64,000 nucleotides of DNA from Edaphobacter aggregans DSM 19364 (lineage in GTDB: Bacteria > Acidobacteriota > Terriglobia > Terriglobales > Acidobacteriaceae), in assembly GCF_000745965.1 (NCBI RefSeq), contig NZ_JQKI01000001.1:124001-188000 (forward strand), in the 5' to 3' direction. The notes under the pieces are model-generated. The model was not told the DNA's origin. It saw only the letters and a program-made list of their open reading frames with translations, and did no database searches. The translations under genes were made by a program, and so were the position numbers. Shown piece by piece: positions 1-64,000 of the stretch. The stretch's first letter is position 1, and each line of letters begins with the position of its first letter.

Positions 1-504
1 CATCCGGAGTGTCTGTGGAAGACGCCGGTGAAGTTTCCCGTTCAGGCCGACACGTCGGACACCAGCAAGACCACGCCCTATGACGCGCTGGTCGATCAGG
101 GGCTGCTAGTCCGCACCACTGACCAGAAGACGGTGATGGTAGTGGCGAGCAAGCAGGTGAACAACTACGACCTCTCCGAGAAGGGGCGCGCGGCCTGGAT
201 GGCCGACACGGATCAGCCGGGCTTCGGCAACTTCTGCTACGGCCGCCGCAGGGTCACGAGCATCGACAGCTCGACGCCGACCAGCAACGAGCGCGGAGCA
301 ACTACGCAGGTGAGCTATCACTACACCGTTGCGGACACGCCCGCGTGGGCCACCGCCGAAGAGACGAAGAACGCCTACCCGCAGATACGCGCCGACCTCG
401 AGGGAACGCACACCGGGCAGGCCATCCTGATCGAGACCAACGAGGGCTGGAAGCTGGCGCGCACGGGACCAATCGCACCTGCGCCCGCGCCTTCAGGCTC
501 GTAA
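1..504 (+). CDS. Hypothetical protein, 5' end outside window
   Basis: Open frame runs in from the window edge (first visible residues HPECLWKTPVKFPVQ) to a TAA at 502, so the apparent GTG at 28 is probably internal. The 167 visible residues lack a membrane segment or a motif I recognise. The C-terminal half (from about residue 100) reads like a small alpha/beta fold with YHYTVADTPAWA and AILIETNEGWKLART, ending in a Pro/Ala tail. It is convergent with the S9 peptidase gene and shares a strong hairpin with it. Function unknown. Confidence 0.7.
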   Translation, partial: HPECLWKTPVKFPVQADTSDTSKTTPYDALVDQGLLVRTTDQKTVMVVASKQVNNYDLSEKGRAAWMADTDQPGFGNFCYGRRRVTSIDSSTPTSNERGATTQVSYHYTVADTPAWATAEETKNAYPQIRADLEGTHTGQAILIETNEGWKLARTGPIAPAPAPSGS

Positions 505-523
505 TTCTTCGTTCGCAAACACA

Positions 524-559
524 AAGATGGCCTGCACAGCGTTCTCTGCAGGCCATCTT
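524..559. terminator. Bidirectional hairpin terminator
   Basis: Perfect 13-bp stem AAGATGGCCTGCA / TGCAGGCCATCTT with a 10-base loop, between two convergent genes whose stops lie 20 bases either side. The strand reading rightward continues into TTGCTTCGTTT. Confidence 0.85.
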
Positions 560-576
560 GCTTCGTTTGATACGAA

Positions 577-2994
577 CTACTCGTCGTCTTCCTCGGGGCC
601 ACCGGCGAGTGCGGCCTGCGTCTCGGCGTACGACTTCATCTGGTACTCGTGCGGCGGAGTTTCGCCGGCGAGATTGCGCACGAAGTAGTCCCAGCGTCGC
701 CGCGTCATGTACTGCGAGGCCTCGGCGTAGCCGTGCTGCACGTTGGGGATCATCAGCAGATCGAAGTCTTTGTTGGCCTTGATCAGCGCGTCGACGACGA
801 GCAGCGTGTTGTTCGGCGGCACATTGTTATCCATCGTTCCGTGCGCCAGCAGCAGCTTGCCCTTCAGATTCTTCGCGATGTTCTGATTGGCCTGGCTGTC
901 GTAGTTGCTGGTACCGTCGGGGTTCTTCACCTCGAGGCCAGCCCACTTCTCTGCCCAGTCGTCCTCGTAGTCGCGCTGGTCATGATTGCCGCTCTCGGCG
1001 ATGCCGACCTTGAAGAAGTCGGGATAGTTGAACATCGCCGCAGCTGTTGCGTTGCCTCCGCCGGAGTGGCCATACATGCCCGCGCGATCGATGTCGATCC
1101 ACGGGTAGCGCGCGGTCAGCTCCTTCATTCCCGCGACCTGGTCGGGGATGGTGTTGTCGCCGAGGTTGCCGTAGTAGGCCTCGTGGAAGGCCTTCGAGCG
1201 CCACGGCGTTCCCATGCCGTCGATGCAGACGACGACGAAGCCGAGTTCGGCGAGCGACTGCATGTCGCGGTGCGCGGCCGCGAAGCTGCGGGAGCCACAC
1301 GAGCCCGTCTGCGGCCCCGGATAGACGTTGTTCACGATGGGATACTTCTTCGTCGCGTCGAAGTTCGTCGGCTTGAAGAGGAAGCCGTAGAGGTCCGTCT
1401 TGCCATCGCGCGCCTTCACGGTGATGGACACCGGCGGAACCCAGCCTGCGGCGACGAGCTTCGTAATGTCCTGCTTGGCCACCGCGAGCGCAAGCTTGCC
1501 CGTGCTGTCGCGCACGACCGCGGTCTGCGGCTCGGTCGGCGTCGAGGCGACATCAACAAAGTATTTGCCGTCGGGCGATGCGGTGACGTTGTGATCCGCG
1601 TTCTCAGGGGTCAGCAGCTTCATGCCGCTGCCGTCAAAGCGAATGCTGTAGTAGTGCTGGAAGTACGGGTCGCGGCCCTTCTCCTTGCCGACCGCGAGGA
1701 AGCAGAGCGTGCGCGAAGCGGCGTTGACCACCAGCACCTGCGTCACATTGCCCTCGCCGTGCGTGATCTGGTTCTTCAGCTTGCCCGTCGCACCGTCGTA
1801 GAGATACATCTGGCCCCAGCCGTCGCGCTCGCTGAACCACAGCACCTCGTTGGTGTCCCAGAGGTACTTCCAGTTCACGCGGCCGTTGCCGCTCTCGAAG
1901 AACTTCGGCGTGGTCTCGTTCATCACCTCGTGCACATCGCCGGTCGCGTCGTCGGCCACACGCAGCCATACCTGCTTGTGATCGCGCGAGCTGGAGGCAA
2001 AGGCGATCTTCGTCGCGTCGTCGCTCCACTGCACGTCATCCCACCCGCCGCCGCGGCAGTGAACGTCGTCACAGAGCGTCGAGCGATGCTGGTCCGGCGG
2101 CATCTTCAGGCGAACGACCTTCGGCGCATCCACCTCGATGACGACGCGCTCGATCATCGTGACGTCGGCATCGCCCACCAGCGGGTACTTCCAGGCCTTC
2201 AGCTTCGGATGTCCGTTGGTCACAGGCACCAGGTACATCTCGCCGACCTTGCGCTGGTCCTGCTGAAAGGTCGCGATCTTCTTCGAGTCCGGTGACCACA
2301 GCAGCACCGGCGCGTCGCTCGACTGCCAGCCGGCGTTGTCGGTGGCGTAGCCGTAGTCCTTCACGCCGTCGGTGGTGAGCTGCGTCTCCTTGCCGGTCGC
2401 GGTGTCGCGCACCCACAGGTTCCAGTCGCGGATGAAGGCCGCTTTGGTGCCGTCAGGAGAGAGCTCGAAGGCCGCGCGGCCGCGTGCTCCGCTACGGCCT
2501 TCCTTCTGTCCGCGCTGCAGATCGGTCGACTTGCAAATGCCCGTGCCGGAGAGGTCGCAGCGCCAGTGTCGCTGCCCGGTCGCCAGGACGACGGTGTGGT
2601 CGTTGTCGGCTAAGGTGAACTCTGTAATCGGAAGCTTGTTCGCCTGAAAGGTCGATTCGCCGCGCGGTCTGCCCTCAGCTTCGACTGCAGCGTTCAGCGC
2701 GCTGGCCAGCTTTGCATGATCAAACGCCGGGCCCTTCGTTCCCTTCGCGGGATCGAGCAGCGTGTACGTCGTCCCCTCGGGTCCGCGATCGCGATACCAC
2801 GCACGCCCGTCAGGCATCCACGCCGGATGATCCACACTGTGGAACACCAGCGGATTCACGTTGTAGTTCATGAAGCGCTCGGCCCGCGCATAGTCCTCGG
2901 TGGTGAGCTGCCTTCCCTGCTGTGCGATCCCGGCTCCCGTAAGCGACGCCAGCAGAACCACCGCCGACGCGCGCACAATCTTTCCTGACGACAT
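577..2994 (-). CDS. Secreted S9 family prolyl oligopeptidase / DPP-IV-like peptidase
   Basis: 805-residue serine peptidase predicted to be exported and to trim short peptides. A signal peptide occupies about residues 1-24 (KIVRASAVVLLASLTGAGIAQ), followed by the DPP-IV-type beta-propeller and a C-terminal alpha/beta-hydrolase domain. Catalytic residues by motif: Ser about 644 in GHSGGG, Asp about 722 in HGTMDNNVPP and His about 754 in NVQHGYAE. The start is the ATG at 2994, 8 bases after GGAGG; an upstream in-frame TTG overlaps that ribosome site and is rejected. Monocistronic, convergent with the partial CDS. DPP-IV/S9 assignment is firm; substrate is unknown. Confidence 0.92.
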   Translation of the reverse strand: MSSGKIVRASAVVLLASLTGAGIAQQGRQLTTEDYARAERFMNYNVNPLVFHSVDHPAWMPDGRAWYRDRGPEGTTYTLLDPAKGTKGPAFDHAKLASALNAAVEAEGRPRGESTFQANKLPITEFTLADNDHTVVLATGQRHWRCDLSGTGICKSTDLQRGQKEGRSGARGRAAFELSPDGTKAAFIRDWNLWVRDTATGKETQLTTDGVKDYGYATDNAGWQSSDAPVLLWSPDSKKIATFQQDQRKVGEMYLVPVTNGHPKLKAWKYPLVGDADVTMIERVVIEVDAPKVVRLKMPPDQHRSTLCDDVHCRGGGWDDVQWSDDATKIAFASSSRDHKQVWLRVADDATGDVHEVMNETTPKFFESGNGRVNWKYLWDTNEVLWFSERDGWGQMYLYDGATGKLKNQITHGEGNVTQVLVVNAASRTLCFLAVGKEKGRDPYFQHYYSIRFDGSGMKLLTPENADHNVTASPDGKYFVDVASTPTEPQTAVVRDSTGKLALAVAKQDITKLVAAGWVPPVSITVKARDGKTDLYGFLFKPTNFDATKKYPIVNNVYPGPQTGSCGSRSFAAAHRDMQSLAELGFVVVCIDGMGTPWRSKAFHEAYYGNLGDNTIPDQVAGMKELTARYPWIDIDRAGMYGHSGGGNATAAAMFNYPDFFKVGIAESGNHDQRDYEDDWAEKWAGLEVKNPDGTSNYDSQANQNIAKNLKGKLLLAHGTMDNNVPPNNTLLVVDALIKANKDFDLLMIPNVQHGYAEASQYMTRRRWDYFVRNLAGETPPHEYQMKSYAETQAALAGGPEEDDE

Positions 2995-3086
2995 TCTTCG
3001 ATCCTCCAACTACTTCCTGCCTGTTTGGTGTGTGAAATTGATGACGCCCAGTCTACCGCTACGCGCAGGTTCTGCAATAAGGACGT

Positions 3087-3854
3087 TCATTCGCGTTGAT
3101 TCGCTTCACTCTCGCCCTCAATCTTCCACAGAATCTGGCGTAGGACGCCCATCCAGATGGGAACGTCCGCCGCGCTGAGGCCCATGCGAAGCACCAGCCG
3201 GCGCAAATCAGCCTCGCTGCAATTCGCGGGATGCCGCCGCATGTACCCTGTGGATTCGAGCGTCTGGCGGAAGAGCGCCAGAAGACGCTCCACCTCGCCC
3301 GCGCTCGCCGCCTCGCGAATCCCCAGCGCCGCCTGCTCTCCCGGCCACCGCACCAGCTCGTACAAACACACCGCCGCCGCCTGGCCGAGATTCATCGAGG
3401 GATGGCGCAGGTCTTCGTGCTCGTGCATGGGAATCGTGAGCAGCCAGTGGCAGTGGCTCAGCTCCTCGTTGCTCAGCCCCGTCTTCTCGGACCCGAAGAG
3501 CAGCGCGACGCGGGCGTTCTCGGAGGCAAGCTCCTCGTGAATCAACGAGGAAGCCTCCGGCAGGGCGTGCAGAGGATGCTCGAGCGCGCGCTCCCCCACC
3601 GCAGTCGTCCCGACGACCAGCGTGCAGTCCGCAACAGCTTCGGCGACCGACGCGAAACTCTTCGCCGACGCGAGCACGCCCGCTGCATCCACCGCCGCGC
3701 GCGCCTCCTCGAAGGGCACGGCGTAGTCGTTCACAATCCGCAGATGGCGGAAGCCGAAGTCGTGCATCGCGCGCGCCACCGCGCCGATGTTGCCGGGATT
3801 GCGCGCGCGCACCAGCACGACGACGACGCCATCCAGTAGCTGCTCAGGACTCAC
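3087..3854 (-). CDS. trmJ: TrmJ/SpoU-type tRNA 2'-O-methyltransferase
   Basis: 255-residue SPOUT methyltransferase, expected to 2'-O-methylate the tRNA anticodon loop using S-adenosylmethionine. Near the N-terminus is VVLVRARNPGNIGAVARAM. The knotted SAM-binding site is marked by LLFGSEKTGLSNEEL and IPMHEHEDLRHPSMNLGQA, in the order expected for TrmH/TrmJ. The C-terminal ~90 residues are a helical extension as in TrmJ. The start is GTG at 3854 and no clear ribosome site is visible, so the exact start is uncertain. Family assignment is firm; the precise target base (position 32) is inference from TrmJ. Confidence 0.87.
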   Translation of the reverse strand: MSPEQLLDGVVVVLVRARNPGNIGAVARAMHDFGFRHLRIVNDYAVPFEEARAAVDAAGVLASAKSFASVAEAVADCTLVVGTTAVGERALEHPLHALPEASSLIHEELASENARVALLFGSEKTGLSNEELSHCHWLLTIPMHEHEDLRHPSMNLGQAAAVCLYELVRWPGEQAALGIREAASAGEVERLLALFRQTLESTGYMRRHPANCSEADLRRLVLRMGLSAADVPIWMGVLRQILWKIEGESEANQRE

Positions 3855-3876
3855 ACCACTATTTTAGGCGAGCAAA

Positions 3877-3916
3877 AAGCAGGCGGCCCGAGCGCAACCG
3901 CCCGGACCGCCTGCTT
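3877..3916 (-). terminator. Rho-independent terminator of the YXWGXW gene
   Basis: Ten-base arms AAGCAGGCGG / CCGCCTGCTT; read on the minus strand the hairpin is followed by TTTTT-like sequence. It begins 24 bases after the stop of the minus-strand gene ending at 3940. Confidence 0.8.
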
Positions 3917-3939
3917 CCTAACCAGAGAGTCTTACCGTG

Positions 3940-4905
3940 TTACCGCGAATGCGGTTCGTTGTGCTGTTCGTTGTGCTGTTCGTTGTGCTGTTCGTTGTGC
4001 TTCTCGTTGTGAATCTGCTCGTTCACATGGTTCTGCTCGCGGTTTACCTGCTGGTGCTCCTGCTGGGTCAGGTGGCCGCCGTTCGCCTGCCTGTCGGCGC
4101 GCACCTGCTGGTTGATGTTCGCCTCGCGGTTCTCGACGTGCTGCGTCTCACGCGGCGTCAGCTGGCCGGATCGCACGCCATTGGCGACCCTCTGCTGCTG
4201 CACCTCGCGACGCTCGTTCACCGTCGACATTGCCATCGTCTGCGGACGGCCGTGGTTTACCGATGCCAGCTGGCCGCGATCCGCGTGCATCGCCTGCTCG
4301 TGCGCCATCTGGTTCGACGTGGGCTGGAAGTGGTGCTCGTTGAAGGCCACGTGCTCCGACGCTGACTCCTGCACGCGCAGACCACCGTTGCCGCCGTTGT
4401 AGCTCACGCGGTTCACATTGTTCACCACCACCGTCTTGTTGTAAACATTCGTCACGTTCGTGATTCTGATGTTGTTTACTGAGCGGTTGTACGCGAAGGC
4501 GCCGTTTCTCCAGTAGCCGCCCTCATACCCGTGTCCCGTATAGCCGTAGCCGTAGTTCACGCCGCCGTAGAAGCCGATGTGCGGCCCCCAGTAGCCGGCG
4601 TGGAAGAGGTACGCGCCGCCGCTCCAGCCCCAGTAGCCCGGCGTCCACAGCACGCCAGCCGTCGGAGGCATCACCCACACGCCCGGCACCCAGTAGTAGC
4701 CTTCCGAACCCCAAGCCCAGTAGCCCGGCGTCCAGATGTAGCCCGCCGCGGGGATCGGAGGCTGCTCGTACACCGGCAGCGGAGGAGGAGGCGTGTTGAC
4801 CGAGATTCCGATCGCAACATTGACTGCCCCAAACGACGCAGCCGGAAGAGCGGTCATGACCGCGGCCGCAAGAACCATCACTCGTACTTTCTTTGTTGTG
4901 TACAT
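3940..4905 (-). CDS. Secreted YXWGXW-repeat protein with tandem His-Asn-Glu-Gln tail
   Basis: 321 residues starting at the second of two close ATGs (4905), 6 bases from GAGGG. A signal peptide covers about residues 1-26. Next come aromatic repeats of the YXWGXW type (WTPGYWAWG, YWVPGVW, WTPGYWGW, AGYWGP), then an Asn/Val strand-rich segment. A long, very polar Gln/Asn/His/Glu region that may form coiled coil follows, ending in HNEQ repeats. YXWGXW proteins are cell-surface or envelope proteins of unknown role; a scaffold or metal-binding function is only a guess. The next gene (dnaG) is divergent. Confidence 0.82.
   Translation of the reverse strand: MYTTKKVRVMVLAAAVMTALPAASFGAVNVAIGISVNTPPPPLPVYEQPPIPAAGYIWTPGYWAWGSEGYYWVPGVWVMPPTAGVLWTPGYWGWSGGAYLFHAGYWGPHIGFYGGVNYGYGYTGHGYEGGYWRNGAFAYNRSVNNIRITNVTNVYNKTVVVNNVNRVSYNGGNGGLRVQESASEHVAFNEHHFQPTSNQMAHEQAMHADRGQLASVNHGRPQTMAMSTVNERREVQQQRVANGVRSGQLTPRETQHVENREANINQQVRADRQANGGHLTQQEHQQVNREQNHVNEQIHNEKHNEQHNEQHNEQHNEPHSR
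3954..4012 (-). repeat. 12-bp tandem repeat encoding HNEQ units
   Basis: Four near-perfect copies of GTTCGTTGTGCT (plus-strand reading) plus a degenerate fifth, in frame at the C-terminus of the YXWGXW protein. Copy number may vary between strains by slippage. Confidence 0.85.
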
Positions 4906-5124
4906 ATTCATCCCTCGGACCCAATTTCCTTCAGAACTACAGCAGGTAAACACACCCCTGCCCACGAAGTTTTGCCATCAGCGCAAAATCTGCGCCTCCA
5001 ACTGCAACTTAAGTTGTGGCGAAAGCCGCAACCATTTGCCCTTCACTTGCATCCGGCGCCAGCCTTCAGAACACACGCGACGGTCCGCGTCGTTTAAACT
5101 CAAATCCTGCACCCCCGCAGCATC
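4906..5124. other. Divergent intergenic region between YXWGXW gene and dnaG
   Basis: 219 bases that should hold both divergent promoters. AT content is higher around 4960-5040. I could not identify convincing -35/-10 pairs or an operator. Confidence 0.4.
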
Positions 5125-6924
5125 GTGTCCGACAACTTCGCCCAACTCGTCAAGCAGCAGGCCGACATCGTGCGCATCATCGGCGAGTACGTGAAGCTGC
5201 GCAAGACCGGCGCGCAGAACTACACCGGCCTCTGCCCCTTCCACAAAGAGAAGACCGGCTCGTTCTCGGTCAACGCGACGCACGGCTACTTCTACTGCTT
5301 CGGCTGCCACGAGAAGGGCGACGTCTTCACCTTCGTGATGAAGCTTGAGAACCTGAGCTTCCCCGAGGCCGTGCGCGCCGTCGCGCAAAAAGCCGGCATC
5401 CCACTTCCCAAGCGCGAGTTCACCTCGCCCGAGGAGGCCCGAGAGGCCGGCCTGCGCCGCCAGCTCGTCGACATCCACGAGGCCGCGACCCAGTACTTCG
5501 AGGCAGCGCTCAAATCAGCCGAGGCAGCACGCGCCCGCGAGTACCTCACCGGACGCGGCGTCACCGCCGAGACGATCCAGAAGTTCCGCATCGGCTACGC
5601 CCCGGACGACTTCAACCACATGCGCAACGCGCTCGCGCAGCACTTCAGCGAAGAGGTGCTGCGCGCCAGCGGCCTCTTCTCTGCGAAGGAGCAGGCCGAC
5701 GGCTCGCCCGGCCCGATGTACGCGCGCTTCCGCAAACGCATCACCTTCCCCATCGCCAACGAGCAGGGCAAGACCATCGCCTTCACCGCGCGCGCCCTCG
5801 ACGCGCAGGACGAGAAAGGCCGCGACATCGCCAAGTACCTCAACTCGCCCGAGACCGCGCTCTACACCAAGGGCCAGGTGCTCTTCAATCTCGACAAGGC
5901 GAAGGGTGACATCCGCACGCTCGACTTCGCTCTCCTCGTCGAAGGCCAGATGGACTGCATCTCGGTCTACATGGCGGGCATCCGCAACGTGCTCGCGACC
6001 TCAGGCACGGCGTTCACCGAGGCGCAGGTGCGGCTGCTCTCGCGCTTCACCAAACGCGTTGTCGTCAACTTCGACCCCGACACCGCAGGCGCGAACGCCG
6101 CCGAGAAATCGCTCTCCTTGCTGACCGAAGAGGCCTTCGAGGTGAAGATCGTCACGCTCGAAGGCGGTCTCGACCCCGACCGCTTCGTCCGCGAGAACGG
6201 CCTCGAGGCCTACATGGGCGCATTGCGTACCGCCAAGCGCCACTCGGACTACCTGATCGACCGCGCCCGCCAGCTTCACCCCGCGCGCACCACCGACGCC
6301 AAGGTGAAGGCGATGAACTTCCTTCTGCCGCACATCCGCCGCATGCCCGCGGCGCTCCAGCGCGACGAGTTCGCCGCCGACGCCGCGCAGAAGCTCGGCA
6401 TCGACTCCGCCATCCTGCGCCAGGAGCTGCGCCAGGCCGCCGCGCAGCGCGTCGAAAGCGTCCGCTCGCACCAGCACGACCCCGCCAGCGAGACCGAGCG
6501 CATCCTGCTGCGTGCACTCGTCCTCAGCGACAGCGACCCCGCACGCACCCTCGCCTCCGCCCGCCTCGCCGAGCACCCCGAGTGGTACGACGGCCTGCCC
6601 TCCTCGGCGGTCCTCGAAGCGCTCACCCTCGCCCCCGCGCCGCCGAACCCTCTCGACGCCGCGCCCGACCAGACCTCCCGCGTCCTGCTCGCCCGCGCAC
6701 TCGAGCATCCCGCCGAACCCGCCGACGGAGCCGTTATCGAGCCCGCCTCGCTCGCCGACCAGGTCGCCGACGCGCTCCACACCCTCGAGCGCCGCCACCT
6801 CGAACGCCGCCAGCGCGAGACCCGCACCCTCATCGCCGAGGCCGAGCGACGCGGCGACAACGACATGCTCACAAAGCTCATCCACGAGAAGCTCCAACTC
6901 GATCGCCGCCTCCGCGAGCACTAG
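5125..6924 (+). CDS. dnaG: DNA primase
   Basis: 599 residues, a normal DnaG length; synthesises RNA primers for replication. The N-terminal CHC2 zinc-binding domain has Cys37, His40, Cys58 and Cys61 (CPFH ... CFGC). The catalytic core and Toprim domain carry LLVEGQMD (Glu273) and FDPDTAG (Asp317, Asp319). The C-terminal ~200 residues are a helical DnaB-interaction-like region. The start is GTG at 5125 (SDNFAQLVKQQADIV), fitting DnaG alignments, although no strong ribosome site precedes it. It is not followed by rpoD here; rpoD is 4.5 kb downstream after several unrelated genes. Confidence 0.96.
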   Translation: MSDNFAQLVKQQADIVRIIGEYVKLRKTGAQNYTGLCPFHKEKTGSFSVNATHGYFYCFGCHEKGDVFTFVMKLENLSFPEAVRAVAQKAGIPLPKREFTSPEEAREAGLRRQLVDIHEAATQYFEAALKSAEAARAREYLTGRGVTAETIQKFRIGYAPDDFNHMRNALAQHFSEEVLRASGLFSAKEQADGSPGPMYARFRKRITFPIANEQGKTIAFTARALDAQDEKGRDIAKYLNSPETALYTKGQVLFNLDKAKGDIRTLDFALLVEGQMDCISVYMAGIRNVLATSGTAFTEAQVRLLSRFTKRVVVNFDPDTAGANAAEKSLSLLTEEAFEVKIVTLEGGLDPDRFVRENGLEAYMGALRTAKRHSDYLIDRARQLHPARTTDAKVKAMNFLLPHIRRMPAALQRDEFAADAAQKLGIDSAILRQELRQAAAQRVESVRSHQHDPASETERILLRALVLSDSDPARTLASARLAEHPEWYDGLPSSAVLEALTLAPAPPNPLDAAPDQTSRVLLARALEHPAEPADGAVIEPASLADQVADALHTLERRHLERRQRETRTLIAEAERRGDNDMLTKLIHEKLQLDRRLREH

Positions 6925-7080
6925 CCGGCCCGCCTCTCCCCGCTTGTTACAATCACAGGAGATGCCTCCCTCGCTGCCGCAATCAGCAACGATCCAACGG
7001 GCCACCCCGTCCTCTTCCGTCTTCTCTGAACCGGGCGTCGCGCTTCACCGCGAACCACAGCAGCCCTGAAGGCCGGTCTG

Positions 7081-8493
7081 ATGGACTCTTCCACCAAGCG
7101 ACGGCTCGCCCTCGGCTTTCTCTCCAACTGGATCGCGAAGCTTGCCGGAACCATCGTGCAGCTTGTGCAGGTCCCCGTCTTCCTGCACTTCTGGGGCGTC
7201 CCTCTCTACGGCGAGTGGATGATCGTCACCGCCGTCCCTTCCTATCTCCAGATCAGCAACTTCGGCTTCGGCTCCGTCGCTGGCAACGAGATGGCCATGA
7301 TGACCGCGCGCGGCGACCGCGAAGGCGCCCTGCGCGTCTTCCAGAGCTGCTGGTGGCTCATCACCTTCATCTGCACCACCTGTATCGTCCTGCTCGGCCT
7401 TACCGTCTACTGGCTCCCCGCCGCGCACTACCTCAAGCTCAACGCCATCGGCGAGACCGACACCAAGTGGATCATCTTCTACCTCGGCTGCGCCGTTTTG
7501 CTCGCCCAGCTTGAGTCGTTGCTGCAGTCCGCCTACCGCTGCATCGGCCGCTATCCCTACGGCGCCTTTCTCAAGAGCATGTTCTCGCTCACCGCCTTCG
7601 GAGCCATGCTCATCCCCGTCGCGCTCGGCGGAGGAGCCCGCGTCACAGCGCTCGTCTTCGCCCTGGCCAACGTCTTCTTCACCGTCGTGATGTCCGTCAT
7701 GATGCGGCGCGACATCCCCTGGATCCGCTTCGGCTGGAGCCACGCCAGCTTCGCCGAGATCCGCCGCCTCACCAAACCCGCCTTCGCCTTCATGGCCTTC
7801 CCCATCGGCAACGCTCTGAACCTGCAGGGGACCCTGATGGCCGTGGGCTACGCGCTCGGCCCGACGTCCGTCGTCATCTTCGGCACGGCGCGCACCGTCT
7901 CGCGCGTCGCCTTCCAGATCGTCCAGATGGTCAACAACACCTTCTGGCCCGAGATGTCCGCCGCCTTCGGGACCAACGACATCCCGCTCATTCGCACGCT
8001 GCACCGGCGCGCCTGCCAGATGGCGCTCGCCGTCAGCCTCTTCGTCGTCGCCGCCATGATGACGCTCGGCCCCTGGTTCCTCAACCACTGGACCGGAGGG
8101 CACGTTCCACCCAGCCGCGGCCTGCTCGCGATCCTTCTGCTGGTCGTCATCGCCAACGCACTCTGGTCCACAAGCTCCACGCTGCTTGCCGCGATCAACC
8201 GCCACCAGCGCCTCGCCGCCTGGTACCTCGTCGCAACCAGCATCACGGTCGTCCTCACCTACCTGCTGGCGAAACACCTCGGCCTCTACTGGGCCGCGGC
8301 GTCGCTCCTCGTCTCCGAGCTGGTAATGAACATGTACGTTCTCCCCGCCTCGCTGCACCTCTCGCACGACACCTTCGCCGAGTTCATGACCAGCATGGCG
8401 CACTTCCCGCAGTCGCTGCGCCCCGCCTCATTGCTTGCGCGCCTGAGGCGGACCTCCGCGCCCGGCCTGAATCCGCCCGAAGAGACCGTCTAG
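7081..8493 (+). CDS. Wzx/MATE-like polysaccharide flippase
   Basis: 470-residue integral membrane protein with about 12-14 hydrophobic segments, beginning LGFLSNWIAKLAGTIVQLVQVPVFL and containing LYGEWMIV, a pattern typical of lipopolysaccharide or O-antigen translocases of the MOP superfamily. Likely moves lipid-linked oligosaccharide across the inner membrane. The start is ATG at 7081. The gene stands alone rather than in a glycan cluster, so its substrate cannot be inferred. A TACAAT box at about 6947 is a candidate -10 in the 156-base gap after dnaG. Confidence 0.85.
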   Translation: MDSSTKRRLALGFLSNWIAKLAGTIVQLVQVPVFLHFWGVPLYGEWMIVTAVPSYLQISNFGFGSVAGNEMAMMTARGDREGALRVFQSCWWLITFICTTCIVLLGLTVYWLPAAHYLKLNAIGETDTKWIIFYLGCAVLLAQLESLLQSAYRCIGRYPYGAFLKSMFSLTAFGAMLIPVALGGGARVTALVFALANVFFTVVMSVMMRRDIPWIRFGWSHASFAEIRRLTKPAFAFMAFPIGNALNLQGTLMAVGYALGPTSVVIFGTARTVSRVAFQIVQMVNNTFWPEMSAAFGTNDIPLIRTLHRRACQMALAVSLFVVAAMMTLGPWFLNHWTGGHVPPSRGLLAILLLVVIANALWSTSSTLLAAINRHQRLAAWYLVATSITVVLTYLLAKHLGLYWAAASLLVSELVMNMYVLPASLHLSHDTFAEFMTSMAHFPQSLRPASLLARLRRTSAPGLNPPEETV

Positions 8494-8561
8494 CATCTTC
8501 GGACTGCCGAAGAAGGCTCTGGGCACGCGCCCACCAAAACGTGCACGCGCCTCAAAATGTT

Positions 8562-8610
8562 GTCATCTCGACCGGAGCGCGCTGCGCGGAGTGGAGAGAT
8601 CCGCTTCTCC
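8562..8610 (+). repeat. Interspersed GTCAT...GTGGAGA intergenic repeat, copy 1
   Basis: TGTCATCTCGACCGGAGCGC followed by a GC-rich arm and GTGGAGAGATCC. It shares its plan (GTCATnnCGACCGgAGC ... GTGGAGA) with the element at 33967 and more loosely with GTCAT-start elements at 61795 and 62742. Non-coding, between flippase and GH79 genes. Confidence 0.65.
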
Positions 8611-8682
8611 ACCATAGGACTCCCCCAGCCAAAGGCACACCGCAGCAAAGCAGATTGACAGCACCGGCACCCCGCCAGCAGG

Positions 8683-10320
8683 ATGATCGTCTGTATCGAA
8701 CCCCCTCCGCGGAGCCGCTCCTTGCGCAAGACACTCGTCGGCCTCACTCTGCTCGCCGCAGCCTCCCTCCCCGCGCAGACGATCTCGCCCTCCACCCTGC
8801 CGCGCCTCGGCACCGTCAGCCCGCGCTTCCAGTCTTTCAACATCCAGATGGTCGAGGTCACCGGCGGCTGCTTCTGGGCACCCTACAAAACGGAGACTGG
8901 GCCCGCCTCCGCCTGCCAGCCCGACTCCAGCGCCTCCATCCCCGCCGGCATGGACCCCTCGCTCTATCGCTACCGCCCGCCCATTGACCTCTCCAACCCG
9001 AAGCTTCGCAAGCTCGCCGCCGCTCTCGGGCCCTCCTACGTCCGCGTCTCCGGAACCTGGGCCAACTCCACCTACTTCCACGACTCCGATGCCCCCGCGC
9101 CCCCCAAGCCGCCCGGGGGCTTCGGCGGCATCCTCACCCGCAAGCAGTGGAAGGGTGTCATCAACTTCTCGAAGGCCGTCGACGCCCAGATCGTCACCTC
9201 CTTCGCGGTCAGCGCCGGCGTCCGCGACTCCAGCAGCTTCTGGACCCCCGCCGAGGCAAAGAAGTTTCTCGACTACACCAAAGCCGCCGGAGGCTCCATC
9301 GCGGCCGCCGAGATGTTCAACGAGCCCAGCTTCGCCTCCATCGGCGGAGCCCCCAAGGACTACGATGCCGCCGCCTACGGGCGCGACTTCAACGTCTTTC
9401 ACGCCTTCATCTCCAAAGCCGCGCCGAAGATGACTGTCCTCGGCCCCGGCTCCATCGGCGAGCCTGGGTTCGTCACACTGCTGCTGACCCTCAAGACCCC
9501 CGACATGCTCGCCGCCTCTGGCCCCGGCCTCGACGCCTTCTCCTACCACTTCTACCCAGGCGTCTCCCAACGCTGCCAGCGCACGGGAGCCGGAAGCGGT
9601 CTGGCCAAAAACACTCCGGAGGCCGCCCTCACGGACGCATGGCTTTCGCTCACCAACCGCGACGAGGCCTTCTACGCCACACTCCGTGACAAGTACCTTC
9701 CCGGCAAGCCCCTCTGGCTCACCGAGACGGGCCAGGCAGCCTGCGGTGGCGACCCCTGGGCCATCACCTTCATCGACACGTTCCGCTACCTCAACCAGCT
9801 AGGGACCCTGGCGAAACACAACGTCCAGGTCGTCATCCACAACACCTTGGCCGCCAGCGACTACGCCCTGCTCGACGAGGAGACCTTCACCCCGCACCCC
9901 AATTACTGGGCCGCCCTCGTCTGGCGCCGCCTGATGGGTACCACAGTACTCGACGCCGACCCCGCCGCAGCCCCCAGCGGCACACCCTCCACCCCGGGCC
10001 TCTACCTCTACGCCCACTGCCTCCGCGCGCAGCCCGGAGTCCCGGCCAACTCCGGCGCAGTCGTTATCCTCGCCATCAACGCCGACCGCAACGCCCCGCG
10101 CGAGATCACACTGCCCGAGGCCTCGCTCCGCTACACCCTAGCCTCCGACAATCTCACCAGCACGCAGGTCGCCCTCAACGGAGTCGACCTCAGGCTCGAC
10201 AACAAAGGCAACCTCCCCACCCTCATCGGAACCCCAACGCCAGCAGGCAAGATTACCCTCGCCCCCACCACCATCACCTTCCTGGCAGTCGCTAAAGCCA
10301 ACAACCCCGCCTGCCGCTAA
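8683..10320 (+). CDS. Secreted GH79-like glycoside hydrolase (heparanase/glucuronidase-like)
   Basis: 545 residues. A basic N-terminus and hydrophobic stretch (about residues 15-32, ending LPAQ) suggest export. A TIM-barrel clan GH-A enzyme is indicated by EMFNEPS (acid/base Glu214) and PLWLTETGQ (nucleophile Glu348). Glycine-rich text and SYHFYPG sit between them, as in family 79 N-terminal domains; the last ~110 residues look like the C-terminal beta domain. Cleavage of glucuronic-acid-containing glycans is inferred from the family only. ATG 8683 lies right on a GCAGG, so a downstream TTG near 8722 is an alternative start. Confidence 0.78.
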   Translation: MIVCIEPPPRSRSLRKTLVGLTLLAAASLPAQTISPSTLPRLGTVSPRFQSFNIQMVEVTGGCFWAPYKTETGPASACQPDSSASIPAGMDPSLYRYRPPIDLSNPKLRKLAAALGPSYVRVSGTWANSTYFHDSDAPAPPKPPGGFGGILTRKQWKGVINFSKAVDAQIVTSFAVSAGVRDSSSFWTPAEAKKFLDYTKAAGGSIAAAEMFNEPSFASIGGAPKDYDAAAYGRDFNVFHAFISKAAPKMTVLGPGSIGEPGFVTLLLTLKTPDMLAASGPGLDAFSYHFYPGVSQRCQRTGAGSGLAKNTPEAALTDAWLSLTNRDEAFYATLRDKYLPGKPLWLTETGQAACGGDPWAITFIDTFRYLNQLGTLAKHNVQVVIHNTLAASDYALLDEETFTPHPNYWAALVWRRLMGTTVLDADPAAAPSGTPSTPGLYLYAHCLRAQPGVPANSGAVVILAINADRNAPREITLPEASLRYTLASDNLTSTQVALNGVDLRLDNKGNLPTLIGTPTPAGKITLAPTTITFLAVAKANNPACR

Positions 10321-10328
10321 ATCGGCGT

Positions 10329-10348
10329 GTTATAATTTTTGTTATAAC
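10329..10348. promoter_or_regulatory. Palindromic operator/promoter of the AbrB-Doc module
   Basis: Perfect inverted repeat GTTATAA-N6-TTATAAC; the arms contain TATAA-like -10 sequence and end just before AAGGAGG, the ribosome site of the antitoxin gene 7 bases before its ATG. Toxin-antitoxin pairs are usually autorepressed at such sites, so antitoxin binding here is a direct inference. Confidence 0.7.
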
Positions 10349-10362
10349 AAGGAGGCCTTCAC

Positions 10363-10590
10363 ATGGCGACAGCAGCGAAAGTCATCTCCATTGGAAACTC
10401 GATCGGCATCATTTTGCCGAAAGAAGTGGCAGCTCGTCTCCATGTCGACAAGGGCGATACCGTCTTTCTCACCGAATCCCCCGACGGTGTTCGCCTCTCT
10501 CCATACGACGACAATTTCGCGCGCAAGCTGGATGCGATGGAACAGGTCATGCGGGAGAACCGCGACGTGCTCAAGAGGCTCGCCGAATAG
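10363..10590 (+). CDS. AbrB/MazE-type antitoxin
   Basis: 75-residue swapped-hairpin DNA-binding protein. The N-terminus KVISIGNSIGIILPKEVAARLHVDKGDTVFL is the classic AbrB/MazE/SpoVT fold, and the C-terminal ~30 residues are an acidic/basic helix likely to wrap the toxin. The start ATG has AAGGAGG at 7 bases. Its stop TAG abuts the GTG of the Doc toxin gene, giving translational coupling. Expected to neutralise the toxin and repress the operon from the upstream palindrome. Doc is more often paired with Phd, so an AbrB partner is a noted variant. Confidence 0.9.
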   Translation: MATAAKVISIGNSIGIILPKEVAARLHVDKGDTVFLTESPDGVRLSPYDDNFARKLDAMEQVMRENRDVLKRLAE

Positions 10591-10989
10591 GTGAACGAGC
10601 CGGTCTGGATCGATAAACCCGAGACACTCATCGCACATTCCCGCCAGCTCGCCGAGCACGGAGGCGCCGACGGCGTCCGTGACGAGACATTGCTTGAATC
10701 CGCCCTCGCAAAGCCGAGGAATGTCTTTGCTTATGAAGCTTATGAAGACAACTGCGACATCTTTCGTCTCGCCGCCTCGTACGCCTACGGCGTTGCCCGC
10801 AACCATCCCTTCGTAGACGGCAACAAACGCACATCTCTCGTCGTCTCAGAGGGCTTCCTGCGTATCAATGGCTATAGGATCGTATCCAGGCCTGAAGACA
10901 AATACTTCACCTTCCTCCATCTGGCAGACGGCACTCTTTCTGAAGACGAGTTAGCCGCATGGTTCCGCTCCCACGCTGAACCTCTCTGA
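10591..10989 (+). CDS. doc: Doc-type Fic-fold toxin
   Basis: 132-residue death-on-curing family protein. The Fic motif HPFVDGNKR (His72 to Arg80) is intact, preceded by the helix DIFRLAASYAYGVAR, and by GVRDETLLESALAKP near residue 28, which is typical of Doc. Doc proteins phosphorylate EF-Tu and stop translation. The GTG start directly follows the antitoxin stop with no gap. All visible key residues are present, so the toxin is probably active. Confidence 0.9.
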   Translation: MNEPVWIDKPETLIAHSRQLAEHGGADGVRDETLLESALAKPRNVFAYEAYEDNCDIFRLAASYAYGVARNHPFVDGNKRTSLVVSEGFLRINGYRIVSRPEDKYFTFLHLADGTLSEDELAAWFRSHAEPL

Positions 10990-11011
10990 GGCTTTAAACT
11001 CTTTAGAGACA

Positions 11012-11257
11012 ATGCCCCGCCACAAGACAACCGACCCCGGCTACACCAACCCTAACGGCCAGATCGTCATCCGCCGCACCGGCTTCCCCTCCGAAACCTT
11101 CCCCGGCCAGACCATCTACCACCTCCGCTGCACTCATTGCGGGCACGATTACGGCGCCAACGGCACCGACATCCACCTCCGCCGCTGCCCAAGCCACCAG
11201 AACGGCGCCAAGGGCGAGCCTCTCCGCGACCCCGCTCCGAATCTTTTTGGTCACTAA
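11012..11257 (+). CDS. Small hypothetical protein with C-x2-C and late Cys
   Basis: 81 residues. LRCTHCGHDYGANGTDIHLRRCPSHQ suggests a single zinc-binding ribbon (Cys, Cys, His, Cys). The first half is polar with no signal peptide. It starts 23 bases after the Doc stop and could be cotranscribed with the toxin module, but the spacing and lack of a strong ribosome site leave this open. Function unknown. Confidence 0.6.
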   Translation: MPRHKTTDPGYTNPNGQIVIRRTGFPSETFPGQTIYHLRCTHCGHDYGANGTDIHLRRCPSHQNGAKGEPLRDPAPNLFGH

Positions 11258-11474
11258 AGTCGTCTAAAGATATTGTGGTATCCTGTGATTCGCTGGGGAA
11301 GTATGCCCTTGAATGCCCTGACCTTTAGGGTCCGGCTGGCCAAAGCGGTCTAAACCGCTACCTGCTCCCTGACACCACGGAATCAACCCAGGGATAAATC
11401 CGCCCCAAGCCTACAGAAATTCGCCTGAGCGGCATCCCATATATAAGAAATATTTTTGAGGAGCGCGCACCCTC
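11258..11474 (+). other. Upstream region of rpoD
   Basis: 217 bases with no supported gene. It contains short complementary segments around 11325-11365 (AGCGGT/ACCGCT) that could fold in an rpoD leader, but no tRNA or riboswitch signature was found. GAGGAG at 11458-11463 is the likely rpoD ribosome site, rather far from the start. Confidence 0.35.
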
Positions 11475-13184
<1,710 letters not shown>

Positions 13185-13211
13185 CAAACAACATCAACCC
13201 AGAAACACCAG

Positions 13212-13235
13212 AAGGCCGCGATCAATCGCGGCCTT
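13212..13235 (+). terminator. rpoD terminator
   Basis: AAGGCCGCGAT / ATCGCGGCCTT perfect arms with a tiny loop, followed by CTTCTTTG, 27 bases after the rpoD stop. Confidence 0.85.
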
Positions 13236-13339
13236 CTTCTTTGTCCATCAGAACTGCAGCAGAAGAGGTATACAATTCGTCGGACAGTTCGGTAGTGCAC
13301 GGCGGGCCTTCTGAAATTTGAGCTTTCACGGAGGGAACG

Positions 13340-14764
13340 ATGCGCTTCTATTCCTGTAGAGTCTGGCCAGTGGTTCTTGGTGCCGTGGTATTGTCGCTGA
13401 CCGCGTGCAAACAGCAGACGCCGACGGGCGCAAATGAAGCCGCGAACTCGGCGCGAGCAGCGGCGAAGGACGCCTACCTGTACGGGTATCCCCTGGTGAT
13501 GATGGATGTCACCCGCGCCAAGATGACGAATGTTCCGTCGCCGTCTGGAACCAATGCGCCGGTGGGTCAGTTTGCAAGTGTACGAGCGTTTCCGGACGCC
13601 ACGTTTACCGATGTTGTAAGTCCTAACGCGGACACGTTGTATTCGATAGCGTGGTTGGATCTACAGCAGGAGCCGATTGTGCTGAGCGTTCCGGATACGC
13701 ACGGCCGCTATTACCTGGTGCAGATGGTGGACGGGTGGACGGATGTGTTTGCATCGCCCGGAAAGCGGACTACCGGAACGGCGAAGGCGGATTATGCCGT
13801 CACCGGGCCAGGCTGGTCGGGCACCCTGCCGGCCGGGATGAAGGAGATCAAGTCTCCTACTGCGCTGGTATGGGCTATTGGGCGGACGCAGACGAACGGC
13901 AAGGCCGATTATGCAGCGTGCATACGATTCAGGACGGCTATAAGCTGACTCCACTAAGTGCGTGGGGGAAGCCGTACACTCCGCCGAAGAATGTGCCGGT
14001 TGATCCGAAGCTCGACGCAAAAATCGCGCCGGTGGAATTGGTGGCGGCGATGGATGCGGCGACGTTCTTCAACAGGCTGGCGATGCTGATGAAGGACAAT
14101 CCTCCAGCGGCGGCGGATGGGCCAATGGTAGCGAAGATGGCGAGCATTGGAATCGTGCCGGGGCAGCCGTTTGATCTGAACAAGAACGGAAGCGATGCCG
14201 CAAAGGCGATCTCCGATGGTGTGGATGAGGGGAAGAAGAGAGCGCTGGAGCTGGGTCAAAATCCGGGAATTGGCAAAGCTGAGAACGGATGGATGCTGAT
14301 AACTTCGGTCGTGGGCGACTTTGGCACAAACTACGATGCACGGGCAGGAGTTGCTGTGTTCGGAATAGGCGCCAATCTGGTGGCAGACGCGTTCTATCCG
14401 GTAGCTCGCGTCGATGGTGATGGCCAGCCGCTCAATGGAGCGAACAAGTACGTTGTGCACTTCGACAAGGGGCAGATGCCGCCCGTGAATGCGTTCTGGT
14501 CATTGACGATGTACAACGCCAAGCAGGCTTTTGTGGCGAATCCGATCAACCGCTATGCGATTGGAGACAGGGACAAGCTGAAGTTCAACAAGGATGGTTC
14601 GCTGGATATCTATGTTCAGCATGATTCGCCAGGGGAAGGACAAAGAGTCGAATTGGCTCCCTGCGGACAAGGGCTCGTTCAACGTGGTGATGCGGATGTA
14701 CTGGCCAAAGGAAGCCGCGTTCAATGGGAGCTGGAATCCGCCGCCGATCAAGAAGATGGGTTGA
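13340..14764 (+). pseudogene. DUF1254/DUF1214-type lipoprotein-like gene, two frameshifts
   Basis: A single ~475-residue protein is spread over two changes of frame. The first part starts at ATG 13340, 5 bases after GGAGGGAA. It has a signal peptide with a lipobox-like LSLTACKQ and the DUF1254 motif AYLYGYPLVMMDVTRAKM. At about 13918 one base is missing (GCGTGCAT where GCGGTGCAT restores frame). The middle part holds the DUF1214-like NAFWSLTMYNAK region. At about 14631-14634 one extra G in GGGG shifts frame again; after removal the tail reads NVVMRMYWPKEAAFNGSWNPPPIKKMG and stops at 14764. Either a decayed gene or two sequencing indels. Family proteins are secreted and of unclear function. 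Confidence 0.85.
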
Positions 14765-14770
14765 ACTCTA

Positions 14771-14869
14771 GGCCGGGTGCCCCATTCATGACGCCGGGTG
14801 CGAGGTGCCCCATTCATGATGCAGCCTCATCGCGGGCATGAGTGGGAACATTCGAGCGAAGCCCGAACC
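14771..14869 (+). repeat. Two-hairpin palindromic repeat, copy A (one and a half units)
   Basis: A partial unit (GCCGGGTGCCCCATTCATGA) followed by a complete unit: CCCATTCATGATGCAGCCTC, GGCATGAGTGGG, then TTCGAGCGAAGCCCGAA. It begins 6 bases after the restored stop of the DUF1254 gene. Confidence 0.85.
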
Positions 14870-14899
14870 CGCACCAGAACGACCTAAACAGCCGCACAA

Positions 14900-15047
14900 G
14901 CCAGTCCTTCCAGGTCACCCGCGAGCGCATCCGCCAGATCGAAGCCAAAGCCTCTCCGCAAGCTGCGCCACCCCAGCCGCAGCCGCAAGCTAAAGGCGTT
15001 TGTCGACGGAGTCAAAGAGGCCTAACCCAACACCAACGCAGAAACAC
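14900..15047 (+). pseudogene. Duplicated 3' end of rpoD
   Basis: About 148 bases matching 13060-13206 (sigma region 4.2, the stop and ~20 bases of 3' flank) with a one-base insertion (GCCTCTCCGC against GCCCTCCGC) and about ten substitutions. The insertion destroys the reading frame after [13 protein letters not shown]. It is preceded by the palindromic repeat, not by the rest of a sigma gene. With rpoD itself it brackets the DUF1254 gene as imperfect direct repeats. Confidence 0.9.
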
Positions 15048-15051
15048 TCCA

Positions 15052-16569
15052 TCAGGAAGGAGAACCTACTGGCTGAGCTACCGATGACTCCTGCCGGTGC
15101 CGCAACGCAAGCGCAAGCAGAACAACTATGATTGCCTGCGACACCAAGGCCATCGCTGCGAGCAGCCTTGGATCCGAGCTATTGGTGGGGATCACAAAGT
15201 TCAGTACCGCCCAGGCAGTCAGCACAAGACACAGAGTCCGGACCGAAGGTACGATCGTGGCCGCCAGTAGTGTCAGAAGCCAGAGTACCGCGAAGAGCTC
15301 ATACCGCGGCAGAAACGGACTTCGCAGCGAGGCCAGGATCAGAATCGTCAGCCAGATCAGCGGCTGCACATTACGACCTGGTGTTCGCCTTGCGACAACA
15401 ATCGTGGCAGCAAGAACAATCAGCGTGTAGATCGAGCCTACGATCTTCATGACTTCAAACGATCCATTGGGCAAGCCAAATAACTCCAGCTTGAACAGGA
15501 ACCCGGGAACGGACAGATTTTTTGCGACAGTGCCAGGATTATTACGGAAGGCCGCGAACGATTCGCCGCTCAAGAGTCTGGGCAGATGGTCGAGAAACGC
15601 CACATAAGGAACTCGCCCCGTGTCCAGCAAAGAGATTCCCACCAGCGCAGCGAAGAAGGCCGTCGTCCATGCGACTGCACGCCACTCGCGTCGCACAGCC
15701 AGGTAGACGATCAGCATGCCCGGAAACAACTTGCTGACAGTCACGAAGGCCAGCAGAGCGCCGCCGGCGGCATAGCGGCGCTGCGCAAAGAACACCATCG
15801 CAAGCATGGCGAGGGAGAATACTGCCGCCTGCAGATTTCCCATCTGCAACGTGCCGATCGTTATGTCGGCGGCGAGCACCAGAGGGGAGAGCAGCAGTAC
15901 GCGGGTTCCGATGACTGGATCAAACATCTGCGCCACAGCGAGCAGCCCGATAAGCACGAGCGAACCATTGAGCGCGAACCAGAGCATGCGAAAGTTCAAA
16001 AACTGCGGCGCCACCATCGCCAGCGTTCGAGGCAGCAAAAGAAACGGCGGCGGATATTCGTACTTATCGATGTCGAAAGGTCCGATGGTCCGCGGCGTCC
16101 GGCGAGCATTTGGGTCCTGTTGTGGGAGTGAATACAGCGTGAACTCGTCATAGATATTGGGCCCCGTCGCTATCGATTGAGCAGCCACGAAGTAAGCCGT
16201 CGTGCACAAATGGCTGGTCGGAAGCCCCATTCCGCGCGAAGGGCCCAGGGCATAGCCCACTGCTGCAGGATTCACGATAAAGACGCACAACCGCGCCAAC
16301 TGGATGAGCGACACAATCGCCGCGAGCACAAACACTATGCTCAAGGCGCGCGAAGCCGCCTTCTCTTCCAACGGAACAACCGGCCGTTTCCAGGAAACCC
16401 ATCCGACACCAGCCGCAACGCCAACAGAAAGGAGAACGGCAACCCAGCGTAACGCGCCGAGTCCCATAATGCCGGCGAATGCAAAAACTCCAAAGGCGCC
16501 GGCAAGCCACACAGCGACCAGGTCACGCAACAGACGAGACGAGACGAAGCGGATAGACCCAGCTTGCAT
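15052..16569 (-). CDS. GT87-like integral membrane mannosyltransferase family protein
   Basis: 505 residues with about 10-12 hydrophobic segments. It resembles DUF2029/GT87 polyprenyl-phosphate mannosyltransferases, with a long periplasmic loop (SIATGPNIYDEFTLYSLP, YEYPPPFLLLPRTLA) after the first segments; the aromatic YEYPP motif is typical of that family. Predicted to transfer a sugar from a lipid carrier at the outer face of the membrane. The start is ATG 16569, 5 bases after AGAGG; an upstream GTG two codons earlier is less likely. Its 3' end meets the rpoD-tail copy. Confidence 0.78.
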   Translation of the reverse strand: MQAGSIRFVSSRLLRDLVAVWLAGAFGVFAFAGIMGLGALRWVAVLLSVGVAAGVGWVSWKRPVVPLEEKAASRALSIVFVLAAIVSLIQLARLCVFIVNPAAVGYALGPSRGMGLPTSHLCTTAYFVAAQSIATGPNIYDEFTLYSLPQQDPNARRTPRTIGPFDIDKYEYPPPFLLLPRTLAMVAPQFLNFRMLWFALNGSLVLIGLLAVAQMFDPVIGTRVLLLSPLVLAADITIGTLQMGNLQAAVFSLAMLAMVFFAQRRYAAGGALLAFVTVSKLFPGMLIVYLAVRREWRAVAWTTAFFAALVGISLLDTGRVPYVAFLDHLPRLLSGESFAAFRNNPGTVAKNLSVPGFLFKLELFGLPNGSFEVMKIVGSIYTLIVLAATIVVARRTPGRNVQPLIWLTILILASLRSPFLPRYELFAVLWLLTLLAATIVPSVRTLCLVLTAWAVLNFVIPTNSSDPRLLAAMALVSQAIIVVLLALALRHRQESSVAQPVGSPS

Positions 16570-16692
16570 AACCACCTCTTAATAATGAAATTGTCTCGGA
16601 GCCCTGAAGTCCCGGATGCTACGTTGATCGATCATCGGTGTCAACAATACAGGCGGGTGGCCTACACATAAATCCAATGCATACTTCGGGTG

Positions 16693-16769
16693 GCCGGGTG
16701 GCCAGGTGCCCCATCCATGCTGCAGCCTCATCGCGGCATGAGTGGGATCATTCGAGCGAAGCTCGAACC
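16693..16769 (+). repeat. Two-hairpin palindromic repeat, copy B
   Basis: CCCCATCCATGCTGCAGCCT ... GGCATGAGTGGGATC, then the second hairpin TTCGAGCGAAGCTCGAA. One base separates it from the stop codon of a minus-strand XRE fragment. Confidence 0.88.
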
Positions 16770-16770
16770 G

Positions 16771-16857
16771 CTAAGCCACAATCTTCAGCCCCTTCTTCTC
16801 CACCAGACTCAGCAGCTTCAGCGAAGCTCCCTGCGGATGCTTCTCTCCGCTCTCCCA
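16771..16857 (-). pseudogene. 3' fragment of XRE antitoxin-like gene, copy 1
   Basis: 28 codons plus stop, reading WESGEKHPQGASLKLLSLVE and ending KKGLKIVA, nearly identical to the C-termini of the fragments at 18794 and 20193. The helix-turn-helix itself is missing: homology ends at the Trp codon. Read towards the palindromic repeat, its stop touches copy B. Confidence 0.85.
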
Positions 16858-16912
16858 CCGAGTTGGGAATATAACCGATGGTTCTGTGTTCTCTCATTGG
16901 GGACATCATCGA

Positions 16913-17284
16913 ATGACAACACTGATGCAGACATCTGCACTCGAAGCAAAAGAAGTTGTGCTAAAGCTTGGGATGGCAATCAATGATGAGAGTTTTGAGC
17001 AGGCCAGAAGATATGTCAGCGATGATATGAAGTACGTCGGTCCCTTTGGCTCCCGCATTGGAGCCGAAGCATATCTTAAGGAAATTGAACATCTTCGTCT
17101 GAAATTCGATATTCAAAGGATCTTTGCTGATGGCGATGATGTATGCGTGATGTATGACATTACCGTGTCAGGTATCACGCTATTTGCCTGCGGCTGGTTT
17201 CAGGTTACGGACGAAAAGGTCAGGTCCCTGAGAGTAACGTTTGACCCTCGGCCTCTTCTTCCTGAATCCGACGCAAGCATATAA
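16913..17284 (+). CDS. SnoaL/NTF2-like small protein
   Basis: 123 residues (TTLMQTSALEAKEVVLKLGM at the start), no signal peptide. The pattern of N-terminal helices, FEQARRYVSDDMKYVGPFGS, then alternating strands (DVCVMYDITVSG, FACGWFQVTDEKVRSLRVTF) matches the NTF2-like/SnoaL fold used by small isomerases, cyclases and ligand-binding proteins. The ATG at 16913 follows GGGGA by about 9 bases. Lone gene between repeats; base composition is less GC-rich than core genes, suggesting acquisition. Specific function unknown. Confidence 0.72.
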   Translation: MTTLMQTSALEAKEVVLKLGMAINDESFEQARRYVSDDMKYVGPFGSRIGAEAYLKEIEHLRLKFDIQRIFADGDDVCVMYDITVSGITLFACGWFQVTDEKVRSLRVTFDPRPLLPESDASI

Positions 17285-17310
17285 ATCGGCCCGCTCGAGC
17301 GCATACTCAC

Positions 17311-17386
17311 GCCGGGTGCCGAGTGCCCCATTCATGACGCAGCCTCATCGCGGCATGAGTGGGATCATTCGAGCGAAGCTCGAACC
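17311..17386 (+). repeat. Two-hairpin palindromic repeat, copy C
   Basis: GCCGGGTGCCGAGTGCCCCA, TTCATGACGCAGCCTCATCG, CGGCATGAGTGGGATC, TTCGAGCGAAGCTCGAA: the most canonical copy. It lies 26 bases after the NTF2-like stop. Confidence 0.9.
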
Positions 17387-17420
17387 GTCTCTCCAACGCT
17401 CCCGCAGCCTTGGAAGCGAA

Positions 17421-17606
17421 TCAGGCTACCTTGGCTCCAACCGGCCGCTCCTTCGAACCCGCGATCCTCGTAAACGCGTTCGTGATCGTCTCCTGCGTGT
17501 TTCGGTTCGAAACATGAAGCATGCGGGTCGTCTTCGACACCGTCTGGCAGAGCTGGTACTTATTCCCAATCGTCTCTTTTGCGCGAAAAATGGCTTCCGA
17601 ACGCAT
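17421..17606 (-). CDS. Small RNA-polymerase-omega-like protein
   Basis: 61 residues starting MRSEAIFRAKETIGNKYQLC and continuing QTVSKTTRMLHVSNRNTQET. The order MRSE-x-IF-A, N-K/R-Y/F-L, SK-TR-LH, R-TQ-T, A-x-x-RI follows the short omega (RpoZ) subunits of acidobacterial and related genomes, as I remember them. The start ATG is 5 bases after GGGAGG, a strong ribosome site. It could be a second, diverged omega or a regulatory mimic. Located alone among repeats. Assignment is tentative. Confidence 0.5.
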   Translation of the reverse strand: MRSEAIFRAKETIGNKYQLCQTVSKTTRMLHVSNRNTQETITNAFTRIAGSKERPVGAKVA

Positions 17607-18219
17607 ACATGCCTCCCGTTCCGTTACGGCGCGTCAGATTGTGGCGTTGATCTGAAGTCGCAGGTGAGCTGCAGCGTCTGAACCGCTCGCAGGCGACCGC
17701 CCGCAAGTCCTGTTCTCATTCAAGTCTATACCTCCTCCGGCAAAACCAGGCGCCGAGCACCTCATTCACGCCACAGCCTCACCACGATTCCGCCTGCCGA
17801 TCTTCCTCACGCAGGCTCTCAAAGCCAGCAGCAGCAACGTCGGCCTGATCGAAGACTTTGCTCAGGCAACCCGCTGATCGGTCTCACCATCAACTTGGCC
17901 TGTGGTTCTCTCCTCGCTTTTCCTGAAACCGGCGAGTAGCACTGAGGCCGGACCCTTTTCATTGAAGCGTTTGCCGACAATCCAGTGATACGAAGACGTG
18001 AATGAAGCAGAGCGTCTCGCACAGGATCGGCCTTTCGGCTCATTTGATTGCGTGGGCGAACGCGATCAACTCGCCGCAGCGCGTGGTGCTGAACATCGGG
18101 CACCGGAACACCTCGAAAGTTAGTGACTCAAATCACCGACAAGCAATTCACACAGGGCTATCGTTCAGGCTGTTGAGAACTACCACGCACGTCAATAGAA
18201 CCGAAAAGAGGATAATTTT
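17607..18219. other. 613-base region without a supported gene
   Basis: Contains a degenerate piece of the palindromic repeat at about 17750-17788 (CGCCGAGCACCTCATTCACG, CCACAGCCTCACCACG) and short open frames on both strands without ribosome sites or recognisable motifs. A short plus-strand stretch at 17808-17880 (QALKASSSNVGLIEDFAQATR) reads like a gene tail but could not be assigned. The last ~40 bases hold the ribosome site of the YciF-like gene. Confidence 0.5.
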
Positions 18220-18723
18220 ATGGCAATCCAAAACCCACAAGAATTCGTCGTCCAGCTACTTAGCAACCTCCGCCAAGGCACAGAGCGGAGCGTAGAATTT
18301 TATCGAGAACTCAGCCAGCTTGCGTGGGAACCAGACGTAAAGGAGGCTCTGGAAGCGCGGGCTTTTATCTCCGAGAAAGTTCTCGCCACCCAGGACCAAT
18401 GTTTCAAACTCATCGGCGAAAGGCCCATGACGGGTAATTCGCGCATCCATGACATCTTTGTAGAGGACTTCCGCAAGGAGGTCGCCGAGATACAAAACCC
18501 GGCCGCAAAACACCTGTTCATCCTGGCAAAGGCCATCCACCTGACTCACCTTCGCATTGCGGAGTACATGGCTTTGGTCGCGACAGCGGATATTACCGGC
18601 CACTATGGCGTCGGCGTACTGCTTGAAAGCTGTTTAGCGGATAACCTTGCGTTTGTTGAACGGACACGGCGCTTGGTCCGGAATGCCGTTGAAACCAGAG
18701 TGGCCACGAGGATGGCCGCCTAG
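18220..18723 (+). CDS. YciF/DUF892-like ferritin-fold stress protein
   Basis: 167 residues, almost all helical: FVVQLLSNLRQGTERSVEFY, then AFISEKVLATQDQCFKLIGE, then ILAKAIHLTHLRIAEYMALV and a last helix LADNLAFVERTRRLVRNAVE. This four-helix pattern and the HLRIAEY-type motif match the YciE/YciF (DUF892) family, induced under osmotic or oxidative stress in other bacteria. Start ATG with GAGGA 7 bases upstream. The palindromic repeat begins on the base after its stop codon. Confidence 0.72.
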   Translation: MAIQNPQEFVVQLLSNLRQGTERSVEFYRELSQLAWEPDVKEALEARAFISEKVLATQDQCFKLIGERPMTGNSRIHDIFVEDFRKEVAEIQNPAAKHLFILAKAIHLTHLRIAEYMALVATADITGHYGVGVLLESCLADNLAFVERTRRLVRNAVETRVATRMAA

Positions 18724-18793
18724 GCAGGGTACCCCATTCATGACGCAGCCTCATCGCGGCATGGGTGGGGTCCTTCGAGCGAAGCTCGAACCC
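18724..18793 (+). repeat. Two-hairpin palindromic repeat, copy D
   Basis: GGTACCCCATTCATGACGCA ... GGCATGGGTGGGGTCC, TTCGAGCGAAGCTCGAA. It fills exactly the gap between the stop of the YciF-like gene (+) and the stop of XRE fragment 2 (-). Confidence 0.9.
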
Positions 18794-19002
18794 CTAAGCC
18801 ACAACCTCCAGCCCCTTCTTCTCCACCAGACTCAGCAGCTTCAGCGAAGCTCCCTGCGGATGCTTCTCCCCGCGCTCCCACTTGCTCACCAGGCTCGGAG
18901 TCACATTCAGATACGCGGCGAAGACCGTCTGGCTCGCCCCTTCGCGATCGCGCAGCGCGCGAATCTTCTTCGGCGTCATCTTCTGGATCGACGTCAGGCA
19001 CA
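18794..19002 (-). pseudogene. XRE antitoxin-like gene fragment, copy 2 (HTH retained)
   Basis: About 67 codons. An N-terminal MTPKKIRALRDREGASQTVF, the recognition region LNVTPSLVSKWERGEKHP and a tail LKLLSLVEKKGLEVVA form a complete helix-turn-helix of the HigA/NadS antitoxin type. Upstream coding (LTSIQK) runs straight into repeat copy E, so the original N-terminus is lost and the 121-codon open frame extending upstream is partly repeat-encoded. No toxin gene is adjacent. It is flanked by same-direction repeats D and E. Confidence 0.8.
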
Positions 19003-19071
19003 GCCGGGTGCCCCATTCATGACGCAGCCTTATCGCGGCATGAGTGGGATCATTCGAGCGAAGTTCGAACC
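19003..19071 (+). repeat. Two-hairpin palindromic repeat, copy E
   Basis: GCCGGGTGCCCCATTCATGA, CGCAGCCTTATCGCGGCATG, AGTGGGATCATTCGAGCGAA, GTTCGAACC. One substitution in the second hairpin compared with copy C. Confidence 0.9.
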
Positions 19072-19106
19072 ACGGAGCCACCCCTCTGACCAGCTTTATG
19101 GGGTCC

Positions 19107-19496
19107 TCACCAATGGTAGGGGTCACTGAAGAAGAGGATGCATAGAGCAAAGAAAACAAAGGTTGCCGCGGCGAGCGCGCAATGTACGATCTTCACCGCC
19201 TTTGGAATTTTCTCGACCCGCAAAATCCCCACTGCCAGCAAAAGCACGATCGCACAAACAATGTAATCAATCCTGGCAAACATCATCATGACGAATACAC
19301 CCGCCAGCCCGGTGACAAGCAAGGGTCCTTCTCCAATGACTGCGGAGATCGTTGCGACACCAACCCATAAGAGCGGTGTCGCGAGAGTCCCAAAGAGAAG
19401 AAGGTTGATACTTGTCCACCACGCTTGCGGCCCGCGATAGAACGCCGTGTATCGGGATTTTGTAAACGGGAGAATCAGCGGCGTCACGAGAACCAC
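19107..19496 (-). CDS. Hypothetical four-helix membrane protein
   Basis: 129 residues if the GTG at 19496 is used. Four hydrophobic segments: INLLLFGTLATPLLWVGVAT, LLVTGLAGVFVMMMFA, IDYIVCAIVLLLAVGIL and ALAAATFVFFALCILFF. The frame stays open upstream (GAAAAAYLVVLV) to the stop of the preceding gene, with no ATG, so a CTG or a coupled start may be used. It follows the secreted gene at 19557-20066 by about 60 bases and is probably cotranscribed. Function unknown. Confidence 0.6.
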   Translation of the reverse strand: MVLVTPLILPFTKSRYTAFYRGPQAWWTSINLLLFGTLATPLLWVGVATISAVIGEGPLLVTGLAGVFVMMMFARIDYIVCAIVLLLAVGILRVEKIPKAVKIVHCALAAATFVFFALCILFFSDPYHW

Positions 19497-19556
19497 AAGG
19501 TAAGCCGCAGCGGCCGCGCCATACCGGTACCGAACCGCTTGTTTGTGCAGTTTCTC

Positions 19557-20066
19557 TTAAACTTTCGCTCTCGCGAGTTCCTGCTGTGAGCGGGCTGCAT
19601 TTTGGCGGGCCGCGATACCGTCCGAGTAGATGGCTTCCACATGCAATGTCCGCAAGTGATGATCGCGTTTGAAGTCGGTGTAATCCAACGTGTAGCTAAG
19701 TCCTTCGTTGTCCTCGTTTCCCCAGGTTCCCGACCATCGGTACTGTGCGCGCGATTTTCCCGGCACATCGGAGCCTGTCTTCCACCATCGGTTCACATCA
19801 GGGGCGCCAGGCTGTTGCTTCCAGCCTTTCTGTTGCAGGTTGGCGCAGATACCGCCAAGTACATATGACGCCGGATACGGCTCTTCGACTGTGTAAATGA
19901 GTTGATGGACCCCACGTGGCCAATCGACATATTGGACTCCTGTTGCATTGGGTGCGACGAGCAGAAAATCGTAATGCTCCGCCCTCCAAAACGTCTGTTG
20001 AGCAAAACCGGCGATGGCCAGCAATACGAATACGCCGAATCCCGTCACAGCGGCGTGTTTTGTCAT
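19557..20066 (-). CDS. Hypothetical secreted protein
   Basis: 169 residues from ATG 20066. Signal peptide HAAVTGFGVFVLLAIAGFAQ. The mature part has strands (YDFLLVAPNATGVQYVDWP, HQLIYTVEEPYPASYVLGGI) and an Arg/Tyr/Trp-rich middle (RWWKTGSDVPG, QYRWSGTWGNEDNEGLSYTL). The frame extends upstream into repeat copy F, which encodes MRLRHEWGAR in that frame; that part is rejected as repeat sequence. No family recognised. Confidence 0.65.
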   Translation of the reverse strand: MTKHAAVTGFGVFVLLAIAGFAQQTFWRAEHYDFLLVAPNATGVQYVDWPRGVHQLIYTVEEPYPASYVLGGICANLQQKGWKQQPGAPDVNRWWKTGSDVPGKSRAQYRWSGTWGNEDNEGLSYTLDYTDFKRDHHLRTLHVEAIYSDGIAARQNAARSQQELARAKV

Positions 20067-20122
20067 TGCGCCATTCTGACGTGGAGCAGTTTGGAGTCCA
20101 AGTTCTTTTTGGAGGATTCCTC

Positions 20123-20191
20123 GCCGGGCGCCCCATTCATGACGCAGCCTCATCGAGGCATGAGTCGGATCATTCGAGCCAAGCTCGAACC
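20123..20191 (+). repeat. Two-hairpin palindromic repeat, copy F
   Basis: GCCGGGCGCCCCATTCATGA ... GAGGCATGAGTCGGATC, TTCGAGCCAAGCTCGAA. It lies two bases from the stop of XRE fragment 3, the same arrangement as copies B and D. Confidence 0.88.
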
Positions 20192-20192
20192 T

Positions 20193-20360
20193 CTAAGCCA
20201 CAATCTCCAGCCCCTTCTTCTCCACCAGACTCAGCAGCTTCAGCGCAGCCCCCTGCGGATGCTTCTCTCCGCGCTCCCACTTGCTCACCAGACTCGGAGT
20301 CACATTCAGATACGCGGCAAAGACCTTCTGGCTCACCCCTTCGCGATCGCGCAGCGCCCG
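20193..20360 (-). pseudogene. XRE antitoxin-like gene fragment, copy 3
   Basis: 55 codons plus stop: RALRDREGVSQKVFAAYLNV, TPSLVSKWERGEKHPQGAAL, KLLSLVEKKGLEIVA. It matches copy 2 from RALRDREG onward and then departs abruptly, so it is truncated within the first helix of the HTH. The longer open frame upstream is unrelated sequence. Confidence 0.82.
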
Positions 20361-20505
20361 CGCGATAACAGATCGACAGCCGTCTCGAAGCCGCATCTCC
20401 CCACCCAGCAGCCACTTACAAAAATCTTCGCGAAAAACAAAGGCAAACTCCGCTGTCAAGCCCGAAAACCACCCAAGCCATTCAAAACAAACAACATCCA
20501 CAGTG

Positions 20506-20690
20506 CCGATTAATTCCACTCCGCTTGCTACACTTAAAACAGATCAGGAAAAGCAATGACCCCGGGACAAAAGCCTTCGGGGCCATCTCTTTTATTTTCA
20601 ATATTTTGACCAATAAACCCTTTACCATCAATATTTTAGCGAACAGGTACTTATCTAACCACAAAGGAATGAATATTTTACGAGAAAGAG
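20506..20690 (+). repeat. Two-copy intergenic element, copy 1 (possible small RNA)
   Basis: Sequence order: GATTAATT (20508), a promoter-like CTTGCTACACTTAAAA, ATCAGGAAAA, a hairpin (CCCCG ... CGGGG, 20560-20582) followed by CTCTTTTATTTT, then three AATATTTT motifs at 20600, 20630 and 20672, and a G-rich GGGGGGAGGGG. The same order with similar spacing occurs at 45337. A short terminated transcript starting near 20538 would be about 50-60 nt. No protein is supported. Confidence 0.5.
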
Positions 20691-20930
20691 GGGGGAGGGG
20701 CGCGTCGTTGCCTTAGCTCTGGTCAAACAGACCTCGCTTATCAGACCCTTGTGGGCAAACACCCGCCTTGCCGCTTCGTATGTAACCCAAAAGTGGCATT
20801 CGTTGGGTGTAGTTTTTGGTTCGGATCCCTCATCGGCACAGTAGCATGGCAGCAATTAGAAGGCCGTCGGCAGAGGGTTCTACTGAGCGATGGCCGCGAA
20901 TTTTCCAAGTTCCTGACCATGAGGTGAACA

Positions 20931-21383
20931 GTGCGACTCCTCCCCGCCTGCATTTTCGTCTTAGCAGCTTCTGCGGCGATTCCTGCGATCTCCCAGAGCA
21001 GTTCCAAGTCAAACCTCGTATCCCCTGGAGGCAGCGCGGCCGCTTCTGGAGGCACCACGACCGCTCAGCCCAAAGCAACCCCCGATCCTGTCGTCGCCAG
21101 CCCCACCGCGCTGCGTCAGGACATCTCCGCGCAGAAAAAGGTCATCGAGAAGCAGATCGATACGCAGAAAAAAATCCTCAAAAAGAATCAGGAGCTCATG
21201 AAACAGGCTGAGGAGCTCGACGAGAAAAACAAGAAGCTCGCTGCCAAAAACAAGAAGCTTGAGGCCAAAAACCGCGCGTTCAATGCCGAGAAAACGAGCG
21301 TTGAGGCCCAGAATGCGGACCTCGCGAAGAAGCATGAGGCGCTTAAGGCTGCTGAGAAGCCGATCGAAACCACAGTCCATTAG
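20931..21383 (+). CDS. Secreted coiled-coil protein
   Basis: 150 residues, GTG start with GAGG six bases upstream. Signal peptide RLLPACIFVLAASAAIPAIS, a Ser/Gly/Thr-rich linker to residue ~55, then an uninterrupted Lys/Glu/Gln-rich helix (DISAQKKVIEKQIDTQKKIL ... KKNQELMKQAEELDEKNKKL) to residue ~140. Such a long, charged heptad region indicates a periplasmic coiled coil. No partner is visible nearby. Function unknown. Confidence 0.68.
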   Translation: MRLLPACIFVLAASAAIPAISQSSSKSNLVSPGGSAAASGGTTTAQPKATPDPVVASPTALRQDISAQKKVIEKQIDTQKKILKKNQELMKQAEELDEKNKKLAAKNKKLEAKNRAFNAEKTSVEAQNADLAKKHEALKAAEKPIETTVH

Positions 21384-21461
21384 GGCGTTTACAGCTAACG
21401 ATCATCAAACGAAGCTGTCCTCAGTCCATGGGACGGATCCTCCCTAACGAGCAACATCTTT

Positions 21462-21535
21462 CCGGGCGCCCCACTCATACCGCAGCCATATCGCGGCATG
21501 AGTGGGACCGGGATTATTCAAGCGGAGCTCGAACC
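21462..21535 (+). repeat. Two-hairpin palindromic repeat, copy G (diverged)
   Basis: CCGGGCGCCCCACTCATACC, GCAGCCATATCGCGGCATGA, GTGGGACCGGGATTATTCAA, GCGGAGCTCGAACC: an internal six-base insertion between the hairpins and a weakened second stem. Confidence 0.8.
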
Positions 21536-21637
21536 GCCTCGCATAAGAGCAAGCAGCCTTGAAAGAAAGAAGCTCCGGTATTCGCCGCGAGAGAGGTCAA
21601 GGCAGAAACCACAGCCTCCGCGCATCATCCAACACGT

Positions 21638-22042
21638 ATGTCTGCCGAAAGCCGCTTCTTCAACGTCACCGAACTCGCCAAAACCCTCCCCGAGACCGCC
21701 GAGACCATGCTCGCCGATCTCCGCCTCACCGACGAGCAGGCCGCGAGCTGCCGCATCTTTCGCGTCTATCGTCCGGCGCCGGCGCACTTCCACACCAGCT
21801 GTGACGAGTATCTCTACGTTCTCTCCGGCCAGGCCGAGATCGTCATCGCCGATGCGCCTGCACGCCTGATCCGTCCCGGCGAGCTGGTCTTTTTCAAGAG
21901 GAACACCGTCCACGCGATCCCGCACATCCTCGAGCACCCCTTCACCGTGCTCTCCGTCGACACGCCGCGCCGCCCGCCCGAAGACGTTCACTTCGTCAAT
22001 CCCGCCGACGGCACGCCCCAGAGTTTCATCAAGACCTACTGA
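21638..22042 (+). CDS. Cupin-domain protein
   Basis: 134 residues, single conserved beta-barrel (cupin_2-like). Metal-binding motif 1 is AHFHTSCDEYLYVLSG (two His plus Glu) and motif 2 is around PGELVFFKRNTVHAIPH. No signal peptide; ATG at 21638. Small cupins of this kind act as sugar-phosphate isomerases, dioxygenases or plain ligand-binding proteins; substrate cannot be told. It is convergent with the sulfatase gene. Confidence 0.8.
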   Translation: MSAESRFFNVTELAKTLPETAETMLADLRLTDEQAASCRIFRVYRPAPAHFHTSCDEYLYVLSGQAEIVIADAPARLIRPGELVFFKRNTVHAIPHILEHPFTVLSVDTPRRPPEDVHFVNPADGTPQSFIKTY

Positions 22043-22088
22043 CAAGCGGACGGCCACGCTCCCTCGCGCCCCACGCCGTGCCCATAAC

Positions 22089-24356
22089 TCAATTCTTCTT
22101 CGCGCACTTTGTGCCGAAGTGCTGCACGATCACCTGCAGGTCCGCCCTGTTCGTCTTGCCATCGATGTTGAAGTCGTACCAGCTCGACGTCGTCAGCTCT
22201 CCCGTATCCGGCTGCTTCGCTGGATTCGTCGCGAAGAAGAACCAGTTTCTGACGTCGTCAAGATTGACGACCTTGTCTTCGTTCCCGTCACCCGGACAAG
22301 GCGGCTCCGAACCAAGCGTCTCGTTCATGGAAGCTGTCAGCTGGTTGTAGATGGTTACCTGCTCCGGCGAGAGACCATTGGGACACTTCGTCGTATCGTC
22401 GCAAAGAGCAAGATCTGCCTTATCGATAAGCGGAATCGGTGCGTTCTCATCGATCTGGTAGAACTCATTCACGACCTTCGTCGTATCCGTTGCGTCTGAA
22501 TCCCCGCAAACCGTTTGCGTCTGCCGCACCAGCTTGTAATTGTCGTTCCGCTCTGCCTGCTGATCGACCGGCAGGAATCCCAGTGTCGTATTCGTGCCCC
22601 GTTGCACATCGCAGCACGAGTTGTACACCGTTGTACCGACATCAGGATTCGGGCCGTACCACTGGCCTCCTTCGAAGTTGCACAGCTGTTTGCTGTTGAA
22701 CAACTGCACGCACGTATTCGGATCGGTGAGCGTAATCACGCACGGCGGCGGCGGCACAATATGGATGTTGTTCGCGGACTGTGTAAAGTTCGTCGTGCGA
22801 ATACTCTGCTGGTTCGGGTTCGTCAGGTAAGCCAGCATCGGCTGCGAGTCCAGGATGTGCGATGCAGGCACGATCTTGCGCACGTCCGCTCCCGCAATCT
22901 CGCCGAAGAGCTGGAACAGGTCGGTGATATTGATCATGTTCTTCACCTCGCGGTCCGGCGAGGCGACCATCGGCCCGGCGACGATCAGCGGAACCCACAC
23001 GCCCGTCTGGTACACGTAGCCCTTCGCGCGATTCGCGTCGAACGGCTCCTTCACACCCGGAGCGAACGTGCCGTTATCCCCCACGATGATCACCATCGTG
23101 TTCGTCTCCTCCGGACGATAGTCGATCGTGTTGCCCAGCCGTCGCGCCAGCCCCGACGACACCATCAGGTTGCCGATCTCCGTGTCCATCGCCTCGATCA
23201 TCTGGTTGCTGATCACGCGCGTCGCAATCTCGTTCTCCTTCGAGTTGCCCGTGCACGCGAAGCCTGTCGAGTCCGGCGTCGGACTCGACAGCAGATACTC
23301 GGGAGGCTGCTGGTACGGCGTGTGGTCATTCGCGAAGCTCACCGTCGTCATCCACGGCTTCTTCGCCGCGTTCTGCTTGTTGATCCAGTCCACCGCCGCG
23401 CTCACGGTCGCGTCCGACACATAGCCGCGCGCGCTCGGCAACTTCAACGAGGGTTGTATCGCCCGGCCGTCCTCCGTGTTGATGACGCGATTCCACACGT
23501 AGTAGGCATTTGGGAGCTCAAAGTTGAGGTCAATCTTCGTCGCAGCCGCGCAGCTCTGCTCTTTCACAAAGATGCCGCCCTTTTGCACGCAGGAGAAGCC
23601 TGGGTTCGGCAGGCTCGCACTCCTCGTCAGCTGCGTACAGGACTTGTCAGGCTGAACACACGCGCCCGCGTCAGCTCCATTGGTTGGATCCACCGTCTTG
23701 TTCGGGATAAACCCGCAAGAGTAGAGAGGTGGCGGTGGGGGATTGGGCGGATTTGGAGGAGGAACAGGATACTGGCCGCCAAGCGTCGTGTCGATGGGAT
23801 GCATCGCGCCTTCGAGGAACCCGTCGAAGTAGTCCCAACCCAGCACGTGCGGCGTCGTATTCGTGAACTCGTTGTTGTACGGCCCCGCCAGATGGAACTT
23901 GCCGAACAACCCGCTCTTATAGTTCTTCGTGCGCAGAATCTCCGGCGTCGTCACCTCAAAGGGCGACACCTGCGAGTTCGCAAGATCGTTGCTCAGGATC
24001 GCGTTGTTGACATTCGTGCGCAGAGGATAGCGGCCCTCGAAGAAGATCGCCCGGCTCGGCGAGCACTCCGGCATCGACCACACATTCCTGAACCGCACGC
24101 CCGCTCGTGCAATCGCGTTGATGTTCGGCGTCAGCGGCGGAGTCCCTCCGCCATAGCCGAAGATCTGCATCTGGTCGATCCCAACATCGTCCATGATGAT
24201 GAACAGGATGTTCGGACGCTGCTTGTTGCCGCCACCCCCCCGACCGGATGGGTTGAAGGACGGCCCCGAGGTCAGCGAGCCGCTCATCTGGGCATCCGCG
24301 AAGACTCCCAGAGTCAGAAACAAGATAGCTGTAATAAAGCGGAGAGTGCGGTGCAT
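22089..24356 (-). CDS. Secreted sulfatase with C-terminal dockerin-like domain
   Basis: 755 residues from ATG 24356 (GGGAG 6 bases upstream). Signal peptide 1-22. The type I sulfatase core begins RPNILFIIMDDVG (metal Asp56/57) and has the formylglycine motif C98-S-P-S-R-A, so it should be matured by a formylglycine-generating enzyme. Insertions unusual for sulfatases: a Pro-rich stretch (PPPNPPNPPPPP) and several Cys-containing loops. The last ~60 residues hold two calcium-loop-like segments, GDGNEDKVVNLDDVRNW and DFNIDGKTNRADLQVIVQHF, typical of dockerin type I. Role: removal of sulfate from external esters, possibly glycans. The dockerin may anchor it to a partner. Confidence 0.88.
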   Translation of the reverse strand: MHRTLRFITAILFLTLGVFADAQMSGSLTSGPSFNPSGRGGGGNKQRPNILFIIMDDVGIDQMQIFGYGGGTPPLTPNINAIARAGVRFRNVWSMPECSPSRAIFFEGRYPLRTNVNNAILSNDLANSQVSPFEVTTPEILRTKNYKSGLFGKFHLAGPYNNEFTNTTPHVLGWDYFDGFLEGAMHPIDTTLGGQYPVPPPNPPNPPPPPLYSCGFIPNKTVDPTNGADAGACVQPDKSCTQLTRSASLPNPGFSCVQKGGIFVKEQSCAAATKIDLNFELPNAYYVWNRVINTEDGRAIQPSLKLPSARGYVSDATVSAAVDWINKQNAAKKPWMTTVSFANDHTPYQQPPEYLLSSPTPDSTGFACTGNSKENEIATRVISNQMIEAMDTEIGNLMVSSGLARRLGNTIDYRPEETNTMVIIVGDNGTFAPGVKEPFDANRAKGYVYQTGVWVPLIVAGPMVASPDREVKNMINITDLFQLFGEIAGADVRKIVPASHILDSQPMLAYLTNPNQQSIRTTNFTQSANNIHIVPPPPCVITLTDPNTCVQLFNSKQLCNFEGGQWYGPNPDVGTTVYNSCCDVQRGTNTTLGFLPVDQQAERNDNYKLVRQTQTVCGDSDATDTTKVVNEFYQIDENAPIPLIDKADLALCDDTTKCPNGLSPEQVTIYNQLTASMNETLGSEPPCPGDGNEDKVVNLDDVRNWFFFATNPAKQPDTGELTTSSWYDFNIDGKTNRADLQVIVQHFGTKCAKKN

Positions 24357-24581
24357 GATCGCTCCCGGATGAGAAGTTCTTTCACCGAGGTCGGCCCGAG
24401 TCCTGCGTGGTGCCCACGTACACGCCCGCACTAGTCTGCCACCAAACGGCCCGACCTGTCGATCAAACCGCCCGCACATCGCATCCTTTGGCCCGCACTC
24501 CTCTGGCACCGTTGTGGGATTGGAGCCCGCAAATCTCTTCCTATCGTTGAGCTGCTGAAGACTTCCCAGAGGGACTCCGTC

Positions 24582-24839
24582 ATGCAAAGCACCGAGCACT
24601 CGCAGATACGCACCGCCGCCGCCACCGACATCCTCACCCGCCACACCGCCCTCGTCATGCGGCAGACCACCGAGGGCTACGAACTCTACGCCGAAGGAGA
24701 CCCCTCTCCCGTTCGCTGTGAGTCGTGGCAGCAGGCCCAGCGCCTGCTGCGCCACCTCGGCCCGCCCGAGCACAAGATCAACATCATCAGCAGCCGCCCC
24801 TCCATCGGAACTGCCATCGAGGTCCGCCGCCGAATCTGA
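24582..24839 (+). CDS. Small hypothetical protein
   Basis: 85 residues, soluble: RHTALVMRQTTEGYELYAEG, then SWQQAQRLLRHLGPPEHKIN and a C-terminal strand IEVRRRI. A short alpha/beta protein, possibly nucleic-acid binding given the basic tail, but no family recognised. The ATG has AGAGGG about 8 bases upstream. Divergent from the sulfatase gene with a 225-base gap in which I found no further gene. Confidence 0.6.
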   Translation: MQSTEHSQIRTAAATDILTRHTALVMRQTTEGYELYAEGDPSPVRCESWQQAQRLLRHLGPPEHKINIISSRPSIGTAIEVRRRI

Positions 24840-24900
24840 TCCGTTGCCACGAAACAACCTGTTGCAGCGGGATCGCAAACAGGCTAGCCTCCAAAACACG

Positions 24901-25166
24901 ATGCGATTTGAAGTTCTCGGGAATGGTGTTCTCATCGGTCACTCCGACTTGGAGTCCGGAGACCCGCCGATGGGCGTTGCTGGAGGGAAGTTTCCTGCTC
25001 AAGGTGGCGTTCGAATCCTCGACTACGATGGCTGGATCGCGGCGTAGGCGGCTGATGGCAGGAACTGGGAGCGGATGGCCTCGAGGTAGAGGTCCTCGGG
25101 ATTGGCTATCCTCTCTATGAGGAGTTGTTCCCTGCTCATGTCAACGCCTATCGGGCGCAATATTGA
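24901..25166 (+). pseudogene. Frameshifted small hypothetical gene
   Basis: The first frame from ATG 24901 reads MRFEVLGNGVLIGHSDLESG, DPPMGVAGGKFPAQGG and stops at 25047. A second frame continues as ELGADGLEVEVLGIGYPLYE, ELFPAHVNAYRAQY and ends at 25166. Together they resemble one ~90-residue protein of a kind that I believe recurs in acidobacteria, with a frame change around 25030-25060. Either decayed or misread. Function unknown. Confidence 0.65.
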
Positions 25167-25219
25167 CCGTCCGATTCGTGATGCCTCATCGAAGCATGAA
25201 GCGGGATTGTTCGAGCTTT
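25151..25219 (+). repeat. Degenerate palindromic repeat
   Basis: CGGGCGCAATATTGACCGTC, CGATTCGTGATGCCTCATCG, AAGCATGAAGCGGGATTGTT, CGAGC keeps the order CGGGCGC ... TGATGCCTCATCG ... GCATGA-GGGAT-TTCGAGC of the two-hairpin family, with the stems mostly lost. It overlaps the end of the small pseudogene. Confidence 0.5.
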
Positions 25220-25292
25220 AGATTCGGGCCACACATCCCCTAGGTAAATTGCCGCAGGCGGCGCACCGCTCCCTGTGGCTATACTCCCAACC

Positions 25293-26537
25293 ATGCTCCG
25301 CATCCTGTCCTCCACCCTTCTCTTCTGCACTCTCTCTGCGTCCGCCCAGCAGTACGACATCGTCCTCCGCAACGGCCACGTCATCGATCCAAAGAACAAC
25401 GTCGACACCAAGCGCGACGTAGCCATTCGCGACGGCAAGATCGCCGCCATCGAGCCCTCCATCCCCGCCAGCGCGGCGAAGCAGGCGATCGACATCTCCG
25501 GCCTCTACCTCACCCCCGGCCTCGTCGACATCCACGTCCACGTCTTCACCGGCCTGCGCCACAACGCCTGGGGCAACGGCGACCTCTCCGTCCCGCCCGA
25601 CCCCATGTCCATCCCCTACGGCGTAACCACCGTCGCCGACGCCGGCTCCTCCGGCTGGCGCGACTTCCCCGAGTTCCGCCGCCGCGTCATCGACAATTCA
25701 AAGACCCGCGTCTTCGCCTTCATCAACATTATCGGCGCCGGCATGGCCGCCAACGACGATGCCGCCGAGCAGAACGACCACGACATGGACCTCGACGCGC
25801 TCTCCAAGGTCATCGCCGACAACCGCGACATCATCGTCGGCGTCAAGACCGCGCACTGGCAGCAGCCCAACTTCATCTCCGTTCAGAAAGCCGTCGAGGC
25901 CGGCAACCGCAACCACCTTCCCGTCATGGTCGACTTCGGCTGGTTCGACAACAAGAGTTACAAGGAGATGATCGAAACCGTCCTGCGCCCCGGCGACATC
26001 AGCACCCACGTCTTCCGCATGCCCGCACCTCTGCTCGGCCCTGACGGCAAGCCCGCGCCCTACATGCTCGACGCGCGCCGTCGCGGCATCAAGTTCGACG
26101 TCGGCCACGGCGGCGGCTCCTTCACCTTCGCGCTCGCCGAGCCCATGGTCAAAGGCGGCTTCTTCCCCGACTCCATCTCCACTGACCTCCACGTCGGCTC
26201 CGCCACCGGCGTGATGCTCAATCTGCCCAACGTCATGAATAAGATCCTCGCCCTCGGCGTTCCACTCAACGAGGTCATCCGCGAGTCCACCACCAACCCA
26301 GCCACCGAGATCGGCCACCCCGAGCTCGGCCAGCTCGCCATCGGCTCCGTCGCCGACATCGCCGTCCTCCGCGTCGACACCGGCACCTTCGGCTACGCCG
26401 ACCTCGCCGGCAAGGTCACCGGAACCCAGCGCATCGTCCCCGAGATGACCATCCGCGCCGGCCGCGTCCTCTTCGACCTAAACGCCCGCACCGCCGTCCC
26501 CTGGCGCGAAGGCCACCTCAAGTACGCAACCCGCTGA
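25293..26537 (+). CDS. Secreted amidohydrolase/deacetylase family metalloenzyme
   Basis: 414 residues from ATG 25293; signal peptide LRILSSTLLFCTLSASAQ. Amidohydrolase superfamily: strand YDIVLRNGHVIDPKNNVDTK, metal motif GLVDIHVHVF, a likely metal-bridging Lys in IIVGVKTAHW and a late Asp in DSISTDLHVGS. The order matches the EF_0837/AHA_3915-like amidohydrolase/deacetylase subgroup. The reaction is hydrolysis of an amide or cyclic amide; substrate unknown. A single-gene unit; no clear ribosome site precedes the start, so leaderless or weak initiation is possible. Confidence 0.85.
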   Translation: MLRILSSTLLFCTLSASAQQYDIVLRNGHVIDPKNNVDTKRDVAIRDGKIAAIEPSIPASAAKQAIDISGLYLTPGLVDIHVHVFTGLRHNAWGNGDLSVPPDPMSIPYGVTTVADAGSSGWRDFPEFRRRVIDNSKTRVFAFINIIGAGMAANDDAAEQNDHDMDLDALSKVIADNRDIIVGVKTAHWQQPNFISVQKAVEAGNRNHLPVMVDFGWFDNKSYKEMIETVLRPGDISTHVFRMPAPLLGPDGKPAPYMLDARRRGIKFDVGHGGGSFTFALAEPMVKGGFFPDSISTDLHVGSATGVMLNLPNVMNKILALGVPLNEVIRESTTNPATEIGHPELGQLAIGSVADIAVLRVDTGTFGYADLAGKVTGTQRIVPEMTIRAGRVLFDLNARTAVPWREGHLKYATR

Positions 26538-26700
26538 GAGGCAGTCGCTTCCTTCGTTGTCGATTCTTCCTCGCAATTGGCTAAAAAATGAATAGAAATG
26601 GCTGAATCTGCGGGACTATGATCTCCAATCATCGGAACTCGAAGCCGCACCTGGCATGCGTCTTGCCTTGAGACCTTTGAGCAAGCAATGAGGTTCGGTC

Positions 26701-27312
26701 ATGGCTGTTGCGTCCAATCCGGAGACACCACGTCATGCCGCCATCGTCCGCGTGACCCACTGGCTTACCGTACTCTCCTTCCTTGCCTTGCTCGTCACCG
26801 GCGCTGAGATCGTGATCTCTCATCCGCGCTTTTACTGGGGTGAGATCGGCAATGTGAACACCTCTCCGCTCTTCAGCATCCCGATCCCTTCATCGAGAGC
26901 TACAGTTCCCACCGGCTACAGCACCGTGCTGCCCGATCAGAACAGCTGGAGCCGATACCTCCAATTCCAGGCTGCATGGGTCATCGTGTTGACTGGCCTC
27001 GTCTACGGAATCTTCATTCTGTGGAGCGGCCATCTGCGCAAAAACCTGCTGCCGGCGAAGTCCGACACAACGTGGCGAGCGGTCCGCGACGTCTTCGCCA
27101 GATATCTTCGCCGCGCGCCCCCACAGGAGGCCGAAGCCCACTCCTACAACGTCGTGCAGCGCAGCGCGTATATTGCCGTGATCTTCGTCCTGTTTCCGCT
27201 GGTCATCTGGACCGGCCTTGCGATGCCCGTCACCGACACGCTCAAACACTTCGGCAAAGGTCTGGGATCCGCCGCTACCGAAGCCGGCTACGCGTGGTAC
27301 GCCGGCATCTGA
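26701..27312 (+). CDS. Cytochrome b561-like (di-heme) membrane protein, C-terminus short
   Basis: 203 residues; ATG 26701 with GAGG 7 bases upstream. VRVTHWLTVLSFLALLVTGA (His in helix 1, heme ligand), ISHPRFYWGE, then helix AAWVIVLTGLVYGIFILWSGH, a basic loop and a helix AYIAVIFVLFPLVIWTGLAM. This is the order of Ni/Fe-hydrogenase or thiosulfate-reductase type cytochrome b subunits. Those normally have one more helix with a late His pair (GR-x-x-ARxxHF). Here the frame ends after GYAWYAGI, so the last helix is missing. Possibly truncated. Convergent with the SpoIIE gene, which starts its 3' end 36 bases away. Confidence 0.75.
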   Translation: MAVASNPETPRHAAIVRVTHWLTVLSFLALLVTGAEIVISHPRFYWGEIGNVNTSPLFSIPIPSSRATVPTGYSTVLPDQNSWSRYLQFQAAWVIVLTGLVYGIFILWSGHLRKNLLPAKSDTTWRAVRDVFARYLRRAPPQEAEAHSYNVVQRSAYIAVIFVLFPLVIWTGLAMPVTDTLKHFGKGLGSAATEAGYAWYAGI

Positions 27313-27348
27313 GTCCGTCCTGCTGACCATTCGCACCGGCAACGTCGC

Positions 27349-28737
27349 TCAGGCTGCGTTCGCGACTCGCTTGATCACCACCGCCGTCAGATCGTCCATC
27401 TGCTTTGCGCCATTCGCAAACGTGCGCACAGAGTTGTAAAGCTCCGCAATAATCTCCTCAGGAGATCTCTGTCGCGACTCCCGCACAACCTGCGTCAGCC
27501 TCTCCACGCCGAACTGCTCACCCTCTGCGTTCTCCCACTCGAAGAACCCGTCCGTCGCCAGCACAATCATGTCGCCGGGCTCCATGTTCAGGACGACCGG
27601 AGCTGCGGAGTTCAGCTCAGGCAGCAGCCCCAGCGGAATCGCCTGCGCCGCCAGCTCCTCAAACGCATCGCGGGTCGAGGAGTACACAAACAGCGGCCCG
27701 TGTCCCGCAGAGAGCAGCTCCACCTTGCTCCCGTCCTCCGAACACACCGCAGCCGCAAACGTCGCAAAACGACCAGGGGTCAGGTCCTCTCCGAAGAACC
27801 GGTTGATGTGTTGCATCGCCTCCACAACATCATCGTGCGTATCGAAGCTCGACCTCGCATAAGCGCGGCACACCGAGGCCAGCAGCGCAGGACCAATGCC
27901 ATGACCGGTGACGTCCGCCAGCGTCACGACGAAGCGGCCATCCCGTAGCTTCTTCCAATCAAAATAATCGCCGCCCGTAGCATCGGCAGGCAGATTCCAC
28001 CCGCTGATCTCCATCCCATTGATCGTGGGACGAATGCTCGGCATCAACGACTGTTGAATCGATCGCGCGATCTCCAGGTCATGCTCCACCTGCTTCAGTT
28101 GACGTTGCGTCTCCGCATCGCGAAGCGCCGCCTCGACGTGCTTTCGAATCTCGCCGCTCACCATACCCGCGATAAAGCCGCTCGCCAGCAGGATCGCCGC
28201 GTAGAAAGCCACCGCCGTCTGCTGCACCGTGTGCTGTTGCAGATTCTCGAGGCTCGGCCGCCATCCCAGAAAATACGCGCTCGCCAGGTACCCCACCACG
28301 GCCGCAACTCCCGCAAGCCGTGAGACCCGTGGATTCAGCCGCAACACCGAGAGCATGATCAGCGGAAAGAACGCCAGCACCCACGGCGTTGCGATCGGCC
28401 TGTACTCAAACTCCAGCCGGGGACTTGAAAACAAGCCAACCCCCAGCGCAGGAACCGCGATCTCCAGAAGGATGTTGAACAGCAGCAGCCCGTTCGAGAG
28501 ATCGCCTCCACCCTTCAGCGCCCTCGTCACCGCCCCCAGCGTCCACAGCTCATACGCCACCACTGCCAGCAGAACGAACACGCCCCACGGGCTCATGCGC
28601 GACCCGAAGATCACGATGCGAACCGCAATCGCTATCGCAAACACCAACAGAAACGCAGTGATGCCATAGATGCGGCGTCGCTCACTCTCAAGCAACGCTG
28701 TGTGGAAGGCTGGCGAATCGGCTTCGAGAGCTTTCAT
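27349..28737 (-). CDS. Membrane-bound SpoIIE/RsbU-type PP2C phosphatase
   Basis: 462 residues if started at ATG 28737; a longer frame runs to 28926 but its start is less convincing. Six or so transmembrane segments occupy about residues 20-190. A coiled-coil linker follows (AALRDAETQRQLKQVEHDLE), with the typical ARSIQQSLMP. The PPM-family SpoIIE domain has GGDYFDW, LADVTGHGIGPALLA, AGHGPLFVY and VLATDGFFEW ... DDLTAVVIKR, keeping the metal Asp residues. Likely dephosphorylates an anti-sigma-factor antagonist in a partner-switching pathway; no such partner gene is in the window. Confidence 0.9.
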   Translation of the reverse strand: MKALEADSPAFHTALLESERRRIYGITAFLLVFAIAIAVRIVIFGSRMSPWGVFVLLAVVAYELWTLGAVTRALKGGGDLSNGLLLFNILLEIAVPALGVGLFSSPRLEFEYRPIATPWVLAFFPLIMLSVLRLNPRVSRLAGVAAVVGYLASAYFLGWRPSLENLQQHTVQQTAVAFYAAILLASGFIAGMVSGEIRKHVEAALRDAETQRQLKQVEHDLEIARSIQQSLMPSIRPTINGMEISGWNLPADATGGDYFDWKKLRDGRFVVTLADVTGHGIGPALLASVCRAYARSSFDTHDDVVEAMQHINRFFGEDLTPGRFATFAAAVCSEDGSKVELLSAGHGPLFVYSSTRDAFEELAAQAIPLGLLPELNSAAPVVLNMEPGDMIVLATDGFFEWENAEGEQFGVERLTQVVRESRQRSPEEIIAELYNSVRTFANGAKQMDDLTAVVIKRVANAA

Positions 28738-29029
28738 AGAGAAAGGAGTTGCGCTCCTGATTTTCAAACGCAAATACTTCTGCCGTGGACCATAACGCGT
28801 TGTTCGCGAAGAGTAAAGCCGATAGCGAAAAGCGCCTCTCCTGAGCCCTCCCTTGCGCAAAGGGCACCTCATTACAGAACCATTACGCAACCCCTCCGGA
28901 TGAAAGACAACTCCCTCGTACCCCAAACCATCACACTTATCTAGAACAGCTCGACGGAGCCGCTATTTATCGACCTTTGCGGCCCGGTAAACCGAAGGCT
29001 TCAGTCTTCTGGAAAGGTCCAACACAGAC
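28738..29029. other. Divergent intergenic region between phosphatase and BON genes
   Basis: 292 bases. It carries an in-frame upstream extension of the phosphatase frame without supporting start signals, and should hold the BON-operon promoter near 28940-29020. No repeat or RNA gene seen. Confidence 0.35.
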
Positions 29030-29407
29030 ATGATTTCGAAACATTGGAAACATGCGGCCTCGGCCGCAACCCTCGTCGTGTGTCTTGCAGCCGCCGCACC
29101 AGGCGCAATGGCACAAGCACCAGATAACTCCGCCCATAACAAGAACCAGGACAACCAGACGCAGAGCGCGGACACGCAGAGCAACACCAAATCCGACCGC
29201 GACATAACCGCAAAGATCCGCAAAGAGATCATGGCCAACAAAGATCTCTCCACCTACGCGCACAACGTGAAGATCGTCACGAAGAATGGCGCAGTCACCC
29301 TCAAGGGCCCCGTCAAATCGGACGACGAGAAAGCGAAGGTCGCTGAAATCGCAGCCAACGTCGTCTCTGCCGACAAGGTCACCAACGAAATCACCATCGC
29401 GAAGTAA
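29030..29407 (+). CDS. Secreted BON-domain protein
   Basis: 125 residues. A signal peptide (AAATLVVCLAAAAPGAMAQ-like) ends near residue 29. An Asn/Gln-rich linker precedes one BON domain: RDITAKIRKEIMANKDLSTY, AHNVKIVTKNGAVTLKGPVK, NVVSADKVTNEITIAK. BON domains bind phospholipid or peptidoglycan in the periplasm (OsmY-like) and are commonly osmotic-stress induced. The next gene starts 40 bases downstream and is probably in the same operon. Confidence 0.85.
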   Translation: MISKHWKHAASAATLVVCLAAAAPGAMAQAPDNSAHNKNQDNQTQSADTQSNTKSDRDITAKIRKEIMANKDLSTYAHNVKIVTKNGAVTLKGPVKSDDEKAKVAEIAANVVSADKVTNEITIAK

Positions 29408-29446
29408 TTACCCCATACGCTGCCGAGGCGGCGAAGGAGCAACTCA

Positions 29447-30136
29447 ATGTCCAGCAAAAACACAGCAGTCTATGGCATCTACGCAACTCCCGGAATCGCA
29501 GAGACGGCAGTCGATTTCCTCATTCAGCGCGGTTTCACCAATTCGGCCATCTCCGTCCTCCTCCCCGATAACGAAAGCACCCGCGCCTTCGCGCACGAGA
29601 AGGCCACCAAGGCTCCTGAAGGCACCACCACCGGCGCAGCCACCGGCGGAGTTCTCGGCGGAACGCTCGGCCTTCTCGCCGGCATCGGTGCTCTCGCCAT
29701 TCCCGGCGTCGGCCCCTTCATCGCAGCAGGCCCCATCATGGCAACCCTTGCCGGAGCCGGCGTCGGCGGAGCAGTCGGCGGACTCGTCGGAGCCCTCGTA
29801 GGAATGGGAATCCCTGAGTACGAAGCCAAGCGTTATGAAGGCGCCGTCAAAGACGGAGGAGTCCTCCTCTCCATCCACTGCGACACCTCCGATCAGATCG
29901 ACGCTGCGAAACGTGCTCTCAAGGAGACCGGAGCCAGCGACATCTCCTCCGCCGGCGAGGCCAGCTCGTCCGCGAAAGCTGCCGGCCGCGACGTCCCACT
30001 CTCCACCGAGGCTCCCATGGCATCCAAAGCCGGCGCACGCACAACCTATGGCGATCTCTCCGGCACCGATACCGCACCCGACCGCCCACTCGAACAGGAT
30101 CGGATCGCCGGAACAATACCCAGAACACCTCGCTAA
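29447..30136 (+). CDS. General-stress-protein-like with glycine zipper
   Basis: 229 residues. The N-terminal ~45 residues form the beta-alpha-beta unit VYGIYATPGIAETAVDFLIQ, RGFTNSAISVLLPD seen in GSP17M/YflT-like stress proteins. Next a glycine-zipper membrane hairpin (GGTLGLLAGIGALAIPGVGP, AGAGVGGAVGGLVGALVGMG) and a second fold unit (GGVLLSIHCDTSDQIDAAKR). The tail from residue ~180 is disordered. Likely membrane-inserting stress protein in an operon with the BON gene, ended by a strong terminator. Confidence 0.75.
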   Translation: MSSKNTAVYGIYATPGIAETAVDFLIQRGFTNSAISVLLPDNESTRAFAHEKATKAPEGTTTGAATGGVLGGTLGLLAGIGALAIPGVGPFIAAGPIMATLAGAGVGGAVGGLVGALVGMGIPEYEAKRYEGAVKDGGVLLSIHCDTSDQIDAAKRALKETGASDISSAGEASSSAKAAGRDVPLSTEAPMASKAGARTTYGDLSGTDTAPDRPLEQDRIAGTIPRTPR

Positions 30137-30165
30137 TCCCTTCTGCAGAGCAACCCGAATGCCTG

Positions 30166-30201
30166 GCCCGGACTGACCCTCCACAGTCGGTCCGGGCTTT
30201 T
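30166..30201 (+). terminator. Terminator of the BON/stress operon
   Basis: GCCCGGACtGAC / GTCgGTCCGGGC stem followed by TTTT, 30 bases after the stop. Confidence 0.85.
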
Positions 30202-30416
30202 CATATCGTGACCACTGCCGACCTCATCACCACCCCGCACCGACCTCTCTCCCGCAATCGCTCCTGAAGCACACAACCCTATTGAAAATTCAGGCTCTCC
30301 CTCCATTCTCTTTTGTCCCATTCACAACTGACGGATTTCCCCTCTTTTTGCTCCAGATGCAAACCTCATCTGCGATGATGAAAGGAAAGCGTCTTTTAAG
30401 GACACGACATTACCGT

Positions 30417-32297
30417 ATGACCCAAACACAGCCGGAGTCCTCCCCGCTCCAACGCTGGCTGCCCGAAGCCTGTCTGCGACGTCTCTGGCCGCTCTACTGT
30501 CTGCTCGTCCTCCTCGTCACCTTCGGCTACGCGCTCTGGGACCCCTACCAGATCGACGGCGACGCCGTCGCCTACATGGACATCGGCGACCTCATCGGCT
30601 CGCACCACTGGGCCGGCATCGTCAACGCCTACTGGCATCCGCTCTATCCCGCCACCCTTGCCCTCGGCCATCGCCTCTTCCACCCCACGCGATTCACCGA
30701 GCTCCACGCCTATTACATGGTCAACTTCGGCATCTTCGCTCTCGAGATGCTCGCCGTCGTCGCCTTCACCGACTCCATCATCCGCCTGCGCGACGAGCGT
30801 GTCGCGTCCACCGGCAGCACCGCAAGCGCCTTCATTCTGGACAAGTACACCCTCCGCTATCTCGGCCTCGCCCTCCTCGTCGTCGCCTCGCAGCGCGAGC
30901 TCAGCCTCGGCAAGGTGCGCCCCGACGCGCTCCTCCAGGCCATGCTCCTCTTCGGCCTCGCCGCTCTCCTCCGCCACCTCGCCACCGCGCGCCTCCACTA
31001 CGCCGCGCTGATGGGCCTCGCGCTCGGCCTCGCCTACCTCACCAAGTCTTTCGCCTTCCTCTTCAGCCTTCTCTGCTTCGCCGCGCTCGTCGCCTTCCGC
31101 TGGCTCTGGCAGAGGCACTCCCTCGCGCGCATCGCCCCCGCCGCCGCGCTCGCCCTCGCCTGCTTCGCCGCCGTCGCCGGACCCTACATCGCCGCGCTCT
31201 CTCGCCAGAAAGGCCACTTCGACTTCGGAGACTCCGGCGGCCTCAACTACGCCTGGTATGTCGGCGGAACCGAGAAGTTTCACCTCCAGAACGGCCAGCC
31301 CCAGCTCTACGGCTCCGCCGACGTCCACCTCAAGCACCCCAACCAGGTCCTGATGACCGCGCCCCTCGTCGTCAGCTACAAGCAACTCCCCTACGGAACC
31401 TACCCCGACTGGTTCGACACCTCCTTCTGGAACGACCAGGTCAAGCCCCACATGAACCCCGGCGGCCAGATCCACGCCATCGTCCGCGACACCGAACTCA
31501 CCGTCCGCTACCTCCTCAACCACCCCGAGATCCTCGCCCTCTTCGCCGTTCTCCTCCTCCTCGGCGCGCGCCCCGACCTCTGCCGCCGCCTCTCCGGCAA
31601 CGGATTCTGGGTCGCCCCCATGCTCCTCGGCATCGCCGTCTGGTGCATCTACGGCATGGTCAATATTGAGGAGCGCTACGTCACCATCGGCTTCCTCGCC
31701 GTCGTCCTTCCGCTCGTGGCCTCGCTACGCCCAGCGCACTCCGCCGCGCTCCTCCACGCCACCGCCCCCGCACTCGTCCTGTTCACCGCTCTCCTCGCCG
31801 TCGGTGAGTCCGGACGCATCGTCCTCGACCTTCGCCGCCACATCCCCTCAGGCTACCCCGGCGGATGGTACGACCCCGAGACCTACAAAGCAGCCGCAGC
31901 CCTCAACGACCTCGGCGTCGGCCCCGGCGACACCATCGCCTGTGTCGGAACCCGCGCCTGCGTCTACGACCACTACTGGGCGCGCATCGCCGGCGTCCGC
32001 ATCCTCTCCGAGATCTATCAGCCCGAGCCCCACCCCGACGCCTCGCTCGCCATCATCCCTCATCGCGACCAGGCCGTCGAAGCCGTCCGCCGCGAAGGCG
32101 CGCGCGTCCTCGTCGGCTACTTCAACCCCGGCGCCATGACCGGAACCACCCCCGAGACCGCCGGCTGGCACGAGCTCGACGGAACCCCCTTCTACGCTCT
32201 CCCCCTCAACCCCGCAACGCCCCCCGAGAACACCGCCGCCACGCAGCCCGCCACGCAAAGCGGCACGCAACAAAAAGGAGCACCTCGCCCGCAATGA
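30417..32297 (+). CDS. GT39/ArnT-like membrane glycosyltransferase
   Basis: 626 residues from ATG 30417 (TQTQPESSPLQRWLPEACLR). About 11-12 hydrophobic segments, with a first extracytoplasmic loop carrying DPYQIDGDAVAYMDIGDLIG; the Asp residues there are the place of the catalytic acid in GT39/GT83 enzymes. The C-terminal ~150 residues form a soluble periplasmic domain (VGPGDTIACVGTRACVYDHY). Expected to use a polyprenyl-phosphate sugar to glycosylate lipid or protein. Its stop overlaps the ATG of the GT2 gene (ATGA), so the two are translationally coupled: GT2 probably makes the lipid-linked donor. In-frame ATGs upstream to 30282 are possible but unsupported. Confidence 0.82.
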   Translation: MTQTQPESSPLQRWLPEACLRRLWPLYCLLVLLVTFGYALWDPYQIDGDAVAYMDIGDLIGSHHWAGIVNAYWHPLYPATLALGHRLFHPTRFTELHAYYMVNFGIFALEMLAVVAFTDSIIRLRDERVASTGSTASAFILDKYTLRYLGLALLVVASQRELSLGKVRPDALLQAMLLFGLAALLRHLATARLHYAALMGLALGLAYLTKSFAFLFSLLCFAALVAFRWLWQRHSLARIAPAAALALACFAAVAGPYIAALSRQKGHFDFGDSGGLNYAWYVGGTEKFHLQNGQPQLYGSADVHLKHPNQVLMTAPLVVSYKQLPYGTYPDWFDTSFWNDQVKPHMNPGGQIHAIVRDTELTVRYLLNHPEILALFAVLLLLGARPDLCRRLSGNGFWVAPMLLGIAVWCIYGMVNIEERYVTIGFLAVVLPLVASLRPAHSAALLHATAPALVLFTALLAVGESGRIVLDLRRHIPSGYPGGWYDPETYKAAAALNDLGVGPGDTIACVGTRACVYDHYWARIAGVRILSEIYQPEPHPDASLAIIPHRDQAVEAVRREGARVLVGYFNPGAMTGTTPETAGWHELDGTPFYALPLNPATPPENTAATQPATQSGTQQKGAPRPQ

Positions 32298-33448
32298 GCG
32301 ATCTCACCGTCACCATCCTGATGCCCTGCCTGAACGAGGCCGAGACCCTGGCCTTCTGCGTCCGCCAGGCCGTCGCCGCACTGCGCGACAACAACATCTC
32401 CGGTGAGGTCCTCATCGCCGACAACGGCTCGACCGACGGCTCCCAGCAGATCGCCTGCAAAGAAGGCGCGCGCGTCCTCAACGTCCCCACCCGCGGCTAC
32501 GGAGCCGCCCTCATGGCCGGCATCGCCGACGCACGCGGCAAGTACGTCCTGATGGCCGACGCCGACGCCAGCTACGACTTCGGCCACCTCCCGCGCTTCC
32601 TCGCCAAACTCAACGACGGCTACGACCTCGTCATGGGCAACCGTTTCCGCGGCGAGATCAAGCCCGGAGCCATGCCGCCGCTCCACAAGTACCTCGGCAA
32701 CCCCGTCCTCAGCTTCATCGGCCGCCTCTTCTTCCGCATCCCCGTCGGCGACTTCCACTGCGGCATCCGCGCCATGCGCCGCGACGCCATCCTCGCCCTC
32801 GACCTCCACACCACCGGCATGGAGTACGCCAGCGAGATGGTCGTCCGCTCCTCCCTCGGCGGCCTCCGCATCACCGAGGTCCCCACCACCCTCTCGCCCG
32901 ACGGCCGCAGCCGCGCCCCGCACCTGCGCACCTGGCGCGACGGCTGGCGTCACCTCCGCTTCCTTCTCCTCTACAGCCCGCGCTGGCTCTTCCTTCTCCC
33001 CGGAGTCATTACCTTCTTCATCGGCCTCATCATCTCTCTCTCGCTCATCGCCGGACCCCGCACCATCGGCCCCTACACCTTCGACGTCGACACCCTCACC
33101 TACGCGCTCGGCCTCGTCCTCATCGGCGCACACATCTCCGTCTTCGCGGTCAGCGCCAAGGTCTTCGGAACTCAGGAAGGCTTCCTCCCACCCAACCCGA
33201 AGTTCGAGCGCGTCTTCGAGTACATCACCCTCGAGACCGGCCTCCTCTTCGGCTGCTTCCTGCTTCTGCTCGGCGCAGGAATCTTCGCCTACGCCCTCCA
33301 CATCTGGCACGCCGCCAGCTTCGGCGACCTCTCGCCCCAGCGTATGCTCCGCCTCACCCTGCCCTCCGCCACCTGCTTCATGCTAGGCGTCGAGGCCATC
33401 TTCGGAAGCTTCTTCCTCAGCCTCCTCGGCATGAAGCGACGCCGCTAG
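32294..33448 (+). CDS. GT2 dolichol-phosphate-mannose-synthase-like transferase
   Basis: 384 residues. GT-A domain: VTILMPCLNEAETLAFCVRQ, ADNGSTDGSQQIA, DADASYDFGHLPRFL (DxD), then GIRAMRRDAI and a long amphipathic stretch. The C-terminal ~150 residues hold four hydrophobic segments (FLLPGVITFFIGLIISLSLI and others). This matches polyprenyl-phosphate glycosyltransferases, making a lipid-linked sugar. The start ATG overlaps the stop of the GT39 gene in ATGA. The pair forms a small donor-plus-acceptor glycosylation unit. Confidence 0.9.
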   Translation: MSDLTVTILMPCLNEAETLAFCVRQAVAALRDNNISGEVLIADNGSTDGSQQIACKEGARVLNVPTRGYGAALMAGIADARGKYVLMADADASYDFGHLPRFLAKLNDGYDLVMGNRFRGEIKPGAMPPLHKYLGNPVLSFIGRLFFRIPVGDFHCGIRAMRRDAILALDLHTTGMEYASEMVVRSSLGGLRITEVPTTLSPDGRSRAPHLRTWRDGWRHLRFLLLYSPRWLFLLPGVITFFIGLIISLSLIAGPRTIGPYTFDVDTLTYALGLVLIGAHISVFAVSAKVFGTQEGFLPPNPKFERVFEYITLETGLLFGCFLLLLGAGIFAYALHIWHAASFGDLSPQRMLRLTLPSATCFMLGVEAIFGSFFLSLLGMKRRR

Positions 33449-33490
33449 TCGCCGCAGCTGTTGGTTAGCCGCGGTAGCTGTTCGTTAAAT

Positions 33491-33533
33491 GACAAACGCC
33501 TCTGCGCCGCACCCGGCAGCAGAGGCGCTTGTC
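33491..33533. terminator. Bidirectional terminator between convergent genes
   Basis: GACAAACGCCTCTGC / GCAGAGGCGCTTGTC, 15-base arms with one mismatch and a 13-base loop, between the GT2 stop and the minus-strand small gene stop. Confidence 0.85.
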
Positions 33534-33543
33534 AGTTTCCTTG

Positions 33544-33753
33544 CTAGGCTGCAGCCGCAGGAGTAAACCCATCACACCCGCTGATCGGCGTCACCTTCAG
33601 GTGCAGATCGGCGTGCTTCGGATGCCCGCATTCATCCACCATGTTTAGAGGAGCCTCGTGACTCTTCAGAATCGTCACCAGCGCCGGCGCCGAGTGATGG
33701 CTCTCACCGAAGTGAGTACAAAGTCCACATTGACCGTTTTCAAGATGTTCCAT
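33544..33753 (-). CDS. Small Cys/His-rich hypothetical protein
   Basis: 69 residues: MEHLENGQCGLCTHFGESHH, then DECGHPKHADLHLKVTPISG and CDGFTPAAAA. The paired Cys-x2-Cys and later CGHPKH/C suggest one metal-binding site. No signal or membrane segment. I believe close homologues recur in acidobacteria but with no known role. Confidence 0.68.
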   Translation of the reverse strand: MEHLENGQCGLCTHFGESHHSAPALVTILKSHEAPLNMVDECGHPKHADLHLKVTPISGCDGFTPAAAA

Positions 33754-34117
33754 CGCCGTCTCCTGTGCTCGTTCTGAGTTCGATCACGGCAAGCGATGTT
33801 GCCTCGTGCCGCCATGATGACCACACTCTAGCCTCTCCCTCGTCCGCTGTAAATCGCGACCAACTTAGTCCGCGAGAACCCAATCACTCCCGCCAAACGT
33901 CGTCCGGATTGAAGAACAAACATCATCTCGACCGCACAAGCGCCATCTCATTCAAATAGAAGAAACGTCATTTCGACCGAAGCATCTCACAGCATCATCG
34001 TGAGATGCGCAGTGGAGAAACCCCTGTATTTTGAAGCAGCCAGCCGAGCCAACACACACAACGGAACCGCAACCGCCGCCCCTCCGTATCGTTCACCAGC
34101 ACTCGGGAGCACACACC
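33754..34117. other. 364-base gene-free stretch with repeats
   Basis: Between a minus-strand small gene and the TM2 gene. It carries a fragment at 33924 (CATCATCTCGACCGCACAAG) and a full interspersed repeat at 33967. No gene supported; in-frame codons before GTG 34118 come from this repeat. Confidence 0.5.
33967..34030 (+). repeat. Interspersed GTCATTTCGACCGAAGC repeat, copy 2
   Basis: GTCATTTCGACCGAAGC, hairpin GCATCTCAC / GTGAGATGC, then GCAGTGGAGAAACCCCTGTA. Shares plan with 8562. Such elements (GTCAT ... GTGGAGA) are frequent between acidobacterial genes from my general knowledge. Confidence 0.75.
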
Positions 34118-34552
34118 GTGACCTTCAACGATCCCATTTACACCGCCGGAATGAACGACCACCAGCGAGCCTGGTTCTACGCCGAGTACGAGCACGCCCG
34201 CCGCGACGAGATCGTCGGAGTTCTCCTCGCCATCTTCCTCGGAACCTTCGGCATCCACCACTTCTACCTCCGCCGCAACGGCCTCGGATTTCTCTACCTG
34301 CTCTTCTCCTGGACCGTAATCCCCGCCATCCTCGGCCTCATCGAGGCCTTCTTCATGCCCTCCCGCGTCCGCCGCTACAACGCCGCGCAGGCCGCATACA
34401 TCTCCGGTCAGATCCGCGCCAACAGCTACTCCTGGCAGCCAACCTCCGCCCCCACCACCCCCTGCCCCGCCTGCGGAGGCCCCATCGAAACCGGAGCCGT
34501 CTTCTGCCCCCACTGCGGAATCGCCATAGCCCCCATCCAACCCGCCGTCTAA
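34118..34552 (+). CDS. TM2-domain protein with C-terminal zinc ribbon
   Basis: 144 residues from GTG 34118 with GGGAG 8 bases upstream. RRDEIVGVLLAIFLGTFGIH, then HFYLRRNGLGFLYLLFSWTV is the TM2 pattern (two membrane helices joined by a GIHHFYLG-like turn). The tail PCPACGGPIETGAVFCPHCG is a four-Cys zinc ribbon. Predicted inner-membrane protein of unknown role. Its first codons are repeated at the start of the next small gene. Confidence 0.82.
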   Translation: MTFNDPIYTAGMNDHQRAWFYAEYEHARRDEIVGVLLAIFLGTFGIHHFYLRRNGLGFLYLLFSWTVIPAILGLIEAFFMPSRVRRYNAAQAAYISGQIRANSYSWQPTSAPTTPCPACGGPIETGAVFCPHCGIAIAPIQPAV

Positions 34553-34577
34553 CGCACATCGACGTAGTACAGAAACC

Positions 34578-34739
34578 GTGACCTTCAACGATCCCATCTT
34601 GGCAGCCGACGAAGTCACGGATGAAAACAGGAAGCTGCTCAAAGGCTGCTGCGCCGAGTGTCGGCGCTTAGCCGCAAAGCCTGAATGGATCGTGAGAGCA
34701 TTGCAGGAGGGGAAACCATTGATTTCAGGAATGCGATGA
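34578..34739 (+). CDS. Small gene sharing the TM2-gene start
   Basis: 53 residues, GTG start: VTFNDPILAADEVTDENRKL, then LKGCCAECRRLAAKP and ISGMR. Its first 20 bases (GTGACCTTCAACGATCCCAT) are identical to the start of the TM2 gene, after which the sequences differ. CC-AEC could bind metal. No clear ribosome site, so it may be a truncated paralogue rather than a working gene. Confidence 0.45.
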   Translation: MTFNDPILAADEVTDENRKLLKGCCAECRRLAAKPEWIVRALQEGKPLISGMR

Positions 34740-34834
34740 TCTGTGGCTCACTGTTCACCGTCGTTACCGTGGGTCACCCCGACTGGTGGTTGAAGCCAGA
34801 TGTGGGCCACCTAGCCGGATGGCGTTGGAAAAGC

Positions 34835-34895
34835 GGTTCGCGCTTTGGCGCGAATGCCCCACTCATGCGATGAGACCGCATGAATGGGGCACCCG
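34835..34895 (-). repeat. Two-hairpin palindromic repeat, copy H (inverted)
   Basis: Read on the plus strand: GGTTCGCGCTTTGGCGCGAA, TGCCCCACTCATGCGATGAG, ACCGCATGAATGGGGCACCC. This is the family in reverse orientation, hairpin 2 first. The only clearly inverted copy in the window. Confidence 0.8.
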
Positions 34896-35003
34896 AGGTA
34901 TGAGTGTGTTTATGTGTGGGCCACCCGCCCATGGCTCGTTTCCCGGTCAGCGCTGTCACTCAGTTGGCGTACCGCTTGAGCGCCGTATGAGCACAGAACA
35001 GAC

Positions 35004-35315
35004 TCAGAGCAAAATCGAGGATGCCGACGGGACAAGCACGAAGCCTGGTAGTCGCTGATCTCCCCATTGCACGAACGCAACCAGAGCAAGATGGGCGACC
35101 GCCAGAGCCACCATGACATACCAGAACACCCGAAGGTGCCGGAAGTTCCATGCCCCGTACCCCACAACGAGCAGTACTGCCACAGAAACACTTCCGGCTC
35201 GGGCCAAGCCCATCTTTCCTTGGAGTGCGAATAGAGCATAGACTAGCGAACCGCAAAGACCGACCCACAGCCCGGTCCTTCTGCTCGCGCCCCTGAACCT
35301 CAACGTTGAACTCAT
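35004..35315 (-). CDS. Hypothetical three-helix membrane protein
   Basis: 103 residues from ATG 35315 (SSTLRFRGASRRTGLW). Segments VGLCGSLVYALFALQGKMG, VSVAVLLVVGYGAWNF and FWYVMVALAVAHLALVAFV. The tail VLVPSASSILL stops early; another frame continues GILDFALSLFCAHTALKRYA to 34960, so a frame change near 35030 is possible. Function unknown. Confidence 0.55.
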   Translation of the reverse strand: MSSTLRFRGASRRTGLWVGLCGSLVYALFALQGKMGLARAGSVSVAVLLVVGYGAWNFRHLRVFWYVMVALAVAHLALVAFVQWGDQRLPGFVLVPSASSILL

Positions 35316-35356
35316 TTTTCTCACCGAGCCATACAAGCGCTACAGTCCTTTACTGC

Positions 35357-35424
35357 GCCGGGTGCCCCATTCATGGCGCGGTCTCATCGCGACATGAATG
35401 GATTCATTCGAGCGAAGCTCGAAC
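35357..35424 (+). repeat. Two-hairpin palindromic repeat, copy I
   Basis: GCCGGGTGCCCCATTCATGG, CGCGGTCTCATCGCGACATG, AATGGATTCATTCGAGCGAA, GCTCGAAC. It ends one base before the stop codon of the minus-strand GH31 gene. Confidence 0.87.
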
Positions 35425-35425
35425 T

Positions 35426-37695
35426 CTACTCCCACCCCACCAGACTCTCCTTCAAATGATCGAACTCCACAAACGCCCCACTCTCACCTGACTCCACCTT
35501 CACCTCCGCCCCATTCACCGTCACCTTCGATGGCTTCCCTGACCGCCACCGCAGAATCATATGCGCCGCCGAGTCCCCCGCGATCTTCAGCGAGTGCTCC
35601 CCACGCTCCACCCTCCTCCCCTCGAAGTCTGTAATCGAAGCCCCGCCGCCGCCATCGATCAACTCATACACCCGCCGGTCATCCATCGATTTCACCTGCG
35701 TGTTCCCACTCTCCGACTGCGGAACCAGCGTCATCACGTCCTCAGGGATCTTCGCGATCACCGCCCCAGCCCGCGCATACACCGGAATCTGGTCCACCGG
35801 CACATCCGCAATCACCGTCCGTCCTCCCGTCACATACGAGCCCGTCCAGTAGTCCACCCACTCGCCCTGCGGCAGATAGACACTACGCTGCGTCCCCTCC
35901 GTCACCACCGGAGCCACCAGCAAATCCGGCCCGAACAGATACTCATCCTTCACCTGCCGCGCCCGCTCGTCGTTCTGGTCCATCAGCGCCAGCGCACGCA
36001 TCAACGGCATCCCCGTCTTCGCCGCCTCCTGCGCCGCCGCATAGCGATACGGAAAAACAGACTCATGTGCAGCACCGCAAACTTCCGATACGTAGCAAGA
36101 GCTTCTTCCCCATAACTCCACGGCCCAACATTCCGCTGCGACAGCACCTCCATCACCGGCGAGAACGCCGCATACTCCGTCCATCGCTGAAACACCACCG
36201 CATCCGGCGTCGAAGGCGTGCTCTCATATCCACCCAGGTCCGCCGTCCACAGCGGCATCCCGCTCATCCCCGCGCCCAGCCCCGCCGTCACCACCGTCGG
36301 CAGCCCGTTCTCCTCCGAGAAGCTCGCCTCGTTATCCCCGCCCCACAGCATCCCCAGCCCGTTCGCACCCTGCGTCACGCTGCGGCAGTACAAGATGCCG
36401 TTGCCCTTCAGGTCCTTCTGGATCAGTTCCTCCATCGCATTGTTGTAGAGCACCGCATACCTGTTCCGCATCACGCGCGGGTCCGTGCCGTCGGCAAACT
36501 TCACCGGCCCGCTCACAAAGCTGCCCTCCGCGTCATCGTCCTTGAAGCCGTCCGCCCCCGCCTGAATCGCCTTCCGCACCTGATCCTGCCACCACCGCTT
36601 CGCCAGCGGATTCGTGAAGTCGATCAGCGACCCCTCGCCCTTCCACCACCGCCCCACATACGGCTTGCCGTCGAGTCCCTTCACGAAAAACCCATCGCCC
36701 GCCGCCTCATCGTAGTTCTCCGACTTCTCCGCCATCTTCCCCTCAAAGCCCTTCTCCCGCGGCGGGTCCGACTTCGAGTTGATCCACGACGTATGCCACA
36801 ACACCAGCTTGTAGCCGTTGTCGTGCACATACTTCACCATCGCCGGAGCATCGTCAAACTGCGTGGGGTTGAATTTGTAACTGTTATAGGCCGTCGTCCA
36901 CGGCGAATCGATCAGGATCACGCTCGCCGGCAGCCCCAGCGCCCGAGCCTTGTCCACGTCCTCCTTCACCTGCGCGTCGTTCTGGTGATAGTCCCGCCCA
37001 ATCCACGGCGCAAACGCCCAGTACGGCGGCAGAATCGACCTCCCCGCCTGCGCGGTGAAATGGTCGAGAATCTTCGGAAACTCCGGCCCCGTGAACAGCA
37101 CGATCCGCAGCTTCTCCGCCGCCAGATCAACGATCACCTCGTGCTCGCTCGAGGCATTCATATCGAACGTCGCATCCGATGTCGTATCCAACCACAGCCC
37201 ATACCCCGTCGTGCTCATGAAGAACGGCATCGGCTTGTACGTCGCTCCGCCCTTCGCCCGCGCATTATCCGTCGACGAGTTCCGCACCACCGTGTGCGTA
37301 TGGTTCAGCGCATCGAAGTGCTCCCCCAGCCCGTAATAATTCCCCGCATCGCGCACACGAAACCGCCAGTACCCCACCATGTACGCCACGCTCGACACCT
37401 CAAACACCCCCGGCGCCAGCTGCTTCAGATGCACCTTGTCGGTGGGCACCACCGAGCCCTCAAACTCAAAGTCCCCCAGCAGCAACTCCGGCCCCGGCTC
37501 AATCCCCTGCGCCATATGCTTCCCCGGCACAGTCAAAGCAATCGTGCTCGCATTTCTCCGGACCAGCCCCTCCACCGGAGCCTCCGCCGTCCTCGCCGCC
37601 GGCGCCTGCGCCGAAGGCGAAACATCCTGGGCCCACGCGCCCGCCGCAAACATCCCCAACACCACCGCTGTAGAAAAACTCCTGACCGTCCGCAC
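35426..37695 (-). pseudogene. GH31 alpha-glucosidase/alpha-xylosidase, single frameshift
   Basis: About 756 residues in two frames. Start GTG 37695 with GGAGG 6 bases upstream; signal peptide RSFSTAVVLGMFAAGAWAQ. N-terminal beta domain, then the GH31 barrel: IGRDYHQND, DSPWTTAYNSYKFN, nucleophile Asp in DGFKDDDAEG, acid/base Asp in LWTADLGGYE. At about 36050 a run of five T (minus strand CTGTTTTTCCG) should have six: frame one turns into RIAMRRRRRR. The other frame continues PYRYAAAQEAAKTGMPLMRA and the C-terminal beta domains to 35426. One base from activity; could be a homopolymer sequencing error. Acts on xyloglucan or alpha-glucan by family. Confidence 0.9.
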
Positions 37696-37845
37696 TGAAA
37701 GCCTCCAAGACTCTCGACCACACCAAAGGCAAAGAAAAAGGCCCCCTTCAGGGACCCTTCTCTTCCATTCCTTTGTAACAGCATCGAAAGCCGTTGTCAG
37801 TCAGTTCCGCTTCTCAACCTGCAACCAACAACTAACAACTCGCAT

Positions 37846-38169
37846 TTACATGCCCGGCTTGTCGTGATCCAGCTGCGCCTGATAGCCCTTCTCGAAGCTG
37901 TTGCGATAGGCGTCCTTCTGCTGGCCCTTCACCGGGGGATTCTTGTACAGGTGCGACGACTTCGCGTCGATCTTGCGCTTCGCAGCCTTGTCCAGCTTTG
38001 CCGCCTCGATGCCATCCTTGTAGCCCTGCGCCTGCTCGGTACCGGCCGGAGGAGTGTTCCAGTCCTGCGCCTGCGCCGACTGGGAGTTGTTGTTCTGAGC
38101 CATCGCCAACACCGGCGCGCCCATCAGAGCCACTGCCATCAGTGGCATTGCCATGCGGTTAATCTTCAT
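37846..38169 (-). CDS. Small secreted hypothetical protein
   Basis: 107 residues from ATG 38169, six bases from AGAGGA. Signal peptide MKINRMAMPLMAVALMGAPV ending at AMAQ. Mature part polar: QDWNTPPAGTEQAQGYKDGI, EAAKLDKAAKRKIDAKSSHL, then YRNSFEKGYQAQLDHDKPG. Two GYxxGI/GYQ motifs suggest a repeated helical hairpin. No family recognised. Confidence 0.68.
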   Translation of the reverse strand: MKINRMAMPLMAVALMGAPVLAMAQNNNSQSAQAQDWNTPPAGTEQAQGYKDGIEAAKLDKAAKRKIDAKSSHLYKNPPVKGQQKDAYRNSFEKGYQAQLDHDKPGM

Positions 38170-38372
38170 CGCTTCCTCTAGGGCAGAATCCCTCTTGGCT
38201 TCAGGAATCCCAAGACACACATCCTGGTGTGCCTTCTCTCAGCCGCCAGATAGGATACGCCGAATCCCCCGAAAGGTTGCAAATAACTTGCGCTACCACA
38301 TTGGCGCTAAGCGACGTTTGTTGCTGGAGCAGTTACATGTTGAAGTCCCTGAAACGCTTATCGAGTTTCTCT

Positions 38373-38873
38373 TCAATGCTTATCAAGTTCTTCTATCAGC
38401 CGGCGGACATGCGCTTTGATCGAATCCCGCGTCGCGGCAAAGTTCTCGCTCGCCGGAGGCACATCATTCCATTGCTCTATCCGTGTGCCAGCAGCCTTCT
38501 GGGCCTCCACCGGCAGGGTCGTACCAATTGTCACCACACGTTGAGAAGCGGCCGTCTCTGAGGCCTTGACTGCCGCAGGGTGGAATCCGCTGATGTCGAC
38601 GCCGTCGGCGCGCAAACCCTCCGCAATCGGCTCCGGCACCGTAGTCGAGTCTGGAGCAACCCCGCGAGCGACCGCACGGTAGGGCAGACCCTGCTTCTCT
38701 GCCTGCTGGTTGAAGTATGAGGCGGCCATCAAGCTCTTCACATTGCCATGCTGGCAGACAAAGAGCACTTGTGCCTTCGCATCGGGAGCCGTCGAGCTCT
38801 GCGCCACGGAGTGGCCTGTTGCCGCGCCGGCAAACGCAATCATCGCAGCAACAAGCAACAGAAAACGTCGCAT
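38373..38873 (-). CDS. Exported low-molecular-weight-phosphatase-like protein
   Basis: 166 residues; ATG 38873 with GGGAG 6 bases upstream. Signal peptide RRFLLLVAAMIAFAGAATGH. LMW-PTP/arsenate-reductase fold: AQVLFVCQHGNVKSLMAASY. The P-loop is C40-x5-K46 instead of C-x5-R, and Ser follows as usual. Later DSTTVPEPIAEGLRADGVDI matches the family. Lys for Arg would weaken phosphate binding, so it may be a binding protein or have another activity. Export of this family is uncommon. Confidence 0.78.
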   Translation of the reverse strand: MRRFLLLVAAMIAFAGAATGHSVAQSSTAPDAKAQVLFVCQHGNVKSLMAASYFNQQAEKQGLPYRAVARGVAPDSTTVPEPIAEGLRADGVDISGFHPAAVKASETAASQRVVTIGTTLPVEAQKAAGTRIEQWNDVPPASENFAATRDSIKAHVRRLIEELDKH

Positions 38874-38908
38874 CGGCAGCTCCCGATGAGCAGTCCGTTC
38901 CTTACAAC

Positions 38909-39832
38909 CTACATATTGGTGTGCCCGGCCCGCATCTCCTCGTTGAAGCTCGGCTTGATGAACTTCAGAGCATCCGCCAGCTCCTGCTCGTAGCGATCGC
39001 GCAGCCCCATCAGCGCCTCCGTCGGCGTCCCGAACTCCGTGTCTGCCGCCAGCCGAATCATCCCCTCGCCCGCGACCGCCGCCGCCGTCTTCCTCAGCTC
39101 CTCCACCGTCGTGTTCAGGTACTGCGCATCGCGCGGATCCACGAGCCACACCGGCTCGCCCCCGCCCAGCACGCCCGACAGCCAGAACACCTTCGCCATC
39201 AGAAACCCCTCCCGTTGCGCCTCCGTCGTGTCGTTGAAGATAAACTTCTTCTGCTTCGAGCTGTAGTATCGCGTCGTCACCGGAACCGGCTGCCGATTCC
39301 CGCTCTTCACCAGCTCCAGCTGCCCCTGATCCATCGTCTTGCGCACAGCGTTATAGATAAAGCTCTCCGCAAACGGCTGCTCCAGCGCCGCCACCACCTC
39401 GGCAAACGTCACCGTCATCGACGCCGCCACCTTCGCGTGCAGCACGCTCTCGTTACCGTCCTCGAGCCGCGTCTCGCCGTGCACAATGTACGTGTCCGCG
39501 CCAGACGTCGAAGCATGGAACGGCCACTCAAACTTCCCGAAGCTCAGCGGCAATCCATGCAGCGTCATATAACACTCCGGCCGCGGATTCTTCATCCGCA
39601 CCGCCGTCTCCTGCAGATAGCTCTCCACCACACTCTTCAGCGGCCCCGGCGAAAAATCAAACGCCGCGCTCAGCTCCAGCGTCTGCGTCTTCGCAGCCAG
39701 CCCCAGCGTAAACCGCGCCGTCGGCCCGCCCGAGAAGTCCTTGCCCTCCTCGCTCGCCACTACAACCAGCCCGGCCGACTTCGCTGCCGCCTCAACCTGT
39801 CCTGCCAAAACCGTCTGCGCCACTGTGCTCAT
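38909..39832 (-). CDS. Hypothetical soluble protein
   Basis: 307 residues, no signal peptide or membrane segment. Mixed alpha/beta: strand-rich first half (ARFTLGLAAKTQTLELSAAF, ETRLEDGNESVLHAKVAASM), a Lys/Tyr segment RYYSSKQKKFIFNDTTE, then helices (TTVEELRKTAAAVAGEGMIR, LMGLRDRYEQELADALKFIK). Start ATG with GGAGTC about 4 bases upstream. Lies 35 bases before the phosphatase-like gene on the same strand, so probably cotranscribed. No family recognised. Confidence 0.65.
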   Translation of the reverse strand: MSTVAQTVLAGQVEAAAKSAGLVVVASEEGKDFSGGPTARFTLGLAAKTQTLELSAAFDFSPGPLKSVVESYLQETAVRMKNPRPECYMTLHGLPLSFGKFEWPFHASTSGADTYIVHGETRLEDGNESVLHAKVAASMTVTFAEVVAALEQPFAESFIYNAVRKTMDQGQLELVKSGNRQPVPVTTRYYSSKQKKFIFNDTTEAQREGFLMAKVFWLSGVLGGGEPVWLVDPRDAQYLNTTVEELRKTAAAVAGEGMIRLAADTEFGTPTEALMGLRDRYEQELADALKFIKPSFNEEMRAGHTNM

Positions 39833-39977
39833 CTGACTCCGTTCCTTCTTCGCGTTTTTCGCAACCCTTCTATTTTACCGTCAGAGACCGCCTTTTCCTC
39901 GATTCGACGACGGGAAAGCTTCCAGCACTTCCCTTGGGTTTTCTCAGTTTCTTCGTCTCTCTTCTGACGCATCAGGC

Positions 39978-40808
39978 TCAACGCACATGGGCCACGTCGT
40001 CGTTCAGGGAAAAGACATCTTTCAGATTCTCCTCATACGGAAAGACATGGATCATCCAATTGAACATCACGGGATAGAACGTTCCGCCTTCTGCATGGCA
40101 GGCCTCTTTCGTGTGGATCGACCCGAACATGCCGAACTTCGGCTTGTCGCCGTGGTACTCCTTCACCTTGTCGGCGGGCGCCGCGCAGAAGTTTGTATGC
40201 TGGTGCCACCTCACAATGCTCAGCGGAATCCGCTCATTCAACTCGTCTTCACTCGCATCGACGCGATCCGTAAACATCACTCCCTCCAGCTTGTATCGCT
40301 GCGTCGGGGTCCTCCGGTAGAGCAGCGAAGAAGGCCTCGTAGGATCGAACCGGCTCTCCGCCAGGCGCACATTCTCGTGGTTGTTGAAGTGATACTGCGG
40401 CTGCTCGAGCTTCGGATTCGCGATCACATATCCGTCCGCCAGCGCCTTCTTGTAGTCCTTGTACTTTTCGATGGCCGCCTTCACCTGCGCGATCAGGGCC
40501 TTCACCTTCTCGTCGTCGCCGGGCTGCTTTGGCCGCAGTGGCGTGATGCACATGTGATTCGCCATGGCCGCCATGCTCTGGCCCATCACGTTCATGTTGC
40601 CCATGCCGCTCATGTCATCACACGCATGGCCGGCGGAGTTCCTGCTCATTCCAGGCGTACCGGGCATCGCGCCCATGTGGCCTTCGTGCTGGAAGGCACG
40701 AACGCAAACCGGAATCAGCAACTCGATACCGAGCGCTAGCGCGAAGGACACGATGCGGCAAAGAGGCGGCGTGTGCATACCAAACACCCGTATCTCGAGC
40801 GAAAACAT
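39978..40808 (-). CDS. Secreted Met/His-rich protein
   Basis: 276 residues from ATG 40808 (266 if ATG 40778 is used). Signal peptide RIVSFALALGIELLIPVCVR. Directly after it a Met/His/Gly-rich stretch EGHMGAMPGTPGMSRN, MSGMGNMNVMGQSMAAMANH, resembling copper-binding Met motifs. The main domain has a Lys-rich helix (KVKALIAQVKAAIEKYKDYK) and conserved-looking HFNNHENVRLAESRFDP, RWHQHTNFC, HAEGGTFYPVMFNWMIHVFP. Metal binding is an inference from composition. Confidence 0.68.
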   Translation of the reverse strand: MFSLEIRVFGMHTPPLCRIVSFALALGIELLIPVCVRAFQHEGHMGAMPGTPGMSRNSAGHACDDMSGMGNMNVMGQSMAAMANHMCITPLRPKQPGDDEKVKALIAQVKAAIEKYKDYKKALADGYVIANPKLEQPQYHFNNHENVRLAESRFDPTRPSSLLYRRTPTQRYKLEGVMFTDRVDASEDELNERIPLSIVRWHQHTNFCAAPADKVKEYHGDKPKFGMFGSIHTKEACHAEGGTFYPVMFNWMIHVFPYEENLKDVFSLNDDVAHVR

Positions 40809-40870
40809 CGTACACCGCGCCCGCCGGCGCATGCGCCCAACTAATTCGTCCTAGTAACTTCATCCCCCAG

Positions 40871-40916
40871 TAACTACAAGCAATCACAATCGCATTCATA
40901 CTCAAGAACCTGGCCG
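40871..40916 (+). repeat. Duplicated leader sequence, copy 1, with orphan signal peptide
   Basis: TAACTACAAGCAATCACAAT, CGCATTCATACTCAAGAACC, TGGCCG. Following codons from 40899 read ILKNLAAALLLAAALPVSAQ then stop within 20 residues, a signal-peptide remnant whose start ATG has become ATA. Copy 2 at 41505 is about 80 percent alike. Confidence 0.65.
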
Positions 40917-41029
40917 CCGCCCTGCTGCTCGCCGCAGCCCTGCCCGTCTCCGCCCAGACTTCAGCGATTTTCATTGCAAGAGTGAGGTCCCAATGGCAAG
41001 CTTGATCTCCGAGGAAAGACCCCCAAATC

Positions 41030-41479
41030 ATGAAACGCTTGATGTTCTTGTATCTATCCGCCCTTCTGCTCGTCAGCTCCGCTCTAGCCCAGACCGCCGA
41101 CCCAAATCCACACAAGAGAAACGGCAACGAGAGTGTGCCGTCGGTCATCGTCGCTGGCCTGGAGGCGTATAAGGCCAAAGGTCCAGGGGAAGCGGTACGG
41201 ACGTGGATCAAGGACAGTCCGATCGATGGCAGCAGGGACGCCCTTAGCCAGTCGAATAGCTTGCGACAGGTTCAGGATTTCTATGGAGTTTACCAGTCAT
41301 ACGACATCGTCTCGACTCGAGATGTGTCGCAACATACTCAGGTTATCTATCTAACTCTTAACTATGAAAAGGGGCCGCTCTTTGCCAAGTTTACCGTTTA
41401 CAAAACAGAGCATGGCTGGGTTCTGATCAACTTTACCTTCAACACGAAAGAAGAAGCCATTCTTCCAGCGCAGCGATAA
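41030..41479 (+). CDS. Secreted small alpha+beta (NTF2-like?) protein
   Basis: 149 residues; signal peptide MKRLMFLYLSALLLVSSALA. The mature part has SVIVAGLEAYKAKGPGEAVR, then strands DFYGVYQSYDIVSTRDVSQH, TQVIYLTLNYEKGPLFAKFT, and GWVLINFTFNTKEEAI. The last three strands with a conserved-looking YEKGP turn are compatible with NTF2-like or DUF4019-type folds. Sits between the two copies of the leader repeat. Function unknown. Confidence 0.66.
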   Translation: MKRLMFLYLSALLLVSSALAQTADPNPHKRNGNESVPSVIVAGLEAYKAKGPGEAVRTWIKDSPIDGSRDALSQSNSLRQVQDFYGVYQSYDIVSTRDVSQHTQVIYLTLNYEKGPLFAKFTVYKTEHGWVLINFTFNTKEEAILPAQR

Positions 41480-41504
41480 CAGCTAAGCGCGGCTCACTCC
41501 CCTG

Positions 41505-41549
41505 TAACTACAAGCGATAACAATCCCCTCATGCTCAGGACCCTCGCCG
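41505..41549 (+). repeat. Duplicated leader sequence, copy 2
   Basis: TAACTACAAGCGATAACAAT, CCCCTCATGCTCAGGACCCT, CGCCG. The ATG of the former gene is intact here, but the sequence runs into the palindromic repeat after a few codons. Confidence 0.6.
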
Positions 41550-41655
41550 GGCGCCCCACATCTCGACTCTGAGATGTGTGTTCATCCCGCCAAAACGATC
41601 ATTCCGAGCGCAGCGCCAAACCCCCGGGTGCCCATTCATGGCGCGGTCTCACCGC
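41546..41655 (+). repeat. Palindromic repeat, copies J (variant plus partial)
   Basis: A variant GCCGGGCGCCCCACATCTCG, ACTCTGAGATGTGTGTTCAT in which the first hairpin is CACATCTC / GAGATGTG, followed at 41623 by a partial standard unit CCCGGGTGCCCATTCATGGC, GCGGTCTCACCGC. Confidence 0.7.
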
Positions 41656-41731
41656 TACCCCCATAGCAACCAAACTGCAGGCCGCGCCACGCCCCGACAC
41701 ATCTCCGGGAGCGTGGCGCGGCCCCCACTCA

Positions 41732-42238
41732 TCACGCCGTCTCAGTAGCTAGCTCAGTAGCTACCGACGCTCTGGCAACATCCTGCTTCAGCAGATAGAA
41801 CGACACCGCCAGCAGCACCACGTCTTTCATCAGGAAGGCAACGTTCCCAACCATCGCAGGAAACCCGCCCGCCGACGGAGCCCAGCCATCCGGCATAAAC
41901 GGAATGATCGTGACTGTCGTGATAAACGTCAGCACTGACCCGAGAGAACCCAACACGCTAACTTTCTTGTTCCAGAAGCCAGCGAACAACAAACCTCCAA
42001 ACAGCCACTCGGAGACTCCGAGGAAGTAGCTGGACCCTTTGATGCCGAAGACCGGATACATCCAGGAGATCAGAGGTCCATGGGTAAAGAATGGGATCAG
42101 CCCCTGCGCCTCATAATCAAACCACTTCTGATACCCAAAGAAGAAGTAGATGATCACCATCGATGCGCGAACCAGCTTGTAGTCCAGGTCTCCCTGAAAC
42201 GCCGTTGTCTTCGATAGATACTTAATAAGCCTGTCCAT
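41732..42238 (-). CDS. RclC/YkgB-like DUF417 membrane protein
   Basis: 168 residues from ATG 42238 with GGAGAG 4 bases upstream. Four membrane segments; key text ASMVIIYFFFGYQKWFDYEA, THGPLISWMYPVFGIKGSSY, FLGVSEWLFGGLLFAGFW matches DUF417, the family of E. coli RclC, an inner-membrane protein of the reactive-chlorine response. It follows the AhpD-like gene (42283-42822) by 44 bases on the same strand; the longer frame overlapping that gene's stop is less likely. Likely role: protection from oxidants at the membrane. Confidence 0.82.
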   Translation of the reverse strand: MDRLIKYLSKTTAFQGDLDYKLVRASMVIIYFFFGYQKWFDYEAQGLIPFFTHGPLISWMYPVFGIKGSSYFLGVSEWLFGGLLFAGFWNKKVSVLGSLGSVLTFITTVTIIPFMPDGWAPSAGGFPAMVGNVAFLMKDVVLLAVSFYLLKQDVARASVATELATETA

Positions 42239-42282
42239 CGTTCTCTCCATTCGCTGCGGGACCGCAACGCTGTACACACGGG

Positions 42283-42822
42283 TCATAGCTTCACCTCAAC
42301 CACTGGGAAGTCGATCTCCGTGCCGGCAACTTCGTTGGCATAGTTGGTGAACGTATTCACAACGACATTGGCAACAACCTCCATCATCAGGCCATCGTCA
42401 ATCCCCGCCTTCCGCGCGCGCTCAATATCCTTGTCCAGAACATGACCACGCTGACGAACGATCGTCTTCGCCAACGACGCCAGAGCGCGCTCAAATGGAT
42501 CGTCGCCATCTCCTCCACGCGCCTTCAGCGCCTCCGCCTCGCTCACACCGACAGCCTTCGCCAAGCCCGTATGCGCCGAGAGGCAGTACCGGCACTCGTT
42601 CTCCTGCGCCACGGCCAGGGCCACAAGCTCGCGCTGACGGCCGGAAAGGCGGCCATGCGAAAGCACCTTCGACAGCGACAGGTATCCATCCAGAGCCGCG
42701 GGAGAATGTGCAAGCGTGGCAAAGAGGTTCGGGACCATCCCCACGCTCGCCTTCACCTGCTTGAGGGTGGCGGCAACCTTAGCGTCTACGTTGGACGAAA
42801 CAACAGGGGCAATACGTGACAT
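42283..42822 (-). CDS. Carboxymuconolactone-decarboxylase/AhpD-like peroxidase
   Basis: 179 residues, all helical. AhpD motif ECRYCLSAH: Cys77-x2-Cys80-x3-His84, preceded by RQRELVALAVAQEN. This is the peroxidatic site of alkylhydroperoxidase D-like proteins. First gene of a two-gene operon with the RclC-like protein. Upstream lies a 55-base control region that is duplicated in front of the AraC regulator gene, suggesting that regulator controls both. Confidence 0.9.
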   Translation of the reverse strand: MSRIAPVVSSNVDAKVAATLKQVKASVGMVPNLFATLAHSPAALDGYLSLSKVLSHGRLSGRQRELVALAVAQENECRYCLSAHTGLAKAVGVSEAEALKARGGDGDDPFERALASLAKTIVRQRGHVLDKDIERARKAGIDDGLMMEVVANVVVNTFTNYANEVAGTEIDFPVVEVKL

Positions 42823-42885
42823 CTTCTTTCTCCAATCTCCTGTGGCGCCTCAGCGCCCATCAGGAACCATCTAGAGATAAGATGG

Positions 42886-42940
42886 TACGTATTGTTGCAT
42901 AGAATATCGTTGATATACCTTATAGTCTCATCAGGACCAC
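42886..42940. promoter_or_regulatory. Duplicated 55-bp control region, copy 1
   Basis: TACGTATTGTTGCATAGAAT, ATCGTTGATATACCTTATAG, TCTCATCAGGACCAC. It differs from the copy at 44054 at four positions and lies 63 bases upstream of the AhpD-like start. An adjoining CCATCT...AGATGG inverted repeat at 42868-42885 may be an operator. Likely regulator site, inferred from conservation. Confidence 0.75.
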
Positions 42941-42949
42941 CGTCCGGAT

Positions 42950-43933
42950 TTAGCCTTGTAAAAAAGTGAGCAACGCACGGAAGTAGTTCTGTTGATCGTC
43001 ATACATGGCGAAGTGGCTACCGGTCTCGGAGATCCACGATTGTCCATGCGCTACCAGTGTTGCCATCTTTCGCATGTCTTCCGGATCCATCTCATCGTAG
43101 CGTGCACCCATGGTTAGGGTTCGAACCTTGATCTTCGGCAGATCGGCCCAACGATCCCAACCTTTCATCCGGCCACTGGCTTCGAATTCACTTCGTCCCT
43201 GCAGAACGTTATAGACATGTTGATTCCATCCATCCAAACTGCGCTGCACTGGATCAGGCCAGGGATCGAGTCGGCAGATGAAGACCTTATATAGTTTCTC
43301 GAAGAGCAGCTTCTGATACGCAGGATCGTCGGTCTTATTGGCGTTCTCATAGTGTTCCAGTTCAGCGCGCACACTTTCTGGGAACCCCGCCCGGATCTTC
43401 GATACATGCTTTACGAACGACTCGCTGCTCGCGGCCATGTTCGAAATCACCAGGCCCTTTAAGTGCTGTTGATATTTCAAGGCATACTCAATCGCAAGGA
43501 GGCCACCCCAGGAATGCCCGAGCAAATAGAACTGATCCAGACCAAGGCCTTGACGCACTGCTTCCACCTCGTCTGTGTACCGTTCGATCGTCCAAAGACT
43601 AGGGTCGTTGGTCTTCTCTGAATTGGTTGAGTCAAGCTGGTCGTAGTAGTAAAACTCAATTCCATTGGGTGGAAGAAAGTCTTCGAATCCCTCGAAATAC
43701 CTATGATCCGCACCGGGACCGCCATGCAGAAGCAACACCTTGGTGCTTCCAGAGCCGACCTTTTTGGTCCAGACCCAATGACCTCCGCCAATCTCGATTC
43801 GTCTTGAGCCGCCGACGTGCACCGTATCCGCCGAGGGCAGCTTGATGTCTTTTGTTGTCGCAGAGGCTACATGCGGTGTGAGAGTCGCTGCTGCAGTCAT
43901 TGCACCAAGCGAGAGAAAACTCCTACGCTTCAT
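42950..43933 (-). CDS. Exported proline-iminopeptidase-like alpha/beta hydrolase
   Basis: 327 residues from ATG 43933. The N-terminus KRRSFLSLGAMTAAATL looks like a twin-arginine signal, ending near ASA. S33 family motifs: oxyanion HGGPG (70-74), GHSWGG with nucleophile Ser141, and a late His in TGSHFAMY. Cleaves N-terminal proline or an ester by family. Placed between the RclC/AhpD operon and the AraC regulator and bounded by the two copies of the control region, as if inserted there. An upstream GTG at 43957 is an alternative start. Confidence 0.85.
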   Translation of the reverse strand: MKRRSFLSLGAMTAAATLTPHVASATTKDIKLPSADTVHVGGSRRIEIGGGHWVWTKKVGSGSTKVLLLHGGPGADHRYFEGFEDFLPPNGIEFYYYDQLDSTNSEKTNDPSLWTIERYTDEVEAVRQGLGLDQFYLLGHSWGGLLAIEYALKYQQHLKGLVISNMAASSESFVKHVSKIRAGFPESVRAELEHYENANKTDDPAYQKLLFEKLYKVFICRLDPWPDPVQRSLDGWNQHVYNVLQGRSEFEASGRMKGWDRWADLPKIKVRTLTMGARYDEMDPEDMRKMATLVAHGQSWISETGSHFAMYDDQQNYFRALLTFLQG

Positions 43934-44053
43934 AAGGTCAGTATTCCTCTTATCCACAGACCGTTACCCCTTTGATCATCATGTATTCCCCTTTAGCCTG
44001 ATGTATCCGAAGGCTTCCTCTCTTCTGGAAAAAGAGCCATCCGGATAATATGA

Positions 44054-44108
44054 TACGTATTGTTGTTTAGAGTATCGTTGATATACCTTATAGTCTCATC
44101 AAGACCAC
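44054..44108 (+). promoter_or_regulatory. Duplicated 55-bp control region, copy 2
   Basis: TACGTATTGTTGTTTAGAGT, ATCGTTGATATACCTTATAG, TCTCATCAAGACCAC, ending at the ATG of the AraC-family regulator. TATAGT with a TTTAGA 17 bases upstream is a possible sigma-70 promoter, giving a leaderless or very short leader mRNA. Confidence 0.75.
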
Positions 44109-44951
44109 ATGGACCGCCTCGCCCCATTTTTCGAGCAGTTCACCCTCTCCGCCCGGATGTTCTACTCCGGAGCCTTCTGCGGCATCTCCCCCAACCTCGA
44201 CGAACAGGTCGGTTACCTTCATGTCCTCAAAAAAGGAACCCTGACGATCACTCGCCCCAACGCTCGACCGATCGTCGTCGATACCCCGAGCATCGTCTTC
44301 CTTCCACGCCCTCACCAGCATCGCCTTCACGCCTCAGAGGACGATGGCACCGAGCTCGTCTGCGCAACCGTCGAATTCGGTACCGGCATGTTGAACCCCC
44401 TCACCGCCTCCTTCCCCGAGCCATTCGTCACCCCCCTCGACGCCCTCCCCGAACTCGCCCCCACCCTTCAGCTCCTCTTCTCCGAGTCCTCCTCCGACCT
44501 CCCCGGCCGCCAGACCGCCCTCGATCACCTCTTCGAATATGTCCTAGTGCTCCTCTTCCGCTCAGCCATGAACGCGCACCTCGTCGACTCTGGAGTCTTA
44601 CTCGGCCTCAGCGACCCTCGCCTCAGCAAGGCCATCGAGGCCATGCACAAGCATCCGGAAACCTCCTGGTCGCTGGAAGAGTTGGCGCAACGGGCAGGGA
44701 TGTCACGCGCCCGCTTCGCCGCCCACTTTCGCAAGATCGTCGGCATAACGCCCTTCGACTACCTCACCAGCTGGCGCCTCGGCATCGCCCAAACCATGCT
44801 GCGCAAGGGCAACTCGCTCAAACTCATCGCCACCGCCATCGGGTACACCAACGCCACCGCTCTCACCCGGGTCTTCACCCAGCGCCTCGGAATGTCCCCC
44901 TCCAACTGGCTGGCTCACAGCCGTACGAACGAAACCCAGTCTCACCGCTGA
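44109..44951 (+). CDS. RclR-like AraC-family transcription regulator
   Basis: 280 residues. The N-terminal cupin (residues ~15-100) has GAFCGISPNLDEQVGYLHVL and PRPHQHRLHASEDDGTELVC, with one Cys in the first strand and several His, like RclR-type redox sensors. The C-terminal HTH pair: WSLEELAQRAGMSRARFAAH and NSLKLIATAIGYTNATALTR. Proposed to sense reactive oxidants and activate the AhpD-RclC operon, because both have the same control region. ATG 44109 directly follows that region, with no ribosome site. Confidence 0.85.
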   Translation: MDRLAPFFEQFTLSARMFYSGAFCGISPNLDEQVGYLHVLKKGTLTITRPNARPIVVDTPSIVFLPRPHQHRLHASEDDGTELVCATVEFGTGMLNPLTASFPEPFVTPLDALPELAPTLQLLFSESSSDLPGRQTALDHLFEYVLVLLFRSAMNAHLVDSGVLLGLSDPRLSKAIEAMHKHPETSWSLEELAQRAGMSRARFAAHFRKIVGITPFDYLTSWRLGIAQTMLRKGNSLKLIATAIGYTNATALTRVFTQRLGMSPSNWLAHSRTNETQSHR

Positions 44952-44970
44952 ACAAGTTCATTTCATTCGT

Positions 44971-45028
44971 GACGGGTGCCCCACATCTCGGGTCTGAGAT
45001 GTGGGTTCATTCGCAAGGACGCGAATGC
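44971..45028 (+). repeat. Palindromic repeat, copy K (CACATCTC variant)
   Basis: ACGGGTGCCCCACATCTCGG, GTCTGAGATGTGGGTTCATT, CGCAAGGACGCGAATG. Hairpin 1 is CCCACATCTC / GAGATGTGGG, hairpin 2 CATTCGC / GCGAATG. The layout equals the two-hairpin family but both stems are replaced by covarying sequence. Confidence 0.8.
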
Positions 45029-45041
45029 CTCTGGGTACGCC

Positions 45042-45190
45042 AAGCCTTCAGAGGGTGCTGAAAAACCCCGTCCTGCTTTACGGCACGGCTTCAGCCGTGC
45101 CGTAAATCGTCCTGTTATGAATGCGGTTTTAGCCGCTGAGGTCAGGCTTTTTCGCCCGCGAGCACCATTTTCAGCACCCTCTTCAGGCTT
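45042..45190. mobile_element. 149-bp MITE-like element
   Basis: 23-bp terminal inverted repeats: left AAGCCTTCAGAGGGTGCTGA (then AAA), right as its reverse complement with two mismatches (TTTTCAGCACCCTCTTCAGG then CTT). Inside is a perfect hairpin TTTACGGCACGGCT / AGCCGTGCCGTAAA. No coding capacity. A non-autonomous transposable element is the simplest reading; the flanking target duplication is not clear. Confidence 0.7.
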
Positions 45191-45336
45191 GGCGCTCTCA
45201 TCCTCCTCAGCAAAACAATGGGCTTCAGGGTATGCCTTCGGCCTGATCTTCCCAAAAATCCTGTCAAGGGCCCTTCAAGCACGAAAATCCCTGCAAACAC
45301 CTACAAACAAATTGGTTATGTCACTCGGTCCAGTTG

Positions 45337-45520
45337 CCGATTAATTATCCCCAGCCTGCTAGACTTAAATCATCAGGGGAAAAAGGGCCAGGGCTCCCAC
45401 CGGGAGCCTTTCCCTTTGCCTTCAATACTTTGCAAACACCATCCCAGCAATTTTAGTACTTTGCGCATCATCCAGAGAGGAAGTACGGACTTAACATGAA
45501 TCATTTGAATACTTTGCACA
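45337..45520 (+). repeat. Two-copy intergenic element, copy 2 (possible small RNA)
   Basis: GATTAATT (45339), CCTGCTAGACTTAAAT, ATCAGGGGAAAAAGG, hairpin GGCTCCC / GGGAGCC (45392-45408) followed by TTTCCCTTT, then AATACTTTG / AGTACTTTG / AATACTTTG at 45424, 45455 and 45508. Order and spacing match copy 1 at 20506. The last motif lies in a short open frame leading towards the beta-lactamase gene. Confidence 0.5.
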
Positions 45521-45600
45521 CAATTGACCGGGAGGGAGTATCACAGCCATCACGTCCTTCCACACCTCGTCCACAGGCCGTCCTCCTTACAATCGCACCC

Positions 45601-46470
45601 ATGGTCACCCGCCGGACCGCCATCATCGCCATCGCCGCCGCAGCCGCAAGCCCGCGCGCCCTCCTCGCCCAAACCGGCGACCTGGCCGCCACCCTCGCCG
45701 CCCTCGAGCAGAAGAGCAAAGGCCGCCTCGGAGTAGCCATCCTCTTCCCCGACGGCCGCCGCGCCACCTACCGCGCCGACGAGCGCTTCCCCATGTGCAG
45801 CACCTTCAAGTTCCTCGCCGCCGCCCTCACCCTCCAGCGCGTCGACCAGAACAAAGAACGCCTCAACCGCACCATCACCTACTCCAAATCCGACCTCGTC
45901 ACCTACTCCCCCGAGACCGAGAAGCACACCAGCATGACCGTCGCCTCCCTCTGCCAAGCCTCCCTCACCCTCAGCGACAACACCGCCGCCAACCTCCTCC
46001 TCGCCAGCTTCGGAGGCCCGCCCGCCATCACCGCCTTCGCCCGCTCCCTCGGCGACCCCGTCACCCGTCTCGACCGCACCGAGACCACCCTCAACGAGTC
46101 CACCCCCGGCGACCCCCGCGACACCACCACCCCCACCGCCATGCTCGCCAACCTCCAGAAAATCCTCTTCGGCAACGTCCTCAAGCCCGCCTCCCGCGAT
46201 CACCTCACGCGATGGATGCTCGCCAACACCACCGGCAAAGCCAAGTTCGTCGCCGGCCTCCCCGCCACCTGGAAGGTAGCCGACAAGACCGGCTCCGGCG
46301 ACCACGGCTCCAACAACGACATCGGCGTCCTCTACCCTCCGGGAGATACAGCCAAACCCATCCTCATCACGTCGTACCTCACCGAGACTACGATCACTAC
46401 CGATGAAAGGAATGCTATTCATGCCGATGTGGCTCGATCAATTACGCAAAATCTGGACAAGCCCCGGTAG
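45601..46470 (+). CDS. bla: Class A beta-lactamase
   Basis: 289 residues from ATG 45601. Signal peptide VTRRTAIIAIAAAAASPRAL ending at LLAQ; RR at 4-5 allows Tat export. All class A motifs are present: Ser67-Thr-Phe-Lys70, Ser125-Asp-Asn127, Glu161-x3-Asn165 in ETTLNES, and Lys229-Thr-Gly231. Hydrolyses penicillins or cephalosporins in the periplasm. A longer frame to 45496 exists but covers intergenic element sequence. No LysR regulator is nearby. It overlaps the next gene by about 50 bases. Confidence 0.93.
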   Translation: MVTRRTAIIAIAAAAASPRALLAQTGDLAATLAALEQKSKGRLGVAILFPDGRRATYRADERFPMCSTFKFLAAALTLQRVDQNKERLNRTITYSKSDLVTYSPETEKHTSMTVASLCQASLTLSDNTAANLLLASFGGPPAITAFARSLGDPVTRLDRTETTLNESTPGDPRDTTTPTAMLANLQKILFGNVLKPASRDHLTRWMLANTTGKAKFVAGLPATWKVADKTGSGDHGSNNDIGVLYPPGDTAKPILITSYLTETTITTDERNAIHADVARSITQNLDKPR

Positions 46471-47053
46471 CGAGAGCAGCGTGACGTGGCAAAACGCATA
46501 TTCGTTTCTTGCATCCGCTACGGCACAGGACGATAGCGAAGCAATCTGCCGCGCAATCACTCGACTCGGAAAGCCTTTGAGCCAGACGCAGATGACACAG
46601 GCTGCTCCGCTTGTTTCGCAGTATCTGCACCACAGCAATCATGTGGTGCGGTATCAGGCAATCTGGTTTCTTGGGTGCTGGGGACGCATGAGCAACTATC
46701 TGGACCAAATCATCCAGTCTGCTGAAACTGATCCAGACTTGGATAATCGGGCCTTCGCTGCCCGCTGTTCCGGACTGATACTGAAGTCCCATCAAAACCC
46801 TGCTGCAATGAGAGCATTGCTTCGACTAGTCAACAACGAGAACGGTAGTGCCGATCTGCGGTGTGCGGCATACAGCGCACTCATATATGGATATTACGGC
46901 GAGAACGGAGCGAAGGCTGCTCATGAGTTCGATCCAATTGGCACAAAATCGATCGCTGATTTTGATATCGCTTGGCTCACATCCGTCGCCAACTGGGTTG
47001 ACGGACTGAATTCAGATACGGAGGTGGGTACCATCGAAGGCAGGAGCCACTGA
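46421..47053 (+). CDS. HEAT-repeat-like hypothetical protein
   Basis: About 210 residues. The helical repeats (SQYLHHSNHVVRYQAIWFLG, CWGRMSNYLDQIIQSAETDP, FAARCSGLILKSHQNPAAMR, LRCAAYSALIYGYYGENG) resemble HEAT/ARM repeats that bind proteins. The start lies inside the beta-lactamase gene (other frame); ATG 46421 is 10 bases after AAAGG, with 46403 and 46412 as alternatives. Its stop overlaps the next start (TGATG), so the dehydrogenase is coupled. Less GC-rich than its neighbours. Function unknown; could be an immunity- or scaffold-like protein. Confidence 0.68.
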   Translation: MPMWLDQLRKIWTSPGSESSVTWQNAYSFLASATAQDDSEAICRAITRLGKPLSQTQMTQAAPLVSQYLHHSNHVVRYQAIWFLGCWGRMSNYLDQIIQSAETDPDLDNRAFAARCSGLILKSHQNPAAMRALLRLVNNENGSADLRCAAYSALIYGYYGENGAKAAHEFDPIGTKSIADFDIAWLTSVANWVDGLNSDTEVGTIEGRSH

Positions 47054-48033
47054 TGAAAGCCGCCCTCCTTCGAGCCTCGGCGAAGATGCTCTCCATCGAA
47101 GACGTCCCACCGCCCGCGCTCACCCCCGGCCACGTGCTCCTCCGCATCCTCGCCTGCGGAGTCTGCCGCACCGACCTGCACATCTTCGAGCGCGACCTCC
47201 CCACCCTCCGCTCGCCTCTCATCCTCGGCCACCAGATCGTAGGCGAGGTCATCGAAGGCGCCACCCCCGAACTACCGCAAGGAACACGCGTAGGAGTCTC
47301 CTGGGTCGGCGGCACCGACGGAACCTGCCCCTTCTGCAAGCGCACCGAAGAAAATCTCTGCGACAACATCGTCTTCACCGGCTACTCCATCGACGGAGGC
47401 TACGCCGAGTACACAACTGCCCGCGCCGACTTCGTCCACCCGCTGCCGTCCACACTCTCCGACGCCGACATCGCCCCGCTGCTCTGCGCCGGAATGATCG
47501 GCTTCCGCAGCGTCCGCGTCGCCGGCACACAGCCCGGCGAGCGCGTAGGCCTCTTCGGCTTCGGAGCCTCGGCCTCGCTCGTCATCGCCGTCCTCCGCCA
47601 CTGGAACTGCGAGGTCTACGTCTCCACCCGCGGCGAGCAGCACCGCGTCCAAGCCGAAGCGCTCGGCGCCAAGTGGGTCGGCGACGAGCACGCGAAGCCT
47701 CCCGTCCAGCTCGACCGCGCCGTCACCTTCGCTCCCTCAGGCGCAGTCGTCGTCTCCGCGCTCTCCAGCCTGCGCAAGGGAGGCATCGTCGCCGTCAACG
47801 CCATCCACCTCGACCAGATGCCCGCCTTCGACTACGACAAGCTCCTCTGGGGCGAGCGCCAGATCCGCTCCGTCGCCAACATGACCCGCCAGGACGCCCG
47901 CGACTTCCTATCCGTGGCAGCCGAGATCGGGATCCACCCCCGCGTCCGCACCTTCCCCCTCGACCACGCCAACGACGCCCTCCAGGCCGTCAAGCACGAG
48001 ACCGCCGAGGGCCCCGTCGTCATCCTGCCATAG
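47053..48033 (+). CDS. Zinc-type medium-chain alcohol dehydrogenase
   Basis: 326 residues. The GroES-like domain has ACGVCRTDLHIFE (catalytic Cys38) and LGHQIVGEV, where Gln replaces the usual Glu of GHE. The lobe TCPFCKRTEENLC keeps three of the four structural-zinc Cys. The Rossmann part has GLFGFGASASLV. Oxidises an alcohol or reduces an aldehyde with NAD(P). Overlaps the HEAT-like gene by TGATG and is likely in an operation unit with bla and that gene. Confidence 0.88.
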   Translation: MKAALLRASAKMLSIEDVPPPALTPGHVLLRILACGVCRTDLHIFERDLPTLRSPLILGHQIVGEVIEGATPELPQGTRVGVSWVGGTDGTCPFCKRTEENLCDNIVFTGYSIDGGYAEYTTARADFVHPLPSTLSDADIAPLLCAGMIGFRSVRVAGTQPGERVGLFGFGASASLVIAVLRHWNCEVYVSTRGEQHRVQAEALGAKWVGDEHAKPPVQLDRAVTFAPSGAVVVSALSSLRKGGIVAVNAIHLDQMPAFDYDKLLWGERQIRSVANMTRQDARDFLSVAAEIGIHPRVRTFPLDHANDALQAVKHETAEGPVVILP

Positions 48034-48068
48034 TCTGCGAGCGCACGTCGCGACGATCTTCGAAGGGA

Positions 48069-49079
48069 CTAGTCCTTGGGGTGGGCGTTGGATGCGCTGT
48101 GGCTGGTCAGCTTGGGAAGGATGAACTCCTGCGCCAGCGCATTGGCGATCCTGCCACCGGTCGCGATCGCCGCGCCGCCGAAGACGAGTCCCGGGCCGCG
48201 ATCCTTCTGAGGGTAATAGGCGTTGGACAACGCGCCTGAGGCCAGGTCGCCGCCGATGCTCGAATAGTTGAACTCCCACTTGCCCTTGTCGGACTTCGCC
48301 ATGAATGGCGCGGAGATGGCGTGAAGGGCGCGCGACTTCTTCGTGCCAGTGCCCTGGTAGAAGTAACGCGGGTCCTGGTGCAGGAGTGATGGAAGGATGG
48401 CGCCGCCGATCAGGATGCCCGACACGCCGTCGGCATAAGCCGCGCCGAAGCGCTGCCCGTAGCCCTTGGCGCCCTGCTGATAGCCCGGCGTGCTGTCCGC
48501 CGCCTGGTTGATGCCGGCCAGCAGTCCCACGCCCGCGATGGTAGCGACATCGGTCGAGGCGCGGAGCGCGAGCTCAAACTTGAGCTTCGTCGACAGCGCA
48601 GCGAAGCGCTGATCGTAGACGACGTAGAAGTTGGGGATGATGCCCATCACGCGCTGCTTCTCGGCGTCTTTCACCTGCTCGATGGCAAGCTGTTCGACTG
48701 AGATCGCAGAGACGGTGGTCTCGACCAGGCCAACCGCGAGCTTGATGTCGGAGAGATCGAACTGCTCCCCCGGATGCAGCGTCACCGTCGGCGAGGTCCA
48801 GTCAAGAAAACCTTTGGCGTGAACACTAACATGATAGGGAACGGCCGGAGAGAGATGATCGAGTACAAACGATCCGTCGCCGCCGGTCTCGACGTGACGG
48901 TCAGGCTGCGTGGAGCCCTCGACCGTTACGGTAGCACCGGGAATGATGGCGCCATCTGTGTCCGTCACGACGCCGATGATGGCTGCCGTGCGAGGCTCCG
49001 GATCAGAGATAAGTTGCTGTTGGCCTGAAGCATGAATTGCCAACAGACAAAAATACAGTGCACCAATTGTTCGCTTCAT
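48069..49079 (-). CDS. Secreted carboxypeptidase-regulatory-like domain protein
   Basis: 336 residues from ATG 49079. Signal peptide KRTIGALYFCLLAIHASGQ. Residues ~30-115 form a CarboxypepD_reg-like beta sandwich (AAIIGVVTDTDGAIIPGATV, GGDGSFVLDHLSPAVPYHVS). Then a helical/Gly-rich region with DVATIAGVGLLAGINQAADS, GVSGILIGGAILPSLLHQDP, RYFYQGTGTKKSRALHA. This composite is abundant in acidobacteria. Probably outer-membrane associated; function unknown. Confidence 0.78.
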   Translation of the reverse strand: MKRTIGALYFCLLAIHASGQQQLISDPEPRTAAIIGVVTDTDGAIIPGATVTVEGSTQPDRHVETGGDGSFVLDHLSPAVPYHVSVHAKGFLDWTSPTVTLHPGEQFDLSDIKLAVGLVETTVSAISVEQLAIEQVKDAEKQRVMGIIPNFYVVYDQRFAALSTKLKFELALRASTDVATIAGVGLLAGINQAADSTPGYQQGAKGYGQRFGAAYADGVSGILIGGAILPSLLHQDPRYFYQGTGTKKSRALHAISAPFMAKSDKGKWEFNYSSIGGDLASGALSNAYYPQKDRGPGLVFGGAAIATGGRIANALAQEFILPKLTSHSASNAHPKD

Positions 49080-49306
49080 GCGTTGGCCAAAAAACAGTCT
49101 CAGGAGTAGATGAAGCAACTTGGCAGAAGGGCGCAGAAATAGTTCTACAGAAGTTCCTCGAGCGTCAGCCCGGCAAGCTCCCCCGCCACACCGAGATCAT
49201 CCTCGCCGCCCGCCGGCGAATCCGCGCACTGACACGAAGAATCAGCGAACGAACCCGCAGCAGGTAGAATTCGGCTCACGTCCTTACCGCTGCGAGGTCA
49301 CACCGC

Positions 49307-49741
49307 ATGAGACCCACACCCTGGCTCCGCGCCGCCGCTATCCTCACGCTCATCCACGCTATCCTCCACACCATCGGCGGAGTCTACGGCACACCCGCCC
49401 CCGGCCCGCAACAGATCGCCGTCGACGCCATGCGGGCCAACACCTTCCCCGTCATGGGCCACATCCGCAGCATGTGGGCCTTCTACCACGGCATGGGACT
49501 CGCCGTGACCATCTTCCTCACCCTCGAGGCCGTCGTCTTCTGGCTTCTCGGCAACCTCGTCCGCGACACCAAAGCCGACCTCCGCGATCTGCTCGTCCTA
49601 TTCGTCATCGGTTACATGGCGCTCGCAGTTAACTCGCTCAGGTACTTCTTCTATCCACCCGTCATCGTCGAGCTGCTCATCGCCGCATGCCTCGTCATGG
49701 CTATCCTCTCCATCAGGCAAAAGGAAGCGGCAATTACATAA
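49307..49741 (+). CDS. Hypothetical membrane protein, LIC_13387-like
   Basis: 144 residues with four hydrophobic segments: WLRAAAILTLIHAILHTIGG, GMGLAVTIFLTLEAVVFWLL, LLVLFVIGYMALAVNSLRYF and VIVELLIAACLVMAIL. The motif HTIGGVYG near the start and AFYHGMGL resemble a small uncharacterised membrane family also known from Leptospira. The start ATG is 9 bases from GAGG. No function known. Confidence 0.7.
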   Translation: MRPTPWLRAAAILTLIHAILHTIGGVYGTPAPGPQQIAVDAMRANTFPVMGHIRSMWAFYHGMGLAVTIFLTLEAVVFWLLGNLVRDTKADLRDLLVLFVIGYMALAVNSLRYFFYPPVIVELLIAACLVMAILSIRQKEAAIT

Positions 49742-49871
49742 TCACCCGTGCCCAGCCTCGCAAGAGCCTGATTTCGGGGATTCAAACAACGCACCTAAAC
49801 GCGGGGGCATCCAAAGACGCAAAACGTGAATCGAGTCACATCTGCATCTTCGGTCTGGCGTCTCTAGACGA

Positions 49872-50303
49872 TCATTTCATGTGGAGAGCTCTGGTCTTGT
49901 TATTCGAGAGATAGAGTTCATCCCAGCTCCAGTGGTCACTCGTCCCGTCATCGTAAAAAGCCTGCATACTGGGAATGACGTGCCACCTGTCACGGCCATT
50001 CGGGACCATTCCAAAGTTGAAGGTGCAACCGTGCAAACTTCCCTTTTCCAGCGGCTGAGGGTTCGAAATGTCTCGCGTTGTCTTCGAGTGATCGGTCCAA
50101 TGGTCCGTCTGCTCATTTTGATTGCAGCAATCAAGGACCGCTATCTCCTTGCCGCTACAGACGATGCTATTTCGCACCTGTGATTTCCATTCCTTATCGT
50201 CGGTTGTTGTAGCGTAGGTAATCGTTATCTTCACTAGCTTCTGTCCCAGGCAAACTAGCGAAGGACAAAGTAACAACACGATCATGAGTACCGATCTCTT
50301 CAT
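49872..50303 (-). CDS. Secreted hypothetical protein with Cys residues
   Basis: 143 residues from ATG 50303; AGGAG 6 bases upstream. Signal peptide KRSVLMIVLLLCPSLVCLGQ. Mature part TTTDDKEWKSQVRNSIVCSG, KEIAVLDCCNQNEQTDHWTD, LHGCTFNFGMVPNGRDRWHV. Four Cys suggest disulfides. Lower GC than neighbours. No family recognised. Confidence 0.65.
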   Translation of the reverse strand: MKRSVLMIVLLLCPSLVCLGQKLVKITITYATTTDDKEWKSQVRNSIVCSGKEIAVLDCCNQNEQTDHWTDHSKTTRDISNPQPLEKGSLHGCTFNFGMVPNGRDRWHVIPSMQAFYDDGTSDHWSWDELYLSNNKTRALHMK

Positions 50304-50595
50304 GGAAGACTCCTTCAAAAAGCGATTTGTGTGACGCGACACAAAGACCAGGTGCCAGCATTCGGGCCGCTGCTCAGGAGCTTCGCTTTGACTTACATCG
50401 AGAGTGGCCATACCTATCAACCTGGTCGGAGTGACGCTAAACCATGTGACTACGGAAACCTTGGCCCACGAGAGGAGGCCATCTTAGCATTGATCGTCAC
50501 GAACGGGCCTTTTCAAGATCCAGACTTTTCTAGGCCGGCGCGAAGCCGAAGACGCAGCCACGATCCTCCCCGCCTACAAACGCCTATCATGGTCA

Positions 50596-51516
50596 ATGAT
50601 GAACGACCTTAATCTCGCCACCCTCACCACCGAAGCCCGCAACCCCCGCACCACGAACATCGACCAGCTCCCCACGCTCGAGATGCTCAAGCTCATCAAC
50701 GAAGAGGACCAGAGCGTCCCCCGCGTCGTAGCCACGCAGCTGCCCCAGATCGCCCGTGCCATCGACGAGATCGCCGCGCGCTTCGAACGTGGCGGACGCC
50801 TCTTCTACATCGGAGCCGGAACCAGCGGCCGCCTCGGCGTGCTCGACGCCTCCGAGTGCCCGCCCACCTTCGCCGTCCCGCCCACGCTCGTCCAGGGCCT
50901 CATCGCCGGCGGAGACTCCGCCCTCCGCAAGTCCAGCGAAAAATCCGAAGACTCCCCCGAGCAGGGCGCAGCCGACCTCCTCGCCGCAGGCTTCGGCGCG
51001 AACAACACCCCCGACACCATCGTCGGAATCGCGGCCAGCGGCCGCACCCCCTATGTCATCGGAGCCATGGAGACCGTAAAGAAACTCGGCGCGCTCGTCA
51101 TCTCCCTCACCTGCGTCGAAGGCTCCGAGATGGCCCGCATCGCCGACATCGCCATCGCCCCCGTCACCGGCCCCGAGGTCGTCACCGGCTCCACGCGCCT
51201 CAAGGCCGGCACCGCCACCAAGCTCGTCCTCAACATGCTCTCCACGGGAGTCATGATCCGCACCGGAGCCGTCTACGGCAACCTGATGGTCAACGTACAA
51301 CCCACCAACGAAAAACTAGTCGACCGAGCCCACCGCATCATCGCCGAAGCCACAGGAGTCGACCGCCCCACCGCCGCAAAACTCCTCACCGAAGCCGGCA
51401 GCGTGAAGGTCGCCATCGCCATGCAGAAGCTCGGGCTTGATCGCGCGGCTTCAGAAGCTGAGCTCAAGAGTGCGGGTGGGAAGATCGCGGTGGCACTTCG
51501 CGGTGCAAAGAGGTAG
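50596..51516 (+). CDS. murQ: N-acetylmuramic acid 6-phosphate etherase
   Basis: 306 residues. MurQ/GckR-type SIS domain: FYIGAGTSGRLGVLDASECP, PTFAVPPTLVQGLIAGG, and GIAASGRTPYVIGAMETVKK, with a Lys-rich helix and C-terminal TEAGSVKVAIAMQKLGLD. Splits MurNAc-6-P into GlcNAc-6-P and D-lactate in peptidoglycan recycling. No adjacent murP/anmK, so it acts as a scattered recycling gene. ATG 50596 (a double ATG) fits the family length. Confidence 0.95.
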   Translation: MMNDLNLATLTTEARNPRTTNIDQLPTLEMLKLINEEDQSVPRVVATQLPQIARAIDEIAARFERGGRLFYIGAGTSGRLGVLDASECPPTFAVPPTLVQGLIAGGDSALRKSSEKSEDSPEQGAADLLAAGFGANNTPDTIVGIAASGRTPYVIGAMETVKKLGALVISLTCVEGSEMARIADIAIAPVTGPEVVTGSTRLKAGTATKLVLNMLSTGVMIRTGAVYGNLMVNVQPTNEKLVDRAHRIIAEATGVDRPTAAKLLTEAGSVKVAIAMQKLGLDRAASEAELKSAGGKIAVALRGAKR

Positions 51517-51541
51517 ATTTGTCGCAAAAACGGAGGACTGG

Positions 51542-51931
51542 ATGATTCTCTGGCGAAAAATGGCTGGCCTAATTCTCTGTCTCACACTTTGCGTCCATCT
51601 GATCGCCCAATCAACCGCGAAATCAGCCAAGGTCAGTGGACATGTTGTTGATCCAGAGGGTGCAGTCATCGGCAAAGCGAACATCTATGTTCGACGCAAC
51701 ATGCCCGCGGAAGAAAAGATAGAACTTGCCACTCACTCAGACGCAAACGGAAACTTCGTTCTCAATCTCCCAGCAGGGGCGTATGACGTTCTAGTTACTT
51801 CCGTTGGCTTCGAATCAAAGGTTCAAACAATACTGGTTCGCGCCGGAATAGAAACAAAGACACAATGGAAGCTGACTGTCCCTTCGGAGTTATGCAATTT
51901 TCCGAGCGTGAACTGCGACACCTTCAAATAG
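51542..51931 (+). CDS. Secreted carboxypeptidase-regulatory-like small protein
   Basis: 129 residues; ATG 51542 with GGAGG 5 bases upstream. Signal peptide MAGLILCLTLCVHLIAQ region. One CarboxypepD_reg-like domain: VSGHVVDPEGAVIGKANIYV, HSDANGNFVLNLPAGAYDVL, SVGFESKVQTILVRAGIE, ending KLTVPSELCNFPSVNCDTF with two Cys. Starts 25 bases after murQ but has its own ribosome site and lower GC. Role unknown. Confidence 0.75.
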   Translation: MILWRKMAGLILCLTLCVHLIAQSTAKSAKVSGHVVDPEGAVIGKANIYVRRNMPAEEKIELATHSDANGNFVLNLPAGAYDVLVTSVGFESKVQTILVRAGIETKTQWKLTVPSELCNFPSVNCDTFK

Positions 51932-51978
51932 GAAGGTCTAAAACAAGCTTAACTTTCGTGCGACCGCGCTGCGCCAAA

Positions 51979-52736
51979 TCACTTCGATTCGCGAACGACG
52001 CGCCCCTCCAGCTTTTGCACAGCCCGCGAATCGTGTGGGTAGAGCTTCGCGAACACCTCAACCTCTCCGCTTGAAATATCCTCCGGCGTCTTCAGGACAA
52101 ACACGTCACCGGTTCCGTGCAGGGAGGCGTCGTCAGCGACCCGGTAAACGTATAGTAGCCGTGATCGGCCGGCAGGAGATCAGCCGCGTTCACCGACACA
52201 CCTTCGACCTCCGCCACCCTATCCTTCTCCTTCGGCACATGATCCCACACAGCCTGCAGCGCTGGGTTGACCTTCCCCGGCTTCAGCAAAACAGCCACGA
52301 CTGCCAGGTTTCCGCTCCCATCCGAGTGAACCAGATGGATCACCATGTCGAAGCCCTTCCCATTGATATGCTCCTCGCTCGGATGGTGAAAATGGAACTG
52401 CGTCAGCTGGTACCGGTGATCGCCGACGGTGATAAAGCTCCCCGGCGCATAGTTCACCACAACCGTGTGGCCGTTATCGACGACTGAGAGCGGCGAAGGC
52501 TTGTAGTCAAACCGGATCGGCGGCAGGTCGGCCTTCTCTGTATGGCGGATGTCGATCGGTGCCTGATGGTGCCCCAGCTTGCACTCGGAATAAGCAGGAT
52601 CAAGCGTTCCCCACTTCTTCGGGCCATCCTTGCCGCTGTATGCCCAATGGGTATGTTGCTCGCTCTCCTGCGCAACGATAGCCACGGAGCCGAAGAGCGT
52701 CGCCGCTGTAACGAGTCCAACGAGTATCGATCTCAT
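51979..52736 (-). pseudogene. Alpha-class carbonic anhydrase, single frameshift near 3' end
   Basis: Signal peptide RSILVGLVTAATLFGSVAIV. Alpha-CA with zinc ligands His115, His117 (QFHFHHPSEEH) and His134 (IHLVHSD), and the usual LTTPPCTEPV at ~205. After EPVT the frame reads CLS-stop at 52092; inserting one G (GTGACGTG[G]TTTGTC on the minus strand, near 52106) restores WFVLKTPEDISSGEVEVFAK and a tail to 51979, exactly the alpha-CA C-terminus. About 250 residues when repaired. Either an assembly error or fresh loss of ~45 residues. Converts CO2 and bicarbonate in the periplasm. Confidence 0.9.
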
Positions 52737-52907
52737 TGGGAGCTCTCCTCAGGTCAATTGCTGACTAGAACGACCGCGGAGCCCGGAAAACGTCTAAACG
52801 ATAACAGAAGCCGAAGAGAAAGAAATGGCCGTGAAAATGGTCAGCTGCGAGGTTGCACACGGCGGTTTGGTACACCTTGAAGATTGCGTCGCCGAAACAG
52901 CTCCAGA

Positions 52908-53339
52908 TTAAGAGGCTAAATCGCGATAAATGCTTAGCTTTCCACCACCAAGCGCATAGATCTGAAGTCCGCTTTTGGTCGAACAGTTCCAAGGCTCGTA
53001 ACCCGAAGAGCCATTCCAAACTTCCAGCCTGACATTTTCTTCAAACTCAATTTGAAGATCAGCAGTCAAGACATCCACGCCCAGAGTGACTACAGGCTTA
53101 CTCAACAGCTTTAGCGCTTGTGCGGCGGCATCGACTGGCTGTGGATGCCCGAAATACTGCTTGTCATCTCCACTGGCAATGGCTATTGCATTAGAGGTTA
53201 CAATCCGCCAGCAGCTCTCAACACACACGGTTGATCTCTCAAACTCGAATTTCCAGATATTCTCGAGCCATTCAACCGACAGGCACGTCGACCCAACAAA
53301 ACATCGCTTTAACTCTTCGCTAACAGGATGAGAAGTCAT
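52908..53339 (-). CDS. DUF6188-like protein downstream of ruvB
   Basis: 143 residues. VCVESCWRIVTSNAIAIASG, then QPVDAAAQALKLLSKPVVTL and DVLTADLQIEFEENVRLEVW, NGSSGYEPWN follow the DUF6188 pattern: a strand-rich fold with a ligand-like pocket. Such proteins often lie in immunity loci, but there is no toxin here. ATG overlaps the ruvB stop (TGATG), so it is translationally coupled to ruvB. Low GC compared with ruvB, suggesting later addition. Confidence 0.6.
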   Translation of the reverse strand: MTSHPVSEELKRCFVGSTCLSVEWLENIWKFEFERSTVCVESCWRIVTSNAIAIASGDDKQYFGHPQPVDAAAQALKLLSKPVVTLGVDVLTADLQIEFEENVRLEVWNGSSGYEPWNCSTKSGLQIYALGGGKLSIYRDLAS

Positions 53340-54418
53340 CAGAACAAACTCAACTTCCGCGGCATCTCAATCCCCAGGTGCTCATAAGCCAGCCGAGTAG
53401 CCACCCGACCCCGCGGAGTCCGATCCAGAAACCCAATCTGAATCAGAAACGGCTCATACACCTCTTCCAGAGCATCCTGCTCCTCCGCCAGAGCCGCCGC
53501 CAGCGTGTTCAGCCCCACCGGCCCACCGTCATACTTCTCGATGATCGTGCGCAACAGCCGCCGGTCCAGCTCATCGAAGCCATGCGCATCGACCTCCAGC
53601 ATCTCCAGCGCCTTGCACGCCGTCTCGCGGTCGATCTTGCCCGCCGCCCGCACCTGCGCGTAGTCCCGCACGCGCCGCAGCAGCCGGTTCGCAATCCTCG
53701 GTGTCCCGCGCGAGCGCATCGCAATCTCCGCCGCACCATCGTGGTCGATCGGAACCCCCAGCACATCCGCCGAGCGCTCCACCACAAACCGCAGCTCATC
53801 ATCCGTGTAAAACTCCAGCCGTAGCAGAATCCCGAACCGCGACCGCAGCGGGCTCGACAGCAACCCCGGCCGCGTCGTCGCCGCCACAAACGTGAACGGC
53901 TTGATGTCCATCACGTGCGTCCGCGCCGCCGGCCCCTGCCCGATCATGATGTCCAGCTTGTAGTCCTCGAGCGCCGTGTACAGCTTCTCCTCGAGCACCG
54001 GCTGCAGCCGATGAATCTCATCCAGAAACAGCACCTGCCTCTCCCGCACATTCGTCAGGATCGCCGTCAGGTCACCCTGAATCTGCAGCGCCGGCCCGCT
54101 CGTCTGCTGAAACCCTACGCCCAGCTCGTTCGCAATAATCGTCGCCAGCGTCGTCTTCCCCAGCCCCGGAGGTCCGAACAGCAGCACATGATCCAGCGCC
54201 TCGCCACGCGACTTCGCCGCCTCCAGCGCAATCGCCAGCAGCTCCTTCACCTTCGTCTGCCCGATGAACTCGTTCAGCCGCGTAGGCCGCAGCTTCAGCT
54301 CAAACGCCGCATCATCATCCACGCGCCCCGCCGAGACCAGCCGCTCCGCATCCTCTTTCGACCGAGCGTTCGGATCAACCTTCGACTTCATCTTCGAATT
54401 GTTGCCAGGGAAATCCAT
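53339..54418 (-). CDS. ruvB: Holliday junction branch-migration helicase RuvB
   Basis: 359 residues. Walker [11 protein letters not shown] (82-90), Walker [11 protein letters not shown] (about 130), sensor 1 [20 protein letters not shown] with arginine finger, sensor 2 [16 protein letters not shown], and the winged-helix DNA-binding C-terminus ending [14 protein letters not shown]. The ring motor of RuvAB. The ATG 54418 follows no clear Shine-Dalgarno. RuvA and RuvC are not in the window. Followed, with overlap, by the DUF6188-like gene. Confidence 0.97.
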
Positions 54419-54472
54419 TGAGGCGATAGTAAGGCGAAGCTACCTGCGAAGCAACCGGCGTTTTGTGACGAT

Positions 54473-55141
54473 CTACTTGACGATCGCATCCGTAGCGTTC
54501 GGAGCCTTCGCATTGATAGCGAAGTCCCAAACAACTGTTGAATACGAACCGTTCGCCTTTGGCACGGGCAGCAGAACATATTCACCTTCAGGTATCGGAT
54601 TTTTCGGTTGGATTCGATACCAGCTATTCGGTAGCTGGGTAATCTCGATATCGACAAAACTCTGGCCTCGTTTTGCATGGCCCGTAAGCGTGTTAAATGC
54701 CAGTCGGTCTACTACTCGCTTATCTTTCGCCTGCTCGGCCCGAGCGATGACGAAATCCCAAGTGTCGCTGCTCTTTCCGCTACCATCCTTGTCCTGGTCT
54801 GCATCGAAGAGAAAGTAGATGACAGGCTTGTCTGTGTGCAGTTGGTTCCGCGAGTTCAAGCCATCGAGTTCTGCCGTCAACTTTGGTTTATAGAAAAACG
54901 AACCGGCGAGGGAGCCAGCCGCATTTGCGCCCGTATGCTTGTTCAAACTCACCGTCGAGTGGTGTATCGGAACCAACTCAAATTGATTGTTGTAAACATC
55001 GACAGCCCAAGGCGTCTTGGAGTTAGGTATTTTGAGGCCCTGTTCCACCTCAAGGGTCGTTTGCCCACTCAGAGGAAATACCAAGGCAAGAAAAACGGCA
55101 AAAAATGCCCAGACAAAGAAGATGCTTCTCTTACGCAGCAT
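54473..55141 (-). CDS. Secreted hypothetical protein
   Basis: 222 residues from ATG 55141; signal peptide MLRKRSIFFVWAFFAVFLAL to LSGQ. Mature part strand-rich: TPWAVDVYNNQFELVPIHHS, KPVIYFLFDADQDKDGSGKS, VDIEITQLPNSWYRIQPKNP, EYVLLPVPKANG. A calcium-like DADQDKDGSG loop is visible. Runs towards ruvB, 54 bases upstream of it, perhaps in one transcript. Lower GC. No family recognised. Confidence 0.65.
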   Translation of the reverse strand: MLRKRSIFFVWAFFAVFLALVFPLSGQTTLEVEQGLKIPNSKTPWAVDVYNNQFELVPIHHSTVSLNKHTGANAAGSLAGSFFYKPKLTAELDGLNSRNQLHTDKPVIYFLFDADQDKDGSGKSSDTWDFVIARAEQAKDKRVVDRLAFNTLTGHAKRGQSFVDIEITQLPNSWYRIQPKNPIPEGEYVLLPVPKANGSYSTVVWDFAINAKAPNATDAIVK

Positions 55142-55225
55142 AGAACCCAACGTATCATTCTGATCTAAGCCGTGCTACATCTTTCTGTCTGACGTGCGAT
55201 TCTGCACCTCATTTACTGTAACCAA

Positions 55226-56032
55226 ATGAACCGACGTCAACTCATCACCGGCGCAGCCGCAATGACCACTCTCCTCACCACCCAAGCCCAGGCCGCAGCC
55301 GACACCCCACGCACCTTCCTCGAGCTCGCCACCTTCCGCCTGCACAACAGCGACGAGGCCCAGCTCAAGCGCGTCTCCGACTATCTCGAGACCGGCCGCT
55401 TCCCCGCGCTCACCCGCGCAGGAGCCCTAAGCGGAAATATTGCCAAGCCCTTCGCCGCCCTCTCCAACCTCATCGGCCCCGACGGCCCCGCCATCACCAC
55501 CATCACCCAGTACGCCTCGCTCGCCGCCATGCAGCAGGCCCTCACCGCCCTCGAAGCCGACGAAGGGCACCAAAAAGCTCTGCAAACATTAAGCGCCGGC
55601 CCCGGCCTCCCCTTCGTCACGGTTGAGAGCAGCCTGGTGCAAAGCCTCGCCGTCATCCCCGTGCCCGTCATTCCCACCGACGTAACCACACGCCCGCCGC
55701 GCATCTTCGAGCTCCGCACCTACCAGTCGCAGTCCTGGCCCGCGCGCCAGAAGAAGGCCGCGATGTTCAGCTCCGGCGAGATCGGCATCTTCGAGCGCCT
55801 CGGCATGGGCCCCGTCTTCATCGGCGAATCCGTCATCGGCCCGCGCCAGCCCAACATCACCTACATGCTCTCCTTCGACTCCCTCGCCGAGCGCGAAAAA
55901 CACTGGCAGACCTTCGGCTCCGACCCCGAATGGAAGAAGCTAAGCGCCCCACCCGAGCTCAAGGACGCGCAGATCGTCGCCAACATCAGCAACACCATCC
56001 TGCGCCCGCTGCCCTTCTCGCCGTTGCGCTGA
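55226..56032 (+). CDS. NIPSNAP-family protein with Tat-like signal
   Basis: 268 residues. N-terminus NRRQLITGAAAMTTLLTTQA (twin Arg, then hydrophobic) suggests Tat export. Two NIPSNAP ferredoxin-like domains: FLELATFRLHNSDEAQLKRV with VTQYASLAAMQQAL, and RIFELRTYQSQSWPARQKKA with MLSFDSLAEREKHWQTFGSD. The family is ubiquitous with unknown reaction. Single gene. Confidence 0.85.
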   Translation: MNRRQLITGAAAMTTLLTTQAQAAADTPRTFLELATFRLHNSDEAQLKRVSDYLETGRFPALTRAGALSGNIAKPFAALSNLIGPDGPAITTITQYASLAAMQQALTALEADEGHQKALQTLSAGPGLPFVTVESSLVQSLAVIPVPVIPTDVTTRPPRIFELRTYQSQSWPARQKKAAMFSSGEIGIFERLGMGPVFIGESVIGPRQPNITYMLSFDSLAEREKHWQTFGSDPEWKKLSAPPELKDAQIVANISNTILRPLPFSPLR

Positions 56033-56135
56033 CCTGGCACGCCAGTCTACATTCCAAACCACTCGTCACATACCCCTTGACATCTAGGCATCCGTCGGTT
56101 CATCCTCACCCCTAGACTTCGAGGCATAGAACGCG

Positions 56136-56462
56136 ATGGCTAAAAACGATCTCCAGGGCACGCTCGAGCTCCTCATCCTCAAGACCCTCGCCCACAACTC
56201 CTCCCTCCACGGCTACGGCATCGTCCTCCACATCGAGCGCGTCTCCGGCGAGCTGCTCCGCGTCGAGGAAGGCTCCCTCTACCCCGCACTTCACCGCATG
56301 GAGCAGAACCAGTGGGTCCGCTCGCAGTGGGCGCTCACCGAGACCAACCGCCGCGCCAAGTTCTATTCCCTCACCGCCGCCGGACGCAGGCAGCTCGCCC
56401 TCGCCGAGCGCGCATGGGAGCAGACCGTCAAGGGTGTTCAAGCCGTCATGAAGTTCGCCTGA
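56136..56462 (+). CDS. PadR-family transcription regulator (ADOP-linked)
   Basis: 108 residues. Winged helix: GTLELLILKTLAHNSSLHGY, GIVLHIERVSGELLRVEEGS, LYPALHRMEQNQWVRSQWAL, then a C-terminal dimerisation helix. The sequence is of the acidobacterial PadR subtype. It is directly upstream (9 bases) of the giant permease and probably controls it and itself. Confidence 0.92.
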   Translation: MAKNDLQGTLELLILKTLAHNSSLHGYGIVLHIERVSGELLRVEEGSLYPALHRMEQNQWVRSQWALTETNRRAKFYSLTAAGRRQLALAERAWEQTVKGVQAVMKFA

Positions 56463-56471
56463 GGTGAACCA

Positions 56472-59159
56472 ATGAATCTCCTCCGCCGCATCGCCGCACT
56501 CCTCCGCCGCTCCTCCATCGACCGCGAGATCGACGAAGAACTGCAAGCCCACCTCGCCATGCGCGTCGAGGATAACGTCGCCGCCGGCATGTCGCCCGCA
56601 GCCGCCGCACGCGACGCCCGCCTTCGCTTCGGCAACCCCACCGCCACACGCGAGCGCGTCCAGCACGTCGACGTTGCCATCGGCCTCGACTCAATATGGC
56701 GCGACATTCGCTACGCCGTCCGCGGATACGTCAACGCTCCCATCTTCGCGATCGTCGCCATCACCACGCTCGCGCTCGGCATCGGAGCCAACACTGCCAT
56801 CTTCCAGCTCCTCAACGAGGTCCGCCTGCGCAGCCTTCCCATCGCACACCCCGAAGAACTGGTCGACATCCACATCATCGGCGGCAACAAAGGCCTTGGC
56901 ATCTCCGACAATCGCTACTCCTCGCTCACTCGCCCCCTCTGGCAGGAGGTCGAGCGCAACCACGTGCCGCTCTCCGGAGTCTTCGCCTGGAGCTCCGTCT
57001 TCCAGAACATGCAGACCGGCCTCACCGCCAACGACGTCCGACCCGTCCGCGCCCTCAATGTCTCCAGCGACTTCTTCAACGTCCTCGGCGTCGTTCCCTT
57101 CGCCGGCCGACTCCTCGGCCCCGAAGACGTCACCTCCGTCTGTATGACTACCAACGCCGTCGTCAGCTACTCCTGGTGGCAGTCGCAGATGGGCGGTCGC
57201 CCCATCACAGCGGCCGAGTCCGTCGTCCTTGACGGAGTGCAATACCACATCGTCGGGGTCACGCCTCCGCGCTTCTTCGGTCTCGCGGTCGGCGAGAGCT
57301 TCGACTTCCTCACCCCCCTCTGCATCCCGCCCAACGTGCAGCGCGAGCACTTCGACGTCGGCGTTATGGGCCGCCTCGCCCCAGGCTGGACACCCGACCG
57401 CGCCACACAGTGGTTCACCTCCGCCAGCAAAGGCTTCTTTGAAGCCGCGCTACCACAGGGCTACAGCACCAAAACCACCGAGCTGTTCCGAAACTTCAAA
57501 CTCGGCGCCTACTCCGCTGCCACAGGCGTCAGCAATCTGCGCGACGCCTACGACTCCTCCCTCTGGATCCTTCTCGGCATCACCGGCCTCGTCCTTCTCA
57601 TCGCCTGCGCCAACCTCGCCAACTTGATGCTCGCCCGCGCCAGTGCACGCCAGCGCGAGGTCGCCGTCCGCATGGCCCTCGGAGCCACACGCGCCCGCCT
57701 CCTCCGCCAGCTCCTCATCGAATCCTCACTCCTCGCCGTCACCGGTGCCCTCCTCGGCATCGGCCTCGCGCAGCTCTTCAGCCTCCTGCTCATCCGCGCG
57801 CTCTCCGTTGGAAATAATCCGCCCGTACTCACCGTCCACACCGACTGGCGTGTCCTCCTCTTCGCCGCCGCCGTCGCCATCCTCACCTGCGCCGTCTTCG
57901 GAACCCTCCCCGCCTTCCGCACCTCCAGGTCCGATCCCATCCATGCCCTTAAGAGCGGCGACGGCCACGCCAGCGCTCGCCGCGAGCGCTTCTCCATCCA
58001 GCGCATCATGGTTGTCGTTCAGGTCGCCATCTCCACGGTGCTGCTCGTTACCGCGCTGCTCTTCGTGCGCACCTTCCGCAACCTCATGACCGTCGATCCC
58101 GGCATGCGCGAAGAGGGAATCACCGTCGCTTACATCAACTTTCACGATTCCAAAATCGACCCCGCACGCATCGAGGACTTCAAGCGCCAACTCCTCGCCG
58201 AGGTGCGCGCTGTACCCGGCGTCACCAACGCAGCCACAACAAGCATGATCCCCCTGGCCGGCGGAAGCTGGACCCACGGCGTCGATGTCGGCCCCATCGA
58301 AGGCTCCAGCCGCTTCACCTGGGTCAGCCCCTCCTACTTCGAGACCATGCAGATCCCCGTCCTCTCCGGACGCGGCTTCAGCGACAACGACACCCAATCC
58401 TCCCCGCGCGTCGCCATCGTCAACCAGACCTTCGTCCGCAACTACCTCAATGGACAAAATCCCCTCGGCAAGACCGTCCGCACCAAGGCCGAGCCACGCT
58501 ATCCCTCAACCCTCCTTGAAATCGTCGGCGTCATCCCCGACACCAAGTACAACGACCTCCGCGGTAACCCCGAGCCCATCGCCTTCGTCCCCGCCATGCA
58601 GTACCCTCTCGAAGCCGAAAGTCCGTTCGCCGGCATGGTCATAGCATCCTCGCTTCCCCCCGCTGTCGCAGCCGAAGACATCAAGCGCGCCATCTCCGCC
58701 GCGCACCCTGAGACCCGAACCTCCTCCTTCGAACTGCAACAGTCCATCCGCGACAATCTCCTCCGCGAGCGTCTCCTCGCCACCCTCTCCGGATTCTTCG
58801 GTATCCTCGCCGCTGTCCTCGTCATGGTCGGGCTCTACGGAGTCGTCTCCTACCTCGTCACCCGCCGCCGCAACGAGCTCGGCATCCGCATCGCCCTCGG
58901 CTCCACCCGCGCCCGCATCATCGCCCTCGTCATGCGCGAGGCCGGACGCATGCTCCTCCTCGGCTCCTTCGTCGGAGCACTCATCTCCCTCGTCGCCGCC
59001 CGCAGCGCCAGCTCCATCCTCTTCGGCCTCAAGTCCTGGGACCCCGCCACCCTCGCCTTCGCCCTGGCCTCTCTCGCCGCCGTAGCCGCTCTCGCCAGCT
59101 TCCTCCCCGCACTCCGAGCCGCACGCCTCGACCCCGTCGACGCCCTCCGCAGCGAGTAA
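56472..59159 (+). CDS. ADOP-type (acidobacterial duplicated orphan permease) ABC permease
   Basis: 895 residues. N-terminal cytoplasmic part (RRSSIDREIDEELQAHLAMR) specific to this group, then a MacB-like architecture twice: membrane helix AIVAITTLALGIGANTAIFQ, periplasmic domain ~130-370, three helices with FtsX motif (LLIACANLANLMLARASARQ), second periplasmic part and a last FtsX group (VLVMVGLYGVVSYLVTRRRN). It has no ABC ATPase partner here (orphan). Such paired PadR/permease loci are numerous in acidobacteria and their substrates are unknown. Confidence 0.93.
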   Translation: MNLLRRIAALLRRSSIDREIDEELQAHLAMRVEDNVAAGMSPAAAARDARLRFGNPTATRERVQHVDVAIGLDSIWRDIRYAVRGYVNAPIFAIVAITTLALGIGANTAIFQLLNEVRLRSLPIAHPEELVDIHIIGGNKGLGISDNRYSSLTRPLWQEVERNHVPLSGVFAWSSVFQNMQTGLTANDVRPVRALNVSSDFFNVLGVVPFAGRLLGPEDVTSVCMTTNAVVSYSWWQSQMGGRPITAAESVVLDGVQYHIVGVTPPRFFGLAVGESFDFLTPLCIPPNVQREHFDVGVMGRLAPGWTPDRATQWFTSASKGFFEAALPQGYSTKTTELFRNFKLGAYSAATGVSNLRDAYDSSLWILLGITGLVLLIACANLANLMLARASARQREVAVRMALGATRARLLRQLLIESSLLAVTGALLGIGLAQLFSLLLIRALSVGNNPPVLTVHTDWRVLLFAAAVAILTCAVFGTLPAFRTSRSDPIHALKSGDGHASARRERFSIQRIMVVVQVAISTVLLVTALLFVRTFRNLMTVDPGMREEGITVAYINFHDSKIDPARIEDFKRQLLAEVRAVPGVTNAATTSMIPLAGGSWTHGVDVGPIEGSSRFTWVSPSYFETMQIPVLSGRGFSDNDTQSSPRVAIVNQTFVRNYLNGQNPLGKTVRTKAEPRYPSTLLEIVGVIPDTKYNDLRGNPEPIAFVPAMQYPLEAESPFAGMVIASSLPPAVAAEDIKRAISAAHPETRTSSFELQQSIRDNLLRERLLATLSGFFGILAAVLVMVGLYGVVSYLVTRRRNELGIRIALGSTRARIIALVMREAGRMLLLGSFVGALISLVAARSASSILFGLKSWDPATLAFALASLAAVAALASFLPALRAARLDPVDALRSE

Positions 59160-59162
59160 GAC

Positions 59163-59203
59163 AGTGATTAGTGATTAGTATGTGCAACTAATCACTAATC
59201 ACT
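59163..59203. terminator. AT-rich perfect hairpin after ADOP gene
   Basis: AGTGATTAGTGATTAGT / ACTAATCACTAATCACT, a perfect 17-bp stem with a 7-base loop built on a tandem heptamer GTGATTA. It starts 4 bases after the stop and sits between convergent genes. No T-run follows. Confidence 0.7.
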
Positions 59204-59221
59204 AACAACTAACCACTGCCT

Positions 59222-59695
59222 CTACATCCGCGACACCACAAACAGCCCGCCCGAGATCGTCAGCAGATCCTCCACCACCGCCACCACAAAGTCCGGCAGG
59301 TTCATCTGCGTCACCAGACCCTTGCGAATCTCGAATCCCGCAAACGCTCCCGCCACGCCGCCCGCCGCGCCCAGCAGAGCTCCGGCCAGCAGCGCCTGGC
59401 CGCCACTCGCCGCCAGCGCCGCGCCCGCAAGCCCTCCCATCACCGCGCGCGCCACCAGCCCCACCGCCGACGTCCGGTTCGGAGTCTGTGGAAGCTTGTC
59501 CGCAATCAGCTCCGAGATCGCCAGAAACGTAAAGATCCACAGCGTCACCCGGTTCGTCATGAACGCCAGCGGCGTCCCCTCCAGGTGAACCCACTGCAGA
59601 TACGCCGCCGCGCAAACGATCGCCGGGGCCATCATCGATCGCAGCCCCGCCACCAAGCCAATCAAAAAGCAAAGCAGAAGAACCGGGAAGGCCAT
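59222..59695 (-). CDS. DUF4126-family membrane protein
   Basis: 157 residues with five hydrophobic segments: FPVLLLCFLIGLVAGLRSMM, FLAISELIADKLPQTPNRTS, VARAVMGGLAGAALAASGGQ, ALLGAAGGVAGAFAGFEIRK. The signature GLRSMMAPAIVC and ADKLPQTPNR identify DUF4126. Function unknown; inner-membrane. Convergent with the ADOP gene. Confidence 0.85.
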   Translation of the reverse strand: MAFPVLLLCFLIGLVAGLRSMMAPAIVCAAAYLQWVHLEGTPLAFMTNRVTLWIFTFLAISELIADKLPQTPNRTSAVGLVARAVMGGLAGAALAASGGQALLAGALLGAAGGVAGAFAGFEIRKGLVTQMNLPDFVVAVVEDLLTISGGLFVVSRM

Positions 59696-59802
59696 TGCAC
59701 ACGTCCTTTCACCAGACCTTGCTTACCAGAACTTGTAACGCTGGCATTGTGCCCCAGAACGCCCCCCGAGCGCAAAGTCTTCCTTCACTTACAGTTTCAA
59801 TT

Positions 59803-59842
59803 GCATCAGAGTAGCGCCAGCTGCATCAGAGTAGCGCCAGCT
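59803..59842. repeat. 20-bp tandem duplication at the 3' end of the GNAT gene
   Basis: GCATCAGAGTAGCGCCAGCT occurs twice in direct tandem. The second copy codes the last residues (MQLALL-stop) of the GNAT protein; the first copy lies just downstream of the stop. A recent slippage event. Confidence 0.85.
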
Positions 59843-60326
59843 GCATAAGTGTGATGTCCTGCGCCCGGTCGAACTTCCACCCCGCCTCGCGCAGCACACC
59901 AACCTCCGCAAACCCCATCGCGCGATGCATCGCCATCGACGCAGAATTTCCCCCGCCGATCACCGCCACCATCTGCCTCGACCCCGCCTCGCGGCTCCCT
60001 GCAATCACCGCCTCCAGCAGCCGCCGTCCCACGCCCCGGCCCGCCGCATCCCCGCGCAGATAGATCGAGTCCTCCACCGTGTAGCAATACCCCGCTCGCG
60101 GACGAAACGGCGCAGCATACCCGTACCCGATCACCTCACCCGCCATCTCCGCCACCACATAGGGCAGCCCGCGCCCGCGAACATCGCTCAACCGCCGCGC
60201 CATCTCCGCCTCGTCCGGAGGCTCCACCTCCATCGTAGCCGCACTCGTCAGCACATAAGGCCGGTAGATTGCCGCAATCGCCGCAGCATCCTCCGGCGAT
60301 GCATCCCGCACATCAACATCAGCCAT
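59826..60326 (-). CDS. GNAT N-acetyltransferase, phosphinothricin-acetyltransferase-like
   Basis: 166 residues from ATG 60326. VRDASPEDAAAIAAIYRPYV, LPYVVAEMAGEVIGYGYAAP, FRPRAGYCYTVEDSIYLRGD, AAGRGVGRRLLEAVIAGSRE, and NSASMAMHRAMGFAEVGVLR place it in the Pat/Bar (MnaT) branch of GNAT enzymes. Acetylates an amine of a small substrate, often methionine sulfone or phosphinothricin. The longer frame to 60527 lies in repeats and is rejected. Monocistronic. Confidence 0.9.
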   Translation of the reverse strand: MADVDVRDASPEDAAAIAAIYRPYVLTSAATMEVEPPDEAEMARRLSDVRGRGLPYVVAEMAGEVIGYGYAAPFRPRAGYCYTVEDSIYLRGDAAGRGVGRRLLEAVIAGSREAGSRQMVAVIGGGNSASMAMHRAMGFAEVGVLREAGWKFDRAQDITLMQLALL

Positions 60327-60345
60327 ACTCTCCAATTTACAGCGC

Positions 60346-60388
60346 GCGTCCCATCGCATGATTGGGACATTCACGCGAAGCGCAAACC
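60346..60388 (+). repeat. Short palindromic repeat variant, copy M
   Basis: GCGTCCCATCGCATGATTGG, GACATTCACGCGAAGCGCAA, ACC. Hairpin 1 is shortened to GTCCCAtcgCATGAttGGGAC and hairpin 2 is weakened. A deletion derivative of the same family. Confidence 0.6.
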
Positions 60389-60445
60389 CTCCCCACACAA
60401 TGCTAGGCTGAAGACAAGAGCAAGATGCCCAACTCACCAGTAGTC

Positions 60446-60627
60446 TGTCATCCTGGGCCTGTCGAAGGGCCGCAGCGCGAAGTCGAAGAGCCTGCCCTGA
60501 GCTTGCCGAAGGGACCTGCATCTGCACTGCCCAAACCGCCTCAAACCATCGCTTCGCCGAACAACCGGGTGCCCGAGCCTGCCCTGAGCGAAGTCGAACG
60601 GGTCTCGATTCTGAGACATGGGTTCGC
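60446..60627 (+). repeat. Interspersed GTCATCCTGGGCC / CGAAGTCGAA repeat pair
   Basis: Two adjacent units: CTGTCATCCTGGGCCTGTCG ... GAGCCTGCCCTGAGCTTGCC and, at 60567, GGGTGCCCGAGCCTGCCCTG, AGCGAAGTCGAACGGGTCTC. They share CGAGCCTGCCCTGAGC and AAGTCGAA. They fall in the apparent 5' part of the Fn3 lipoprotein frame. Confidence 0.65.
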
Positions 60628-61729
60628 AGAATGTCTCCTCACCCTCACCCTCCTCCTCACCGCCTGCGCCAGCCCCGGCCCCCCGCGCCCCCCATCCCTC
60701 CACCTCGTCCATATCCCCACCGACCTCACCGCACAGCGCGTCGGCCCCAGCGTCCTCCTCCACTGGACCACGCCCTCCCGCACCACCGACGGCACCGCCA
60801 TCCCCTCGCCCCTCACCGCCGAGATCTGCCGCGAGCCCAACCCCGCCACCGACTCCACCAAACAGCCCTCCGACAAAGCCTGCCCCATCGTCCTCCGCCT
60901 CGCCGTCACCCCCGGCCCCTCCACCGCCGCCGACCCGCTCCCCGCCCCACTCACCTCCGATCCCGCCGCGCCCATCGCCTACCGCATCCGCATCGTCAAC
61001 CCCGAACACCGCTCCGCCGGCCTCTCCAAACCCGCACTCGCCGCCGCCGGCGCAGCACCACCTCCCGTCGCCGGCCTTCACTCCATCGCCACCCGCAATG
61101 GCATCCTCCTCGAGTGGCAGCCTCTCGCCGCACCTTCGCTCGTCGAACTCGACCGCACCCTCTCGTCCCCCTCCAAACCCCAGCCTGAAAAATCCTCTTC
61201 ACCTCTGGCTCCCTCCGCCGAGCCCACCGAGATCCACCTCCGCACCGGCGACGAAGCACCCCGCCCCACTGATCCCGGCGGAACCCTCGACCGCACCGCC
61301 CTCCGCAGCCAGACCTACACCTACCGCGCCACGCGCCTCCGCACCGTCACCCTCGACGGCCGCCTCTACGAACTCCGCTCCGAACCCTCCTCCCCCATCA
61401 CCGTCAACCTCTCCGACACCTTCCCGCCCCTCACCCCCACGGGCCTCGCCGCCATCCCCTCCAACACCGGCGCTGCCCCCACCATCGACCTCTCCTGGCA
61501 GCCCACCACCGACCCCGACCTCGCCGGCTACCACGTCTACCGCCGCACCGAATCAGGCACCTTCCAACGCCTGACCCAGCATCCCACCCTCGGCCCCGCC
61601 TTCTCCGACACCGCCGTCACCCCCGGAATCCCCTACACCTACCGCGTCACCGCCGTCGACAACACCCGCAACGAATCCGCACCCTCCGCCGAGGTCACCG
61701 AGACCGCACGCCCCATCCAAAACCCCTAA
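60569..61729 (+). CDS. Fibronectin type III lipoprotein
   Basis: 386 residues if started at GTG 60569; a longer frame to ATG 60425 is encoded by repeats. Lipobox LTACAS after CLLTLTLLLT. The body has Fn3-like modules: ~GPSVLLHWTTPSRTTDG, RNGILLEWQPLAAPS, and a canonical C-terminal one IDLSWQPTTDPDLAGYHVYR with YTYRVTAVDNTRNESAPSAE. Anchored to the membrane through the Cys and probably binds a surface or polysaccharide partner. An ATG in another frame at 60618 (GGTTCGCAGAATG) is another start if one base is missing. Confidence 0.72.
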   Translation: MPEPALSEVERVSILRHGFAECLLTLTLLLTACASPGPPRPPSLHLVHIPTDLTAQRVGPSVLLHWTTPSRTTDGTAIPSPLTAEICREPNPATDSTKQPSDKACPIVLRLAVTPGPSTAADPLPAPLTSDPAAPIAYRIRIVNPEHRSAGLSKPALAAAGAAPPPVAGLHSIATRNGILLEWQPLAAPSLVELDRTLSSPSKPQPEKSSSPLAPSAEPTEIHLRTGDEAPRPTDPGGTLDRTALRSQTYTYRATRLRTVTLDGRLYELRSEPSSPITVNLSDTFPPLTPTGLAAIPSNTGAAPTIDLSWQPTTDPDLAGYHVYRRTESGTFQRLTQHPTLGPAFSDTAVTPGIPYTYRVTAVDNTRNESAPSAEVTETARPIQNP

Positions 61730-61794
61730 GAAACCGTCATCCAACCCGAGCGGCTCGCCCTGGCAAAACTTCACCGCAACCCACTCGCGATTGT

Positions 61795-61834
61795 GTCATC
61801 CTGAGCGCAGCGCAGCGGAGTCGAAGGATCTGCG
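61795..61834 (+). repeat. Interspersed GTCATCCTGAGCGCAGCG repeat
   Basis: GTCATCCTGAGCGCAGCGCA, GCGGAGTCGAAGGATCTGCG, a common acidobacterial intergenic motif. Located between the Fn3 and FAH genes. Confidence 0.7.
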
Positions 61835-61897
61835 GTTAAGACCCGCCGCAACCAACCATCGCAAACGCAAGTACACTTCAAAGGACTGATCACCACC

Positions 61898-62710
61898 ATG
61901 AAGTACTGCAGACTCCTCACCCTCTCCGGCTCACCCCGCTATGCCCTCGTCGAAGAGCGCAACGGCACCCTCTGGGCCACCGCACTCATGGAGCCCCCCG
62001 TCGAAGACCTCGCCGCCCAACTCGCCATCCTCAACTCCCCCGAACCCTTCACCCCCGCGCCCCTCGCCTCCCTCCAACTCCTCCCACCCGTCACGCCCTC
62101 CAAGATCCTCTGCATCGGCCGCAACTACAAAGAGCACGCCGCCGAGCTAGGCAACGAGGTCCCCGCCGAGCCTCTCCTCTTCCTCAAGCCCCCATCCTCC
62201 CTCCTTGCGCCCGGCGGAGTCATCAAGATGCCCGCCCTCTCCAAGCGCGTCGACTACGAGGGCGAACTCGCCATCGTCATCGGCAAGCGCTGCACAAAGC
62301 TCAGCCCCGCCGAAGACCCCCTCGACTACATCCGCGGCTACACCATCGTCAACGACGTCACCGCCCGCGACATTCAGAAGTCCGACGGCCAGTGGACCCG
62401 CGGCAAAGGCTGGGACACCTTCTGCCCCGTAGGCCCCATCGTCTCCGACGAGATCGACCCGCTAGACGGCGACCCCGTCACCGTCACCACCCGCCTCAAC
62501 GGCCAGGTTAAACAGCAAGGCTCCACCGCCGACCTCATCTTCCCCCTCGACTTTCTCCTCCGCTACATCACCGCATCCATCACACTCGAACCCGGCGACA
62601 TCATCCCCACCGGAACCCCCTCCGGAGTAGGCCCCGTCCAACCCGGCGACACCGTAGAAGTCGAGATCACCAACCTGGGCATCCTCCGCAACACCTTCGC
62701 CCCCGAGTAA
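61898..62710 (+). CDS. Fumarylacetoacetate hydrolase family protein
   Basis: 270 residues. FAH fold: KILCIGRNYKEHAAELGNEV, DYEGELAIVIGKRCTKLSPA, GYTIVNDVTARDIQKSDGQW, TRGKGWDTFCPVGPIVSDE, and GDIIPTGTPSGVGPVQPGD. Metal ligands Glu/Glu/Asp are in YEGEL and ND-TARD. Hydrolyses or isomerises 2-oxo-acids in aromatic degradation, e.g. 2-hydroxyhepta-dienedioate isomerase. ATG 61898 is about 60 bases after the repeat. Confidence 0.92.
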   Translation: MKYCRLLTLSGSPRYALVEERNGTLWATALMEPPVEDLAAQLAILNSPEPFTPAPLASLQLLPPVTPSKILCIGRNYKEHAAELGNEVPAEPLLFLKPPSSLLAPGGVIKMPALSKRVDYEGELAIVIGKRCTKLSPAEDPLDYIRGYTIVNDVTARDIQKSDGQWTRGKGWDTFCPVGPIVSDEIDPLDGDPVTVTTRLNGQVKQQGSTADLIFPLDFLLRYITASITLEPGDIIPTGTPSGVGPVQPGDTVEVEITNLGILRNTFAPE

Positions 62711-62741
62711 TCTCTCCTCACCGAGTCATTCCTCCCGCGTC

Positions 62742-62775
62742 GTCATTCTGAGCCGCAGGCGAAGAATCTCAGTAT
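62742..62775 (+). repeat. Interspersed GTCATTCTGAGCCGCAGG repeat
   Basis: GTCATTCTGAGCCGCAGGCG, AAGAATCTCAG. Same family as 61795, with CGAAGAATC at the end. Confidence 0.7.
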
Positions 62776-62799
62776 TTCGCCTTGCGCACCATAAATCAC

Positions 62800-62869
62800 G
62801 GCCGGATGCCCCATTCATGACGCAGCTTCATCGCCGGCATGAAGGGGACATTCGCGCGAAGCGCGAACC
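62800..62869 (+). repeat. Two-hairpin palindromic repeat, copy L
   Basis: GGCCGGATGCCCCATTCATG, ACGCAGCTTCATCGCCGGCA, TGAAGGGGACATTCGCGCGA, AGCGCGAACC. Hairpin 2 is TTCGCGCgaaGCGCGAA, changed at the same pair positions on both arms compared with TTCGAGC/GCTCGAA: a covarying, structure-preserving change. Directly before the RAYT remnant. Confidence 0.88.
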
Positions 62870-62901
62870 GCTCTCCTCCCGTACGCGCTAAGAATCCCAC
62901 C

Positions 62902-62981
62902 ATGCCCATAGGCCTGGAACGCCGCCAGACCACAGGCCAGTTCCACTTCATCACCTTAGGTTGTCACTTCCGCCGATCCAT
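62902..62981 (+). pseudogene. Truncated REP-associated tyrosine transposase (RAYT, Y1_Tnp)
   Basis: MPIGLERRQTTGQFHFITLG, CHFRRS is the characteristic N-terminus of RAYT/IS200-like REP transposases (GLERxxxxGxxHFITxxC). After about 26 residues homology ends and the convergent gene at 62982 begins; the catalytic HUH motif and Tyr are absent. Non-functional remnant. It lies 33 bases after palindromic repeat L, as REP transposase genes do with their repeats. Confidence 0.75.
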
Positions 62982-63491
62982 CTACCCCGTCGTTTCGAAG
63001 CGCCGCCCAACACTTGTGGCGCACCCCGTCGCAATCAAGTTGCCGCTGGTATCGAGTATTTCAAGCTTGGTTGTATCGGTGAACTCGTCGGCATCCTTAT
63101 CCAGCTCAATTGCCCGCGTGAGTCTGTGTGTCTGTATCCAGACTCCGGCAGGGTTAAAGATGAAGACCTCCGTGACCGCACTGTAATTATGGCCGCCCGT
63201 ATGCGCCCAGACTCCATAGCCGGGAGTGGCTACCGCCGGCGGCTGGCCTGCGGTCGTAAAGGTCAGAATCCCCCCTTTGGCGAAGGCAAATAGCGCCGGG
63301 AAGGTCCTCTGCGCTGCGCCCGTCTGACAGTCGCGAACCGTGAGCTGTACGCGCCACATCCCCTCAAGCCGGCCCGCCCGCGATTCCGAGTTGCCCTCTT
63401 GAGCATTCAGCCCCGATGTTAGAAAAAGCATGACCGCCAGCGCGAACACTGACAGCAAGTCTATTCCGGAAACCGCCCTTGAGTTTCTCAT
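62982..63491 (-). CDS. Secreted hypothetical protein (lipocalin-like strands)
   Basis: 169 residues; ATG 63491 with AGAGGAG 6 bases upstream. Signal peptide FALAVMLFLTSGLNAQ. EGMWRVQLTVRDCQTGAAQR, TFPALFAFAKGGILTFTTAG, GVWAHTGGHNYSAVTEVFIF, NPAGVWIQTHRLTRAIELDK, ADEFTDTTKLEILDTSGNLI form regular strands, like small barrel proteins. Two Cys. Function unknown. Confidence 0.72.
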   Translation of the reverse strand: MRNSRAVSGIDLLSVFALAVMLFLTSGLNAQEGNSESRAGRLEGMWRVQLTVRDCQTGAAQRTFPALFAFAKGGILTFTTAGQPPAVATPGYGVWAHTGGHNYSAVTEVFIFNPAGVWIQTHRLTRAIELDKDADEFTDTTKLEILDTSGNLIATGCATSVGRRFETTG

Positions 63492-63735
63492 TTAGTTTCT
63501 CCTCTTTTGCAACATCTGTCCGGGCCCGGTCGACGCTTGGATTCCACTACTGCAAAGAGTCACTTGTAAAGCCCCTCCTGGGGTATGCCTCTCTCCCGCC
63601 GCGAAGCCCAACCCAAAACGTCATCTCCAACCATTCACGGTCTTTTCAACTAACCACCAACCACTAACAACTGCCTCTCAAAGCGCAACGCCCACACCCT
63701 TGGTAAAATCAAATAAGCAGCGAAGGGAGCGAAAA
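63492..63735. other. Divergent intergenic region before transaldolase gene
   Basis: 244 bases with the motif ACTAACCACCAACCACTAAC, AACTGCCTCT at 63650, shared with 59203-59225 and (more loosely) 37825. The transaldolase ribosome site AAGGGAG is at 63724. Confidence 0.5.
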
Positions 63736-64000
63736 ATGGCGACAATTCTCGAACAACTCCGTAGCATGACCACCGTCGTGGCCGACACCGGAGATATCAA
63801 CTCCATCAAGCAGTACAAGCCGACGGACTCCACCACCAATCCGTCCCTCATCCAGGCCGCCGCCGGCATGCCCGAGTACCAGCCCATCGTGGACGGAGTC
63901 CTCACCCAGGCCCGCAAGGACGAAGGCCCCGCCGCCTCCGACGAAGAGGTCGCCAAACAGGCCTTCAAGACCCTCGCTGTAGCCTTCGGCAAGAAGATCC
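63736..64000 (+). CDS. tal: Transaldolase, 3' end outside window
   Basis: First 88 residues. [60 protein letters not shown] is the TalB-type N-terminus including the conserved TDSTTNPSL motif; the Schiff-base Lys lies beyond the window. Pentose phosphate pathway: transfers dihydroxyacetone from sedoheptulose-7-P. AAGGGAG is 6 bases upstream of the ATG. Confidence 0.95.

Follow-up and report, generated by a model that had tools for sequence, protein, structure and literature searches.

The 64,000-nucleotide stretch of Edaphobacter aggregans DSM 19364 DNA analysed here (the window) contains one gene end three times, in each case against the same side of a short repeat, which raises the question of how a gene end came to be multiplied beside repeats. 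The fragments concerned are the following:

16771–16858, minus strand: antitoxin tail copy 1, 88 nt, the gene's last 88 nt; orthologue of E. modestus tail t1, with an identical far junction
18794–19002, minus strand: antitoxin tail copy 2, 209 nt, HTH_3 domain retained; breaks exactly at repeat E
20193–20360, minus strand: antitoxin tail copy 3, 168 nt, HTH_3 domain nearly complete
20369–20387, minus strand: possible extra antitoxin remnant beyond an internal deletion; 17/19 nt agree with the N-terminal coding region, which is no more than suggestive

Pairwise identities of the tails are 84/88, 84/88 and 159/168 (∼95%). A preliminary description of this DNA had read them as three 3′ fragments of one XRE antitoxin gene keeping the last 28, ∼67 and 55 codons, with ragged far (5′) ends; the measured lengths agree, and the tails stop at three different points. 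The HTH_3 domain is recognized in copy 2 (residues 6–50 of 61, 45/55 model positions, E = 1.8e-9, in an open frame) and in copy 3 (44/55 model positions, E = 2.1e-10), and most of it is gone from copy 1. Copy 3 may continue past the internal deletion into the N-terminal coding remnant, since the 17/19-nt match is reached by 1/500 shuffles against one parent gene and by 0/500 against a second; against the third parent there is no signal (452/500 shuffles reach it). The same search found no convincing antitoxin N-terminus or toxin remnant behind copies 1 and 2, in E. modestus, or in a further Edaphobacter genome with a tail (G079); one E. modestus segment was reached by 14/500 shuffles, and the best match of the toxin outside genome G065 was a 20-amino-acid stretch with E = 0.43.

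The repeats against which the tails lie are all on the plus strand:

14804–14869, plus strand: REP-like repeat A; a partial repeat (14772–14794) before it and a duplicated rpoD tail 30 nt after it
16701–16769, plus strand: REP-like repeat B, two hairpins; carries tail copy 1
17318–17386, plus strand: REP-like repeat C; tail-less, its E. modestus counterpart carrying a 33-nt tail
18724–18792, plus strand: REP-like repeat D; carries tail copy 2
19003–19071, plus strand: REP-like repeat E; closes tail copy 2 on its truncated 5′ side
20123–20191, plus strand: REP-like repeat F; carries tail copy 3

The full repeat, as in B to F, is 69 nt long and comprises two hairpins. DNA folding of these five copies gives z values from −2.3 to −4.9, with 0, 6, 0, 5 and 4 of 200 shuffles matching the respective copy; the expected two hairpins form in four of the five, and F has an altered hairpin 1. 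The element is dispersed and multicopy, as evidenced by at least 44 matches in the genome, partial ones included, with 40 of 84 candidates scored. Across the genus, a query of repeat plus tail matches 37 of 62 Edaphobacter genomes, three of them (G005, G036 and G065) through the tail alone. Neither a GTAG nor a CGTC tag was seen at the foot of the repeat sequences inspected, and we therefore call the element REP-like. That tag is not universal, since one account describes the class 3 TnpA-REP of Acidobacteria as having atypical structures and a CnGA foot (PMC6006769). A literature search for Edaphobacter intergenic repeats returned nothing on the subject, as judged by titles and the opening lines of abstracts.

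The join between repeat and tail is precise. All three tails adjoin the right end of the repeat in a single orientation, and exactly one nucleotide separates the last base of the repeat from the stop codon (CTA on the plus strand), giving GAACC-G/C/T-CTAAGCC in all three copies; the earlier estimate of 0–2 bases from B, D and F is thus sharpened. Repeat E, which had also been noticed at the truncated end of copy 2, directly abuts position 19002. In E. modestus DSM 18101 the same junction is present in both copies found, one of them adjoining a repeat without the first hairpin, so that GAACC-N-CTAAGC is identical in 5/5 copies from two species, which rules out a chance adjacency of tail and repeat. 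The far junction of copy 1 is likewise common to both species (GAGTTGGGAATATAACC). An assembly artefact is also ruled out, because in E. modestus the syntenic place holds copy 1, both of its junctions included; the copy number itself rests on a draft assembly (345 contigs, contamination 7.2%). As copy 1 is shared, not every copy originated in the E. aggregans genome.

Close tails are present in three of the 62 Edaphobacter genomes, a count that includes E. aggregans itself (three tails, against two in E. modestus and one in G079) and for which at most 13 candidates were scored per genome; every one lies downstream of rpoD. The fixed junction that the preliminary description had proposed to look for is found in five of these six tails. 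The exception, in G079, stands 16 bases rather than 1 from a diverged repeat of a different variety, and small deletions break its reading frame. Given the other repeat variety and the spacing, the G079 junction may be an independent event, a point against the explanation preferred below.

The preliminary description had suggested looking for the parent toxin–antitoxin locus in a close strain. Intact pairs are present in two related species, at two loci in G036 and at one in G005; each combines an HTH_3 antitoxin with a RelE-type toxin of family PF06296 (E = 3.4e-43 in one of the G036 copies). No repeat match occurs within their 3.2-kb loci or in 20 kb around the G065 locus. Altogether, none of 21 loci with intact genes or distant relatives has a repeat match (1.6–20 kb searched at each, mostly three to twenty kb, and 1.6–2.6 kb where contig ends are near). 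The repeat therefore lies outside the toxin–antitoxin locus, and the idea that it is a native part of one is ruled out. Tails without the repeat had been named as the finding that would make the adjacency coincidental; such tails do exist among distant relatives; of the close tails, five of six keep to the junction described above. Three independent toxin–antitoxin insertions are excluded, as the tails are ∼95% alike and all local.

Some distant antitoxin relatives also persist as fragments (in G003, G007 and G083, the last a 69-nt match of 78% to the HTH part), again without the repeat. Breakage as such thus needs no repeat, an observation that counts against the explanation that we prefer below.

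The tails correspond to the 3′ end of the antitoxin in the type II loci of G036 and G005, where a PF06296 RelE toxin is followed downstream by the HTH_3 antitoxin. Unlike those loci, the window lacks a toxin and any certain antitoxin N-terminus, and it holds no functional toxin–antitoxin system; the preliminary description was right that no complete toxin or antitoxin is here, the intact parents being elsewhere. A protein search of the E. aggregans genome found no intact copy of the tail-type antitoxin, the best relative being one of 54% identity on contig C39, with three weak matches besides. On contig C1, the contig searched for the toxin, there were 0 matches at E ≤ 1, and with antitoxin tails only we do not assign the locus to a type II system. 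For the DUF892 gene, no relative besides itself was found across the 62 genomes.

Comparison with the parents shows what kind of gene was broken. Copy 2 differs from the G036 gene L049 by 37 synonymous and 5 non-synonymous codons, from L067 by 34 and 6, and from L050 by 29 and 8; at the protein level, over 69 amino acids, the differences number 5 and 6 against the two G036 genes and 8 against the G005 gene. This synonymous excess argues that selection acted on the gene until a short time before its breakage. Copy 2, or copy 3, could conceivably still work as an orphan antitoxin or DNA-binding protein that kept a minimal HTH after loss of the toxin, which from the sequence we judge very unlikely. 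Copy 2 has its HTH_3 in an open frame and, over 157 sites compared, 2 private changes with 0 at parent-invariant sites, and copy 3 also retains the domain; however, all 4 private changes of copy 3 are at parent-invariant sites, and the counts in both copies are too small for significance or a test of selection. Of the codon differences between the two copies, moreover, 5 are synonymous and 4 non-synonymous, and neither the broken frame in G079 nor copy 1, without most of the domain, fits a working protein.

How, then, were the tails multiplied? The preliminary description proposed that a unit of repeat plus tail had been duplicated at least three times. The fixed junction and the several copies bear this out; the rigidity of the unit is not supported. 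Repeats B, D and F differ from one another at 26/207 positions, in contrast to 17/344 for the tails (Fisher p = 0.0017, with pairs that are not independent), and their mean likeness to one another is 0.875, versus 0.902 to the tail-less A, C and E. Their alignment shows no shared diagnostic changes, and over the 300 nt on the left side B, D and F resemble one another in nothing but a single 11-nt inverted match. The identity of the last 19–20 bases of the repeats is uninformative for the extent of a copied tract, since most copies share those bases.

The right-hand side of the repeat also varies between species. One site is next to a small Gly/Ala-rich gene: there E. modestus carries its 33-nt tail, G072 weakly matches a module that we call Y (score 37, cut-off 34), and G079 shows neither; at the repeat beside a methyltransferase gene, the tail is found in G079 and module Y in G072. 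The equivalence of both sites across species is one of position by a shared gene, without unbroken synteny. Such variation at apparently equivalent repeats speaks against a rigid unit of repeat and tail. Of the 34 repeat matches on contig C1, 32 extend to the right end, and what follows is the tail in 3, module X in 6, module Y in 4 and other sequence in 19. Thus 13/32 carry one of three recurring modules, which start within ∼2 nt of the repeat end; X and Y are hairpin modules. In other genomes, 29 of 36 repeat flanks are without any of the three, which weighs against the explanation preferred below.

These results bear on a plain segmental duplication, in which a block of repeat and tail would have been copied through unequal crossing-over of neighbouring repeats, the repeats later diverging faster. 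The close copies are all local and in one orientation, and the REPIN clusters of Pseudomonas fluorescens SBW25 do consist of tandem REPINs including their flanks (PMC3116915). The unlike left flanks, the lack of diagnostic changes in repeats that differ more than their tails, and the module differences among E. modestus, G072 and G079 speak against it, and we regard it as a doubtful, if reasonable, alternative. Hairpin repeats may mutate or convert faster than tails, which would restore a plain unit duplication at the expense of our preferred explanation.

One-ended transposition, in which a REP-associated Y1 transposase would have moved the repeat with neighbouring DNA by misreading the right end, leaving the left fixed and the right ragged, appears unlikely. 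The genome has two Y1_Tnp (PF01797) matches above the cut-off, and the one on contig C19 is flanked on both sides by a related repeat in inverted orientation, an arrangement resembling a REPtron; it is however a partial gene (73/121 model positions), the flanking repeats are of a different variety, and the second match, on C83, has no repeat beside it. Repeat orientation tracks the sign of the local GC skew in 32/34 copies on C1, which a strand-biased single-strand mechanism could yield, although the link may only mirror gene strand. Outside the rpoD neighbourhood the searches found no close tail, which also speaks against this mechanism.

The explanation that we prefer, and hold to be somewhat better than an even bet as a whole, is that the dead tail travelled as a passenger, recombination or template switching having copied it locally from one resident repeat to another. 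The three fragments would be remnants of a dead RelE-type toxin–antitoxin locus, which probably lay downstream of rpoD. In an ancestor of E. aggregans and E. modestus, one antitoxin 3′ end would have been joined to a REP-like repeat, at the right end of the latter and one base past the stop codon. The fused end would then have been copied as a passenger module onto REP-like repeats that already occupied the repeat-rich DNA downstream of rpoD, in events that started in the repeat and ended arbitrarily in the gene tail, and for that reason the repeat-side junction would be fixed and the other ends ragged. This order of events, like the copying step and the lack of a present function, is what we infer from the comparisons above. 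An intact pair downstream of rpoD was found in no genome, which counts against this explanation. A precedent for the copying step comes from stressed Escherichia coli, where 22 of 90 new junctions were in REP sequences and in 14 of those 22 the homology was shorter than ordinary recombination needs (PMC3161906). The two cases are alike in that the breaks fall at REP hairpins and the opposite side offers little homology or none; the evidence there is experimental and the segments mostly kilobases, whereas here we have sequence inference and tails of 33 to 209 nt.

A broader reading, which we offer tentatively as a possibility, is that the right end of the repeat serves as an exchange slot, where resident repeats genome-wide would swap modules (X, Y or a dead gene tail) by repeat-anchored template switching. 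The region downstream of rpoD would thereby become a mosaic in which repeats separate genes and scraps, the repeat itself not transposing.

Like the REP/REPIN clusters of P. fluorescens SBW25 (PMC3116915; PMC3733652), the locus has short clustered hairpin repeats copied with variable lengths of neighbouring DNA. It is unlike them in that the DNA copied beside the repeat can be recognized as the end of a gene, joined through a fixed junction of one base, that other modules occupy apparently equivalent repeats in related species, and that a GTAG tag is missing from the repeat. Because a dead gene end, unlike a repeat, has a known parent, it serves as an ideal tag by which copying beside repeats can be traced between species. 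For annotation, HTH-like open frames adjoining such repeats can be dead tails. The locus is a small, clear example of genome reshuffling by bacterial repeats and, if the exchange-slot reading is true, would be a testable natural record of hairpin repeats reshuffling bacterial DNA and assembling mosaic repeat elements.

Downstream of rpoD (11475-13184; sigma-70 regions matched in Pfam) and a DUF1254 gene, the stretch 14.8-21.6 kb of the Edaphobacter aggregans sequence (genome of 8.18 Mb in 345 contigs) holds a ~70-nt repeat seven times, always in the same orientation. Folding as single-stranded DNA gives the expected two hairpins in four of five copies, while hairpin 1 is altered in repeat F. 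Three of the repeats adjoin the 3' end of one antitoxin gene.

Repeats and antitoxin gene tails downstream of rpoD
14804-14869, repeat A
16701-16769, repeat B
16771-16858, minus strand, tail copy 1, 3' end of an HTH_3 (XRE) gene
17318-17386, repeat C
18724-18792, repeat D
18794-19002, minus strand, tail copy 2, 3' end of the same HTH_3 (XRE) gene
19003-19071, repeat E
20123-20191, repeat F
20193-20360, minus strand, tail copy 3, 3' end of the same HTH_3 (XRE) gene
21462-21535, repeat G

Other features are seen in the region. A partial 23-nt repeat lies directly ahead of full repeat A (14772-14869 together), and at the matching place in Edaphobacter modestus DSM 18101 (G067) the counterpart of tail copy 1 is fused to a repeat whose middle is missing. 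Beginning 30 nt right of repeat A is a duplicate of the rpoD 3' end (14900-15047, 94% to 13060-13208), which has no second copy at the syntenic place in E. modestus. The DUF1254 gene (13340-14764) is frameshifted here and open in E. modestus (474 aa). The stop codon of a DUF892 gene (18220-18723) abuts repeat D, and no relatives of this gene were found at E <= 1e-10 across the other 61 Edaphobacter genomes searched. Farther along are a 65-nt direct repeat (42876-42940 and 44044-44108, 91% identity, spacing 1168 bases) and an inverted repeat (45038-45194) with 27-nt arms, 93% complementary, separated by 103 nt.

The preliminary description of three tails of one gene set beside repeats is correct. 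The tails are closely similar (pairwise identity 84/88, 84/88 and 159/168), and the adjacency is real. In all three copies the stop codon lies one base from the last base of the repeat (GAACC, N, CTAAGC). At the other side the tails end raggedly, and copy 2 stops exactly at the start of repeat E, where the bases GC at the break point are common to the parent gene and the repeat. Behind copy 3, a 17/19-nt match to the part of the parent gene that encodes the N-terminus is a hint that this copy carries an internal deletion; shuffles equalled the match in 1/500 trials with one parent and 0/500 with a second, and nothing was found against a third.

The intact parent is found in other Edaphobacter genomes. 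Two loci of one genome (G036) and one of another (G005) encode a 137-aa PF06296 RelE toxin followed by a 118-aa HTH_3 antitoxin; the one G036 toxin protein tested matches PF06296 with E 3.4e-43. The toxin has no match in NCBIfam, and the antitoxin has sub-threshold matches only, the best being to the MqsA-type family model TIGR03830. In a third genome (G065) the antitoxin is open and the toxin match is split into three pieces in shifted frames. Copy 2 and one G036 antitoxin gene (L049) differ in 42 of 69 codons, 37 of these differences being synonymous and 5 not, so purifying selection acted on the antitoxin lineage until just before breakage. No repeat match was found in any of 21 loci of intact or more distant relatives, including the fragments in G003, G007 and G083. 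A protein search of the E. aggregans genome with the antitoxin, at E up to 10, returned seven matches; besides the three tails, these are a relative at 54% on another contig (C39) and three weak ones.

The tail was also used as a DNA query against 62 Edaphobacter genomes, E. aggregans included, with at most 13 candidates scored per genome. Among the matches listed, close tails occur in E. aggregans (3), E. modestus (2) and genome G079 (1), every one downstream of rpoD. Matches in G065, G005 and G036 are intact or nearly intact genes (76-81%); that in G083 spans 69 nt at 78%, and G007 and G003 are weaker (74%). One E. modestus tail is matched over 91 nt, and the other is a 34-nt match that includes the final 33 nt of the antitoxin gene. 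The far junction of copy 1 recurs in its counterpart in E. modestus and is followed there by the same SnoaL-like gene (92% over 644 nt); the repeat adjoining the counterpart lacks its first hairpin. The G079 tail has frame-breaking deletions, with a diverged repeat 16 bases from its stop codon. An exact pattern scan for the tail core in a collection of 84,980 species, from which E. aggregans itself was possibly excluded, found E. modestus only.

It had further been proposed that repeat and tail were duplicated, at least three times, as one unit. Such block copying should leave repeats B, D and F agreeing as closely as their tails, and they are less alike: the repeats differ at 26/207 compared sites vs 17/344 for the tails (p = 0.0017, the three pairs not being independent). 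Mean identity is 0.875 within B/D/F vs 0.902 between these and the tail-less A, C and E. An alternative reading of the difference is that repeats simply change faster than tails. The DNA following the repeat also varies between sister species at sites whose equivalence was judged from the neighbouring gene and orientation, rather than from unbroken synteny. At the site next to a small Gly/Ala-rich gene, which has no match in Pfam, E. modestus has a 33-nt antitoxin tail after the repeat and G072 a recurring hairpin module, Y, that is matched weakly (score 37, cut-off 34); G079 has neither. Beside a methyltransferase gene (Methyltransf_11, E 1.8e-24 for the G079 copy), the repeat is followed by the antitoxin tail in G079 and by module Y in G072 (score 55). 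At the G079 sites the repeat itself belongs to another variety.

Such variation is also seen along contig C1 of E. aggregans, where 32 of 34 repeat matches reach the right end of the repeat and are followed by the tail (3), hairpin module X (6; GCTTCTAGGTACGCC...), module Y (4; ...GCTTAAGGGCACGGC...) or other DNA (19). Neither module is confined to repeats: 6 of 10 X and 4 of 8 Y copies are repeat-adjacent. Loci of 20 other genomes, picked non-randomly from earlier matches, gave 36 distinct repeat flanks from 16 genomes: tail 2, Y 4 (three in one genome), X 1 and other DNA 29, with the G079 tail uncounted because the divergence of its repeat prevents a match. The tail thus sits where other modules sometimes do, in a register equal within about 2 nt.

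The junction is fixed on the repeat side and ragged at the far end, the spread is local, and the modules vary at repeats that stay in place; all this fits a proposed repeat-anchored copying, in which copying would start in a repeat and stop at arbitrary points. REP sequences were reportedly described at duplication join-points in a 1990 EMBO J paper. A transposase-driven route is improbable, though two observations favor it: contig C19 has a partial Y1_Tnp gene flanked by inverted repeats of a related variety in a REPtron-like layout (L174, 1245-1890), and the sign of the local GC skew matches repeat orientation in 32/34 copies on the contig of the array (Fisher p = 5e-7, copies not independent). 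The GC skew of this contig is large and switches sign along it. As for repeat-anchored copying, a study of starving E. coli places 22 of 90 sequenced novel junctions in REP sequences, 14 of the 22 with homology too short for ordinary recombination, and its authors suggest hairpin formation, not homology, as the cause of the hotspot (PMC3161906). Tandem REPIN clusters, flanks included, are described in P. fluorescens (PMC3116915), and REP clusters carrying variable-length flanking DNA in another report (PMC3733652).

HTH_3 is kept in copy 2 (45/55 model positions) and copy 3 (44/55), and these copies have 2 and 4 private changes, respectively, in 157 sites; together, these counts and the kept domain do not establish selection on the two copies. 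The tails are most likely without present function. Among reports judged by title or the start of the abstract, none was found in which gene tails are treated as modules exchanged next to REPs. The array is best read as a case of a known kind of event, the REP-associated copying of neighbouring DNA, with a traceable dead antitoxin end as the passenger here.
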